Below are positions 1 to 38,923 of a stretch of 38,923 nt of DNA, in pieces. The notes beneath the pieces are model-generated. The model searched no databases, was not told the DNA's origin, and saw only the letters and a program-made list of their open reading frames with translations. Each line of letters opens with the position of its first letter. Positions within the stretch are counted from its first letter, which is position 1. The stretch is taken from assembly GCA_902517535.1 (NCBI GenBank), contig CABYCK010000007.1, positions 1-38,923 on the forward strand, read 5' to 3'. The translations under genes were made by a program, and so were the position numbers. Origin of the DNA: an uncultured Pelagibacteraceae bacterium. GTDB taxonomy: Bacteria; Pseudomonadota; Alphaproteobacteria; Pelagibacterales; Pelagibacteraceae.

Positions 1-1
1 A

Positions 2-514
2 GCTAAATTTAATATTAAAAATTTAAATGAAAAATATGTAAATGAAGCAAATAGACTGTTGCCAGATAGTAATTATATAGGTTTCTCTTTAACTCAAGGG
101 AATGAGTATAGGGAAAAGAGATGGTCATTAGAAAATTTTATTAATTTAGCAAAAAAAATTGAAGATAAAAACAAAGTTCCTGTTTTTTTTATTGAAAAAA
201 ATAATATTGAATTGATGAATCAGATTAAATCAAATTTACCTAACGCTTTGTTCCCAGAATTTCATTCAAACATCTCTTGTCCAGCATTAGTTACGGCTTT
301 GGCATCTAGATTAAGTTTGGCTGTTTCTATAGACAATGGAATTATGCATATGTTTGGACTTGCTAATATTCCTATGATTGTCTTATTTGGGCCTACGGAC
401 TCTGAAAAGTTTTCCCCTAAAATAGATTCAATTAAAATTTTAGATAGCAAAAAAATTTATAAATCAAATAAAGTTGACGATATTACTGTTCATGATGTTT
501 TTAAATTAATCTAA
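2..514 (+). CDS. Glycosyltransferase family 9 (heptosyltransferase-like), 3' part
   Basis: The reading frame is open from the left edge of the window, so the N-terminus is missing; the first in-frame TTG at 59 is not a real start. The visible 170 residues match the C-terminal nucleotide-sugar-binding half of GT9 enzymes, which add heptose or similar sugars to the lipopolysaccharide core at the inner face of the cytoplasmic membrane. Supporting motifs are YIGFSLTQGNEYREKRW (the domain start, followed by a helix) and SIDNGIMHMFGLANIP leading to VLFGPTD, the region where GT9 proteins carry the acidic and glycine-rich sugar-nucleotide contacts. The acceptor and donor cannot be told from this fragment. 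It converges with the cinA-like gene and overlaps its 3' end by 4 bases. Confidence 0.8.
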   Translation, partial: AKFNIKNLNEKYVNEANRLLPDSNYIGFSLTQGNEYREKRWSLENFINLAKKIEDKNKVPVFFIEKNNIELMNQIKSNLPNALFPEFHSNISCPALVTALASRLSLAVSIDNGIMHMFGLANIPMIVLFGPTDSEKFSPKIDSIKILDSKKIYKSNKVDDITVHDVFKLI

Positions 515-1269
515 ATTTTCAATATTTGAATTTTTTTATTTTTAGTAAGTTTGATTAAATCTTTATTAACTTTTTTTAATTTTTCTTTAGATGTTGATCT
601 TGTCACTATAGAAACACCTATCTTTCCCAGTCTAAAAAATGGATAACTTCCTATGTCAACAAATTTTAAATATTTTTTTTGTATTAAGCCAAGTTGTTTT
701 GAAATATTACTTTCAACGGTAAAAAGATTTAATGTTTTGCTGTAAATTATTGAACCTTTAACTAAATATTTTTTGCAATTTTCAATCATTGAATTTAATA
801 TGGAAGGAACCCCAGGTAAAGATATAACATTTTTTTTTATAAATCCTGGTGCAGCGCTTGATGGATTTAAAACTAACCTCGACCCACCTGGCATCATAGC
901 CATTTTTTTTCTACCATCATTAAATTTTGATTTCCCATAATAGTTTTCTAAGATTTTATATGCGTCTTTATGAAACTCATACTTCACATTAAAAGCTTTG
1001 GATATTGATTTAGCAGTTATGTCATCATGTGTAGGGCCTATCCCACCTGTAGTAAAAACATAGTTATATTTTTTTGAAAGTTCTAATACATTTTTAATAA
1101 TAACTTTTTCTGAGTCTGGAATAACTCTTACCTCATAAACTGATATTCCACAGCTTGAATTTAACCATTTGGCTATAAACGCAATATTTTTATCTTCTGT
1201 TCTTCCAGAAAGTATTTCATTTCCTATAATTAAAATTGCAGCATTTACTTTTTTGTTTTTTTTCTTCAT
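511..1269 (-). CDS. cinA: CinA N-terminal (molybdopterin-binding-like) domain protein
   Basis: A 252-residue protein of the MoaB/MoeA-like fold found at the N-terminus of CinA. In CinA family members this domain (COG1058) is linked to ADP-ribose or NMN-related pyrophosphatase activity. Visible motifs are IIGNEILSGRTEDKN (about 14-28), TTGGIGPTHDDITAKS (about 73-88), MMPGG (125-129) and LPGVPS (151-156). The C-terminal PncC nicotinamide-nucleotide amidase domain of full-length CinA (about 400 residues) is absent. It has not been lost by a frameshift, because the gene is followed at once by the convergent glycosyltransferase. The 16-base gap to the divergent sfsA leaves little room for promoters. 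A TATAAT lies at 1279-1284 on this strand, which would give a nearly leaderless mRNA, but no clear -35 accompanies it. Confidence 0.85.
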   Translation of the reverse strand: MKKKNKKVNAAILIIGNEILSGRTEDKNIAFIAKWLNSSCGISVYEVRVIPDSEKVIIKNVLELSKKYNYVFTTGGIGPTHDDITAKSISKAFNVKYEFHKDAYKILENYYGKSKFNDGRKKMAMMPGGSRLVLNPSSAAPGFIKKNVISLPGVPSILNSMIENCKKYLVKGSIIYSKTLNLFTVESNISKQLGLIQKKYLKFVDIGSYPFFRLGKIGVSIVTRSTSKEKLKKVNKDLIKLTKNKKIQILKI

Positions 1270-1285
1270 AGATTAATAATTATAT

Positions 1286-1984
1286 ATGAATTTTGAAAAT
1301 AAATTAATATCAGGTGAATTTGTAAAAAGATATAAGCGTTTTTTTGTTGATGTAAAGATAAAGAATAAATTAATCACAGCTCATTGCCCTAATACTGGAT
1401 CAATGCAAGGTCTTTTAAAAAAAGGAAATAAAGTTTGGCTTACCAAAACGACAAACCCAAAAAGAAAGTTAAAATATACCTTGCAATTTATTGAAGTAAA
1501 CAATTCAAAAGTTGGGATAAATACTCATATAACAAATAAGATTTTTTTGGAGGCCTTAAAGGAAAATAAAATTGAGAATTTTGATAAAGATATTAATATT
1601 AAATCTGAAGTAAAATTTGGTAACAATACAAGATTTGATTTTTTGATTACTAATAAAAAATACAAAGCTTTTATTGAGGTAAAAAATGTTACATTGTCTA
1701 GAAAGTCAAAAATAGCAGAATTCCCAGATACTGTGACGTCTAGAGGTGCAAAACATATTAGTGAATTAATTAAAGCTAGAAAAAAAGGCTTTGATGTTTT
1801 TATTGCATTTGTAATTCAACGCGAAGATTGTAATAAGTTTAAAATTGCCGATGACCTAGATGCAAAATATTCATCTTTATTGTCTAAAGCTGTTAAAAAA
1901 AAACTTAAGATACTTTGCTATGATTGTAAATTTTCTCTAAAAGGAATAAAATTAGGAAAAAAAATAGAATTTAATGAAAATTGA
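1286..1984 (+). CDS. sfsA: SfsA family nuclease
   Basis: 232 residues, the usual size for SfsA (sugar fermentation stimulation protein A), a PD-(D/E)XK-fold DNA/RNA-binding nuclease family with an N-terminal OB-like domain. Visible signatures are HCPNTGSMQGL (33-43), RFDF (116-119), AFIEVKNVTL (128-137), which carries the E-x-K of the nuclease core, and FPDTVTSRGAKHISEL (146-161). The ATG at 1286 is preceded by only 16 bases from the divergent cinA-like gene. The 3' end overlaps map by 11 bases, so the two are probably co-transcribed. The cellular role of SfsA is not well settled; the family assignment is firm, the physiological function is not. Confidence 0.9.
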   Translation: MNFENKLISGEFVKRYKRFFVDVKIKNKLITAHCPNTGSMQGLLKKGNKVWLTKTTNPKRKLKYTLQFIEVNNSKVGINTHITNKIFLEALKENKIENFDKDINIKSEVKFGNNTRFDFLITNKKYKAFIEVKNVTLSRKSKIAEFPDTVTSRGAKHISELIKARKKGFDVFIAFVIQREDCNKFKIADDLDAKYSSLLSKAVKKKLKILCYDCKFSLKGIKLGKKIEFNEN

Positions 1985-2723
1985 TATAAAAGAGTCTTTT
2001 ATAAAAACTAGAAAAGCTGGATCTATCGCTGCAGGAGCGCTAGATGAAGTTGAAAAAATTATTAAACCTGGTATTACAACAGCAAAGATTGACCGCCTAT
2101 GTTATGATTACATCAATGATCATGACGCATATTCTGCCCCACTATTTTATAGGGGATTTCCTAAATCATGTTGTACTTCCACAAATCATGTTGTTTGTCA
2201 CGGTATTCCGGCTGATAAAATATTAAGAGAAGGTGATATTCTTAATGTTGATGTAACCGCATACAAAGATGGGTGGCACGGAGATACTAGCAGGATGTTC
2301 CAAGTGGGAAAAACATCGGTTAAAGCAAAAAAATTAATTGAAACCACTTATGAAGCAATGATGAAAGCAATAAAAATATTGAAAGAAAATATTTTTCTAG
2401 GAGATATAGGAAGCACAATTCAAGAGCATGTTGAAAGTAAAGGCTTTTCTGTAGTTCAAGATTTTTGTGGACATGGTATTGGTCAAGATTTTCATAAAGC
2501 TCCAAATGTTTTACATTATGGAAAAAAAGGAACAGGGGAAAAATTAAAAGCTGGAATGATTTTTACAATTGAACCAATGATTAATGCTGGAAAGTATGAG
2601 ACGAAAATATTGAACGATGGATGGACAGCAGTCACTAAAGATAAATCTTTATCTGCACAATTTGAACATACTGTTGGTATAACAAAGGATGGATACGAAA
2701 TTTTTACTGAATCAAAAAATTAA
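1974..2723 (+). CDS. map: Type I methionine aminopeptidase
   Basis: 249 residues. It removes the initiator methionine from nascent proteins in the cytosol using a two-metal centre. All five expected ligands are visible: D93 (NVDVT), D104 (HGDTSRMF), H167 (CGHGIG), E200 (TIEPM) and E231 (QFEHT), plus the substrate-site histidine H76 in VCHGIP. It lacks the N-terminal zinc-finger extension of some type I enzymes, as is usual for proteobacteria. The start ATG lies inside the end of sfsA (11-base overlap), which suggests translational coupling. The next gene, purB, starts 14 bases after the stop. Confidence 0.97.
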   Translation: MKIDIKESFIKTRKAGSIAAGALDEVEKIIKPGITTAKIDRLCYDYINDHDAYSAPLFYRGFPKSCCTSTNHVVCHGIPADKILREGDILNVDVTAYKDGWHGDTSRMFQVGKTSVKAKKLIETTYEAMMKAIKILKENIFLGDIGSTIQEHVESKGFSVVQDFCGHGIGQDFHKAPNVLHYGKKGTGEKLKAGMIFTIEPMINAGKYETKILNDGWTAVTKDKSLSAQFEHTVGITKDGYEIFTESKN

Positions 2724-2737
2724 AATATTCTAATATA

Positions 2738-4033
2738 ATGATTGAAAGATATTCAAGAAAAGAAATGAAAGTCATTTGGGAAGATTATAATAAATATTCT
2801 ATTTGGCTAGATATAGAATTAGCTGCAGCAGAAGCAATGGAAAAATTTAAGATTATTCCAAAAGGAGTTGTTAAAAAAGTTAAATCGAAAGGTAAAATAA
2901 ATGTTAAAAGAATTTCTATTATTGAAAATAAAGTTAAACACGATGTAATAGCATTTTTAACTTCTATTACTGAAAAGGCTGGAAAAGAAGCCAGGTATCT
3001 TCATAAAGGCATGACATCATCTGACGTATTAGATACTTGTTTTAATTTACAACTAAAACAATCAGGTAAAATCTTAATTAAAGATATTGACGAATTATTA
3101 AAGTCAATTAAAAAACAAGCAACAAAATATAAACACACTTTATGTATTGGAAGAAGTCATGGTATACACGCAGAACCTATTACTTTCGGTTTAAAATTAC
3201 TAACTTACTATCAAGAATTTTTAAGAAATAGAAAAAGATTAGAAAATTCAATAAAAGAAATATCTACTTGCGCTATATCAGGAGCGGTAGGAACTTTTGC
3301 TAATATTGATCCAAGAATTGAAAGTTACGTTGCTAAAAAACTTAAATTAAGCGTTGAACCTATCTCAACACAAATAATTCCTCGAGATAGACATGCGCAA
3401 TTTTTTTCTACACTAGCTATAATAGCTAGTTCTATTGAGAGATTTGCTGTAGAAATTAGACATCTACAAAGGACAGAAGTTTTGGAAGTTGAAGAATTTT
3501 TTGGAAAAAAACAAAAAGGTTCCTCTGCTATGCCTCATAAAAAAAATCCAATTTTAAGTGAAAATTTAACTGGATTAGCTAGGCTGATAAGGTCAAGTGT
3601 AATTCCATCTTTAGAAAATATAGCACTTTGGCACGAAAGAGATATTTCTCATTCGGCTGTTGAAAGAAATATTGGTCCGGACTCAACTATTGCTTTAGAC
3701 TTTGCTCTTTCTAGATTGAATGATGTCATTAAAAATTTGAATATCTATCCAAAAAATATGATGAAAAATTTGAATTTGACTAATGGAATTTTTTTTTCTC
3801 AAAGAATTTTATTAGAACTTACATCTGTTGGTTTTACAAGAGAAGAGTCTTATAGATTAGTTCAAAGAAATGCCATGAAATCTTGGATTAATAGTTCACC
3901 TTTTTTTGAAAATATTGCTAATGACAAAATAATTACAAATAAAATACCTGTTAATAAACTCAAAAAATTATTTAATTTCAGTTATCATACCAAAAAAATT
4001 AATATAATTTTTAAAAGATGTTTAAAAAAATAA
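2738..4033 (+). CDS. purB: Adenylosuccinate lyase
   Basis: 431 residues of the fumarase/aspartase superfamily. It acts twice in purine synthesis: SAICAR to AICAR plus fumarate, and adenylosuccinate to AMP plus fumarate. Visible signatures are KHDVIAF (67-73), GMTSSDVLDT (91-100), GRSHGIHAEP (138-147) with the general-acid histidine H141, and the flexible signature loop GSSAMPHKKNP (261-271) with its catalytic serine. It opens a tightly packed purine run on the + strand; purC starts 7 bases after its stop. The size fits the short bacterial PurB type (about 430 residues) found in Bacillus and alphaproteobacteria rather than the 456-residue E. coli type. Confidence 0.97.
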   Translation: MIERYSRKEMKVIWEDYNKYSIWLDIELAAAEAMEKFKIIPKGVVKKVKSKGKINVKRISIIENKVKHDVIAFLTSITEKAGKEARYLHKGMTSSDVLDTCFNLQLKQSGKILIKDIDELLKSIKKQATKYKHTLCIGRSHGIHAEPITFGLKLLTYYQEFLRNRKRLENSIKEISTCAISGAVGTFANIDPRIESYVAKKLKLSVEPISTQIIPRDRHAQFFSTLAIIASSIERFAVEIRHLQRTEVLEVEEFFGKKQKGSSAMPHKKNPILSENLTGLARLIRSSVIPSLENIALWHERDISHSAVERNIGPDSTIALDFALSRLNDVIKNLNIYPKNMMKNLNLTNGIFFSQRILLELTSVGFTREESYRLVQRNAMKSWINSSPFFENIANDKIITNKIPVNKLKKLFNFSYHTKKINIIFKRCLKK

Positions 4034-4040
4034 ATCAAAT

Positions 4041-4832
4041 ATGAATAAGGGAAATAAGATATACGAAGGTAAAGCCAAAATAATATATGAAACTAATGAT
4101 AAAAATTTGGTTATACAACACTTTAAAGACGATGCGACTGCTTTTAATAATTTAAAAAAAGCAAAAGTTGAGGGTAAGGGTGTCTTAAATAATAGAATAT
4201 CTGAGTATATTTTTAATAATCTTGGTGAATGTGGAATAAAAACACATCTAATAAAAAGATTAAATATGAGGGAGCAGTTAATTAAAAAGGCTGAGATCTT
4301 CCCTATTGAATTTATTGTAAGAAATATTGCCACAGGATCTTTGACAAAAAGATTAGGTATTTCTGAAGGAACAGTGCTATCAAAACCGTTATTAGAGTAT
4401 TGTTATAAAAAAGATGAATTGGAAGATCCCTTAATCTCAAGGGAGCATATTTATTCCTTTGGTTGGGCTACAATTAAACAAATTGAGTCTATAGACAAAA
4501 TTACTTTAAGAATAAATGATCTTTTGTTGGGAATTTTTAGAGGCATAGGAATTAAATTAATTGATTTTAAAATTGAATATGGAATTGCATTAAATAAAGA
4601 TACAAATGAAAAGGAAATAGTTTTAGTTGATGAAATAAGCCCAGACACTTGTAGACTTTGGGATGTTAAAACAGAAAAAAAATTAGATAAAGATAGATTT
4701 AGAAAAGATTTAGGGAATGTTATTCAAGGATATCAAGAAGTAGCTAGAAGACTTGGTATAATGCCCGAAGAAACTAATATAAGTGAAGTGAATTTTGGTA
4801 AAACAACCTCTATAAAATTTAAGAAAAAATAA
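4041..4832 (+). CDS. purC: SAICAR synthetase (phosphoribosylaminoimidazole-succinocarboxamide synthase)
   Basis: 263 residues. It ligates aspartate to CAIR with ATP to make SAICAR, the substrate of the PurB product encoded just upstream. Recognisable stretches are KIYEGKAKIIYET at the N-terminus (the ATP-binding start of PurC), PIEFIVRNIATGSLTKRLG near residues 89-107, and LVDEISPDTCRLWD near 198-211, the conserved catalytic and metal-binding signature. The length is normal for a bacterial monofunctional PurC. The ATG at 4041 follows the purB stop by 7 bases, and purS begins one base after the purC stop. Confidence 0.97.
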   Translation: MNKGNKIYEGKAKIIYETNDKNLVIQHFKDDATAFNNLKKAKVEGKGVLNNRISEYIFNNLGECGIKTHLIKRLNMREQLIKKAEIFPIEFIVRNIATGSLTKRLGISEGTVLSKPLLEYCYKKDELEDPLISREHIYSFGWATIKQIESIDKITLRINDLLLGIFRGIGIKLIDFKIEYGIALNKDTNEKEIVLVDEISPDTCRLWDVKTEKKLDKDRFRKDLGNVIQGYQEVARRLGIMPEETNISEVNFGKTTSIKFKKK

Positions 4833-4833
4833 A

Positions 4834-5073
4834 TTGAAATTTTCGATTACAGTTACATTAAAAAAAGATGTGCTAGATCCGCAAGGAAAAGTTGTGCAAA
4901 ATACTTTACAAAATCTTGGAATGAATAATTTAAAAAGTGTTCGACAAGGTAAGTATTTTGAAATTGAGATTAATGATCAAGATGTTAAAAAAGCAGAAAA
5001 AAAAATTGATGATATGTGTAAAAAATTACTAGCAAACTTAATAATTGAAGATTACAAAATCAAAAAAATTTAA
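4834..5073 (+). CDS. purS: FGAM synthetase subunit PurS
   Basis: 79 residues, typical for PurS, the small structural subunit that joins PurQ and the small form of PurL into formylglycinamidine ribonucleotide synthetase and helps ammonia transfer between them. Visible family features are the FSITVTLKKDVLDPQGKVV start, the following NLGMNNLKSVRQGKYFEIEI strand-helix stretch, and a short C-terminal beta strand. The start is a TTG at 4834; it lies one base after the purC stop, and no in-frame ATG gives a full-length domain. The stop overlaps the purQ ATG by one base (TAATG). Confidence 0.95.
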   Translation: MKFSITVTLKKDVLDPQGKVVQNTLQNLGMNNLKSVRQGKYFEIEINDQDVKKAEKKIDDMCKKLLANLIIEDYKIKKI

Positions 5074-5750
5074 TGAATTCTTCTGTAATTGTTTTTCCAG
5101 GATCTAATTGCGATAGAGATATTGCTGTTGCTCTTAAAAAAATGCAGTTTAAAAATCAAATGATTTGGCACAAAGAAACTAAGCTACCGAAGTCAGATTT
5201 AATTGTAATACCTGGAGGGTTTTCTTATGGCGATTATCTTAGATCTGGTGCTATAGCTGGAAAATCTAATATAATTAATGAAGTTATAAAGGCTGCTAAT
5301 AATGGATGTTTAGTTTTAGGAATTTGCAATGGTTTTCAAATATTAACTGAAACAGGTTTATTAAAAGGAGTTCTGTTGAGAAATGAAAATCTTAAATTCA
5401 TCAATAAAGATGTCAATGTTAAGGTAATGAACAATGAAACTAGATTTACCAAAAAGTACAAAAAAAATCAGATATTAAAAATTAATATAGCTCATAATGA
5501 GGGAAATTATTTCACAAGTCAAAATCATTTGAAAGAATTGCATGATAAAAATTTAATATCTTTTAAATATTGTAATGATAAGGGCAATATAGATGAAGAA
5601 TCTAATCCTAATGGATCATTAGAAAATATAGCTGGTATTTTTAATGCTAAAAAAAATATTTTGGGTATGATGCCTCATCCCGAAAGAATGATAGATAGTT
5701 TAATTTCCAACTCTGATGGAATTAATCTATTTTCAAGTTTACTTAATTAA
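5073..5750 (+). CDS. purQ: FGAM synthetase glutaminase subunit PurQ
   Basis: 225 residues, a class I glutamine amidotransferase. It hydrolyses glutamine and feeds ammonia to PurL. The nucleophile is C85 in VLGICNGFQIL, and the partner His/Glu pair is H202/E204 in MMPHPERM. The N-terminal SNCDRD (11-16) and IPGGFSYGDYLRSGA (46-60) are PurQ-specific. The ATG overlaps the purS stop by one base; purL follows 3 bases after the stop. This gives the purS-purQ-purL order expected for the three-subunit enzyme, unlike the fused roughly 1,300-residue PurL of enterobacteria. Confidence 0.97.
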   Translation: MNSSVIVFPGSNCDRDIAVALKKMQFKNQMIWHKETKLPKSDLIVIPGGFSYGDYLRSGAIAGKSNIINEVIKAANNGCLVLGICNGFQILTETGLLKGVLLRNENLKFINKDVNVKVMNNETRFTKKYKKNQILKINIAHNEGNYFTSQNHLKELHDKNLISFKYCNDKGNIDEESNPNGSLENIAGIFNAKKNILGMMPHPERMIDSLISNSDGINLFSSLLN

Positions 5751-5753
5751 TCG

Positions 5754-7934
5754 ATGAATATTTCTAGTAAAATTATTGAACAACACGGACTTAAACCTGA
5801 TGAGTTTGTCAGTATAAAAAAACTTTTAAAAAGAGAGCCAAATTTACTAGAACTCGGTATTTTTTCGGCAATGTGGAATGAACACTGTTCATACAAATCT
5901 TCAAGAAAACATTTAAAAAATTTACCAACTAAAGGTAAACAAGTAATACAAGGTCCTGGTGAAAATGCTGGTGTTATAGACATTGGAGATGATGATGCTA
6001 TTATATTTAAAATTGAAAGTCACAATCATCCTTCTTATATAGAACCTTATCAAGGGGCAGCCACTGGGGTCGGTGGAATATTAAGAGATGTTTTTACAAT
6101 GGGTGCCAGGCCAATAGCTTTGTTGAATTCAATTCATTTTGGTGAACCTAAACACTTTAAAACAAAAAGCTTATTAAACGGAGTAGTGTCTGGAATTGGT
6201 GGATACGGTAATTGTATTGGTATACCAACAGTAGCTGGTGAAACAAAATTTAACAAAACATATAATGAGAATATCTTAGTAAATGCAATGGCTGTGGGTC
6301 ATGCAAAAAAAGATAGAATATTTTACTCTAAAGCTAAAGGTATAAATAAATCTGTTGTTTATGTTGGTTCGAAAACAGGCCGAGATGGAATTCATGGTGC
6401 TTCAATGGCCTCTGCAGAATTTGACGAAAATACAGAAGAAAAAAAACCTACTGTACAAGTAGGTGACCCTTTTACCGAAAAATTATTAATGGAGGCTTGT
6501 TTAGAATTAATGAAAGATAACTCTATTATCTCTATACAAGACATGGGGGCAGCTGGATTAACTTCATCAAGCGTAGAAATGGCTTCTAAAGGAGGTCTTG
6601 GTATAGAACTTAATTTAGAAAAAGTTCCTTGTAGAGAGGAAAATATGACACCTTATGAAATGATGTTGTCAGAAAGTCAAGAAAGAATGTTAATCATTCT
6701 AGAGGATGGAAAAGAAAAACATGCTAAAGAAATTTTTAATAAGTGGGATTTAGATTTTAATATAATTGGCAAAACAACAAACACTAATATGTTGACTCTT
6801 AAATTCAATAATAAGATTGAAGGTGAAATCCCAATTGAAGCTTTAGCATCTAAGGCTCCTATATATGATAGAAAATGGGTTAAAAAAAAGATAACTAAAA
6901 AAAATATTAATTTAAAAACTTATAAAAAAGTTGGAATTAAAGAATCTTTAATTAAGATTTTATCTTCGGCAAATCATTCAGATAAGTCATGGATAACTAA
7001 TCAATACGATCAAATGGTAATGTGTGATACGGTTCAAAAATCTGGAGCTGATGCTGCCATAATACGAATACACGGCAAAGATAAAGCAATCGCAGTCTCA
7101 GTAGACTCATCAGCAAACTATTGTAAATCACATCCACTAACTGGTGGTAAACAAATAGTTTGTGAAAACTGGAGAAATTTAATTTCTGTGGGGGCTAGGC
7201 CAATTGCAATAACAAATTGCTTAAATTTTGGGAACCCTGAAAATTCAGAAATTATGGGAGAATTTGCTGAATGTTTAATAGGAATAAAAGAAGCTTGTGA
7301 GTTTTTAAATTATCCAGTCGTATCTGGAAATGTATCTTTTTATAATGGAACAAATAAAAAAAATATATCTCCTACACCAGTAATTGGAGGTGTTGGATTA
7401 ATTTCCAATTTTAAAAAAAAAATTAGTCATCTTTTGAAAAAAGAAAATAGTGCCATACTTTTAGTAGGAAAGACTTTTGGTCACTTAGGACAGAGTGTTT
7501 TTTTAGAGGAGGTTTATTCGATAAATGAGGGAAAGCCACCTGAGGTTAATATGCTTAATGAAAAAAATAATGGAGAAACAGTTCTTGAAATTATAAAAAA
7601 TGATTTAGTTAATTCCGTTCATGATGTTTCGAATGGTGGGTTGCTTGTTTCATTGGCTGAAATGTCCATAAATTCTGGATATGGAATAAAGATAAACAAG
7701 CCCAAAAAGTTGACCAATTTAATAGAATATTTTTTTGGAGAAGATCAAGGCAGATATGTTCTAGAAATAGACAATGATAATTTGGAAAAAGTAGATAAAA
7801 TATTAAAAAATAACAATATTTTTTATGAGAATATTGGTTTTACACAAAAAGAATTTTTTGAAATAAAAGATGAGATGAAAATTAACATTATAGAACTATC
7901 AAAAATCAACAACCAATGGTATAATAATTTTTAA
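5754..7934 (+). CDS. purL: FGAM synthetase large subunit PurL (small form)
   Basis: 726 residues, the short PurL that needs separate PurS and PurQ. It uses ATP and ammonia to convert FGAR to FGAM. Visible motifs are [15 protein letters not shown] (37-51) with the catalytic-region histidine H44, the nucleotide-binding KIESHNHPS (86-94) with [11 protein letters not shown] following, [11 protein letters not shown] near 265-275, and the second pseudo-repeat with SVDSSANYC and [16 protein letters not shown]. The two-fold repeat of AIRS-type domains is therefore complete. bolA overlaps its stop by one base (TAATG), so transcription and translation continue into bolA and the glutaredoxin. Confidence 0.97.
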
Positions 7935-8164
7935 TGCCTTTGCCTTTAGAAGAAATAAAAAAAATGATTATGACTTCAATTCCAGATGCATCAGTGGAAA
8001 TAAAAGATTTAATGGGAGACAAAAATCACTATTCAGCTAAAATCAAATCAAAAATGTTCAAAGGTTTAAGCAAAATTGATCAACACAAATTAGTTTATAA
8101 GTCTTTAAAAGGTAAAATGGGCAATGAACTTCACGCACTTTCAATTACTACAGAGGAAATATGA
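7934..8164 (+). CDS. bolA: BolA family protein
   Basis: 76 residues with the BolA fold: a class II KH-like alpha/beta domain. Visible signatures are SVEIKDLMGDKNHYSAKI (about 20-37), FKGLSKIDQHKLVYKSL (about 42-58) with the conserved histidine that can share an Fe-S cluster, and HALSITT near the end. BolA proteins pair with monothiol CGFS glutaredoxins in iron-sulfur cluster handling, and exactly such a glutaredoxin gene follows with an ATGA overlap. The protein is as short as BolA2/IbaG-type members; which subtype it represents is not decided by the sequence alone. Confidence 0.93.
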   Translation: MPLPLEEIKKMIMTSIPDASVEIKDLMGDKNHYSAKIKSKMFKGLSKIDQHKLVYKSLKGKMGNELHALSITTEEI

Positions 8165-8481
8165 TGGAAACTAAAGATAAAATTAAAAACTTTATAAGTG
8201 AAAATGATGTTTGTTTGTTCATGAAGGGGACTCCAGATTCTCCTGAATGTGGATTCTCAATGGCCGTATCAAATGTTCTTAAACATTTAAATATCAAATT
8301 TAAAGGTATAAATGTTTTAGAAGATGAAAACTTAAGACAAGGTATAAAAGATTTTAGTGACTGGCCAACAATACCACAACTTTATATAAAAGGAGAGTTT
8401 ATAGGAGGATGCGACATAGTTAAAGAAATGTTTGAAAAAGGAGAACTAAAGTCTCTCCTAGAAAAAGAAAAATTAATTTAA
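8161..8481 (+). CDS. grxD: Monothiol glutaredoxin (CGFS type, Grx4-like)
   Basis: 106 residues. The active-site motif CGFS is at 30-33 within FMKGTPDSPECGFS, followed by DWPTIPQLYIKGEFIGGCDI (67-86), which carries the cis-proline and the glutathione-binding GG-C-D motif. CGFS glutaredoxins bind a glutathione-coordinated [2Fe-2S] cluster and deliver it to target proteins, often as heterodimers with BolA; the gene next to it is bolA. Two consecutive ATG codons (8161, 8164) could start translation; the first overlaps the bolA stop as ATGA. It ends the + strand purine transcript and faces rpsD across 9 bases. Confidence 0.95.
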   Translation: MMETKDKIKNFISENDVCLFMKGTPDSPECGFSMAVSNVLKHLNIKFKGINVLEDENLRQGIKDFSDWPTIPQLYIKGEFIGGCDIVKEMFEKGELKSLLEKEKLI

Positions 8482-8490
8482 AATTAAATC

Positions 8491-9108
8491 TTACCTAGAG
8501 TAGTATTCGATAACTAAATTTGGCTCCATTATAACTGGATAAGGAACTTCAGAAAACTTTGGAATTCTAATTAACTTCGCAGTTTTATTTTTGTCATCAA
8601 GCTGAATATACTCAGGCACGTCTCTTTCTTTACTTTGAAGAGATCCGTCAATTACAGTTAATTTTTTTGACTTTTCTCTTACTTCAATTAAGTCAGTGTC
8701 TTTAACTAAATAACTAGAAATATTAACTCTTTTTTTATTAACCCTAATATGCCCATGATTAATCATTTGCCTTGCAGAGAATACTGTTGTGGCAAATTTC
8801 GCTCTGTATATTACAGTGTCTAATCTGCTTTCAAGTAAAGCAATTAAATTTTCTGTAGTGTCTCCCTTTTTCGCTAACGCTTTTCTGTAAATATTTCTAA
8901 ACTGTCTTTCATTTATGTTTCCATAGTAAGCTTTCAGTTTTTGTTTAGCTTGTAACTGAATTCCATAATCTGTTGGTTTGCCTTTTTTATTTTGTCCGTG
9001 CTGACCAGGCGGGTATGCTCTTGAATTAAAAGGGCTTTTCGGTCTTCCCCAGATATTTGCTTTTAACCTGCGGTCAACTTTATGTTTTGATTTTAATCTT
9101 TTTGTCAT
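8491..9108 (-). CDS. rpsD: 30S ribosomal protein S4
   Basis: 205 residues, the normal length of bacterial S4, a primary 16S rRNA-binding protein that nucleates 30S assembly. The N-terminal region contains [19 protein letters not shown] (about 20-38), and the S4 RNA-binding domain starts near residue 94 with [20 protein letters not shown]. The gene ends VIEYYSR, a typical S4 terminus. It lacks the four zinc-binding cysteines of some S4 proteins (C-minus type). It sits alone here, not in the alpha operon with rpsM-rpsK-rpoA, and has its own promoter at 9123-9150. No Shine-Dalgarno sequence is seen before the ATG. Confidence 0.98.
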
Positions 9109-9122
9109 TATTAGAAGCTGGG

Positions 9123-9150
9123 TTTACAAGGTTTAGGGGGTTAATGTCAA
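9123..9150 (-). promoter_or_regulatory. Predicted rpsD promoter
   Basis: On the minus strand a consensus -35, TTGACA (9145-9150), is followed after 16 bases by TGTAAA (9123-9128) as -10. The -35 overlaps the last codons of trmJ. The start point would fall near 9116, leaving a 5' leader of only about 8 bases before the rpsD ATG at 9108. Confidence 0.55.
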
Positions 9151-9875
9151 TTGTGCTTTTTTTTATTTTTGCTCAATGAACCTATTAAACTACCTAAAAT
9201 CCTTAATTCTTTATCATTTGGCTCAAATCTATAAAATAAATTGTTTATATTTGTTAGCATAGAATTTTTTTTTTCAATTGGATTGAAAAAGTTTTTTTTT
9301 TCTAGATTTTTTTTTAATAACATTAGAATTTCTACCATTTTACCCTTTTTTCCTATTTTTTTAGAAAATTGAGATTGTTTAAGTATTTTATAATTATTTA
9401 GTTTAAAAATTTCATAACAAATTAAAGAAAGTGAATGTGAAAGATTTAATGATTTGAACTTGGGTGATGAAGGAATTTGAACAATATAATCAGAATAAGA
9501 TAAATCAAAATTTGATAAACCAGAAGCTTCAGGCCCAAACATTAATCCAATCTTTTTTGACTTTATTTTTTTGATCTTTTCAAGAAAAGTTGTAATACCT
9601 ATATGTTTTTTATTAATATCTCTTTTTCTTGCGCTAAAAGAGAAAATAATATCAAATTTTTTTATTATAGAATCTGTGCTTTTAAAAACTTTGGTTTTAT
9701 TTAAAATATCAAAAGCTCCTACAGAAGTTGCTCTTGCTTTAACATTGGGCCATCCATCTCTTGGATTAGTAATAAGTAAATTTTTAAATCCAAAATTTTT
9801 CATGGCCCTAGCACATGAACCAATATTTTCACCTAATTGTGGCTTTATTAGAATAAAGCCATATTTATTATTCAT
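9147..9875 (-). CDS. trmJ: TrmJ-like tRNA/rRNA 2'-O-methyltransferase (SPOUT)
   Basis: 242 residues of the SpoU/TrmH SPOUT superfamily, closest in pattern to TrmJ, which 2'-O-methylates position 32 of tRNAs with S-adenosylmethionine. The three SPOUT motifs are visible: motif 1 with N17 and R23 in GENIGSCARAM, motif 2 LMFGPEASGLSN (111-122), and motif 3 IPSSPKFKSLNLSHSLSL (134-151), which forms the trefoil-knot cofactor pocket. NPRDGWP (37-43) is also typical of TrmJ. It overlaps the 3' end of cimA by 8 bases on the same strand. The target nucleotide is inferred from family likeness, not shown. Confidence 0.88.
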   Translation of the reverse strand: MNNKYGFILIKPQLGENIGSCARAMKNFGFKNLLITNPRDGWPNVKARATSVGAFDILNKTKVFKSTDSIIKKFDIIFSFSARKRDINKKHIGITTFLEKIKKIKSKKIGLMFGPEASGLSNFDLSYSDYIVQIPSSPKFKSLNLSHSLSLICYEIFKLNNYKILKQSQFSKKIGKKGKMVEILMLLKKNLEKKNFFNPIEKKNSMLTNINNLFYRFEPNDKELRILGSLIGSLSKNKKKHN

Positions 9876-11469
9876 GAATATTTGCAGGAGCTTTTTCTTT
9901 AAATAGCTTGTATTCTAAACTATCTATTAAAGCTTTGAATGATGCTTCAATTATATTTTGCGAAACTCCTATTGTAAACCAGCTTTTTCCGCTTTTGTCT
10001 GTACTTTCAATTGAAACTCTAGTTGTTGCCCCAGTTCCAGTGTTTAAAATTCTTACTTTATAATCTAAAAGTTTAAGATCTGAAAAATATTTATAATATT
10101 TTTCAACTTTTTTAAAATTTGATCTTATTGCATTATCCAAAGCATTAACTGGTCCATTTCCTTCTCCAGTGCAATGAATTTCTTTACCATCAATTATAAA
10201 AGTTACTTCTGCAGATGTTGTTAGCGTATTATTTTTTTTAACATTAACATTATAATTTTTAACTTTTAAATATTCTGGTAATTTACCAAGTAATTTGTTT
10301 GCCAGAAGTTCGAACGAGGCATCAGCACCATCATATGAATATCCAGTAAATTCTCTTTCTTTTACCTCATTTAAAATCTTTTGTACTTTAGAGTCTTTAG
10401 AGTCTATCTTGATACCATAATTTTCTAATCTAGATAAAATATTAGATCTACCAGCTTGATTTGAAACAATTATATTTCTATGGTTGCCAACTTCTTTAGG
10501 ATCAATATGTTCGTAAGTTTTTGGGTCTTTTTTAACTGCTGAAACATGTAATCCTCCTTTGTGTGAAAATGCAGATCCTCCAACATAAGCCATACTTTTG
10601 TTTGGTTTTTTATTAAGCACTTCATCTAAAAATCTTGAGCATTCTGTCAAAGAAGATAGTTTGTCTTTATTAATATTTAATTCAAATTTATCACTAAACG
10701 TTTTTTTTAAAAAAAGCGTTGGAATAATAGACATTAAATTTGCATTACCACATCTTTCACCCAATCCATTTATAGTTCCTTGTATTTGTCTAGCTCCGGC
10801 TAATACAGCTGTTAAAGAATTACTTACAGCGTTTTCAGTGTCATTATGTGCGTGTATACCTAGATTTTTTCCTGGAATTACTTTTGTAACCTTGTTTATT
10901 ATCTCTCCAACTTCGTTAGGTAAAGTTCCGCCATTAGTATCGCATAATACTACCCATCTAGCCCCTTCATCATAAGCTTGTTTTAAACAATCAAGAGCAT
11001 AATTATGATTGTTTTTATATCCATCAAAAAAATGTTCAGCGTCAAAAATAAATTCTTTTTTGTTTTTTACAAAATGCTTGGCTGTTTCTTTTATGTTTTT
11101 TAAATTATCCTCGTTTTTAATACCTAGTGCAGTTTTGACGTGAAAATCCCATGTTTTTCCAACAACGCAAACTGTTTTGCAATCAGCGTTCATTAAAGGA
11201 GATAAATTTGGATCATTATCTGCGCTAACTCCATTCTTCTTTGTCATTCCAAAAGCTGTAAATTTTGAGTTTCCGAGACTCGGAGATTTATCAAAAAATT
11301 CATTATCTATAGGATTTGCTCCTGGCCAACCACCTTCTATATAATCTACTCCAATATTAGATAAAATTTTTGCAATCTTATTCTTGTCTTCAACTGAAAA
11401 ATCAACTCCCTCAGTCTGTGCGCCGTCCCTTAAAGTGGTATCAAATATGTATATCTTATCTTTGCTCAT
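9868..11469 (-). CDS. cimA: Citramalate synthase
   Basis: 533 residues of the isopropylmalate/homocitrate synthase family. It condenses pyruvate with acetyl-CoA to (R)-citramalate, the entry to isoleucine synthesis that bypasses threonine deaminase. Visible are FDTTLRDGAQTEGVDFS (9-25) with the catalytic R14-D15 pair, EGGWPGANP (45-53), the metal-binding HAHND (206-210), GLGERCGN (235-242), and a C-terminal LeuA-type regulatory domain from about residue 400. The EGGWPG and TEGV stretches fit the CimA subtype (DUF-like long form also called 2-isopropylmalate synthase 2) better than LeuA. The start overlaps the end of cysS by 4 bases. Confidence 0.92.
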   Translation of the reverse strand: MSKDKIYIFDTTLRDGAQTEGVDFSVEDKNKIAKILSNIGVDYIEGGWPGANPIDNEFFDKSPSLGNSKFTAFGMTKKNGVSADNDPNLSPLMNADCKTVCVVGKTWDFHVKTALGIKNEDNLKNIKETAKHFVKNKKEFIFDAEHFFDGYKNNHNYALDCLKQAYDEGARWVVLCDTNGGTLPNEVGEIINKVTKVIPGKNLGIHAHNDTENAVSNSLTAVLAGARQIQGTINGLGERCGNANLMSIIPTLFLKKTFSDKFELNINKDKLSSLTECSRFLDEVLNKKPNKSMAYVGGSAFSHKGGLHVSAVKKDPKTYEHIDPKEVGNHRNIIVSNQAGRSNILSRLENYGIKIDSKDSKVQKILNEVKEREFTGYSYDGADASFELLANKLLGKLPEYLKVKNYNVNVKKNNTLTTSAEVTFIIDGKEIHCTGEGNGPVNALDNAIRSNFKKVEKYYKYFSDLKLLDYKVRILNTGTGATTRVSIESTDKSGKSWFTIGVSQNIIEASFKALIDSLEYKLFKEKAPANIHE

Positions 11470-12818
11470 TTATAGCTCCAAGTCGTTTTACCTTTTTCAT
11501 CTTTTATATCAATACCTTCATTGTTTAAATCAATTCTAATTTGATCAGCAAGTTTATAATTTCCAGCTTTTTTGGCTTCTTCACGATCTTTAATTTTTCT
11601 TAATATATTATCTTCAGGGATTTTAACTTTACTTTTTTTATATTCAGCTCTTTTTTCAGTACTTTCATTAAATAAGCCAATTAAACGACATGCTTTGTTG
11701 AATTCTTTTTTTTTATCATTGTCTCCATTTTGTGAGTATTTAAATAATTCGTGCAATTTAGAAATATAAAGTGGTGTATTCATGTCATCTAGTAAATCAT
11801 TAAAGCAATCAGGTGTCTTTTCGCTTACTTCAGATGAATACATTGAATACCATTTATCCAAAGTTTTTGATTGTTCCATGAGTAAGTCATTATTCCAATC
11901 TAATGGTTGTTTGTATTGAGCGCTCAAGAGAGATAAGCGAACGACTTGCCCTGAATATTTTTTGGTAGCATCTTCTATTGTTGTTATGTTCCCAAGTGAT
12001 TTTGACATTTTTTCTTTATTCATTGTTACAAAACCGTTATGCACCCAATAATTTGCGAATTTATCTGTTTCATTATAAACGCACGATTGAGCAATCTCAT
12101 TTTCATGATGTGGAAAAATTAAATCTAGTCCTCCACCGTGTATATCAAAATTCTTGCCCAGGTATTTTTCACTCATTACAGAGCACTCCAAGTGCCATCC
12201 AGGTCTACCTCTTCCCCATGGTGAGTCCCAACCAGGATCATTATTATCTGAAGGTTTCCAAAGAACAAAATCTAAAGGATCTTTTTTTAATTTTGACACT
12301 TCTATTCTAGCACCAGCTTTGAGATCATTTGGATTTTTATTTGAAAGTTTTCCATATTTTTTAAATGATGCTACTGAAAAAAAAACATGCCCCTCTTTTA
12401 CATAAGCAGCATTTTTTTCAATTAATTTTTTCGCCATGTTTATCATACCGTTAACATGTTCGGTTGCTCTCGGTTCTTTAGTTGGATTTAAGCAAAATAA
12501 AATTTTGCAATCTTTATGAAATTTATCTGTTACAGTTTTTGTTAAATCTGAAATATTTATTTTCTTATTTTTTGAAGCTTCAATAATTTTGTCATCTATA
12601 TCTGTAATATTTCTTACATAAGTAACTTTTTTCTCTCCGTAAAGTTCAATAAGAATTCTGAAAAGAAGGTCAAATACTACCAGGGCACGAGCATTTCCAA
12701 CATGAGGATTGTCATAAACAGTTGGTCCGCATGCGTACAAAGAGATTTTGTCTTTGTTAATTGGATTAAAAACTTCTTTTTTATTTGTAAGTGAATTAGT
12801 TAAATGTAAGTTATTCAT
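11466..12818 (-). CDS. cysS: Cysteinyl-tRNA synthetase
   Basis: 450 residues, a class I aminoacyl-tRNA synthetase that charges tRNA-Cys. The zinc ligand C30 is in YACGPTVYDNPHVGNAR, which contains the HIGH-equivalent PHVGN (38-42). Further zinc-site residues are in GWHLECS (C212) and FPHHENEIAQS (236-246). KMSKS is at 270-274. The C-terminal anticodon-binding part is complete and ends with an REEAKKAGNYKLADQIR stretch typical of CysS. The gene overlaps nadE upstream by 8 bases and cimA downstream by 4 bases, so the three form a coupled transcript. Confidence 0.97.
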   Translation of the reverse strand: MNNLHLTNSLTNKKEVFNPINKDKISLYACGPTVYDNPHVGNARALVVFDLLFRILIELYGEKKVTYVRNITDIDDKIIEASKNKKINISDLTKTVTDKFHKDCKILFCLNPTKEPRATEHVNGMINMAKKLIEKNAAYVKEGHVFFSVASFKKYGKLSNKNPNDLKAGARIEVSKLKKDPLDFVLWKPSDNNDPGWDSPWGRGRPGWHLECSVMSEKYLGKNFDIHGGGLDLIFPHHENEIAQSCVYNETDKFANYWVHNGFVTMNKEKMSKSLGNITTIEDATKKYSGQVVRLSLLSAQYKQPLDWNNDLLMEQSKTLDKWYSMYSSEVSEKTPDCFNDLLDDMNTPLYISKLHELFKYSQNGDNDKKKEFNKACRLIGLFNESTEKRAEYKKSKVKIPEDNILRKIKDREEAKKAGNYKLADQIRIDLNNEGIDIKDEKGKTTWSYK

Positions 12819-13548
12819 TAAATTTGCAAACTGGTATAGGATTCATTTTGTGTAAATTTTTCTCTCTTATCTCTAAATATTTTTGATAGTTTGGATCATT
12901 TTTATTTTCCATAGCTTTTTCAAGATCTTCATAGCTCATTCCTAATTGCTGGACATCGTTTCTGCCATCATCCCACAATCCATCTGTTGGTTGAGAATTT
13001 ATTATCTTTTTAGACACTCCAAGGTGTTTTCCTAATTCCCAAACTTGAGTCTTAGTACAATCAGCTATTGGAGATATGTCTACTCCTCCATCACCATATT
13101 TAGTATAAAAGCCAACGCCAAAATCTTCTACCTTATTCCCTGTTCCAACTACAATTCCAGAATTAGCTGCTGCTACCTGGTAAAGGGTTGCCATTCTTAA
13201 TCTAGCTCTTGAATTTGCAAATCCATGCTCATTATCAAAATTATTTAAAACCTGAGAAAAAGATCCAAATATTTTATCCATTTCGATTAAGTGATGTTCA
13301 ACATTGGTAAACTTATCTTTTAACCATTTTGCGTGATCTAAGCTTAAGTCATGTTGGGATTTTATTTGTTTGATCGGCATTGTTAACACAATTGTTTTTC
13401 TTCCTGTGTTTGCACATAGTGTACTAACTACAGAAGAGTCTATACCGCCCGAGATGCCCACTACTAAAGCTTTAGGACTAAATGATGTAGTCTCGCAATA
13501 GTTGTTTATCCAATCAGTGATAATTTTTGCTCTATTTTTAACATCCAT
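12811..13548 (-). CDS. nadE: NH3-dependent NAD synthetase
   Basis: 245 residues. It amidates deamido-NAD to NAD, the last step of NAD synthesis. The ATP pyrophosphatase P-loop SGGIDSS (33-39) is clear, followed by GTGNKVEDFGVGFYTKYGDGG and PIADCTKTQVWELG, the substrate and second nucleotide sites. There is no N-terminal glutaminase domain, so it should use free ammonia, or ammonia supplied by another protein. An excellent Shine-Dalgarno stretch (GAGGAGG) precedes the ATG at 13548, in contrast to several neighbours that have none. The 50-base gap to the upstream DAHP synthase gene holds a stem-loop. Confidence 0.95.
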   Translation of the reverse strand: MDVKNRAKIITDWINNYCETTSFSPKALVVGISGGIDSSVVSTLCANTGRKTIVLTMPIKQIKSQHDLSLDHAKWLKDKFTNVEHHLIEMDKIFGSFSQVLNNFDNEHGFANSRARLRMATLYQVAAANSGIVVGTGNKVEDFGVGFYTKYGDGGVDISPIADCTKTQVWELGKHLGVSKKIINSQPTDGLWDDGRNDVQQLGMSYEDLEKAMENKNDPNYQKYLEIREKNLHKMNPIPVCKFNE

Positions 13549-13576
13549 AATTAATACCCTCCTCTTTTAAGGTTAT

Positions 13577-13605
13577 GTCTTAATAATTACAATAATTATT
13601 AAGAC
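13577..13605 (-). other. Perfect inverted repeat over the DAHP synthase stop codon
   Basis: GTCTTAATAATT (13577-13588) and AATTATTAAGAC (13594-13605) are perfectly complementary 12-base arms around the 5-base loop ACAAT. The stop codon of the DAHP synthase gene (13599-13601) lies in one arm. On the transcribed strand no U-run follows, so this is not a standard intrinsic terminator. It could protect the mRNA 3' end or be a processing site before nadE. Confidence 0.6.
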
Positions 13606-14975
13606 GCGGCTTGAATAATTTTTTTTGAATATTTTGAGTTTTTCTTAATTTCTTCAGAAATAAGAAAAGCTAATTCTAGTGCTTGATCAGCATTCAATCT
13701 TGGGTCGCAGTGAGTTCTGTACCTATTTGATAGATCATTCTCTGATATTTTTTGCGCTCCTCCTGTGCATTCAGTCACATCTTGGCCTGTCATTTCAACA
13801 TGTAAACCTCCGGCATAACTACCTTCAGACTGATGTACACCGAAAAAGTTTTTTACCTCTTTAAGAACGCTATCAAAAGGTCTTGTTTTAAATCCAGTAG
13901 CAGCTTTTATAGTATTGCCGTGCATCGGATCGCAAGACCAAATAACATTTAAACCTTCTTTTTTAACTTCCTTAATAAGTTTAGGAAGATATTTTTCAAC
14001 TTTATCTGCACCAAATCTTGAAATTAAAGTTATTCTTCCTGGTTCATTATTAGGATTTAAGATGTTGCAAAGTTCTATTAATTCATCTGGTTTTAAAGTT
14101 GGTCCACATTTTAAACCTAACGGATTTTTAATTCCTCTACAAAATTCAACATGAGCACCATCAGGTTGTCTTGTTCTGTCTCCAATCCAAACAAAGTGAG
14201 CAGATGTATCATGGTATTCACCAGTTGTAGAATCTACTCTAGTCATTGCTTCTTCAAAAGGTAAAAGTAATGCTTCGTGGGAAGTATAAAAATTTACTGT
14301 TCTTAGTCTTCTGTGATTATCTGAATTAATTCCACATGCTTGCATAAAAGCTAATGCGTCGCTAATTTTATCTTCAATCTCTTTATACTTACCTTTAGTT
14401 TTGTCTTTAATAAAACCTAAATTCCATAAATGTACTTGTCTTAAATCTGCAAAACCTCCTTGAGAAAAAGCCCTTAACAGATTTAATGTTGATGCTGATT
14501 GAGAATAAGCTCTAAATAATCTTTTAGCATCAGGAACTCTAGATTTTTCATTAAAGTCCATTCCATTTATGTTGTCTCCTAAATAACTAGGAAGCTCTTT
14601 ACCGTCTTTTTTCTCGATAGGAGAACTTCGAGGTTTTGAAAATTGGCCTGCAATTCTTCCAACTTTAACTACCGGAACAGAAGCTGATGCTGTTAAAACA
14701 AGTGACATTTGCAGTATTACTTTAAAAGTATCTCGTATATTATCTGGATGAAATTCTGCAAAACTTTCAGCACAATCTCCTCCTTGTAATAAAAAAGCCT
14801 TACCCTCTACAACCTCAGCAAGGGCTTTTTTTAATGAACGAGTTTCTCCCGCAAAAACAAGTGGAGGATATTTTTTTACTTTACTTAGAACCAAATCCAA
14901 TTCTTTTTTATCCTGATATTCAGGCAAATGTTTTGCAGGAAATTTAGTCCAACTATTTAAATTCCATTTTTTCAT
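13599..14975 (-). CDS. 3-Deoxy-7-phosphoheptulonate (DAHP) synthase, class II
   Basis: About 458 residues, matching the class II (plant/actinobacterial-like) DAHP synthases, which condense phosphoenolpyruvate and erythrose 4-phosphate at the start of the shikimate pathway. Diagnostic stretches are [14 protein letters not shown] (about 77-90 from this start), [43 protein letters not shown], and CDPMHGNT near 350, with [12 protein letters not shown] close to the C-terminus (metal site). I choose the ATG at 14975; a TTG two codons upstream (14981) is the alternative. A possible -10 is at 14998-15003. The gene lies downstream of glmS on the same strand. Confidence 0.95.
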
Positions 14976-14997
14976 TTTCAACTTCTGATATATATAA

Positions 14998-15003
14998 ATT
15001 ATA
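14998..15003 (-). promoter_or_regulatory. Possible -10 element for the DAHP synthase gene
   Basis: A perfect TATAAT on the minus strand in the 61-base gap between glmS and the DAHP synthase gene. A start point near 14991 would give a leader of about 16 bases. I see no good -35 at the right spacing, so in this AT-rich background the call is tentative. Confidence 0.3.
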
Positions 15004-15036
15004 AAGATGTTTTTTTAAAGACTTTTTGAAAGAAAT

Positions 15037-16854
15037 TCACTCTACAGTGACTGATTTTGCTAAATTTCTTGGTTTATCAATGTCACAATTTTTTAATATA
15101 GCAACATGATAAGCTAACAATTGAATCGGTACAGTTAATAATATTGGTGAGAGCAGTTTATCCAAAGATGGGACTTTTATACTAAATCTAATATTTTCAT
15201 CTATTAATTCTTTTTTATGATCAGATATGAATAAAATTTTACCTCCTCTAGCTATAACTTCTTGCATGTTTGATAAAGTCTTTTCAAAATATTTATCTTT
15301 AGGTGCAATTACAATTACTGGTAAGCCTTCTTCGATTAATGCTAAAGGTCCATGTTTCATTTCACCTGCTGGATAACCTTCGGCATGTAAATAAGATAAT
15401 TCTTTTAATTTAAGAGCACCTTCTAATGCTATAGGGTAAGAAAGTCCTCTTCCTAAAAACATAGAACCTTTTGCATCTAGAAATTCTTTAGCCATTGACT
15501 GAACTTTGTTTTCAGTTTTTAAGCATTTTTCTATTGCTATTGGAAGGACCTTTAAATTTTTTATATGTTTGTCATATGATGGAAGATCAATATCTTTTCT
15601 AATCTTCGCTAATTTTAAACTCAAAATAAAAAGAACTATCATTTGACCTAAAAATGCCTTTGTTGAAGCTACGCCTATTTCGGGTCCAGCATGTATAGGC
15701 AAAACCCAGTCAGAGTTTCTTGCAATAGTGCTTTCAACTGCATTGACTATTGAGCATGTTTTCATATTATTTTTTTTACAAATATCTAAAGCAGCTGCAG
15801 TATCAGCCGTTTCTCCAGATTGAGAAACAAAAATATATAGATTTTTTGAATTAAATTTTAGTTTCCTGTATCTAAATTCTGAGGCTATATCAATTTCAAC
15901 TTCAATATTTGTTAATTCTTCAAACCAATATTTAGCTATTAGACAGGAATGAAATGCAGTACCGCAACCTATTAAAACAATTTTATTCATGTCCTCAGGT
16001 TTGACTGGAAAATTATAAATATTTATATCTTTTTTTAAACTGTCGATGTACTCATTGATGCAATTTTTGGCAGTAATAGGTTGTTCAAATATTTCTTTGG
16101 ACATAAAATTTTTGTAATCACCTTTGTCACTGATATTTTCATCATCTGATAAAGTGTAAACTTTCTTATTAATTTTTTTTTCTTCATTATTATAAAAATC
16201 TATTTTATCTTTTGATAAAACACATAAATCACCATCGTCAAGATAAGAGATTTTGTTAGTCATTGACTTAAGAGCGTAGGAGTCTGACCCTAAATAATTT
16301 TCATCTTTTGAGTACCCTACTGCTAATGGGCTTCCTCTGCGAGCGCCAATAATTATATTTTGATAACTTTTAAATATTATACCAAGGGCAAAACTTCCTT
16401 TGAGTTGTTTTAGAGTATTAAAAACTGACTTAACTGGATTGTTTTTTTTTAGTTCATCTGTGATTAATAAAGTAATTACTTCTGTATCTGTTTGTGACTT
16501 AAATTTTGAACCTTTTAATTCTAAATTTTTTTTTAATTCATCCGAATTTTCAATAATACCATTGTGTACGACAGAAACTATTTCAGAGGAGTGAGGGTGA
16601 GCATTAATTTGATTAGGTATTCCATGGGTAGCCCATCTTACATGCCCAATTCCTAGGTTTCCATCTGAGGGATTTTTAAATAAGATTTTTTCTAATTCTT
16701 CAACTCGACCTGAACATTTTTTTTCATTTATTTCATTTTGGTTTAAAGTAGCTAATCCAGCAGAGTCATAACCTCTGTATTCTAATTTTTTCAAAGAGTT
16801 AATTATATTTATAGAAACTGGTTTGTTACTTGCTATGCCGATAATTCCACACAT
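15037..16854 (-). CDS. glmS: Glutamine--fructose-6-phosphate aminotransferase
   Basis: 605 residues. It makes glucosamine 6-phosphate from fructose 6-phosphate and glutamine, the first step to UDP-GlcNAc for peptidoglycan and lipid A. The N-terminal nucleophile cysteine follows the initiator Met (MCGIIGIAS). The glutaminase domain continues with YRGYDSAGLA and GHVRWATHG, followed by two SIS sugar-isomerase domains (VSQSGETADT; GRGLSYPIALEGALKLKE) and the terminal NLAKSVTVE signature. Its ATG overlaps the stop of the GlmU-like gene as TAATG, so the two consecutive-pathway enzymes are translationally coupled. No glmS ribozyme is expected or seen. Confidence 0.97.
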   Translation of the reverse strand: MCGIIGIASNKPVSINIINSLKKLEYRGYDSAGLATLNQNEINEKKCSGRVEELEKILFKNPSDGNLGIGHVRWATHGIPNQINAHPHSSEIVSVVHNGIIENSDELKKNLELKGSKFKSQTDTEVITLLITDELKKNNPVKSVFNTLKQLKGSFALGIIFKSYQNIIIGARRGSPLAVGYSKDENYLGSDSYALKSMTNKISYLDDGDLCVLSKDKIDFYNNEEKKINKKVYTLSDDENISDKGDYKNFMSKEIFEQPITAKNCINEYIDSLKKDINIYNFPVKPEDMNKIVLIGCGTAFHSCLIAKYWFEELTNIEVEIDIASEFRYRKLKFNSKNLYIFVSQSGETADTAAALDICKKNNMKTCSIVNAVESTIARNSDWVLPIHAGPEIGVASTKAFLGQMIVLFILSLKLAKIRKDIDLPSYDKHIKNLKVLPIAIEKCLKTENKVQSMAKEFLDAKGSMFLGRGLSYPIALEGALKLKELSYLHAEGYPAGEMKHGPLALIEEGLPVIVIAPKDKYFEKTLSNMQEVIARGGKILFISDHKKELIDENIRFSIKVPSLDKLLSPILLTVPIQLLAYHVAILKNCDIDKPRNLAKSVTVE

Positions 16855-17501
16855 TATTTTTTTTTCTTTCTTTTGTAGTTTTTTACTTCAATTTGAGACG
16901 CTCTAGTTAAAGCCAACGTTTTTTTTTTAACATTTTTTGTGATAACAGACCCTGCTCCAATTATTGAACCTTTTTCTAGTTTAATGGGAGCTACTAAAGA
17001 TGAGTTTGAACCTACAAATACATTGTCTAAAATTTTTGTTTTATATTTTTTTACACCGTCATAATTACAAGTTATTGTACCTGCGCCAATATTAGAGTTT
17101 TTACCAATGTAAGAATCTCCTATGTAAGATAAATGATTAACTTTAGAATTGGTGTTAATTTTTGATTTCTTCGTTTCAACAAAATTTCCAACTTTTGTAT
17201 TGTTTTTAAGAACTGTTCCAGATCTCAATCTAGCATAGGGACCGATAATTACATTTTTTTCAATTTTAGTTCCTTCAATATAAGTGAAAGATTTTATAAA
17301 AGAGTTGTCACCTATTCTAACTTTAGGACCAAATACAACATAGGGTTCTATTGTTACATTCTTTCCAAATATAGTGTCACTAGATAAAAAAATTGTCTCG
17401 GGAGCAATAAGATTAACTCCTTTTTTTAAAGCTCTGTTTCTTAAAAGTTCTTGAGAAATTCGGTAAGAATTAGCTTTATTTAATTTATTATTTGTATTCA
17501 T
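16854..17501 (-). CDS. Stand-alone GlmU acetyltransferase (left-handed beta-helix) domain
   Basis: 215 residues from the ATG at 17501 (a GTG at 17543 is the longer option). It matches only the C-terminal half of GlmU, which acetylates glucosamine 1-phosphate with acetyl-CoA. Visible are the linker-helix remnant, hexapeptide-repeat coils from about residue 30, GPYARLRSGTVLKNNTKVGN, the NHLSYIGDSYIG segment with the catalytic histidine of E. coli GlmU, and GAGTITCNYDGVKKYKT, a GlmU hallmark. The whole N-terminal uridylyltransferase domain (about 230 residues) is missing, and the upstream sequence is a divergent gene, so no remnant lies nearby. It overlaps glmS by one base. It could instead be a related sugar acyltransferase, but the CNYDG signature favours GlmU. 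Confidence 0.85.
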   Translation of the reverse strand: MNTNNKLNKANSYRISQELLRNRALKKGVNLIAPETIFLSSDTIFGKNVTIEPYVVFGPKVRIGDNSFIKSFTYIEGTKIEKNVIIGPYARLRSGTVLKNNTKVGNFVETKKSKINTNSKVNHLSYIGDSYIGKNSNIGAGTITCNYDGVKKYKTKILDNVFVGSNSSLVAPIKLEKGSIIGAGSVITKNVKKKTLALTRASQIEVKNYKRKKKK

Positions 17502-17571
17502 AGAAATTTTCTTTACATTAATAACGTAACTGAAATAAGTCACAAAATATTTCTTTTTAATACTTTTAAAA

Positions 17572-18234
17572 ATGACTCAAATTTACACTATTCTTTTCGA
17601 TTTAGACGGAACTTTAGTTGATACAGCTCCAGATTTAATGGCCGCACACAATCATGTGATGAAAAAATATGGTAAAAATGAAAAAAAATTATCTGATATC
17701 AAAACTTTAGCAAGTAGAGGAGCTTGGGTGATGATGCAAAGATCTTTTAAAGAGGATGTTAAAGACGAAAAAACTAAAAAATTAATGGTTAATGAATTTA
17801 TTGATTTCTATTCCAAAAATATAAACAATCAGAGCAAACCAATAGATGGTATATTTGAATTTTTAAATTGGGCAAAAGCTAAAAATATTTCTATGGCTGT
17901 TTGTACTAATAAACGAGAATCTCTTGCAATAGATTTGTTAAAAAAAATAAATATGTATAAATATTTTGATTTTGTGGCTGGTGCAGACACATTTGAATTC
18001 AATAAACCAGATGCAAGACATTTGACAAACGTTATAGAAATTATTGGCGGAGATTTAAAAAAAACTTTAATGGTTGGAGATAGTGAAGTAGATGCTATGT
18101 CAGCTCAAAATGCAGGGGTTCCTTTTATTCTTGTTGAGGAGGGATATACCGATAAATCTATAGCAGAAATAAAACATGATCATTTAATTAAAAACTTTAA
18201 AAATTTTAAAGAAGTTGTAGAAAAATTTTTATGA
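17572..18234 (+). CDS. gph: HAD-family phosphoglycolate phosphatase-like protein
   Basis: 220 residues of the haloacid dehalogenase superfamily with an alpha-helical cap. Motif I is LFDLDGTLVDTAPD (8-21) with nucleophile D10 and general acid D12; motif II is AVCTNKRES, motif III the lysine in FNKPDARH, and motif IV MVGDSEVDAMSAQNAG. Phosphoglycolate phosphatase salvages 2-phosphoglycolate, made by DNA repair or Rubisco oxygenation, to glycolate. Other small phosphorylated substrates cannot be excluded. It is divergent from the GlmU-like gene with a 70-base gap and overlaps the next gene by 4 bases (ATGA). Confidence 0.85.
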   Translation: MTQIYTILFDLDGTLVDTAPDLMAAHNHVMKKYGKNEKKLSDIKTLASRGAWVMMQRSFKEDVKDEKTKKLMVNEFIDFYSKNINNQSKPIDGIFEFLNWAKAKNISMAVCTNKRESLAIDLLKKINMYKYFDFVAGADTFEFNKPDARHLTNVIEIIGGDLKKTLMVGDSEVDAMSAQNAGVPFILVEEGYTDKSIAEIKHDHLIKNFKNFKEVVEKFL

Positions 18235-18830
18235 TAAATTTTGCATTATTTTCTGCTTTGGCTACTTTCTATTTTACAATGTTTTTTACACCAGGGCCTA
18301 ATAATGCAATGCTTACTGCTTCTGGGATGAAATTTGGTTTTATAAGAACTTTGCCTCATTTAATTGGAATACCATTGGGTCATATTGTGCAGATTGGTCT
18401 TACTTGTTTTGGCTTAGCAAATTTATTTTTACTTTATCCAGAAATACAATTCTACATGAAAATTTTGTGTTTTGTTTACTTACTCTACTTGGGTTGGAAA
18501 ATGATTGGCTCATTTAGTATGGTGCAAAAAGATACTGGAAGACCTTTAAGATTTTATGAAGCTTCTTTATTTCAATTTGTAAATCCTAAAGCATGGTCTA
18601 TTGCAATCACTGTGGCATCTGGTTTCTTCCCTGCCCAAGAAAATATCATTATTGGAGTTTCGTTTGTAACAATTACAGCTGCGGTTATATGTTTTCCAAC
18701 TATAAGTTTATGGGCATTATTTGGAAGTGGACTGAGAAAATTTATTAACGATGAAAAAACAAAAAAAATAATTGAATACATCCTAGCGCTATTGCTAGTT
18801 TTTACTGGTTTATTTATTTTAATTAAATAA
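18231..18830 (+). CDS. LysE/RhtB-family amino-acid exporter
   Basis: 199 residues, hydrophobic, with about six predicted membrane helices. The N-terminal FTPGPNNAMLTASGMKFGF stretch (about 19-37) is the conserved RhtB/LysE signature, and FQFVNPKAWSIAITV near residue 110 is a second family hallmark. Members export amino acids or related small molecules across the inner membrane. The specific substrate cannot be read from the sequence. It overlaps the phosphatase gene by 4 bases, so they are co-expressed, although no functional link is obvious. Confidence 0.88.
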   Translation: MINFALFSALATFYFTMFFTPGPNNAMLTASGMKFGFIRTLPHLIGIPLGHIVQIGLTCFGLANLFLLYPEIQFYMKILCFVYLLYLGWKMIGSFSMVQKDTGRPLRFYEASLFQFVNPKAWSIAITVASGFFPAQENIIIGVSFVTITAAVICFPTISLWALFGSGLRKFINDEKTKKIIEYILALLLVFTGLFILIK

Positions 18831-18833
18831 TCT

Positions 18834-18862
18834 TTGATTTTTAATAATCGGTTTAATATAAG
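18834..18862 (+). promoter_or_regulatory. Predicted prpBC promoter
   Basis: TTGATT (18834-18839) and TATAAG (18857-18862) are separated by 17 bases in the 40-base gap before prpB. The start point would fall near 18869, only about two bases before the prpB ATG at 18871, implying a leaderless or nearly leaderless mRNA; no Shine-Dalgarno sequence is visible. Confidence 0.5.
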
Positions 18863-18870
18863 TTCTTCAC

Positions 18871-19767
18871 ATGCATTTTACAAAAAAAGATATTAAAGAA
18901 AAAAGATTAGATTTCGTAAAAAAATTACAAACTAAAAAACTTTTAAGATTTCCAGGTGCTTATAATCCTCTGTGTGCAAAACTAATAGCTGAAATAGGAT
19001 TTGATGGTATATATATTTCAGGTGGAGTTATGTCTAATGATTTAGGTTTGCCTGACATAGGTTTAACAACCTTAGATCAGGTGAGTTATAGAGCGGGACA
19101 AATTTCAAGGGTAACAGATTTACCAACTATAGTTGATGCGGATACAGGATTTAATGATTGTAAAAAAACTGTTCTAACTTTTGAAAAAAAAGGATTGGCT
19201 GGTTGTCATATTGAAGATCAGATATCTGAGAAAAGATGTGGTCATTTAGACAACAAAGAACTTGTTTCAAAAGAAGATATGATAAAAAAAATCAAAGTTT
19301 CTGTGGACTCTAGACAAGATAAAAATTTTTTGATTATTGTTAGAACAGATGCAAACACTGTCGAGGGAATTGATAAAACACTAGATAGAATTAAAGCATA
19401 TGAAGATGCTGGTGCAGATATGATTTTTCCAGAAGCAATGAAAGACGAAAAAGAATTTGAAAAGGTAAGAAAAACAACTAAGTCTTATCTCTTAGCCAAC
19501 ATGACTGAGTTTGGAAAATCTAAACTTCTTAACAAAAAGGAGTTAGAAAATTTAGGATATAATTTAGTAATTTATCCGGTAACTACTCAAAGACTGGCAA
19601 TGCAAAATGTTGAGTTTGGACTTAAATCAATATTTACTGAAGGAGACCAAAATAAAATTATAGACAAAATGCAAACTAGAAAAAGGTTGTACGAATTAGT
19701 AGAATATGAGAAGTACAATACACCAGGAAGAAAAATTACAGATTTTTCAACAGAGGGTCATGAATAA
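18871..19767 (+). CDS. prpB: 2-Methylisocitrate lyase
   Basis: 298 residues of the isocitrate lyase/PEP mutase superfamily. It cleaves 2-methylisocitrate to pyruvate and succinate in the 2-methylcitrate cycle of propionate breakdown. The active-site loop KRCGH is at 121-125, the Mg-binding VDADTGF at 88-94 and HIEDQ at 113-117. The N-terminal FPGAYNPLCAKLIAEIGFDGIYISGG is the usual beta-barrel start. PrpB and close relatives (for example other C-C lyases) are not always separable by eye, but the prpC gene that overlaps its stop by one base supports this assignment. Confidence 0.9.
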   Translation: MHFTKKDIKEKRLDFVKKLQTKKLLRFPGAYNPLCAKLIAEIGFDGIYISGGVMSNDLGLPDIGLTTLDQVSYRAGQISRVTDLPTIVDADTGFNDCKKTVLTFEKKGLAGCHIEDQISEKRCGHLDNKELVSKEDMIKKIKVSVDSRQDKNFLIIVRTDANTVEGIDKTLDRIKAYEDAGADMIFPEAMKDEKEFEKVRKTTKSYLLANMTEFGKSKLLNKKELENLGYNLVIYPVTTQRLAMQNVEFGLKSIFTEGDQNKIIDKMQTRKRLYELVEYEKYNTPGRKITDFSTEGHE

Positions 19768-20891
19768 TGAGTGAAGAAATTAAAAAAGGTCTCTTAGGAA
19801 TAGTTGTAGATGAAACTACGATTTCTCATGTTGTTCCTGAATTAAGTGCGCTAACTTATAGGGGTTATAAAGTTCAAGATCTATGTGATAAGTGTGATTT
19901 TGAAGAAGTTGCATTTCTGGTTCTTAATGGTGAACTTCCAAGCAAAAAGCAGCTAAAAAAATTTATAAAAGAAGAAAGATCAAACAGAAAATTATCTAAG
20001 ACTATAATTAAGAATATTCAACAAATGCCTAAAAATGCACATCCTATGGATGTAATTAGAACTTGTGTTAGTTTGATGGCTTTAGAAGACAAAGATACTA
20101 AAGATAATTCTCCTAAAGCTAATATGAGAAAAGCTTTAAGAATTTTTTCACAAACTCCGACAGCAGTTGCAGCTTACTTTAGAGCTAGAAAAGGTAAAAA
20201 AATAATATCTCCAAGTAAAAAATTATCTTTTTCTGAAAATTTTTTTAAAATGATGTTTAATAAAGTGCCTGATAAAGAAATTGTTAGAGCATTTGATATT
20301 TCTTTGATTTTATACGCAGAACATAGTTTCAATGTTTCAACTTTTACCGCCAGAACTATTACAAGCAGTTTGTCAGATCTTCATGGAGCAATCACAGGTG
20401 CAATAGCATCTTTAAAAGGAGCTTTGCATGGTGGCGCAAATGAAGCGGTAATGCACATGATGAAAGAAATTGGTAAACCTGAAAAAGCCAAGGCTTGGAT
20501 CGAAAATGCTCTAGAAAAGAAAAAAGTTGTTATGGGTTTTGGTCACAGAGTCTATAGAACTGGTGACTCAAGAGTTCCTACAATGAAGCATTATATGTTT
20601 AAAGTTGCAAAACTTTTAAAGAAAGAAAAATATACTAAGATGTATGAGATATTAGAGAAAGTAATGTTAGAAAAAAAAAATATTCATCCTAATGTAGATT
20701 TTCCTTGTGGACCTACTTATTACATGATGGGAGTTGATATAGATTTCTATACCCCTATATTTGTAATGTCTCGTATTACTGGCTGGTCAGCTCATATTAT
20801 GGAACAACACGCTTCGAATAAATTAATTAGACCGCTTTCTAAATATAAAGGACAAGAAGTAAGAGAAGTAATGCTTTTAAACCAAAGATGA
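19767..20891 (+). CDS. prpC: 2-Methylcitrate synthase (citrate synthase family)
   Basis: 374 residues, the short citrate synthase type. It condenses propionyl-CoA (and often acetyl-CoA) with oxaloacetate. Catalytic and binding residues are visible: H186 in YAEHSFN, H221 in GALHGGANEAV, and H260 in MGFGHRVYRTGDSR; the catalytic aspartate is probably in NVDFPCGPTYYMMG near residue 312. The short length and pairing with prpB indicate methylcitrate synthase rather than the TCA-cycle enzyme, although dual activity is common. The dehydratase gene prpD or acnD is not next to it. Confidence 0.9.
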   Translation: MSEEIKKGLLGIVVDETTISHVVPELSALTYRGYKVQDLCDKCDFEEVAFLVLNGELPSKKQLKKFIKEERSNRKLSKTIIKNIQQMPKNAHPMDVIRTCVSLMALEDKDTKDNSPKANMRKALRIFSQTPTAVAAYFRARKGKKIISPSKKLSFSENFFKMMFNKVPDKEIVRAFDISLILYAEHSFNVSTFTARTITSSLSDLHGAITGAIASLKGALHGGANEAVMHMMKEIGKPEKAKAWIENALEKKKVVMGFGHRVYRTGDSRVPTMKHYMFKVAKLLKKEKYTKMYEILEKVMLEKKNIHPNVDFPCGPTYYMMGVDIDFYTPIFVMSRITGWSAHIMEQHASNKLIRPLSKYKGQEVREVMLLNQR

Positions 20892-20923
20892 TCTCATTAA
20901 CAAATTTTTAAATTTAATATCTA

Positions 20924-22114
20924 ATGACAACACAAATACAAATTGATGGTGAAATATTCCAGAACGCAATAGATATTTTAAAGGATTTAATCAGTTTTCA
21001 AACAGAATCTGGAAAATCAAATTTAGAATTAATAAATTATTGTGAGCTCAAGCTAAAAAAATCTGGAGCATCCTCATTAAAAACATTTAACAACTCGAAA
21101 ACACAAGCCAACTTGTTTTCCACTATTAAGGGAGAAAATCCTGACGAAATAGGAATTGTCTTGTCAGGTCATACTGATGTTGTGCCCGCTGTCCCTAGTG
21201 AATGGACCTCAGATCCATATTTATTAAGAGAAGAGGACGATAAACTTTATGGAAGAGGAACGTGTGATATGAAAGGTTTTATTGCTTGTACCTTAGCTGT
21301 GGCGCCTTTGTTTGCGTCTAGCAAACTAAAAAAACCAATTCACTTTTCTTATACTTTTGATGAAGAAACAGGATGTTTGGGAGCTCCCTTAGTTTTAGCA
21401 GACTTAAAAAAAAGAAATTTAAATTTCTCATCTTGTATAATAGGTGAACCAACAAATATGAAAGTTATTACTGCTCATAAAGGTTACAATGAATATAAAA
21501 CTCATTTTACAGGTTTGTCTGGTCATGCATCAGATCCAGAAAATGGGACTAGTGCAATAGAATATGCAATTGAATATAGCAATAAACTTATGGAATTAAA
21601 GAATGAACTTAAAAATAAGAAAAGAGAAAACAATTTATTTTCACCCCCTTATTCAACTCTTCAAATTGGAAAAATTACTGGTGGAATAGGAGCAAATGTT
21701 ATTGCAGATAAATGTTCTTTGGAATGGGAAGTGAGACCGATAAATAAAAGTGATGGAGATTTTGTAACAAAAAGTATTGATGAATTTTCAAAAAACATCT
21801 TACTGCCAAAGATTAAAAATAATAACCCTAATGGAGATATCAAAAAAGAGATAATTGGAGAGGTTGTAGGTTTTAATAAAGAAGGAGATTCAGAAGCTGT
21901 AAATCTTATTAGTAACTTAACAGGAGATAATTCAAAAGACACTATGTCGTTTGGTACAGAAGCTGGCCTTTTTCAAAACTCAGGCATTAGTACTGTTATT
22001 TGTGGCCCAGGATCGATAGATCAAGCTCATACAGTTGACGAATATATAACTTATGATCAATTAAAAAAATGTCTTAAAATGCTGGTTTCATTAAAAGAAA
22101 AAATGGTAAATTAA
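20924..22114 (+). CDS. argE: M20-family deacetylase, ArgE-like
   Basis: 396 residues. ArgE hydrolyses N-acetylornithine to ornithine in arginine synthesis. The two-zinc site of M20 peptidases is present: H83 and D85 in SGHTDVVPA, D115 in GTCDMKG, the catalytic pair E147-E148 in DEETGCLG, E175 in GEPTNMK, and a C-terminal histidine in IDQAHTVDEY. The dimerisation domain sits between (about 185-295, HKGYNEYKTHFTGLSGHAS onwards). The alphaproteobacterial ArgE type is the best match, but related N-acyl-amino-acid or succinyl-diaminopimelate hydrolases share this pattern. A 32-base gap separates it from prpC. Confidence 0.8.
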   Translation: MTTQIQIDGEIFQNAIDILKDLISFQTESGKSNLELINYCELKLKKSGASSLKTFNNSKTQANLFSTIKGENPDEIGIVLSGHTDVVPAVPSEWTSDPYLLREEDDKLYGRGTCDMKGFIACTLAVAPLFASSKLKKPIHFSYTFDEETGCLGAPLVLADLKKRNLNFSSCIIGEPTNMKVITAHKGYNEYKTHFTGLSGHASDPENGTSAIEYAIEYSNKLMELKNELKNKKRENNLFSPPYSTLQIGKITGGIGANVIADKCSLEWEVRPINKSDGDFVTKSIDEFSKNILLPKIKNNNPNGDIKKEIIGEVVGFNKEGDSEAVNLISNLTGDNSKDTMSFGTEAGLFQNSGISTVICGPGSIDQAHTVDEYITYDQLKKCLKMLVSLKEKMVN

Positions 22115-22133
22115 ATTTCTTTTTTTTAATTAA

Positions 22134-22874
22134 ATGAAACTATTTATAATTACACTTTTATTTTTCAATTTTTATTCTTCTGTTTATTCAAATACTATTT
22201 ACTATCTTACTAAAATTCCAAATTTAAAAGTTCATGATCTTAAATCTTCAAATGGGGTAAAATATTTAAAAGCTGAAAAATCATTTAAGGTAGGAATTGT
22301 TGAAAATAATGTTCAATGTGATGTAGCAAGTGATAAAGATATTAGAGATAAATTTAATATAATTAAAAGAAATTTTGATAGATACGAAAAAGGCTTTTTA
22401 GAAAAGATTAATTTAAGATATGTTGTCCTTTGCCAAAATCTTAGAGTTTCAAATATCAAAACAGCTGGAGTACCAAATCATAATGTTAAAACATTAATTG
22501 TTGATATAAAATCCGATGAAAGATATTTTGAGAGATCCTTGCATCATGAGCTTTTTCATATGGTTGATGATAGTTACGATAGTTTGTTTTCTGATGAAAA
22601 GTGGTCTCAATTAAATAATCCAAACTTCAAATATGCTAAATGCTCTACTTGTTCAAATAGATTAGATTTAACACTTTACAAAGATACAAAAGGATTTTTG
22701 ACTGAATATTCTATGTCAACTGCTTCAGAAGATATGGCAGAAATATTTTCTTTTTTAATGATAGATAAAACAAAAGTATCAAAAATTCTGCTTAAAGATC
22801 CAGTAATAAATAATAAGATTAATTTTTTAAAAGATGAATTAACAAAGATAGATGATAATTTCAAATTCGAATAA
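22134..22874 (+). CDS. Secreted putative zinc metallopeptidase, family not recognised
   Basis: 246 residues. The N-terminal 19 or so form a signal peptide (hydrophobic core LFIITLLFFNFYSSVYS), so the protein should reach the periplasm or outside. A consensus gluzincin-type HELFH (138-142) is followed about 55 residues later by LTEYSMSTASEDMAEIFSFLM (split by position 189-209), where E203 or E199 is a likely third zinc ligand. A KWSQLNNPNFKYAKC stretch and a CxxC pair (C170, C173) lie between. The layout of HExxH, aromatic W and F-Y, then Y-x-x-x-S-x-x-E-D-x-A-E resembles bacterial putative zinc-binding peptidases; no substrate can be assigned. It abuts the cyclophilin gene with no gap, so the two are probably expressed together. 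Confidence 0.6.
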   Translation: MKLFIITLLFFNFYSSVYSNTIYYLTKIPNLKVHDLKSSNGVKYLKAEKSFKVGIVENNVQCDVASDKDIRDKFNIIKRNFDRYEKGFLEKINLRYVVLCQNLRVSNIKTAGVPNHNVKTLIVDIKSDERYFERSLHHELFHMVDDSYDSLFSDEKWSQLNNPNFKYAKCSTCSNRLDLTLYKDTKGFLTEYSMSTASEDMAEIFSFLMIDKTKVSKILLKDPVINNKINFLKDELTKIDDNFKFE

Positions 22875-23522
22875 ATGATTGAAAAAGTTAAACAAACTAC
22901 ATCAGAGAAACTTTTATTATTCCTTTTTTTCATTTTAGGTTTGATTGCTATTTATATATTTTTAATACTACCGCAGAAATGTTTGTTCATTAAAAATTAC
23001 AATCCAGAAAATATATCTTTTAAAAACCCCAAAGATATTGCTATTTTAAATGTTAATTGTGGAAATATTATTATTAAATTATATCCAAAGATTTCACCTA
23101 ATTCAGTTGAGAGGTTTAAGAAATTAATATCTTCAGGAAAATATAATAACATTGCTTTTCATAGAGTAATTAAAAACGTGTTAATTCAATCTGGTGATCT
23201 AGAATTTGGAAATAAAGATAACTATAATTATCTTTACATTGGTTCGGGTAATTCTGGTTTAGGGCCCATCAAGTCAGAGCTTAATGACCAAGTAGAATTT
23301 AAAGCAGGAACTTTGGGTATGGCAAGAACAAATAAATTGAATACTGAAGACAGTCAATTTTTTATTTTACTTCAGGATGCACCTTTGTTTAAAGGTGAGT
23401 ACACTCCTATAGGTGAGGTTGTTTATGGTTTTGAAATTTTAGACACAATAGCAGATGATCATAGAAGAGAATATGTCCTTCGACCTGATTTTATTAATAG
23501 CTTTAAACTACTTACCGATTAA
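22875..23522 (+). CDS. Membrane-anchored cyclophilin-type peptidyl-prolyl isomerase
   Basis: 215 residues. An N-terminal membrane segment (about 13-33) anchors a periplasmic cyclophilin domain starting near residue 55. Active-site motifs are FHRVI (95-99, with the catalytic arginine), QSGD (105-108), GTLGMAR (145-151) and SQFFI (160-164). The enzyme speeds cis-trans isomerisation of X-Pro bonds and probably helps fold exported proteins. The tryptophan of cyclosporin-sensitive cyclophilins is not seen. It starts directly after the putative secreted peptidase gene, which suggests a joint periplasmic role, and converges on potC with an 11-base overlap. Confidence 0.9.
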   Translation: MIEKVKQTTSEKLLLFLFFILGLIAIYIFLILPQKCLFIKNYNPENISFKNPKDIAILNVNCGNIIIKLYPKISPNSVERFKKLISSGKYNNIAFHRVIKNVLIQSGDLEFGNKDNYNYLYIGSGNSGLGPIKSELNDQVEFKAGTLGMARTNKLNTEDSQFFILLQDAPLFKGEYTPIGEVVYGFEILDTIADDHRREYVLRPDFINSFKLLTD

Positions 23523-24366
23523 TGCCTCTTATTCTTTCAGACCTTCGTCTTAAAAGTTCGGCAGCAACTAAGACTAATGTTGAAAGTAAAATTAAACAGG
23601 TAGCAACAGATAATATGGTTGGACTTAGCTGTTCTCTTAACCCAGTCCACATTTGAATTGGAATTGTCGTATTGTCTAACCCCGCTAAAAATAATACAAT
23701 TACCACTTCATCAAAAGAAGTTACAAAAGCAAATAAAGCCCCAGAGATAACGCCTGGTAATATTAAAGGTAAAGTAATTTTCATAAAAGTATTTACAGGA
23801 TTGCTTCCAAGACTTGCTGCAGCTCTTGTTACGCTATGATCAAATCCTGACAATGTAGCTGTGACAGTAATTACTACAAATGGGGTTCCTAAAATTATAT
23901 GAGCTAAAATTATACCAGTATGTGTTGCTGCAAGACCAGCTTTTGCCATAAAAAAGAAAATTGCTACTCCTGAAATTATTAGTGGGACAATCATAGGAGA
24001 TATTAGTGTTGCCATGATAATACCTTTGTATGGCATATATCTACTACTCAATCCTAAAGCAGCTACTGTTCCAAGAATAACTGCTCCAATTGTTGCAAAT
24101 ATTGCAATGAAAAAACTATTTTTTGCTGCTAATCCCCAAGGATTCTTTGTTCCATAAACCATATCTTTATACCATCTCATAGAAAAAGCATCTGGGTCTA
24201 GCCTCTTCATTCCATCTGTTATGACTAAAAATTCTTCTGCATTAAAGGATAATGGAAAAATTACAAATAAAGGAGCAATTAAAAAAAAGAATACACATCC
24301 ACAAATAAATAAATAGGTGTAATGCCATATTCTATAATGTGGTTCTGTATATTTTGGTAAAGCCAT
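23512..24366 (-). CDS. potC: ABC transporter permease, PotC-like
   Basis: 284 residues with six predicted membrane helices, the first at about 17-40. The cytoplasmic EAA loop that contacts the ATPase is AAASLGSNPVNTFMKITLPLILPG (spanning about 187-210), typical of the PotC/PotI subfamily of polyamine and related importers. Its start follows the potB stop with two bases between, so both permeases are translated from one mRNA. The substrate of the complete system is uncertain: polyamines by family likeness, or an ectoine-like solute by gene context. Confidence 0.88.
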   Translation of the reverse strand: MALPKYTEPHYRIWHYTYLFICGCVFFFLIAPLFVIFPLSFNAEEFLVITDGMKRLDPDAFSMRWYKDMVYGTKNPWGLAAKNSFFIAIFATIGAVILGTVAALGLSSRYMPYKGIIMATLISPMIVPLIISGVAIFFFMAKAGLAATHTGIILAHIILGTPFVVITVTATLSGFDHSVTRAAASLGSNPVNTFMKITLPLILPGVISGALFAFVTSFDEVVIVLFLAGLDNTTIPIQMWTGLREQLSPTILSVATCLILLSTLVLVAAELLRRRSERIRGINR

Positions 24367-24368
24367 AA

Positions 24369-25622
24369 TTATCCTAATTTAATATTATCTATTCCAACTA
24401 ATTTGTTATAAACCCAGTAGACAGCCAAAACTCCTACTAACAACATTAATCCCATTGCTGAAGCAAAACTCCAGTCCAAAGTATATTTCATATGATATGC
24501 AATCTGATTACTAATTAATGTTCCAGAAGCGCCGCCCACCAACTCAGGAGTAATGTAGTAACCAATTGCAAGAATAAAAACTAAAAGTGAGCCAGCTCCT
24601 ATACCTGGAATTGTTAATGGAAAATATACCTTCCAAAATGTAATAAATGGAGTTCCTCCTAAAGATTTTCCTGCTCGGACTAGACTCGGTGAAATAGTTT
24701 TCATTACACTGTAAAGAGGTAAAACCATAAATGGTAATAAAATTTGTGTCATAGCAATATAAGTGCCTGTTTCGTTATACATCATCTCTAATCTTTTATC
24801 GTCAGCCACAAAACCAATCCAAACTAAAAAATCATTAACCACTCCTTGCTGTTGAAGTAAAATCATCCAACTTGCAGTTCTGACTAGTAATGAAGTCCAA
24901 AAAGGTAAAAGAACACAAATCATTAATAAATTACTGTATTTCATTGGAAGTGTAGCAAGCAAATGAGCAATAGGGTAAGCCATTAAAAAACAGAAAAGAG
25001 TTACATAAAAAGCTATTTTAAGAGTTCTAACCCATAATTTTTTATAAATTCTTCGATCTTCTTCTACTTGAACAAATTTGCCATCTTCATTTTCATACAT
25101 GTCTACACCTTTTAAATATTTAGAATAAGAATAAGCTGGTGCGCGTCTTTGAATTGCTCTCCAATATTCAACATCTGCCCATCTTTCATGAACGGCCATA
25201 ATTTGTTCTTTATAATTCCCTTCTTCAAAAGATTTTGATTTTCGTCTTAATTTTTTAATAATACTTTTGAAACCATTTTTAGTATAATTAAGTTGAGTTG
25301 ATAATTTTCCATCTCTTTCTTCATCCATTAATTTTTGAAAATCGATATAAAAAGCTTCAAATACTTCCTCTGATGGAAGTTCTTTTCCATCCCATTTCTC
25401 CATAGCAATATATGTTTTGGGAAGAGCATTAGTAACCATACGATCATCAACGCTGTTAAATAACATTCCAAAAATAGGAGAAATATAAACTATTAATAAA
25501 AAAAATAATAAAGGTGCAACAAGAAGAAATGCTTTAAATTTATTTCTTCTCTCAACTTTTTTAAGACTCACCTCTAGAGGTATACCGTCAGTAGTTAAAA
25601 TTTTTTGTGTTTCACTGCTCAT
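24369..25622 (-). CDS. potB: ABC transporter permease, PotB-like, with large periplasmic insertion
   Basis: 417 residues, well above the roughly 280-310 of E. coli PotB. The extra length is one charged, hydrophilic stretch of about 140-150 residues between membrane helix 1 (about 32-52) and helix 2 (from about 202). It begins SVDDRMVTNALPKTY and contains many Lys/Glu and Trp/Tyr residues. The remaining helices and the EAA loop (AGKSLGGTPFITFWKVYFPL) are normal. The start is the ATG at 25622; no Shine-Dalgarno is present, and the U-run of the hairpin at 25631-25655 ends against the start codon. This permease shape also occurs in other alphaproteobacterial Pot-like systems, to my recollection. 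Confidence 0.85.
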   Translation of the reverse strand: MSSETQKILTTDGIPLEVSLKKVERRNKFKAFLLVAPLLFFLLIVYISPIFGMLFNSVDDRMVTNALPKTYIAMEKWDGKELPSEEVFEAFYIDFQKLMDEERDGKLSTQLNYTKNGFKSIIKKLRRKSKSFEEGNYKEQIMAVHERWADVEYWRAIQRRAPAYSYSKYLKGVDMYENEDGKFVQVEEDRRIYKKLWVRTLKIAFYVTLFCFLMAYPIAHLLATLPMKYSNLLMICVLLPFWTSLLVRTASWMILLQQQGVVNDFLVWIGFVADDKRLEMMYNETGTYIAMTQILLPFMVLPLYSVMKTISPSLVRAGKSLGGTPFITFWKVYFPLTIPGIGAGSLLVFILAIGYYITPELVGGASGTLISNQIAYHMKYTLDWSFASAMGLMLLVGVLAVYWVYNKLVGIDNIKLG

Positions 25623-25655
25623 AAATAAAAAGGGCGGTTAATTAATAACCGCCCT
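25623..25655 (-). terminator. Terminator-like hairpin between potD and potB
   Basis: AGGGCGGTTA (25631-25640) and TAACCGCCCT (25646-25655) form a perfect 10-bp GC-rich stem with loop ATTAA, unusual in this AT-rich region. Read on the minus strand the stem is followed by TTTTATTT and then the potB ATG at 25622. It is a classical intrinsic terminator in form, 34 bases after the potD stop, and should make potD mRNA more abundant than potBC. Confidence 0.85.
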
Positions 25656-25689
25656 AATATAATATATCATCTATATCTTTAAAAATTAA

Positions 25690-26808
25690 TTAAAGACCAG
25701 ACTTCATAGCTTCCCATTTTTCGCCGATTTCTGTACCGTTGTCAGCCCAGAATAAAGCATCAATTAGGATATAGCTTTTTGTATTGTTTGGATGAGTTGG
25801 CATTTGAGTCATCATGTTTGTCTTACCATCTTTATACCAAGGCTCACCTGCTTCAATAACTTTAAGAGAAGATTTTCTCCAAGGTGCGTAAGCAATATAC
25901 TTCGCAGAACCAGCTAAACCTTCAGTGCTAGTCATTTGTGCAATTGCTTTCATAGCATCAGACTCGTTTGGTCCACCCTTAACAACTACCATGTATTGGT
26001 AATCTAAACCTTGAGCATCCCAAACTTGTTTTAATGGCGCGCCTTCTCCAACTTCTGCGTTAAAGAATCTGCCGTTCCAACCTGTTGCCATTACAACTTC
26101 ACCCTGCATAAGTAGTTCAGGTGGTTTAGCACCAGCTGACCAAAATACGCATCCACCTTTAGGGTCTTTACAAAGAGCTTCCATCTTATCCATTGCTTTT
26201 TGAAGACCTTTTGCTTTTGAAAGTTGTTTGTAAATTTTCTTTCCACCTTTACCTGGCTTAGTTCCCTCAGCTGCTAATGCCATTTCTAAATTATGCATAG
26301 CACCTTTGTAAACACCTCTTTTACCTGGCCATGTTTTGGTGTCAAAGAAATCTTTTATAGTTTTTGGTTTTTTGCTACCAATTTTTGCATCATGGTAAGC
26401 ATATGTCCAAGAATATAAAATATTTCCTACAGCACAATCACTAGGCATTGACGTAAAGAAATCTTTACTCGCTTTAGTTCCATCAGGAGCTGCTGGAAAG
26501 TCTTTGTCAAAATCAAATTTAACAAATAAACCTTCGTCACATCCATTGATAGTGTCCATTGCGAAAACGTCCATTATGTCCCAAGTAATTTTACCTGCTG
26601 CTTTTTGTGCTTTAACTTCAGATAATCCACCTGAATAGTCTACCCAGTTAATAGGTATGCCTAATTTTTTTGCAGTTGGATCACCATAACCTAATTTTTG
26701 ACTTTCTGTGTAAGCTCCACCCCATGATGCAACCGTAACTGCATAAGAAGTTGAAGAAATTGAAAGAGCAAAAACTAAGGTAAGTAATAGTTTACTTAAT
26801 TTTCTCAT
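25690..26808 (-). CDS. potD: ABC transporter periplasmic solute-binding protein, PotD-like
   Basis: 372 residues with a Sec signal peptide ending SSTSYA (about 23), then VTVASWGGAYTESQ, the usual start of a class with PotD/iron-type binding proteins. The two-lobed fold is supported by WDIMDVFAMD and VMATGWNGRFF, which lie where ligand contacts occur in PotD relatives. Several cysteines (in NGCDEG, PSDCAV, ALCKDPKGGC) may form disulfides. It has its own promoter (26844-26872), a strong Shine-Dalgarno (AAGGGGA), a downstream hairpin, and richer GC than its neighbours, all pointing to high expression. The ligand is not determined; polyamine or ectoine-like zwitterions are the candidates. Confidence 0.88.
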   Translation of the reverse strand: MRKLSKLLLTLVFALSISSTSYAVTVASWGGAYTESQKLGYGDPTAKKLGIPINWVDYSGGLSEVKAQKAAGKITWDIMDVFAMDTINGCDEGLFVKFDFDKDFPAAPDGTKASKDFFTSMPSDCAVGNILYSWTYAYHDAKIGSKKPKTIKDFFDTKTWPGKRGVYKGAMHNLEMALAAEGTKPGKGGKKIYKQLSKAKGLQKAMDKMEALCKDPKGGCVFWSAGAKPPELLMQGEVVMATGWNGRFFNAEVGEGAPLKQVWDAQGLDYQYMVVVKGGPNESDAMKAIAQMTSTEGLAGSAKYIAYAPWRKSSLKVIEAGEPWYKDGKTNMMTQMPTHPNNTKSYILIDALFWADNGTEIGEKWEAMKSGL

Positions 26809-26843
26809 TTGTTCCCCTTCGTTTAAACGTTTATTATTTTTTT

Positions 26844-26872
26844 ATTACAACAATTAACAAAAATTAAGTCAA
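26844..26872 (-). promoter_or_regulatory. Predicted potD promoter
   Basis: In the 119-base gap upstream of potD, TTGACT (26867-26872) and TGTAAT (26844-26849) lie 17 bases apart on the minus strand. The start point near 26837 leaves a leader of about 29 bases that contains the strong AAGGGGA ribosome-binding site. potD can thus be transcribed without potA. Confidence 0.6.
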
Positions 26873-26919
26873 CCTCTGATTTAGGATAATTATTGTTTAA
26901 AATTAGGATTTTTTTGTTG

Positions 26920-26938
26920 AATCAATCTCAGATTGATT
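26920..26938 (-). other. Inverted repeat over the potA stop codon
   Basis: AATCAATC (26920-26927) and GATTGATT (26931-26938) are perfect 8-base arms around TCA, which is the complement of the potA stop codon TGA. The 3-base loop is tight. On the transcribed strand it is followed by CAACAAAAAAA, not a U-run, so it is not a standard terminator for potA. Confidence 0.5.
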
Positions 26939-28022
26939 TTGGATCCAACGCTCTAGCATCGTGACTATTCCAGCCAACGTTAATCTCATTTCCACGTTTT
27001 ATATCCATTCTAGCGGAACTATTTGGAACTTTAAGAATAAATTCTTTATTACCCAATAAATTTAATCTTACTCTTGCATGATCACCGTGGTAAATAATTT
27101 CTTCGATTTTTCCTTTGTGTTTGTTGTCCATTTTTTCTTCAGGATCTATAATTGCTCTTTCAGGTCTTAGAGAAACTTTAGTTTTTTCTCCTTTTGACTT
27201 AACACTAATTGGATTTGAAATTATTTCACCGCCTGTATCTAGTTTGACTTTACATTTTCCACCTGAGATATCAGTAACTTCTCCTGCAAAGGTATTATTT
27301 TCTCCAATAAATTCTGCTACGAATGAGTTAACTGGTTCTTCATATAATTTATCAGGCGTAGAGAGTTGTTGAACTTTCCCATCATTGAAAACTGCTATTC
27401 TACTAGACATTGTTAAGGCTTCACTTTGATCATGAGTTACATATACTACTGTAACTCCAATGCTTTCATGAATATGTTTAATCTCATACTGCATACTTTC
27501 TCTTAAATTTTTATCTAGAGCCCCTAGAGGTTCATCCATCAAAACTAGTTGAGGATCAAATACCAAAGATCTAGCTACAGCCACCCTTTGTTGTTGACCT
27601 CCTGATAATTGATTGGGCATTCTTTTTTCAAATCCAGATAATGAAACCATAGATAAAGCTTTATCTACTTTTTTATCAATATCATCTTTTGAAAGTTTTC
27701 TGACTTTTAATGGAAAAGCTAAATTTTCGTAAACTGTTAAATGAGGAAACAAAGCATAATTTTGAAAAACCATTCCTATGCCTCTTTTATGTGGAGGTAT
27801 TCTTGATATAGGTTTTGAATCTAAATAAATCTCACCATTTGTCGGCGTTTCAAAACCTGCTAACATCATAAGACAAGTTGTTTTTCCTGAACCAGAAGGT
27901 CCAAGCATGGTGATAAATTCACCTTCATTGATATCAAGATTTAAATCTTTAACGACTAAAACCTTTCCATCGTAACTTTTATCTACTTTATCAAATTTAA
28001 CAAAACTTTTTGAAGACGTCAT
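26928..28022 (-). CDS. potA: ABC transporter ATP-binding protein, PotA-like
   Basis: 364 residues. It powers the Pot-like importer from the cytoplasmic face. Walker A GPSGSGKTT is at 41-49; the Q-loop is in GMVFQNYALFPHLTV; the signature LSGGQQQRVAVARSL and Walker B LVLMDEPLGALD follow, then the H-loop VTHDQSEAL. From about residue 235 a C-terminal TOBE/OB regulatory domain (FIGENNTFAGEV onwards, and SLRPERAII) is typical of PotA/UgpC/MalK-type subunits. It is the first of the transporter genes on the minus strand and is followed by a 119-base gap with a separate potD promoter. Confidence 0.92.
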   Translation of the reverse strand: MTSSKSFVKFDKVDKSYDGKVLVVKDLNLDINEGEFITMLGPSGSGKTTCLMMLAGFETPTNGEIYLDSKPISRIPPHKRGIGMVFQNYALFPHLTVYENLAFPLKVRKLSKDDIDKKVDKALSMVSLSGFEKRMPNQLSGGQQQRVAVARSLVFDPQLVLMDEPLGALDKNLRESMQYEIKHIHESIGVTVVYVTHDQSEALTMSSRIAVFNDGKVQQLSTPDKLYEEPVNSFVAEFIGENNTFAGEVTDISGGKCKVKLDTGGEIISNPISVKSKGEKTKVSLRPERAIIDPEEKMDNKHKGKIEEIIYHGDHARVRLNLLGNKEFILKVPNSSARMDIKRGNEINVGWNSHDARALDPKSI

Positions 28023-28032
28023 ATAATGATTA

Positions 28033-28061
28033 TTTAAAGCATTTAAGAAAATTTATTTCAA
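28033..28061 (-). promoter_or_regulatory. Possible potA promoter
   Basis: TTGAAA (28056-28061) and TTTAAA (28033-28038) are 17 bases apart on the minus strand in the 47-base gap between the ectoine hydrolase gene and potA. The start point near 28026 would leave a leader of about 4 bases. The -10 match is only fair, so this is tentative. Confidence 0.3.
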
Positions 28062-28069
28062 GGTTTTTA

Positions 28070-29236
28070 TTATTTAATATGTAATTCTCTAGATAAATTG
28101 CAGAATAATTCTGAACCATTTTCTGTTACTCTTACCGCTTCACTAGCTTCTACACCCCAGTCTCCGAATTGCATTACTGCAATCATGTGAAAAGTAACGT
28201 TAGGTTCTAAAATAGTTTTATCGCCTTTTAATATATTAAATGTTTGTTCTCCCCAGTCTGGAGGATATCCAATACCTATTGAGTATCCTGTTCTTGAATC
28301 TTTTTTAATTTTATATTTATCTAAAACTCCCCAAAATTTTTGTGCTACGTCATCAATAGTATTTCCAGGTTTTGTAGCTGAAATACCTGCATCTAAAGCT
28401 TCGTTCGTAGCTTTCATAGTATCAATCTTTTTTTTATCCTTCTCTCCCAACAAAACCGTTCGTGCCATGGGACAATGATATCTTTTATAAGCCCCAGCAA
28501 TTTCAATAATTGTTGCCTCACCTGAGACAAACTTTTCATCTGTATGAGTTAAATGAGAAGCAGAGGTCCCCTTTCCAGTTGGCAACAAAGTAGCTATACT
28601 TGGGTAGTCCCCTCCAAACTCTTTTGTTCCATTAAACAAAGCTTTTTGAATATCAGCTACAGCATCACATTGTCTTACACCTGGATTAATACTTTTGAAT
28701 GCTGTCTTCATTCCACTTTCAACTATACGAGCAGCAGATTGCATTAATTTAATTTCCTTGTTCGATTTTACGACTCTCACCCAATTAACTAATCTTTCAG
28801 CATCTTTAAATTTTGCATTAGGCAAACCTTTTTTAATAGTTTCATAACAGTAAGCTGTAAAATAATGACTATCCATTTCTAAACCGATGTTCAAATTATC
28901 CCATTTTCTTTTTTTAATTATTTCAACCAAATACTGATAGGGATGTAAGGGCCAAGTATGAATATACTTTTCATCGTACTCAATAATATTTTCATTTTTA
29001 AGATAAGTTTTAATGTATGCACCTCCTCCATCTTGCGCTCTTACAAAACAAATAGGTTCATCCTCATTTACATGAACTAGAACGCATTGAGCATAATAAA
29101 AAGACCAGGCATCATAACCAGTAAGATAGTTCATGTTTGCAGGATCATGAGACACAAGCAGATCAATGCCTTTTTTTTGCATATCAATCTTTACTTTTTT
29201 TAAACGTTCTTTGTATTCTTGTTTTTCAAAAAGCAT
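28070..29236 (-). CDS. doeA: Ectoine hydrolase (DoeA/EutD), M24 family
   Basis: 388 residues of the M24 pita-bread fold. DoeA/EutD opens the ring of ectoine (and hydroxyectoine) to N-acetyl-diaminobutyrate. N-terminal SHDPANMNYLTGYDAWSFY (29-47) and NVDSHYF-like EMDSHYFTAYCY (120-131) match this subgroup. The usual M24 metal ligands are changed: the D-x-G and D-x-T-R-T positions read EIAGAY and CPMART (245-260), as expected for the reported metal-free EutD enzymes. SRTGYSIGIGYPPDWGEQTF is another subgroup hallmark. It abuts eutA with no gap. Xaa-Pro peptidase or creatinase is the alternative, made less likely by the lost metal ligands and neighbour. Confidence 0.85.
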   Translation of the reverse strand: MLFEKQEYKERLKKVKIDMQKKGIDLLVSHDPANMNYLTGYDAWSFYYAQCVLVHVNEDEPICFVRAQDGGGAYIKTYLKNENIIEYDEKYIHTWPLHPYQYLVEIIKKRKWDNLNIGLEMDSHYFTAYCYETIKKGLPNAKFKDAERLVNWVRVVKSNKEIKLMQSAARIVESGMKTAFKSINPGVRQCDAVADIQKALFNGTKEFGGDYPSIATLLPTGKGTSASHLTHTDEKFVSGEATIIEIAGAYKRYHCPMARTVLLGEKDKKKIDTMKATNEALDAGISATKPGNTIDDVAQKFWGVLDKYKIKKDSRTGYSIGIGYPPDWGEQTFNILKGDKTILEPNVTFHMIAVMQFGDWGVEASEAVRVTENGSELFCNLSRELHIK

Positions 29237-30004
29237 TTATTTCTCTAGAAGTTTTCCATAACCTTTTATTGGAGATTTATATCCTATTGATCTAATCGTA
29301 TCCCAAATTAAAGTTTGATTGCTTGATAATGCAGGTTTTTTTAATTTATTTTCCAGCTCATCAAGAATATTTAAAACTGGTAAGGCTGTACAAGAAATAA
29401 ACAAAGCATCCGCGTTTTCCATTTCTAGTTGAGATGAAATTTCTAAAATATAATTTGGATCTACATTAGCAAATTCAGAGTCTAAATTTAAATTTAAACT
29501 TGTAAATGACGTGACATCGATATTCTTTTTTATAAAATATTCTAAGATCGTTTTGTTTACTTTGTCTGGATAAGGAGTAAATAAAGCTATTTTTTTAACA
29601 TTCATTTGTTTAAATGCTTTAATTGCAGAAGTTACCGGTGTGGTGACATAACAATCTTTTTTTCCCTGTAATATCAGTTCTTTAACCTTATCCTCACCGA
29701 TTGCAATTGTTCCTGAAGTGCATCCATAAGCAATTGTGTTAATTTTTTCATTAGGTAATATTTTATGGGTTACAGACTCAAGGTCATCCTGCATCTTTAG
29801 TAAGTTTTCTTTTGTAAGTGGATTTTGATTGTGAATACGATTAATAAATATATCTAAAGGTAAATCATTACAAATTTTATTAAAATCACTCTCAATAGTT
29901 TGATCAGTTGAAAGAGCAATAAGGCCAACTTTCGGTTTATTCTTATTTTTAAATTTACTATCCAGGTGTTTAATAGACAAAGTCATTATCTTAATATACT
30001 TCAA
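29237..30004 (-). CDS. eutA: EutA-like protein (Asp/Glu racemase / arylmalonate decarboxylase superfamily)
   Basis: About 255 residues. EutA genes travel with ectoine and hydroxyectoine degradation genes; the exact reaction is not firmly established. The superfamily's two active-site cysteines are visible: C95 in IAYGCTSGTIAIGED and C205 in ALFISCTALPVLN. KVGLIALSTDQTIESDF (25-41) and SSNQTLIWDTIRSIGY near the C-terminus match EutA. The start is uncertain: TTG at 30004 has AAGGA just upstream at short spacing, while ATG at 29986 (dropping six residues) has none. Maleate isomerase is a related alternative. It precedes doeA/eutD directly, supporting the ectoine assignment. Confidence 0.8.
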   Translation of the reverse strand: MKYIKIMTLSIKHLDSKFKNKNKPKVGLIALSTDQTIESDFNKICNDLPLDIFINRIHNQNPLTKENLLKMQDDLESVTHKILPNEKINTIAYGCTSGTIAIGEDKVKELILQGKKDCYVTTPVTSAIKAFKQMNVKKIALFTPYPDKVNKTILEYFIKKNIDVTSFTSLNLNLDSEFANVDPNYILEISSQLEMENADALFISCTALPVLNILDELENKLKKPALSSNQTLIWDTIRSIGYKSPIKGYGKLLEK

Positions 30005-30039
30005 TATTCCTTCAAGATAAGACTAATTAAATTGTTATT

Positions 30040-30447
30040 TTACTTGATTTTACACCTTTTGCATAAACCAAAAAATTCTAAATTAAATCTTTTAAAAGTC
30101 ATGCCTTTTTTATCATTAAATTTTGATAAAAATTTTGAAAGTTTTGTATCGCTTACTTCATCTACTTCTTCACAGCTTTCACATATTGAAAAAGCAGTAG
30201 CTTTAGAAATTTCACAATTAGAATTTTTACAAGCAACAAATGCGTTTCTGCTTTCAATCTTATGAATTTTTCCTATCTCAACTAATTTATCTAATGCTCG
30301 ATAAACTTGTGGTGGAGCTTTAATGCCTTTCTTCTGAACATTAAAAAGTATTGTATATGCTTTTAAAGGCTCTGAAGATTTATCAATTAAATCTAAAATA
30401 ATTTGCTGATTTTTTGAAAGACTTCTTTCTTTGTTCATTTTAGTCAT
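30040..30447 (-). CDS. zur: Fur-family zinc uptake regulator Zur
   Basis: 135 residues: an N-terminal winged helix with APPQVYRALDKLVEIGKIHKIESRNAF (about 44-70) and a C-terminal dimerisation domain. Structural zinc cysteine pairs are C89/C92 (CESC) and C129/C132 (CKRC). By alignment with E. coli Zur, H62 and C73 match regulatory-site ligands H77 and C88; the ligand histidine H96 has no counterpart, and a second cysteine, C78, lies nearby and may replace it. It is the last gene of znuC-znuB-zur on the minus strand, and palindromes at 32035-32066 are its likely operators. Zur should repress zinc import when zinc is plentiful. Confidence 0.9.
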   Translation of the reverse strand: MTKMNKERSLSKNQQIILDLIDKSSEPLKAYTILFNVQKKGIKAPPQVYRALDKLVEIGKIHKIESRNAFVACKNSNCEISKATAFSICESCEEVDEVSDTKLSKFLSKFNDKKGMTFKRFNLEFFGLCKRCKIK

Positions 30448-30462
30448 TGTAATGATTCTTCA

Positions 30463-31266
30463 TTAATTTTTCAATTTAATCGATTGTTTAATTTTTAGTA
30501 ATGAAAGTATAAATAAAAATAACGCAGCCGCTATAATCGATGGACCAGAGGATGTATTAAACTCTAACGAGGTAAATAAACCTAAGAAGACAGATAACAA
30601 ACCTCCAAGTACTGAATAAATTACCATTCTCTGAGGGCTTGTAGAAATATTTCTAGCCATTGCAGCCGGTATAATTAACATTCCTGTAATTAATAATAAT
30701 CCAACCATTTTTATTGAAATGGCTATGATTCCAGCCATTAAAATTGTGAATATAGCTTTAGCTCTATCAGGATTTAAACCTTCGGCTTCTGCTAATTCAT
30801 AGTTTACTGTTGATGCAAATAAAGGTTTCCAAATCAATTTAAGAATTAAAAGTATTAATGGCCCTCCTATCCATATAATTAATAAATCATCAGCTGTAAC
30901 TGCTAATATATCCCCAAATAATAATCCCATAATATCGAACCTTATGAATGTTAAAAAACCAATTACAACCAGTCCAACTGCTAAAGATGAGTGAGCTAAA
31001 AGTCCTAATAAAGCATCGCCTGGTAGATTAGTTTTTTTTTGAAGCTGTATCAAAATTAATGCAATTAAAGATGAAATTATGAATACTGAAAGAGCAATGT
31101 TAAATTCCAAAGTATAAGCTAGTGTAACTCCAAGTAAAGCAGAGTGGGCAAGAGTATCACCAAAATATGATAATCGTCTCCATATAACAAAACATCCAAG
31201 AGGCCCAGTTACAAATGCAATACCAAGTCCAGCTAATAAAGCTCTTATAAAGAAATCATCTAACAT
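30463..31266 (-). CDS. znuB: Zinc ABC transporter permease ZnuB
   Basis: 267 residues, ABC-3 family, with about eight predicted membrane helices. Family signatures are LLAGLGIAFVTGPLGCFVIWRRLSYFGDTLAHSALLG (starting about 11) and VKMVGLLLITGMLIIPAAMARN near residues 187-208. It forms the inner-membrane channel for zinc delivered by ZnuA, driven by ZnuC. Its start directly follows the znuC stop with no gap, and zur begins 15 bases after its own stop. Mn/Fe transporters share this fold; the Zur gene and operators favour zinc. Confidence 0.93.
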   Translation of the reverse strand: MLDDFFIRALLAGLGIAFVTGPLGCFVIWRRLSYFGDTLAHSALLGVTLAYTLEFNIALSVFIISSLIALILIQLQKKTNLPGDALLGLLAHSSLAVGLVVIGFLTFIRFDIMGLLFGDILAVTADDLLIIWIGGPLILLILKLIWKPLFASTVNYELAEAEGLNPDRAKAIFTILMAGIIAISIKMVGLLLITGMLIIPAAMARNISTSPQRMVIYSVLGGLLSVFLGLFTSLEFNTSSGPSIIAAALFLFILSLLKIKQSIKLKN

Positions 31267-32013
31267 TTAATTTTTTTTTATTTCACCTTCATTTGTATGA
31301 ATATGATCATGACTATGTTTGTATCTTGTAAGTATTTGAGAGGCTTGTTCTCCAAATAAAGCTTTATATTCATTATTTTTTGCAACATCTAGTGGAGAAC
31401 CTGAACAACAGACATGACCATTTAGGCAAACAACATGATCAGTAGCACTCATTACAGTATGTAAGTCGTGAGAGATTAATAGTATTCCACAATTTAATTC
31501 ATCAGAAATTTTCTTTATAAGTTCGTATAGAGCAATTTCGCCTGTAAAATCTACCCCTTGTACTGGTTCATCAAGTACTAAAAGATCTGGTTTTTTTGAA
31601 ATAGCTCTTGCAAGCAATACTCTTTGAAACTCACCTCCTGATAAATCGCCCAAATTTTTATCTTTGAGATGTATAACGCCTGTTAAAGATAAAGCTTCGT
31701 TAATAGCTTCTTCTTTAAGATTTTCAGTTAATACCATGAAATCATTTACTCTAAGTGGCAATGTCCAATCTATTGAAATTTTTTGAGGAACATATCCAAC
31801 TTTATTCGTATATTTTTCAACTTCTCCATCAATTTTTTTATAAATCCCTAAAGCAATTTTAGCGGTGGTGCTTTTTCCAGAACCATTGGGGCCAATAAGA
31901 GTAACTATTTTACCCTTTTCAATTTGTAATGACACTCCTTTAACGAGCCATTTGCCGTTTATACAAAAACCGGCTTGTTTTAATTTTACTAAAATATTTT
32001 GATCTAAGCTCAT
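31267..32013 (-). CDS. znuC: Zinc ABC transporter ATP-binding protein ZnuC
   Basis: 248 residues. Walker A GPNGSGKST is at about 39-47, the signature LSGGEFQRVLLARAIS in the middle, and Walker B LLVLDEPVQGVD follows, then ISHDLHTVM. VGYVPQKISIDWTLPLRV is characteristic of ZnuC. The C-terminal tail contains KHSHDHIHTNEG, a small histidine-rich stretch that may bind zinc. The gene heads the znuC-znuB-zur transcript and is divergent from znuA over a 72-base control region. Confidence 0.94.
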   Translation of the reverse strand: MSLDQNILVKLKQAGFCINGKWLVKGVSLQIEKGKIVTLIGPNGSGKSTTAKIALGIYKKIDGEVEKYTNKVGYVPQKISIDWTLPLRVNDFMVLTENLKEEAINEALSLTGVIHLKDKNLGDLSGGEFQRVLLARAISKKPDLLVLDEPVQGVDFTGEIALYELIKKISDELNCGILLISHDLHTVMSATDHVVCLNGHVCCSGSPLDVAKNNEYKALFGEQASQILTRYKHSHDHIHTNEGEIKKN

Positions 32014-32021
32014 TTTATCTC

Positions 32022-32050
32022 TTGACTCTAAAACGTTATATTATTACATA
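32022..32050 (+). promoter_or_regulatory. Possible znuA promoter
   Basis: TTGACT (32022-32027) lies 17 bases upstream of TACATA (32045-32050) on the + strand. The -35 is good, the -10 weak. The start point near 32057 would lie inside the second Zur-like palindrome and leave a leader of about 29 bases. Confidence 0.35.
32035..32047. promoter_or_regulatory. Zur-box-like palindrome 1 (imperfect)
   Basis: GTTATATTATTAC differs from the symmetric form GTTATA-T-TATAAC at one position. Its centre (32041) is 18 bases from the centre of the better box next to it. It lies in the 72-base gap between znuC and znuA, between the -35 and -10 of the proposed znuA promoter, where a bound repressor would block both directions. 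Confidence 0.6.
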
Positions 32051-32051
32051 C

Positions 32052-32066
32052 TGTTATATTATAACA
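32052..32066. promoter_or_regulatory. Zur-box palindrome 2 (perfect)
   Basis: TGTTATATTATAACA is a perfect 15-base palindrome with a central T. It fits the proteobacterial Zur consensus core GTTATA-N-TATAAC. It sits between znuC and znuA, 19 bases before the znuA ATG, and a zur gene is encoded in the same module. Confidence 0.85.
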
Positions 32067-32085
32067 ACTCTAACATACTATTATT

Positions 32086-33132
32086 ATGAAAAACATTAAA
32101 AAATTACCATTTATATTATCAATATTATCTCTATTTATTATTTTCTCACCAGTAAAAGCTGATATCAAAGTAGTTGCATCAATAAAACCTATACACTCAT
32201 TAGCAAGTTATTTGATGGATGGGGTAGGTAAACCAGATTTAATAGTAGATGGATATGCTTCACCACACGGATTTGCAATGAAACCGTCTCACGCAAAAAT
32301 GTTACAAAATGCTGATTTAATCTTTTGGGTTGGTGAAGACTTAGAAAGTTTTTTAGAAAAACCATTAAATTCAATAGCAAAAAAAGCTGAAAAAATAGAG
32401 TTAATGGAAATTAAAGGATTAAATAAATTAGAATTTAGAGAAAGAAACATATTTGAAGGACATGATGATCATGGACATGACGAGCATAAAAAAGAAGGCG
32501 AACATAAAGAGCATGGTCACAAAGAAGATAAACATGATGATCATGGTCATGACGAACATAAAGAAGACGAACATAAAGAACATGGTCATAAAGAAGATAA
32601 GCACGATGATCACCATGAGCATGCTCACGGTGAACATGATCCACACATTTGGCTTGATCCAATGAACGCTAAAGTAATTTTAAAAGAAATGGCGGAACAC
32701 TTAATAGAAAATGATCAAAATAATGCAAATATATATAAAGCTAATTTAAAGAAAGCACACAAAGATTTAGATAAACTTACGAAAAAAGTAAAATCTGATT
32801 TAAATAAAGATTTTAAATCTATTGTTTTCCATGATGCCTATCAATATTTCGAAAAAAGATTTGATGTGAATGTTCTAGGAGCTTTTACAGTGAATACGGA
32901 TATATTACCTGGGGCAGAACAATTATCTGAAATTAGAGAGATAATTGAACATGACAAAGTAAGTTGTGTATTTTCTGAACCTCAATTCAACCCTGACATA
33001 ATCAATGCAGTTGCAAAAGATATGAATATTAAAACTGGTGTTTTAGATCCATTAGGAGCAACTCTAAATCCAGGAAAAAATTTATATTTTGACCTAATTA
33101 GAAATATGTCTAAGTCTTTTAAAGGTTGTTAA
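32086..33132 (+). CDS. znuA: Periplasmic zinc-binding protein ZnuA
   Basis: 348 residues with a Sec signal peptide ending SPVKA (about 25). Zinc ligands typical of cluster A-I binding proteins are visible: the histidine in ASPHGFAMKPS (about 65), the histidine of HDPHIWLDP (about 184-192), the histidine in VFHDAYQYF, and an acidic residue near the end in GVLDPLGA. Between the first two lies a long charged, histidine-rich loop (about 126-183) made of two near-identical tandem units. Such a loop in ZnuA is thought to capture zinc. The gene is divergent from znuC and converges on nrdB with no gap. Confidence 0.95.
   Translation: MKNIKKLPFILSILSLFIIFSPVKADIKVVASIKPIHSLASYLMDGVGKPDLIVDGYASPHGFAMKPSHAKMLQNADLIFWVGEDLESFLEKPLNSIAKKAEKIELMEIKGLNKLEFRERNIFEGHDDHGHDEHKKEGEHKEHGHKEDKHDDHGHDEHKEDEHKEHGHKEDKHDDHHEHAHGEHDPHIWLDPMNAKVILKEMAEHLIENDQNNANIYKANLKKAHKDLDKLTKKVKSDLNKDFKSIVFHDAYQYFEKRFDVNVLGAFTVNTDILPGAEQLSEIREIIEHDKVSCVFSEPQFNPDIINAVAKDMNIKTGVLDPLGATLNPGKNLYFDLIRNMSKSFKGC
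32464..32604 (+). repeat. Tandem duplication encoding the ZnuA histidine-rich loop
   Basis: Two adjacent units, 72 bases (32464-32535) and 69 bases (32536-32604), code for 24 and 23 residues beginning DDHGHDEHK and ending HGHKEDKH; a partial third copy (DDHHEH) follows. The second unit lacks one codon. The high nucleotide match points to a recent in-frame duplication. The antisense open frames here are only by-products of this repeat. Confidence 0.9.
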
Positions 33133-34140
33133 TTAAGCAAATACTTCGCCCCACGTGCCTCTTGTAGAAGCTTTAGAATACTCTGTAGCTCTACCTTCAA
33201 AGAAGTTCATGTGCTCTACACCATTCAACATAGTGTCTAACCATGTTAAAGGATTTTTCTTAACATCATAAATTGGATCAAGACCTAATTGTTCAAGTCT
33301 TCTGTTTCCAATAAATCTAATGTACTGCTTAATTTCATTTGCTGTTAAACCTTCTAATGGACCCATTTGAAAAGCTAAATCTATAAATGCATCTTCGTGC
33401 GTTACGATTGTTTTGCAAGCGTCAACGATTTCTTTTTTAAGTTTATCATTCCAAATTTGTGGTTCTTCTTTTATAAAATCTCTAAACAATCTGATCATGG
33501 AGTTGCAATGTAAAGTTTCATCTCTCACTGACCAAGTTACAATTTGGCCCATCCCTTTCATTTTATTAAATCTCGGGAAATTTAATAAGATTGCAAAACT
33601 TGCAAACAATTGTAAACCTTCTGTAAAAGCTGAAAACACTGCCATCGTCATTGCAATATTATGTTTTGATTTAACATCAAAACCTTGCATGTAATCGTAT
33701 TTGTCTTTCATTTCTTTATATTGCAAGAAAGCTGAGTATTCTGTTTCTGGCATTCCAATTGTATCTAAAAGATGAGAATAAGCAGCAATGTGAACGGTTT
33801 CCATGGCAGCAAAAGCTGTCATCATCATTAAAACTTCCGTTGGTTTAAAAACTGTAGTGTAATGTCTTAGATAGCAATTATTAACTTCAACATCAGCTTG
33901 AGTGAAAAATCTAAATATGTGAGTTAAAAGATTTTTTTCCTCGGGTGTCAAATTTTTTTGCCAATCTCTAACATCATCTCCTAAAGGCACTTCTTCAGGT
34001 AACCAGTGTATTCTTTGTTGGGTTAACCATGCATCATAACACCATGGGTATCTAAATGGTTTGTAAACAGGGTTCTCTACGAGTAAACCCATTTTTTTTG
34101 GTTGAATTATTCCTGGCTTAACTTTTTCTGCTACTGACAT
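33133..34140 (-). CDS. nrdB: Ribonucleotide reductase class Ia, small (radical) subunit
   Basis: About 335 residues. It houses the di-iron tyrosyl radical used by NrdA. Ligands seen are an aspartate in TQADVEVNN, E and H in METVHIAAY with the radical tyrosine seven residues after the glutamate (the E. coli E115-H118-Y122 spacing), a glutamate in TEGLQLFA, and E/H in RDETLHCN. I choose the ATG at 34140, which has GAGGAG at good spacing; a GTG at 34149 lies on that ribosome-binding site and is unlikely. It overlaps the nrdA stop by 10 bases, so the two subunits are coupled. Confidence 0.95.
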   Translation of the reverse strand: MSVAEKVKPGIIQPKKMGLLVENPVYKPFRYPWCYDAWLTQQRIHWLPEEVPLGDDVRDWQKNLTPEEKNLLTHIFRFFTQADVEVNNCYLRHYTTVFKPTEVLMMMTAFAAMETVHIAAYSHLLDTIGMPETEYSAFLQYKEMKDKYDYMQGFDVKSKHNIAMTMAVFSAFTEGLQLFASFAILLNFPRFNKMKGMGQIVTWSVRDETLHCNSMIRLFRDFIKEEPQIWNDKLKKEIVDACKTIVTHEDAFIDLAFQMGPLEGLTANEIKQYIRFIGNRRLEQLGLDPIYDVKKNPLTWLDTMLNGVEHMNFFEGRATEYSKASTRGTWGEVFA

Positions 34141-36080
34141 GATAAACACTCCTCATAGTTGTTATCTTTATTATTTGATTCATTCGATTTCGAATAAACA
34201 TTTTTCGTCACATCTGTTGATGATCCAGCCTCTACATTTTCAGCTCTTTGAATCGATTTTGATCTGCAATAGTAAAGGCTTTTAAGGCCTTTTTTCCATG
34301 CTTGAAAATGAATATTGTGAAGTTCTTTTTTATGAATATCTGCTGGTACAAAAACGTTTATTGACTGAGCTTGAGAAATATGGGGTGTTCTGTCAGCTCC
34401 TAACTCAACAATCCATCTTTGATCTATTTCAAATGCAGTTTTAAAAGTATCTTTTTCATCTGCTGTTAAAAAATCTAAATGAGAAACAGATCCTTGGTTA
34501 GTTGTAATAGTGGACCAAATTTCATCTGTATCTTTATTATATTTTTGAAGAATTTTTTTAAGATATTTGTTTCTAACATTAAATGAGCCTGATAAAGTTT
34601 TGTGTGTATAGCTGTTAGCTGCGATTGGTTCGACTCCAGGAGAAGACCCTCCACAAATAATAGAAATAGAAGCCGTTGGTGCTATAGCAGTTTTATTAGA
34701 AAATCTTTCTTTCATTCCATATTCTGCAGCGTCAGGACAAGGTCCTCTTTCTTCAGCAAGATTTTTTGAAGCCACGTCAACTTTCTCTTGTATGTTTTTA
34801 AAGATTTTTTTATTCCAAACTTTGCTCATTACAGATCCAAAAGGAATATTTTTTTGTTGGAAATAAGAATGTAATCCCATGACACCTAATCCCACGCTTC
34901 TTTCTCTCATAGCTGAGTATTTCGCGTGAGCAAATTCATTAGGAGCTCTGTTGATAAAATCAGACATAACATTGTCCAAAAATCTCATAACGTCTTCTAC
35001 AAATTGACTATTATCTTTCCACTGATCGTAAGTATCTATATTTAGAGATGAAAGGCAGCAAACTGCTGTTCTTTGTTTTCCGTCGTTATCTAGTCCTGTG
35101 GGTAAGGTAATTTCACTACAAAGATTTGAAGTTTTCACTTTTAACCCTGCTAATTTATGATGTTGAGGTATTTGCCTATTAACTGTATCGATATAAATTA
35201 TATAGGGTTCTCCTGTTTCAATTCTTGCAGTTAAAAGTCTTATCCATAAATTTCTTGCAGAGATGGTAGATTGAACTGAACCATCATAGGGACTTCTTAA
35301 AGCCCATTGTCCATCTGTTTCAACTGCTCTCATAAAATCATCAGTAACTAAAACGCCATGATGTAAATTCAAAGATCTTCTGTTTACATCTCCTCCAGTT
35401 GGTCTTCTCATTTCAATAAATTCTTCAATTTCTGGATGATCAATTTGCAAATAACAAGCAGCTGATCCCCTTCTTAAAGAGCCCTGGCTAATTGCTAGAG
35501 TTAATGAGTCCATAACTTTAATAAAAGGAATAATTCCAGAAGTTTTTCCTACTTTGCCAATTTTTTCACCAATAGATCTAAGATTTCCCCAATAGCTGCC
35601 TATTCCACCGCCCCTAGCTGCTAACCAAACATTTTCTTCCCATAAGTTGGTTATGCCTTCTAAGCTGTCATTTGCTTCATTTAAAAAACAAGAAATTGGC
35701 AAACCTCTCTCTGTTCCCCCATTTGATAAAATTGGAGTTGCTGGCATAAACCAAAGGTTACTAATATAGTTATATATTCTTTGAGCGTGTAAATTATCAT
35801 CAGCGTATACGCTTGCTACTCTTGCAAATAAATCTTGGAAGCTTTCATTTTGACCTAAATATCTATCTTTAAGTGTAGCTTTACCAAAGTCAGTTAAATT
35901 TGAATCTTTGGATCTATCAATTTTAATTGTAATGCCTTTATCATTTTGAAACAGCTCTGTTTCACCAGATAGTGAAAAAAGATCTGGTTTTTTAGGACCA
36001 TTTTTTTTAAGTTCATTCTGGTTTTTTTGGCTTATACTGCCGACAGCTTTCTCTATTGCCAATGATACGCTTTTATTCAT
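34131..36080 (-). CDS. nrdA: Ribonucleotide reductase class Ia, large (catalytic) subunit, without ATP-cone
   Basis: 649 residues, shorter than E. coli NrdA (761). Active-site residues are present: C131 in ISCFLNE and C341 in AVCCLSSLN (redox pair), N319-x-C321-x-E323 in SNLCSEITLP (thiyl radical site), YYCRSKS (tyrosines of the radical path), and a C-terminal CLSC (645-648) that passes on electrons from thioredoxin. The N-terminal 60 residues do not resemble an ATP-cone, so the usual dATP overall-activity switch is apparently missing. The substrate-specificity site region looks complete. It is preceded by a promoter and two NrdR-box-like sites. Confidence 0.95.
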   Translation of the reverse strand: MNKSVSLAIEKAVGSISQKNQNELKKNGPKKPDLFSLSGETELFQNDKGITIKIDRSKDSNLTDFGKATLKDRYLGQNESFQDLFARVASVYADDNLHAQRIYNYISNLWFMPATPILSNGGTERGLPISCFLNEANDSLEGITNLWEENVWLAARGGGIGSYWGNLRSIGEKIGKVGKTSGIIPFIKVMDSLTLAISQGSLRRGSAACYLQIDHPEIEEFIEMRRPTGGDVNRRSLNLHHGVLVTDDFMRAVETDGQWALRSPYDGSVQSTISARNLWIRLLTARIETGEPYIIYIDTVNRQIPQHHKLAGLKVKTSNLCSEITLPTGLDNDGKQRTAVCCLSSLNIDTYDQWKDNSQFVEDVMRFLDNVMSDFINRAPNEFAHAKYSAMRERSVGLGVMGLHSYFQQKNIPFGSVMSKVWNKKIFKNIQEKVDVASKNLAEERGPCPDAAEYGMKERFSNKTAIAPTASISIICGGSSPGVEPIAANSYTHKTLSGSFNVRNKYLKKILQKYNKDTDEIWSTITTNQGSVSHLDFLTADEKDTFKTAFEIDQRWIVELGADRTPHISQAQSINVFVPADIHKKELHNIHFQAWKKGLKSLYYCRSKSIQRAENVEAGSSTDVTKNVYSKSNESNNKDNNYEECLSCQ

Positions 36081-36114
36081 ATTATTCCTATTTTTAGTCG
36101 ATTTGTTAACAAAA

Positions 36115-36130
36115 CAACTATATGTTGTGT
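36115..36130. promoter_or_regulatory. NrdR-box-like site 1
   Basis: CAACTATATGTTGTGT matches the NrdR consensus (ACACWATATATWGTGT) at about 12-13 of 16 positions, including ACTATAT and GTGT. It lies 35 bases upstream of the nrdA start. NrdR represses ribonucleotide reductase genes in most bacteria by binding box pairs like this. Confidence 0.6.
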
Positions 36131-36145
36131 TACAACTATGTTAAT

Positions 36146-36161
36146 ATACTATATAACATCT
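36146..36161. promoter_or_regulatory. NrdR-box-like site 2
   Basis: ATACTATATAACATCT matches the NrdR consensus at about 11 of 16 positions. It starts 31 bases from site 1, leaving a 15-base gap, which is the usual pairing of NrdR boxes on one face of the helix (three turns). It lies just downstream of the predicted nrdA start point. Confidence 0.5.
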
Positions 36162-36174
36162 AAATCAATAGAAC

Positions 36175-36203
36175 ATTATAAGAACATTTAAATAATATTG
36201 CAA
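36175..36203 (-). promoter_or_regulatory. Predicted nrdAB promoter
   Basis: On the minus strand TTGCAA (36198-36203) and a perfect TATAAT (36175-36180) are 17 bases apart. The start point would be near 36168, giving a leader of about 88 bases that contains both NrdR-like sites. Confidence 0.6.
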
Positions 36204-36266
36204 GTGGAAAGTTTTGTTAATAAACATTTAATAACAAATAGCTGCATTCTTTAGTATTTATAATTA

Positions 36267-37709
36267 ATGAAAATCAATCCTAACGGTTTTAGAGAATATG
36301 ACGCCAGATGGTTATTTGAAAAAGATATTGATTTAGAGGGAATCAAAGATTTAGGTAAAGGTTTGGGAACTCAAATAATAAATCACACACAAAAATCTGA
36401 TCCAAGAGTTGTTGTTGGTCAGGATTATCGTTCCTATAGCGAAAAAATTAAAAAGTCTTTAATTGAAGGTCTGGTTTCTACAGGATGTAAAGTGGAAGAT
36501 GTGGGCCTGTCTCTGTCTCCTATGGTTTACTTTGCTCAATTTAATTTAAACTCTGATGGAATAGCTATGGTAACGGCAAGTCATAATGAAAATGGTTGGA
36601 CTGGAGTTAAGATGGGAATTAAAAAAGGATTAACCCATGCTCCTGAAGAAATGTCAGAACTAAAAAATATAACACTAAATCGAAAATTTATTAAAGGAAA
36701 GGGAAATAGAAAAAAAATAGAAAATTTTAAAAAAGTATATATTCAAGATTTAACAAAAAAAAATAAAATCAATAAAAAGATAAAAGCAGTAGTTGCTTGT
36801 GGAAATGGCACAGCCGGAATTTTTGCACCAGATATTTTAAGGGGCATAGGTTGTGAGGTAATTGAATTAGATTGTAAATTAGACTGGTCATTTCCTAAAT
36901 ATAACCCAAATCCAGAAGATCTAGAAATGCTACATGCTATATCCAAGGCGGTTAAAGAAAATAATGCAGATATAGGTTTTGGTTTTGATGGTGATGGAGA
37001 TAGATGTGGAGTTATAGATAATAAAGGAAATGAAATATTTTCTGATAAAATAGGTCTTCTCATAGCCAGAAATCTTTCTGAAAAACATAAAAGTTCAAAA
37101 TTTATTGTAGATGTAAAATCAACTGGATTGTTTGCAAATGACGAGGTTTTGTCAAATAATAAATGTAAAACTATTTATTGGAAAACAGGTCATTCACATA
37201 TCAAAAGAAAAGTACATTCTGAGAAAGCTTTGGCGGGTTTTGAAAAAAGTGGTCACTTTTTTTTTAATAAACCTTTAGGGTATGGATACGACGATGGAAT
37301 AAATTCTGCAATCCAAATTTGCCATCTTTTAGAAAATCAAAATAAAAAAATGAATGAAATCATTAAAGATTTACCGATTACGTACCAGACTCCAACTATG
37401 GCTCCCTTTTGTAAAGATGAAGAAAAATATAAAGTTGTTGATGCAATGGTAAAAAAGGTTGAAGAATTAAAACAACTAAAAACAAAAATTGATGGTCAAA
37501 CAATTACAGAAATTTTAACAGTCAATGGAGTAAGATTTTCTTTAGAAGATGGTTCTTGGGGTTTAATTAGAGCATCTTCAAATAAACCATCTTTAGTCGT
37601 GGTTACAGAAAGTGCAAAATCAAATGACAGAAAGAAAAAAATATTTGATTTTATCGACGGTCTACTTCAAGAAACTGGTAAAATTGGTGAGTATGATCAA
37701 AAAATTTAA
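36267..37709 (+). CDS. Phosphomannomutase/phosphoglucomutase
   Basis: 480 residues of the alpha-D-phosphohexomutase superfamily, which interconverts hexose 1- and 6-phosphates. Visible are GFREYDARW at the start, the phosphoserine loop TASHNENGWTGVK (103-115) with S105, the metal-binding GFDGDGDRCG (239-248), the sugar-specificity loop GFEKSGH (324-330), and the phosphate-binding RASSNKPS near the C-terminus. The sugar loop (E-x-S-G-H) fits PMM/PGM; GlmM is less likely by length and loop. The product can supply mannose or glucose 1-phosphate for surface sugars. It is divergent from nrdA with a 186-base gap and overlaps tauE-type gene by 4 bases at its end. Confidence 0.9.
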   Translation: MKINPNGFREYDARWLFEKDIDLEGIKDLGKGLGTQIINHTQKSDPRVVVGQDYRSYSEKIKKSLIEGLVSTGCKVEDVGLSLSPMVYFAQFNLNSDGIAMVTASHNENGWTGVKMGIKKGLTHAPEEMSELKNITLNRKFIKGKGNRKKIENFKKVYIQDLTKKNKINKKIKAVVACGNGTAGIFAPDILRGIGCEVIELDCKLDWSFPKYNPNPEDLEMLHAISKAVKENNADIGFGFDGDGDRCGVIDNKGNEIFSDKIGLLIARNLSEKHKSSKFIVDVKSTGLFANDEVLSNNKCKTIYWKTGHSHIKRKVHSEKALAGFEKSGHFFFNKPLGYGYDDGINSAIQICHLLENQNKKMNEIIKDLPITYQTPTMAPFCKDEEKYKVVDAMVKKVEELKQLKTKIDGQTITEILTVNGVRFSLEDGSWGLIRASSNKPSLVVVTESAKSNDRKKKIFDFIDGLLQETGKIGEYDQKI

Positions 37710-38536
37710 AGTTTAAAATATTCATATAAAAACCTTGTGCCAATAACAATCAAGAATAATCCAAAATACTTAGTCATTTTCTTTTTATTAATTCTATGAC
37801 TAGCCTTAGCACCTAATCTAGCCATGTAGGCAGTGATAGGAAAAAATATTAAGAAAGCTGGTACATTCAAAAAACCAATGCTCAAAGGTAAATTAACATT
37901 TAGGTAAAAGCCTGAGATTAAAAAACCTATTGCTCCGAATAATGCTATTATAAAACCAATTGCTGCTGCACTTCCGATTGCTTTGTTAATTGGGTAACCA
38001 AAAAATTTTAGAATTGGAACATTCATTACAGCCCCTCCTATTCCCATTGGAGCTGAGATAAATCCGCTTGTAATACCTGATAAACATTTGGCTAATAATC
38101 CCATTTTTATTTCTAGATTTTCTTCCTTCTCTTTAAGAAAAAGTAAATAAAAAGCTAAAAAATATACCACTACTGTGAAAAATAATATCAAAGGTTTAGT
38201 TTTCAAACTTGCAGCTAAAATGGTCCCTAAAATTACTCCAATGGCTACAAAAAAACCATAACCCTTTACAATTTCAAAATCTACAGCTTTATGTTGATGA
38301 TGCGTTGCAACAGAAACAATCGAGGTTGGAATAATTATTCCAAAAGAGGTTCCCACTGCTAAATGCATTAAATAAGAAGACTCAATTCCTGATGAGCTAA
38401 ATATATAAAATAAAATAGGGACTGTAATTAAGCCTCCGCCAATACCAAATAAACCTGCTGCGAAACCCGCGGGTATTGCGGTCATAATCATTATAAAAAT
38501 TAAGTAAATTATTTCTGATTGAGAAAGAATGTCCAA
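37706..38536 (-). CDS. TauE/SafE-family membrane permease
   Basis: 276 residues with about eight membrane helices. Two GIGGG-type motifs, one in each half, are visible: GLFGIGGGLITVPIL (about 30-44) and PMGIGGAVMNVPIL (about 163-176), the internal-repeat hallmark of the TauE/SafE (UPF0721) family. Members are proposed exporters or importers of sulfite, sulfoacetate and similar anions; the substrate here is unknown. It starts two bases after the dusA stop, so both share a transcript, and it converges on the phosphohexomutase gene with a 4-base overlap. Confidence 0.88.
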   Translation of the reverse strand: MDILSQSEIIYLIFIMIMTAIPAGFAAGLFGIGGGLITVPILFYIFSSSGIESSYLMHLAVGTSFGIIIPTSIVSVATHHQHKAVDFEIVKGYGFFVAIGVILGTILAASLKTKPLILFFTVVVYFLAFYLLFLKEKEENLEIKMGLLAKCLSGITSGFISAPMGIGGAVMNVPILKFFGYPINKAIGSAAAIGFIIALFGAIGFLISGFYLNVNLPLSIGFLNVPAFLIFFPITAYMARLGAKASHRINKKKMTKYFGLFLIVIGTRFLYEYFKL

Positions 38537-38538
38537 AA

Positions 38539-38922
38539 TTATCTTTCTATAAATACTGGATTATTTTTTCTTACTTGATCCATAATGTGATTAACTTTTT
38601 GAAGATCTGCATCTCTAATACACATATTTTTTGAAAGATACTGTTTCCAGGTTCTTGAGCCATTTTGCCCATGAAATAAACCTACAGTGTGTCTCATTAT
38701 GTGATTCAATTGAACACCTTTAGAAGTTTCTTCTTGAATATAAGGAATTAAATTCTCCATAATTTCTGTTCTTGTAGGAACGTTCTTATTTTTAAATATT
38801 TCTTTTTCTATTTCTGCTAAAAAATAAGGAGAGTGGTAAACAGCCCTACCAATCATAACACCATCAACTTTTAATAAATGGTTTTTAATTTCTTTTGTTG
38901 TTTTAATGCCTCCATTAATAAT
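38539..38922 (-). CDS. dusA: tRNA-dihydrouridine synthase DusA, 3' part
   Basis: The frame is open to the right edge of the window, so the N-terminal two thirds are missing; an internal ATG at 38856 is not the real start. The fragment begins INGGIKTTKEIKNHLL and continues DGVMIGRAVYHSPYFLAEIE, which matches the FMN-phosphate-binding end of the TIM barrel in Dus enzymes; the Y-x-x-P of DusA is recognisable. The C-terminal helical domain contains IMRHTVGLFHGQNGSRTWKQ, the tRNA-binding stretch characteristic of DusA rather than DusB or DusC. It reduces uridines in the tRNA D-loop. Confidence 0.9.
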   Translation of the reverse strand: MINGGIKTTKEIKNHLLKVDGVMIGRAVYHSPYFLAEIEKEIFKNKNVPTRTEIMENLIPYIQEETSKGVQLNHIMRHTVGLFHGQNGSRTWKQYLSKNMCIRDADLQKVNHIMDQVRKNNPVFIER

Positions 38923-38923
38923 T

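Follow-up and report, generated by a model that had tools for sequence, protein, structure and literature searches.

How can the start codon of a permease gene lie flush against what looks like a transcription terminator? The question arises at the potD-potB junction in the window analysed here, a 38,923-nt stretch of DNA from an uncultured Pelagibacteraceae bacterium. The pot genes are ordered potA-potD-[hairpin]-potB-potC on the minus strand (Table 1), and the ATG of the permease gene potB (25622-25620) is preceded by a perfect 10-bp stem (25655-25631) with six G-C pairs and a loop of 5 nt. The gap between stem and ATG is just 8 nt, or 9 nt when measured from the outermost G-C pair. The succession of stem, U-tract and ATG described in the original prediction is present in full, and it goes beyond what shuffling would yield: folding of the hairpin region gives z = -3.78, equalled by 0 of 200 shuffles. 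Among the four sites returned by a terminator scan of the surrounding 8.5 kb, this hairpin ranks first both in pairs and in G-C pairs.

We rejected a generic, repeated terminator because the stem pattern has a single occurrence in the organism's own genome and never exceeds one copy in any of 61 genomes of the genus. The pattern is found in 7 of these 61, a low count that fits the patchy presence of potB and the strictness of the pattern. We also rejected a second, AT-rich hairpin 3′ of the potD stop codon, which folds just slightly better than shuffles and is missed by RNAalifold. Close relatives are Pelagibacterales single-cell genomes, one of which carries an identical PotB, which places the window in SAR11 (Pelagibacterales). 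A relative of DoeA-like ectoine hydrolase (window 28070-29236; NCBIfam TIGR02993, below cut-off) adjoins potA, which suggests a compatible-solute or polyamine-linked cluster.

Table 1. Features of the pot cluster and of the potD-potB spacer (window coordinates)
Feature	Coordinates	Strand	Basis or remark
potA, ABC ATPase	26928..28022	-	NCBIfam TIGR01187, above cut-off
potD, polyamine-type solute-binding protein	25690..26808	-	Pfam SBP_bac_8, E 1e-24; position in potADBC cluster
potD-potB spacer, 67 nt, long for the lineage	25623..25689	-	
AT-rich element GATATATTATATT, -10-like, conserved just 5′ of the stem in the window's clade	25656..25668	-	Alignment and -10 scan
5′ arm of hairpin, AGGGCGGTTA	25646..25655	-	Sequence, folding, terminator scan; pairing kept in 128 loci
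Hairpin loop, TTAAT	25641..25645	-	Variable in relatives
3′ arm of hairpin, TAACCGCCCT	25631..25640	-	Sequence, folding, terminator scan; pairing kept in 128 loci
U-tract TTTTATTT, also the entire unpaired potB leader	25623..25630	-	
potB start codon, ATG	25620..25622	-	ATG in 108/108 aligned N-termini; next codons vary synonymously
potB, permease, 417 aa	24369..25622	-	Pfam BPD_transp_1; best NCBIfam matches PotB/PotH, below cut-off
potC, permease, 2 nt 3′ of potB	23512..24366	-	Best NCBIfam matches PotC/PotI, below cut-off

Conservation of the hairpin and of the potB start

Whole-genome searches of the family yielded 128 potD-potB spacers, 112 from the clade of the window and 16 from a deeper clade in which PotB is about 54-58% identical. 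Hairpin and U-tract are kept in all 128, with at least 7 T among the 8 nt 3′ of the outermost G-C pair, and no relative was found to lack the stem, in keeping with the original prediction. In 80 genomes besides that of the window, hairpin, U-tract and adjoining ATG are all present. The stem of the window's clade reads GGGCGGTTA..TAACCGCCC or a near variant, and compensatory changes are seen at positions 5 and 6 (G-C to A-T at each), 7 (T-A to C-G) and 9 (A-T to T-A). Its G-C core, GGGCGG/CCGCCC, is held more tightly in this clade than pairing alone demands. Stems of the deeper clade are different (GGCGAGAC..GTCTCGCC and others), with the same U-tract. Conservation of the zero distance, which the original prediction suggested comparing across related genomes along with that of the stem, holds in part. 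In 108 of the 112 loci of the window's clade, 7-12 nt separate the outermost G-C pair from the ATG, the others having 15 nt (two loci), 23 nt (one) and 25 nt (one), whereas in the deeper clade the hairpin stands 15-30 nt from the potB ATG, at some loci with SD-like purines in between. This implies that the terminator predates its contact with the start codon and has been retained over a wider range of relatives.

The loop varies in sequence among these spacers, and RNAalifold shows no second conserved helix. Both observations speak against a riboswitch, known or new, or a protein-binding leader. Such an element might be suspected where a conserved structure precedes a polyamine transporter gene, but no Rfam match in the window reaches the gathering score, and we consider it highly improbable. 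A permissive Rfam scan of the region, on both strands, gave sub-threshold matches only and no potC motif. It is also very unlikely that the spacer houses a separate promoter, from which a short-leader potBC mRNA would start at or near the stem. Most loci of the window's clade do have a TATAAT or TATATT element a few nucleotides 5′ of the stem, but it is absent from the deeper clade, and shuffles yield promoter-like sites at least as often as the region itself, AT-rich sequence being easily matched.

The start of potB is itself well defined. The N-terminus is conserved from codon 1, and codons 2-20 vary synonymously (Ser codon 3, for example, is TCA, AGT, AGC or TCT), indicating that translation from ATG 25622 is selected. 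A downstream start with its own ribosome-binding site, which the original prediction named as a refutation, finds no candidate: no in-frame ATG, GTG or TTG within codons 2-20 is conserved across the aligned relatives. In agreement with the original prediction, the start is not led by a Shine-Dalgarno (SD) sequence, since positions -20 to -4 hold no match of at least 3 nt. This is the common state in the genome. We surveyed 274 of its ORFs (at least 200 aa, unambiguous ATG) for SD matches of at least 4 nt in -20 to -4 and found 46, against about 21 expected by shuffling; about 83% of the unambiguous starts have no such match. A search for the 16S rRNA tail with GGATCACCTCC returned no match; in a related complete genome the tail reads GGATTACCTCC, and its anti-SD core is intact (GGATTACCTCCTTTCT). 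Because SD-less starts are the rule, the absence of an SD at potB needs no special device, and a hairpin acting in place of the missing SD, as had been proposed, is not required. The deeper relatives point the same way, since a terminator at 15-30 nt implies that potB can generally be translated without the zero distance. A literature search for hairpins adjoining SD-less starts found nothing, which is weak evidence of absence.

Transcription beyond potD

The potB hairpin has the features of an intrinsic terminator: a GC-rich stem with a short loop, a U-rich tract directly 3′, and pairing that is kept despite sequence change. Its location, between potD (SBP_bac_8) and potB (BPD_transp_1) on the same strand, is that of an internal terminator. 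Our preferred reading, to which we assign a probability of roughly 0.8, is that hairpin and U-tract act as a partial intrinsic terminator, which would also form the 3′ end of the potD mRNA and so yield an excess of PotD. Judged from sequence, the hairpin very probably stops most transcription after potD. Most transcripts would end in the U-tract, leaving an abundant, stable potD mRNA and hence surplus PotD, and the minority that read through would encode PotB and PotC. Translation of potB would then begin at ATG 25622 without an SD, as for most genes of this genome. That the U-tract would double as a short unpaired potB leader can be put down to a compact genome with minimal spacers; the median same-strand gap is 1 nt in G063, a complete SAR11 relative of 1.2 Mb. 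That termination takes place in the cell, how efficient it is, what protein ratio results and how the ribosome loads are all inferred. PotD has been reported to be very abundant (PMC8437039). The earlier proposal of a terminator-like hairpin between the binding-protein and permease genes, with potBC expressed by read-through, gains support from the conservation of stem, U-tract and adjoining ATG.

Hairpins at other junctions

Hairpins of this type are found elsewhere in the organism's own genome, which is 78% complete; about 763 kb were surveyed, and gene starts in the surveys were assigned mechanically. Sites fulfilling strict criteria for hairpin and U-tract are rare, with 15 in all, with two loci entered on both strands, against 7 in the reversed sequence; none of the 15 lies within an ORF. 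Strict sites follow potD, a livK-like binding protein, an SBP_bac_1 protein and a TRAP DctP protein. Others lie 3′ of proteorhodopsin, a sodium:solute symporter, an OmpA protein, a porin and Amt, upstream of metY, and between metK and nusA.

Several individual sites may be recorded here. A terminator-like hairpin splits proteorhodopsin from the downstream ferredoxin gene both in the own genome (L138:4011-5179) and in G063 (C1 near 369388). The metK-nusA spacer (L137:14448-14543) carries a short stem, GGGC..GCCC, followed by T8, in both SAR11 genomes. Upstream of a Cys/Met-metabolism enzyme gene (L155:15169-16506), at about L155 15100, stands a hairpin with a T9 tract, which may resemble the riboswitch-terminator region (SAM-II) known from metY of SAR11. 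In G063, two terminator-like hairpins lie in tandem 3′ of groEL (C1:1109998-1110173).

Hairpins with at least 5 G-C pairs occupy 18 of the 164 same-strand spacers of 25-200 nt in G063. They mark 10 of the 12 binding-protein-to-partner junctions but just 8 of the remaining 152 spacers (Fisher P = 9e-10), counts that are somewhat uncertain because some binding proteins were assigned from signal-peptide N-termini beside Pfam-identified permeases. The G-T pair limits of the survey script missed a few hairpins. Several nutrient-uptake operons of related genomes share the layout seen at potD-potB, and its purpose is probably to make far more binding protein than permease.

Hairpins of the same strength that end no more than 13 nt from an ATG are rare: in G063 they precede 4 of 1,164 genes, all four of them permease genes 3′ of binding-protein genes. 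Start-flush placement is a recurrent SAR11 variant. A fifth junction in G063 (dctQ164) has a stem with 4 G-C pairs, and its U-tract is kept in nearly all loci. Two of the four flush hairpins have no U-tract, one at a DctQ gene (542616) and one at a permease gene (822848-823540). The latter, which we call perm230 (G063:C1:822848-823540; L213:2848-3540; relatives L232-L261), joins a PF00497-like binding-protein gene to the permease gene. Its hairpin is kept in 30 of 30 SAR11 loci, in 24 distinct and strongly covarying stems, and ends 2-9 nt from the ATG. Most of these loci lack a U-tract, with just 3-4 T in the 8 nt after the hairpin, and termination alone therefore does not account for this class of hairpins.

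It is possible, if unlikely, that the flush hairpin acts in translation, as a second layer of PotD excess: a stem within the footprint of the 30S subunit would damp or position initiation at potB. The restriction of flush hairpins to binding-protein-to-permease junctions, together with perm230, where the contact persists mostly without a U-tract, gives such a role some weight. Against it, the deeper potB relatives have their terminator well away from the ATG, some with SD-like purines in between, a few loci of the window's own clade have 15-25 nt to spare, and genome compaction would produce short distances without any selection on translation. A broader version, which we put forward tentatively and think rather unlikely, extends the idea to a SAR11 class of flush hairpins confined to binding-protein/permease junctions. 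One stem would both form the 3′ end of the binding-protein mRNA and limit or position the SD-less start of the permease, and some members, perm230 among them, would have lost the U-tract and kept only a translational or stabilising role.

Stabilisation alone might also be considered. The full mRNA would be cut or trimmed, with the stem shielding potD mRNA against decay from its 3′ end and the potBC mRNA being lost. The same gene logic applies to the intercistronic hairpin of the Rhodobacter puf operon, as cited in PMC6238624, and the sister junction, with its flush hairpins devoid of a U-tract, would suit such a role. We nevertheless find this explanation doubtful for potB, as a U-tract present in 128 of 128 spacers is not required for protection alone.

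Few cells in the ocean are as numerous as those of SAR11, in which regulators are scarce and binding proteins make up much of the cell's protein. Partial termination after binding-protein genes, hard-wired in a hairpin, would, if true, explain how one operon gives very unequal protein yields without regulators. The start-flush form additionally offers a testable prediction on SD-less initiation beside a stable stem.

Relation to known systems

Structured RNA candidates have been described in Ca. Pelagibacter ubique, from the same clade as the window (PMC2704228). One of these motifs forms a hairpin close to genes for amino-acid transporters, and in about half of its examples a poly-U track comes next; the text of that paper makes no mention of potB, spermidine or polyamines. 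The potC RNA motif (Rfam RF01751) is marine-only, and its name points to a polyamine transporter gene, but it has no match at the potB spacer.

A closer parallel comes from the cellulolytic Clostridia, where experiments showed that internal terminators located 3′ of binding-protein genes set the ratios of ABC importer components (PMC9045158). There, as at potD-potB, a stem-loop lies between the binding-protein and translocator genes of one operon, and the inferred purpose in both is an excess of binding protein. The differences are that SAR11 belongs to a distant phylum, that its U-tract runs into the next start codon, and that terminator activity is here predicted from sequence; the passages of PMC9045158 consulted make no reference to start codons or ribosome-binding sites. 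The puf hairpin of Rhodobacter capsulatus (Klug 1987, as cited in PMC6238624) is, like that of potB, alphaproteobacterial, intercistronic and tied to a protein ratio within an operon. The puf hairpin works through segmental mRNA stability, whereas the U-tract conserved at potB is what termination would call for.
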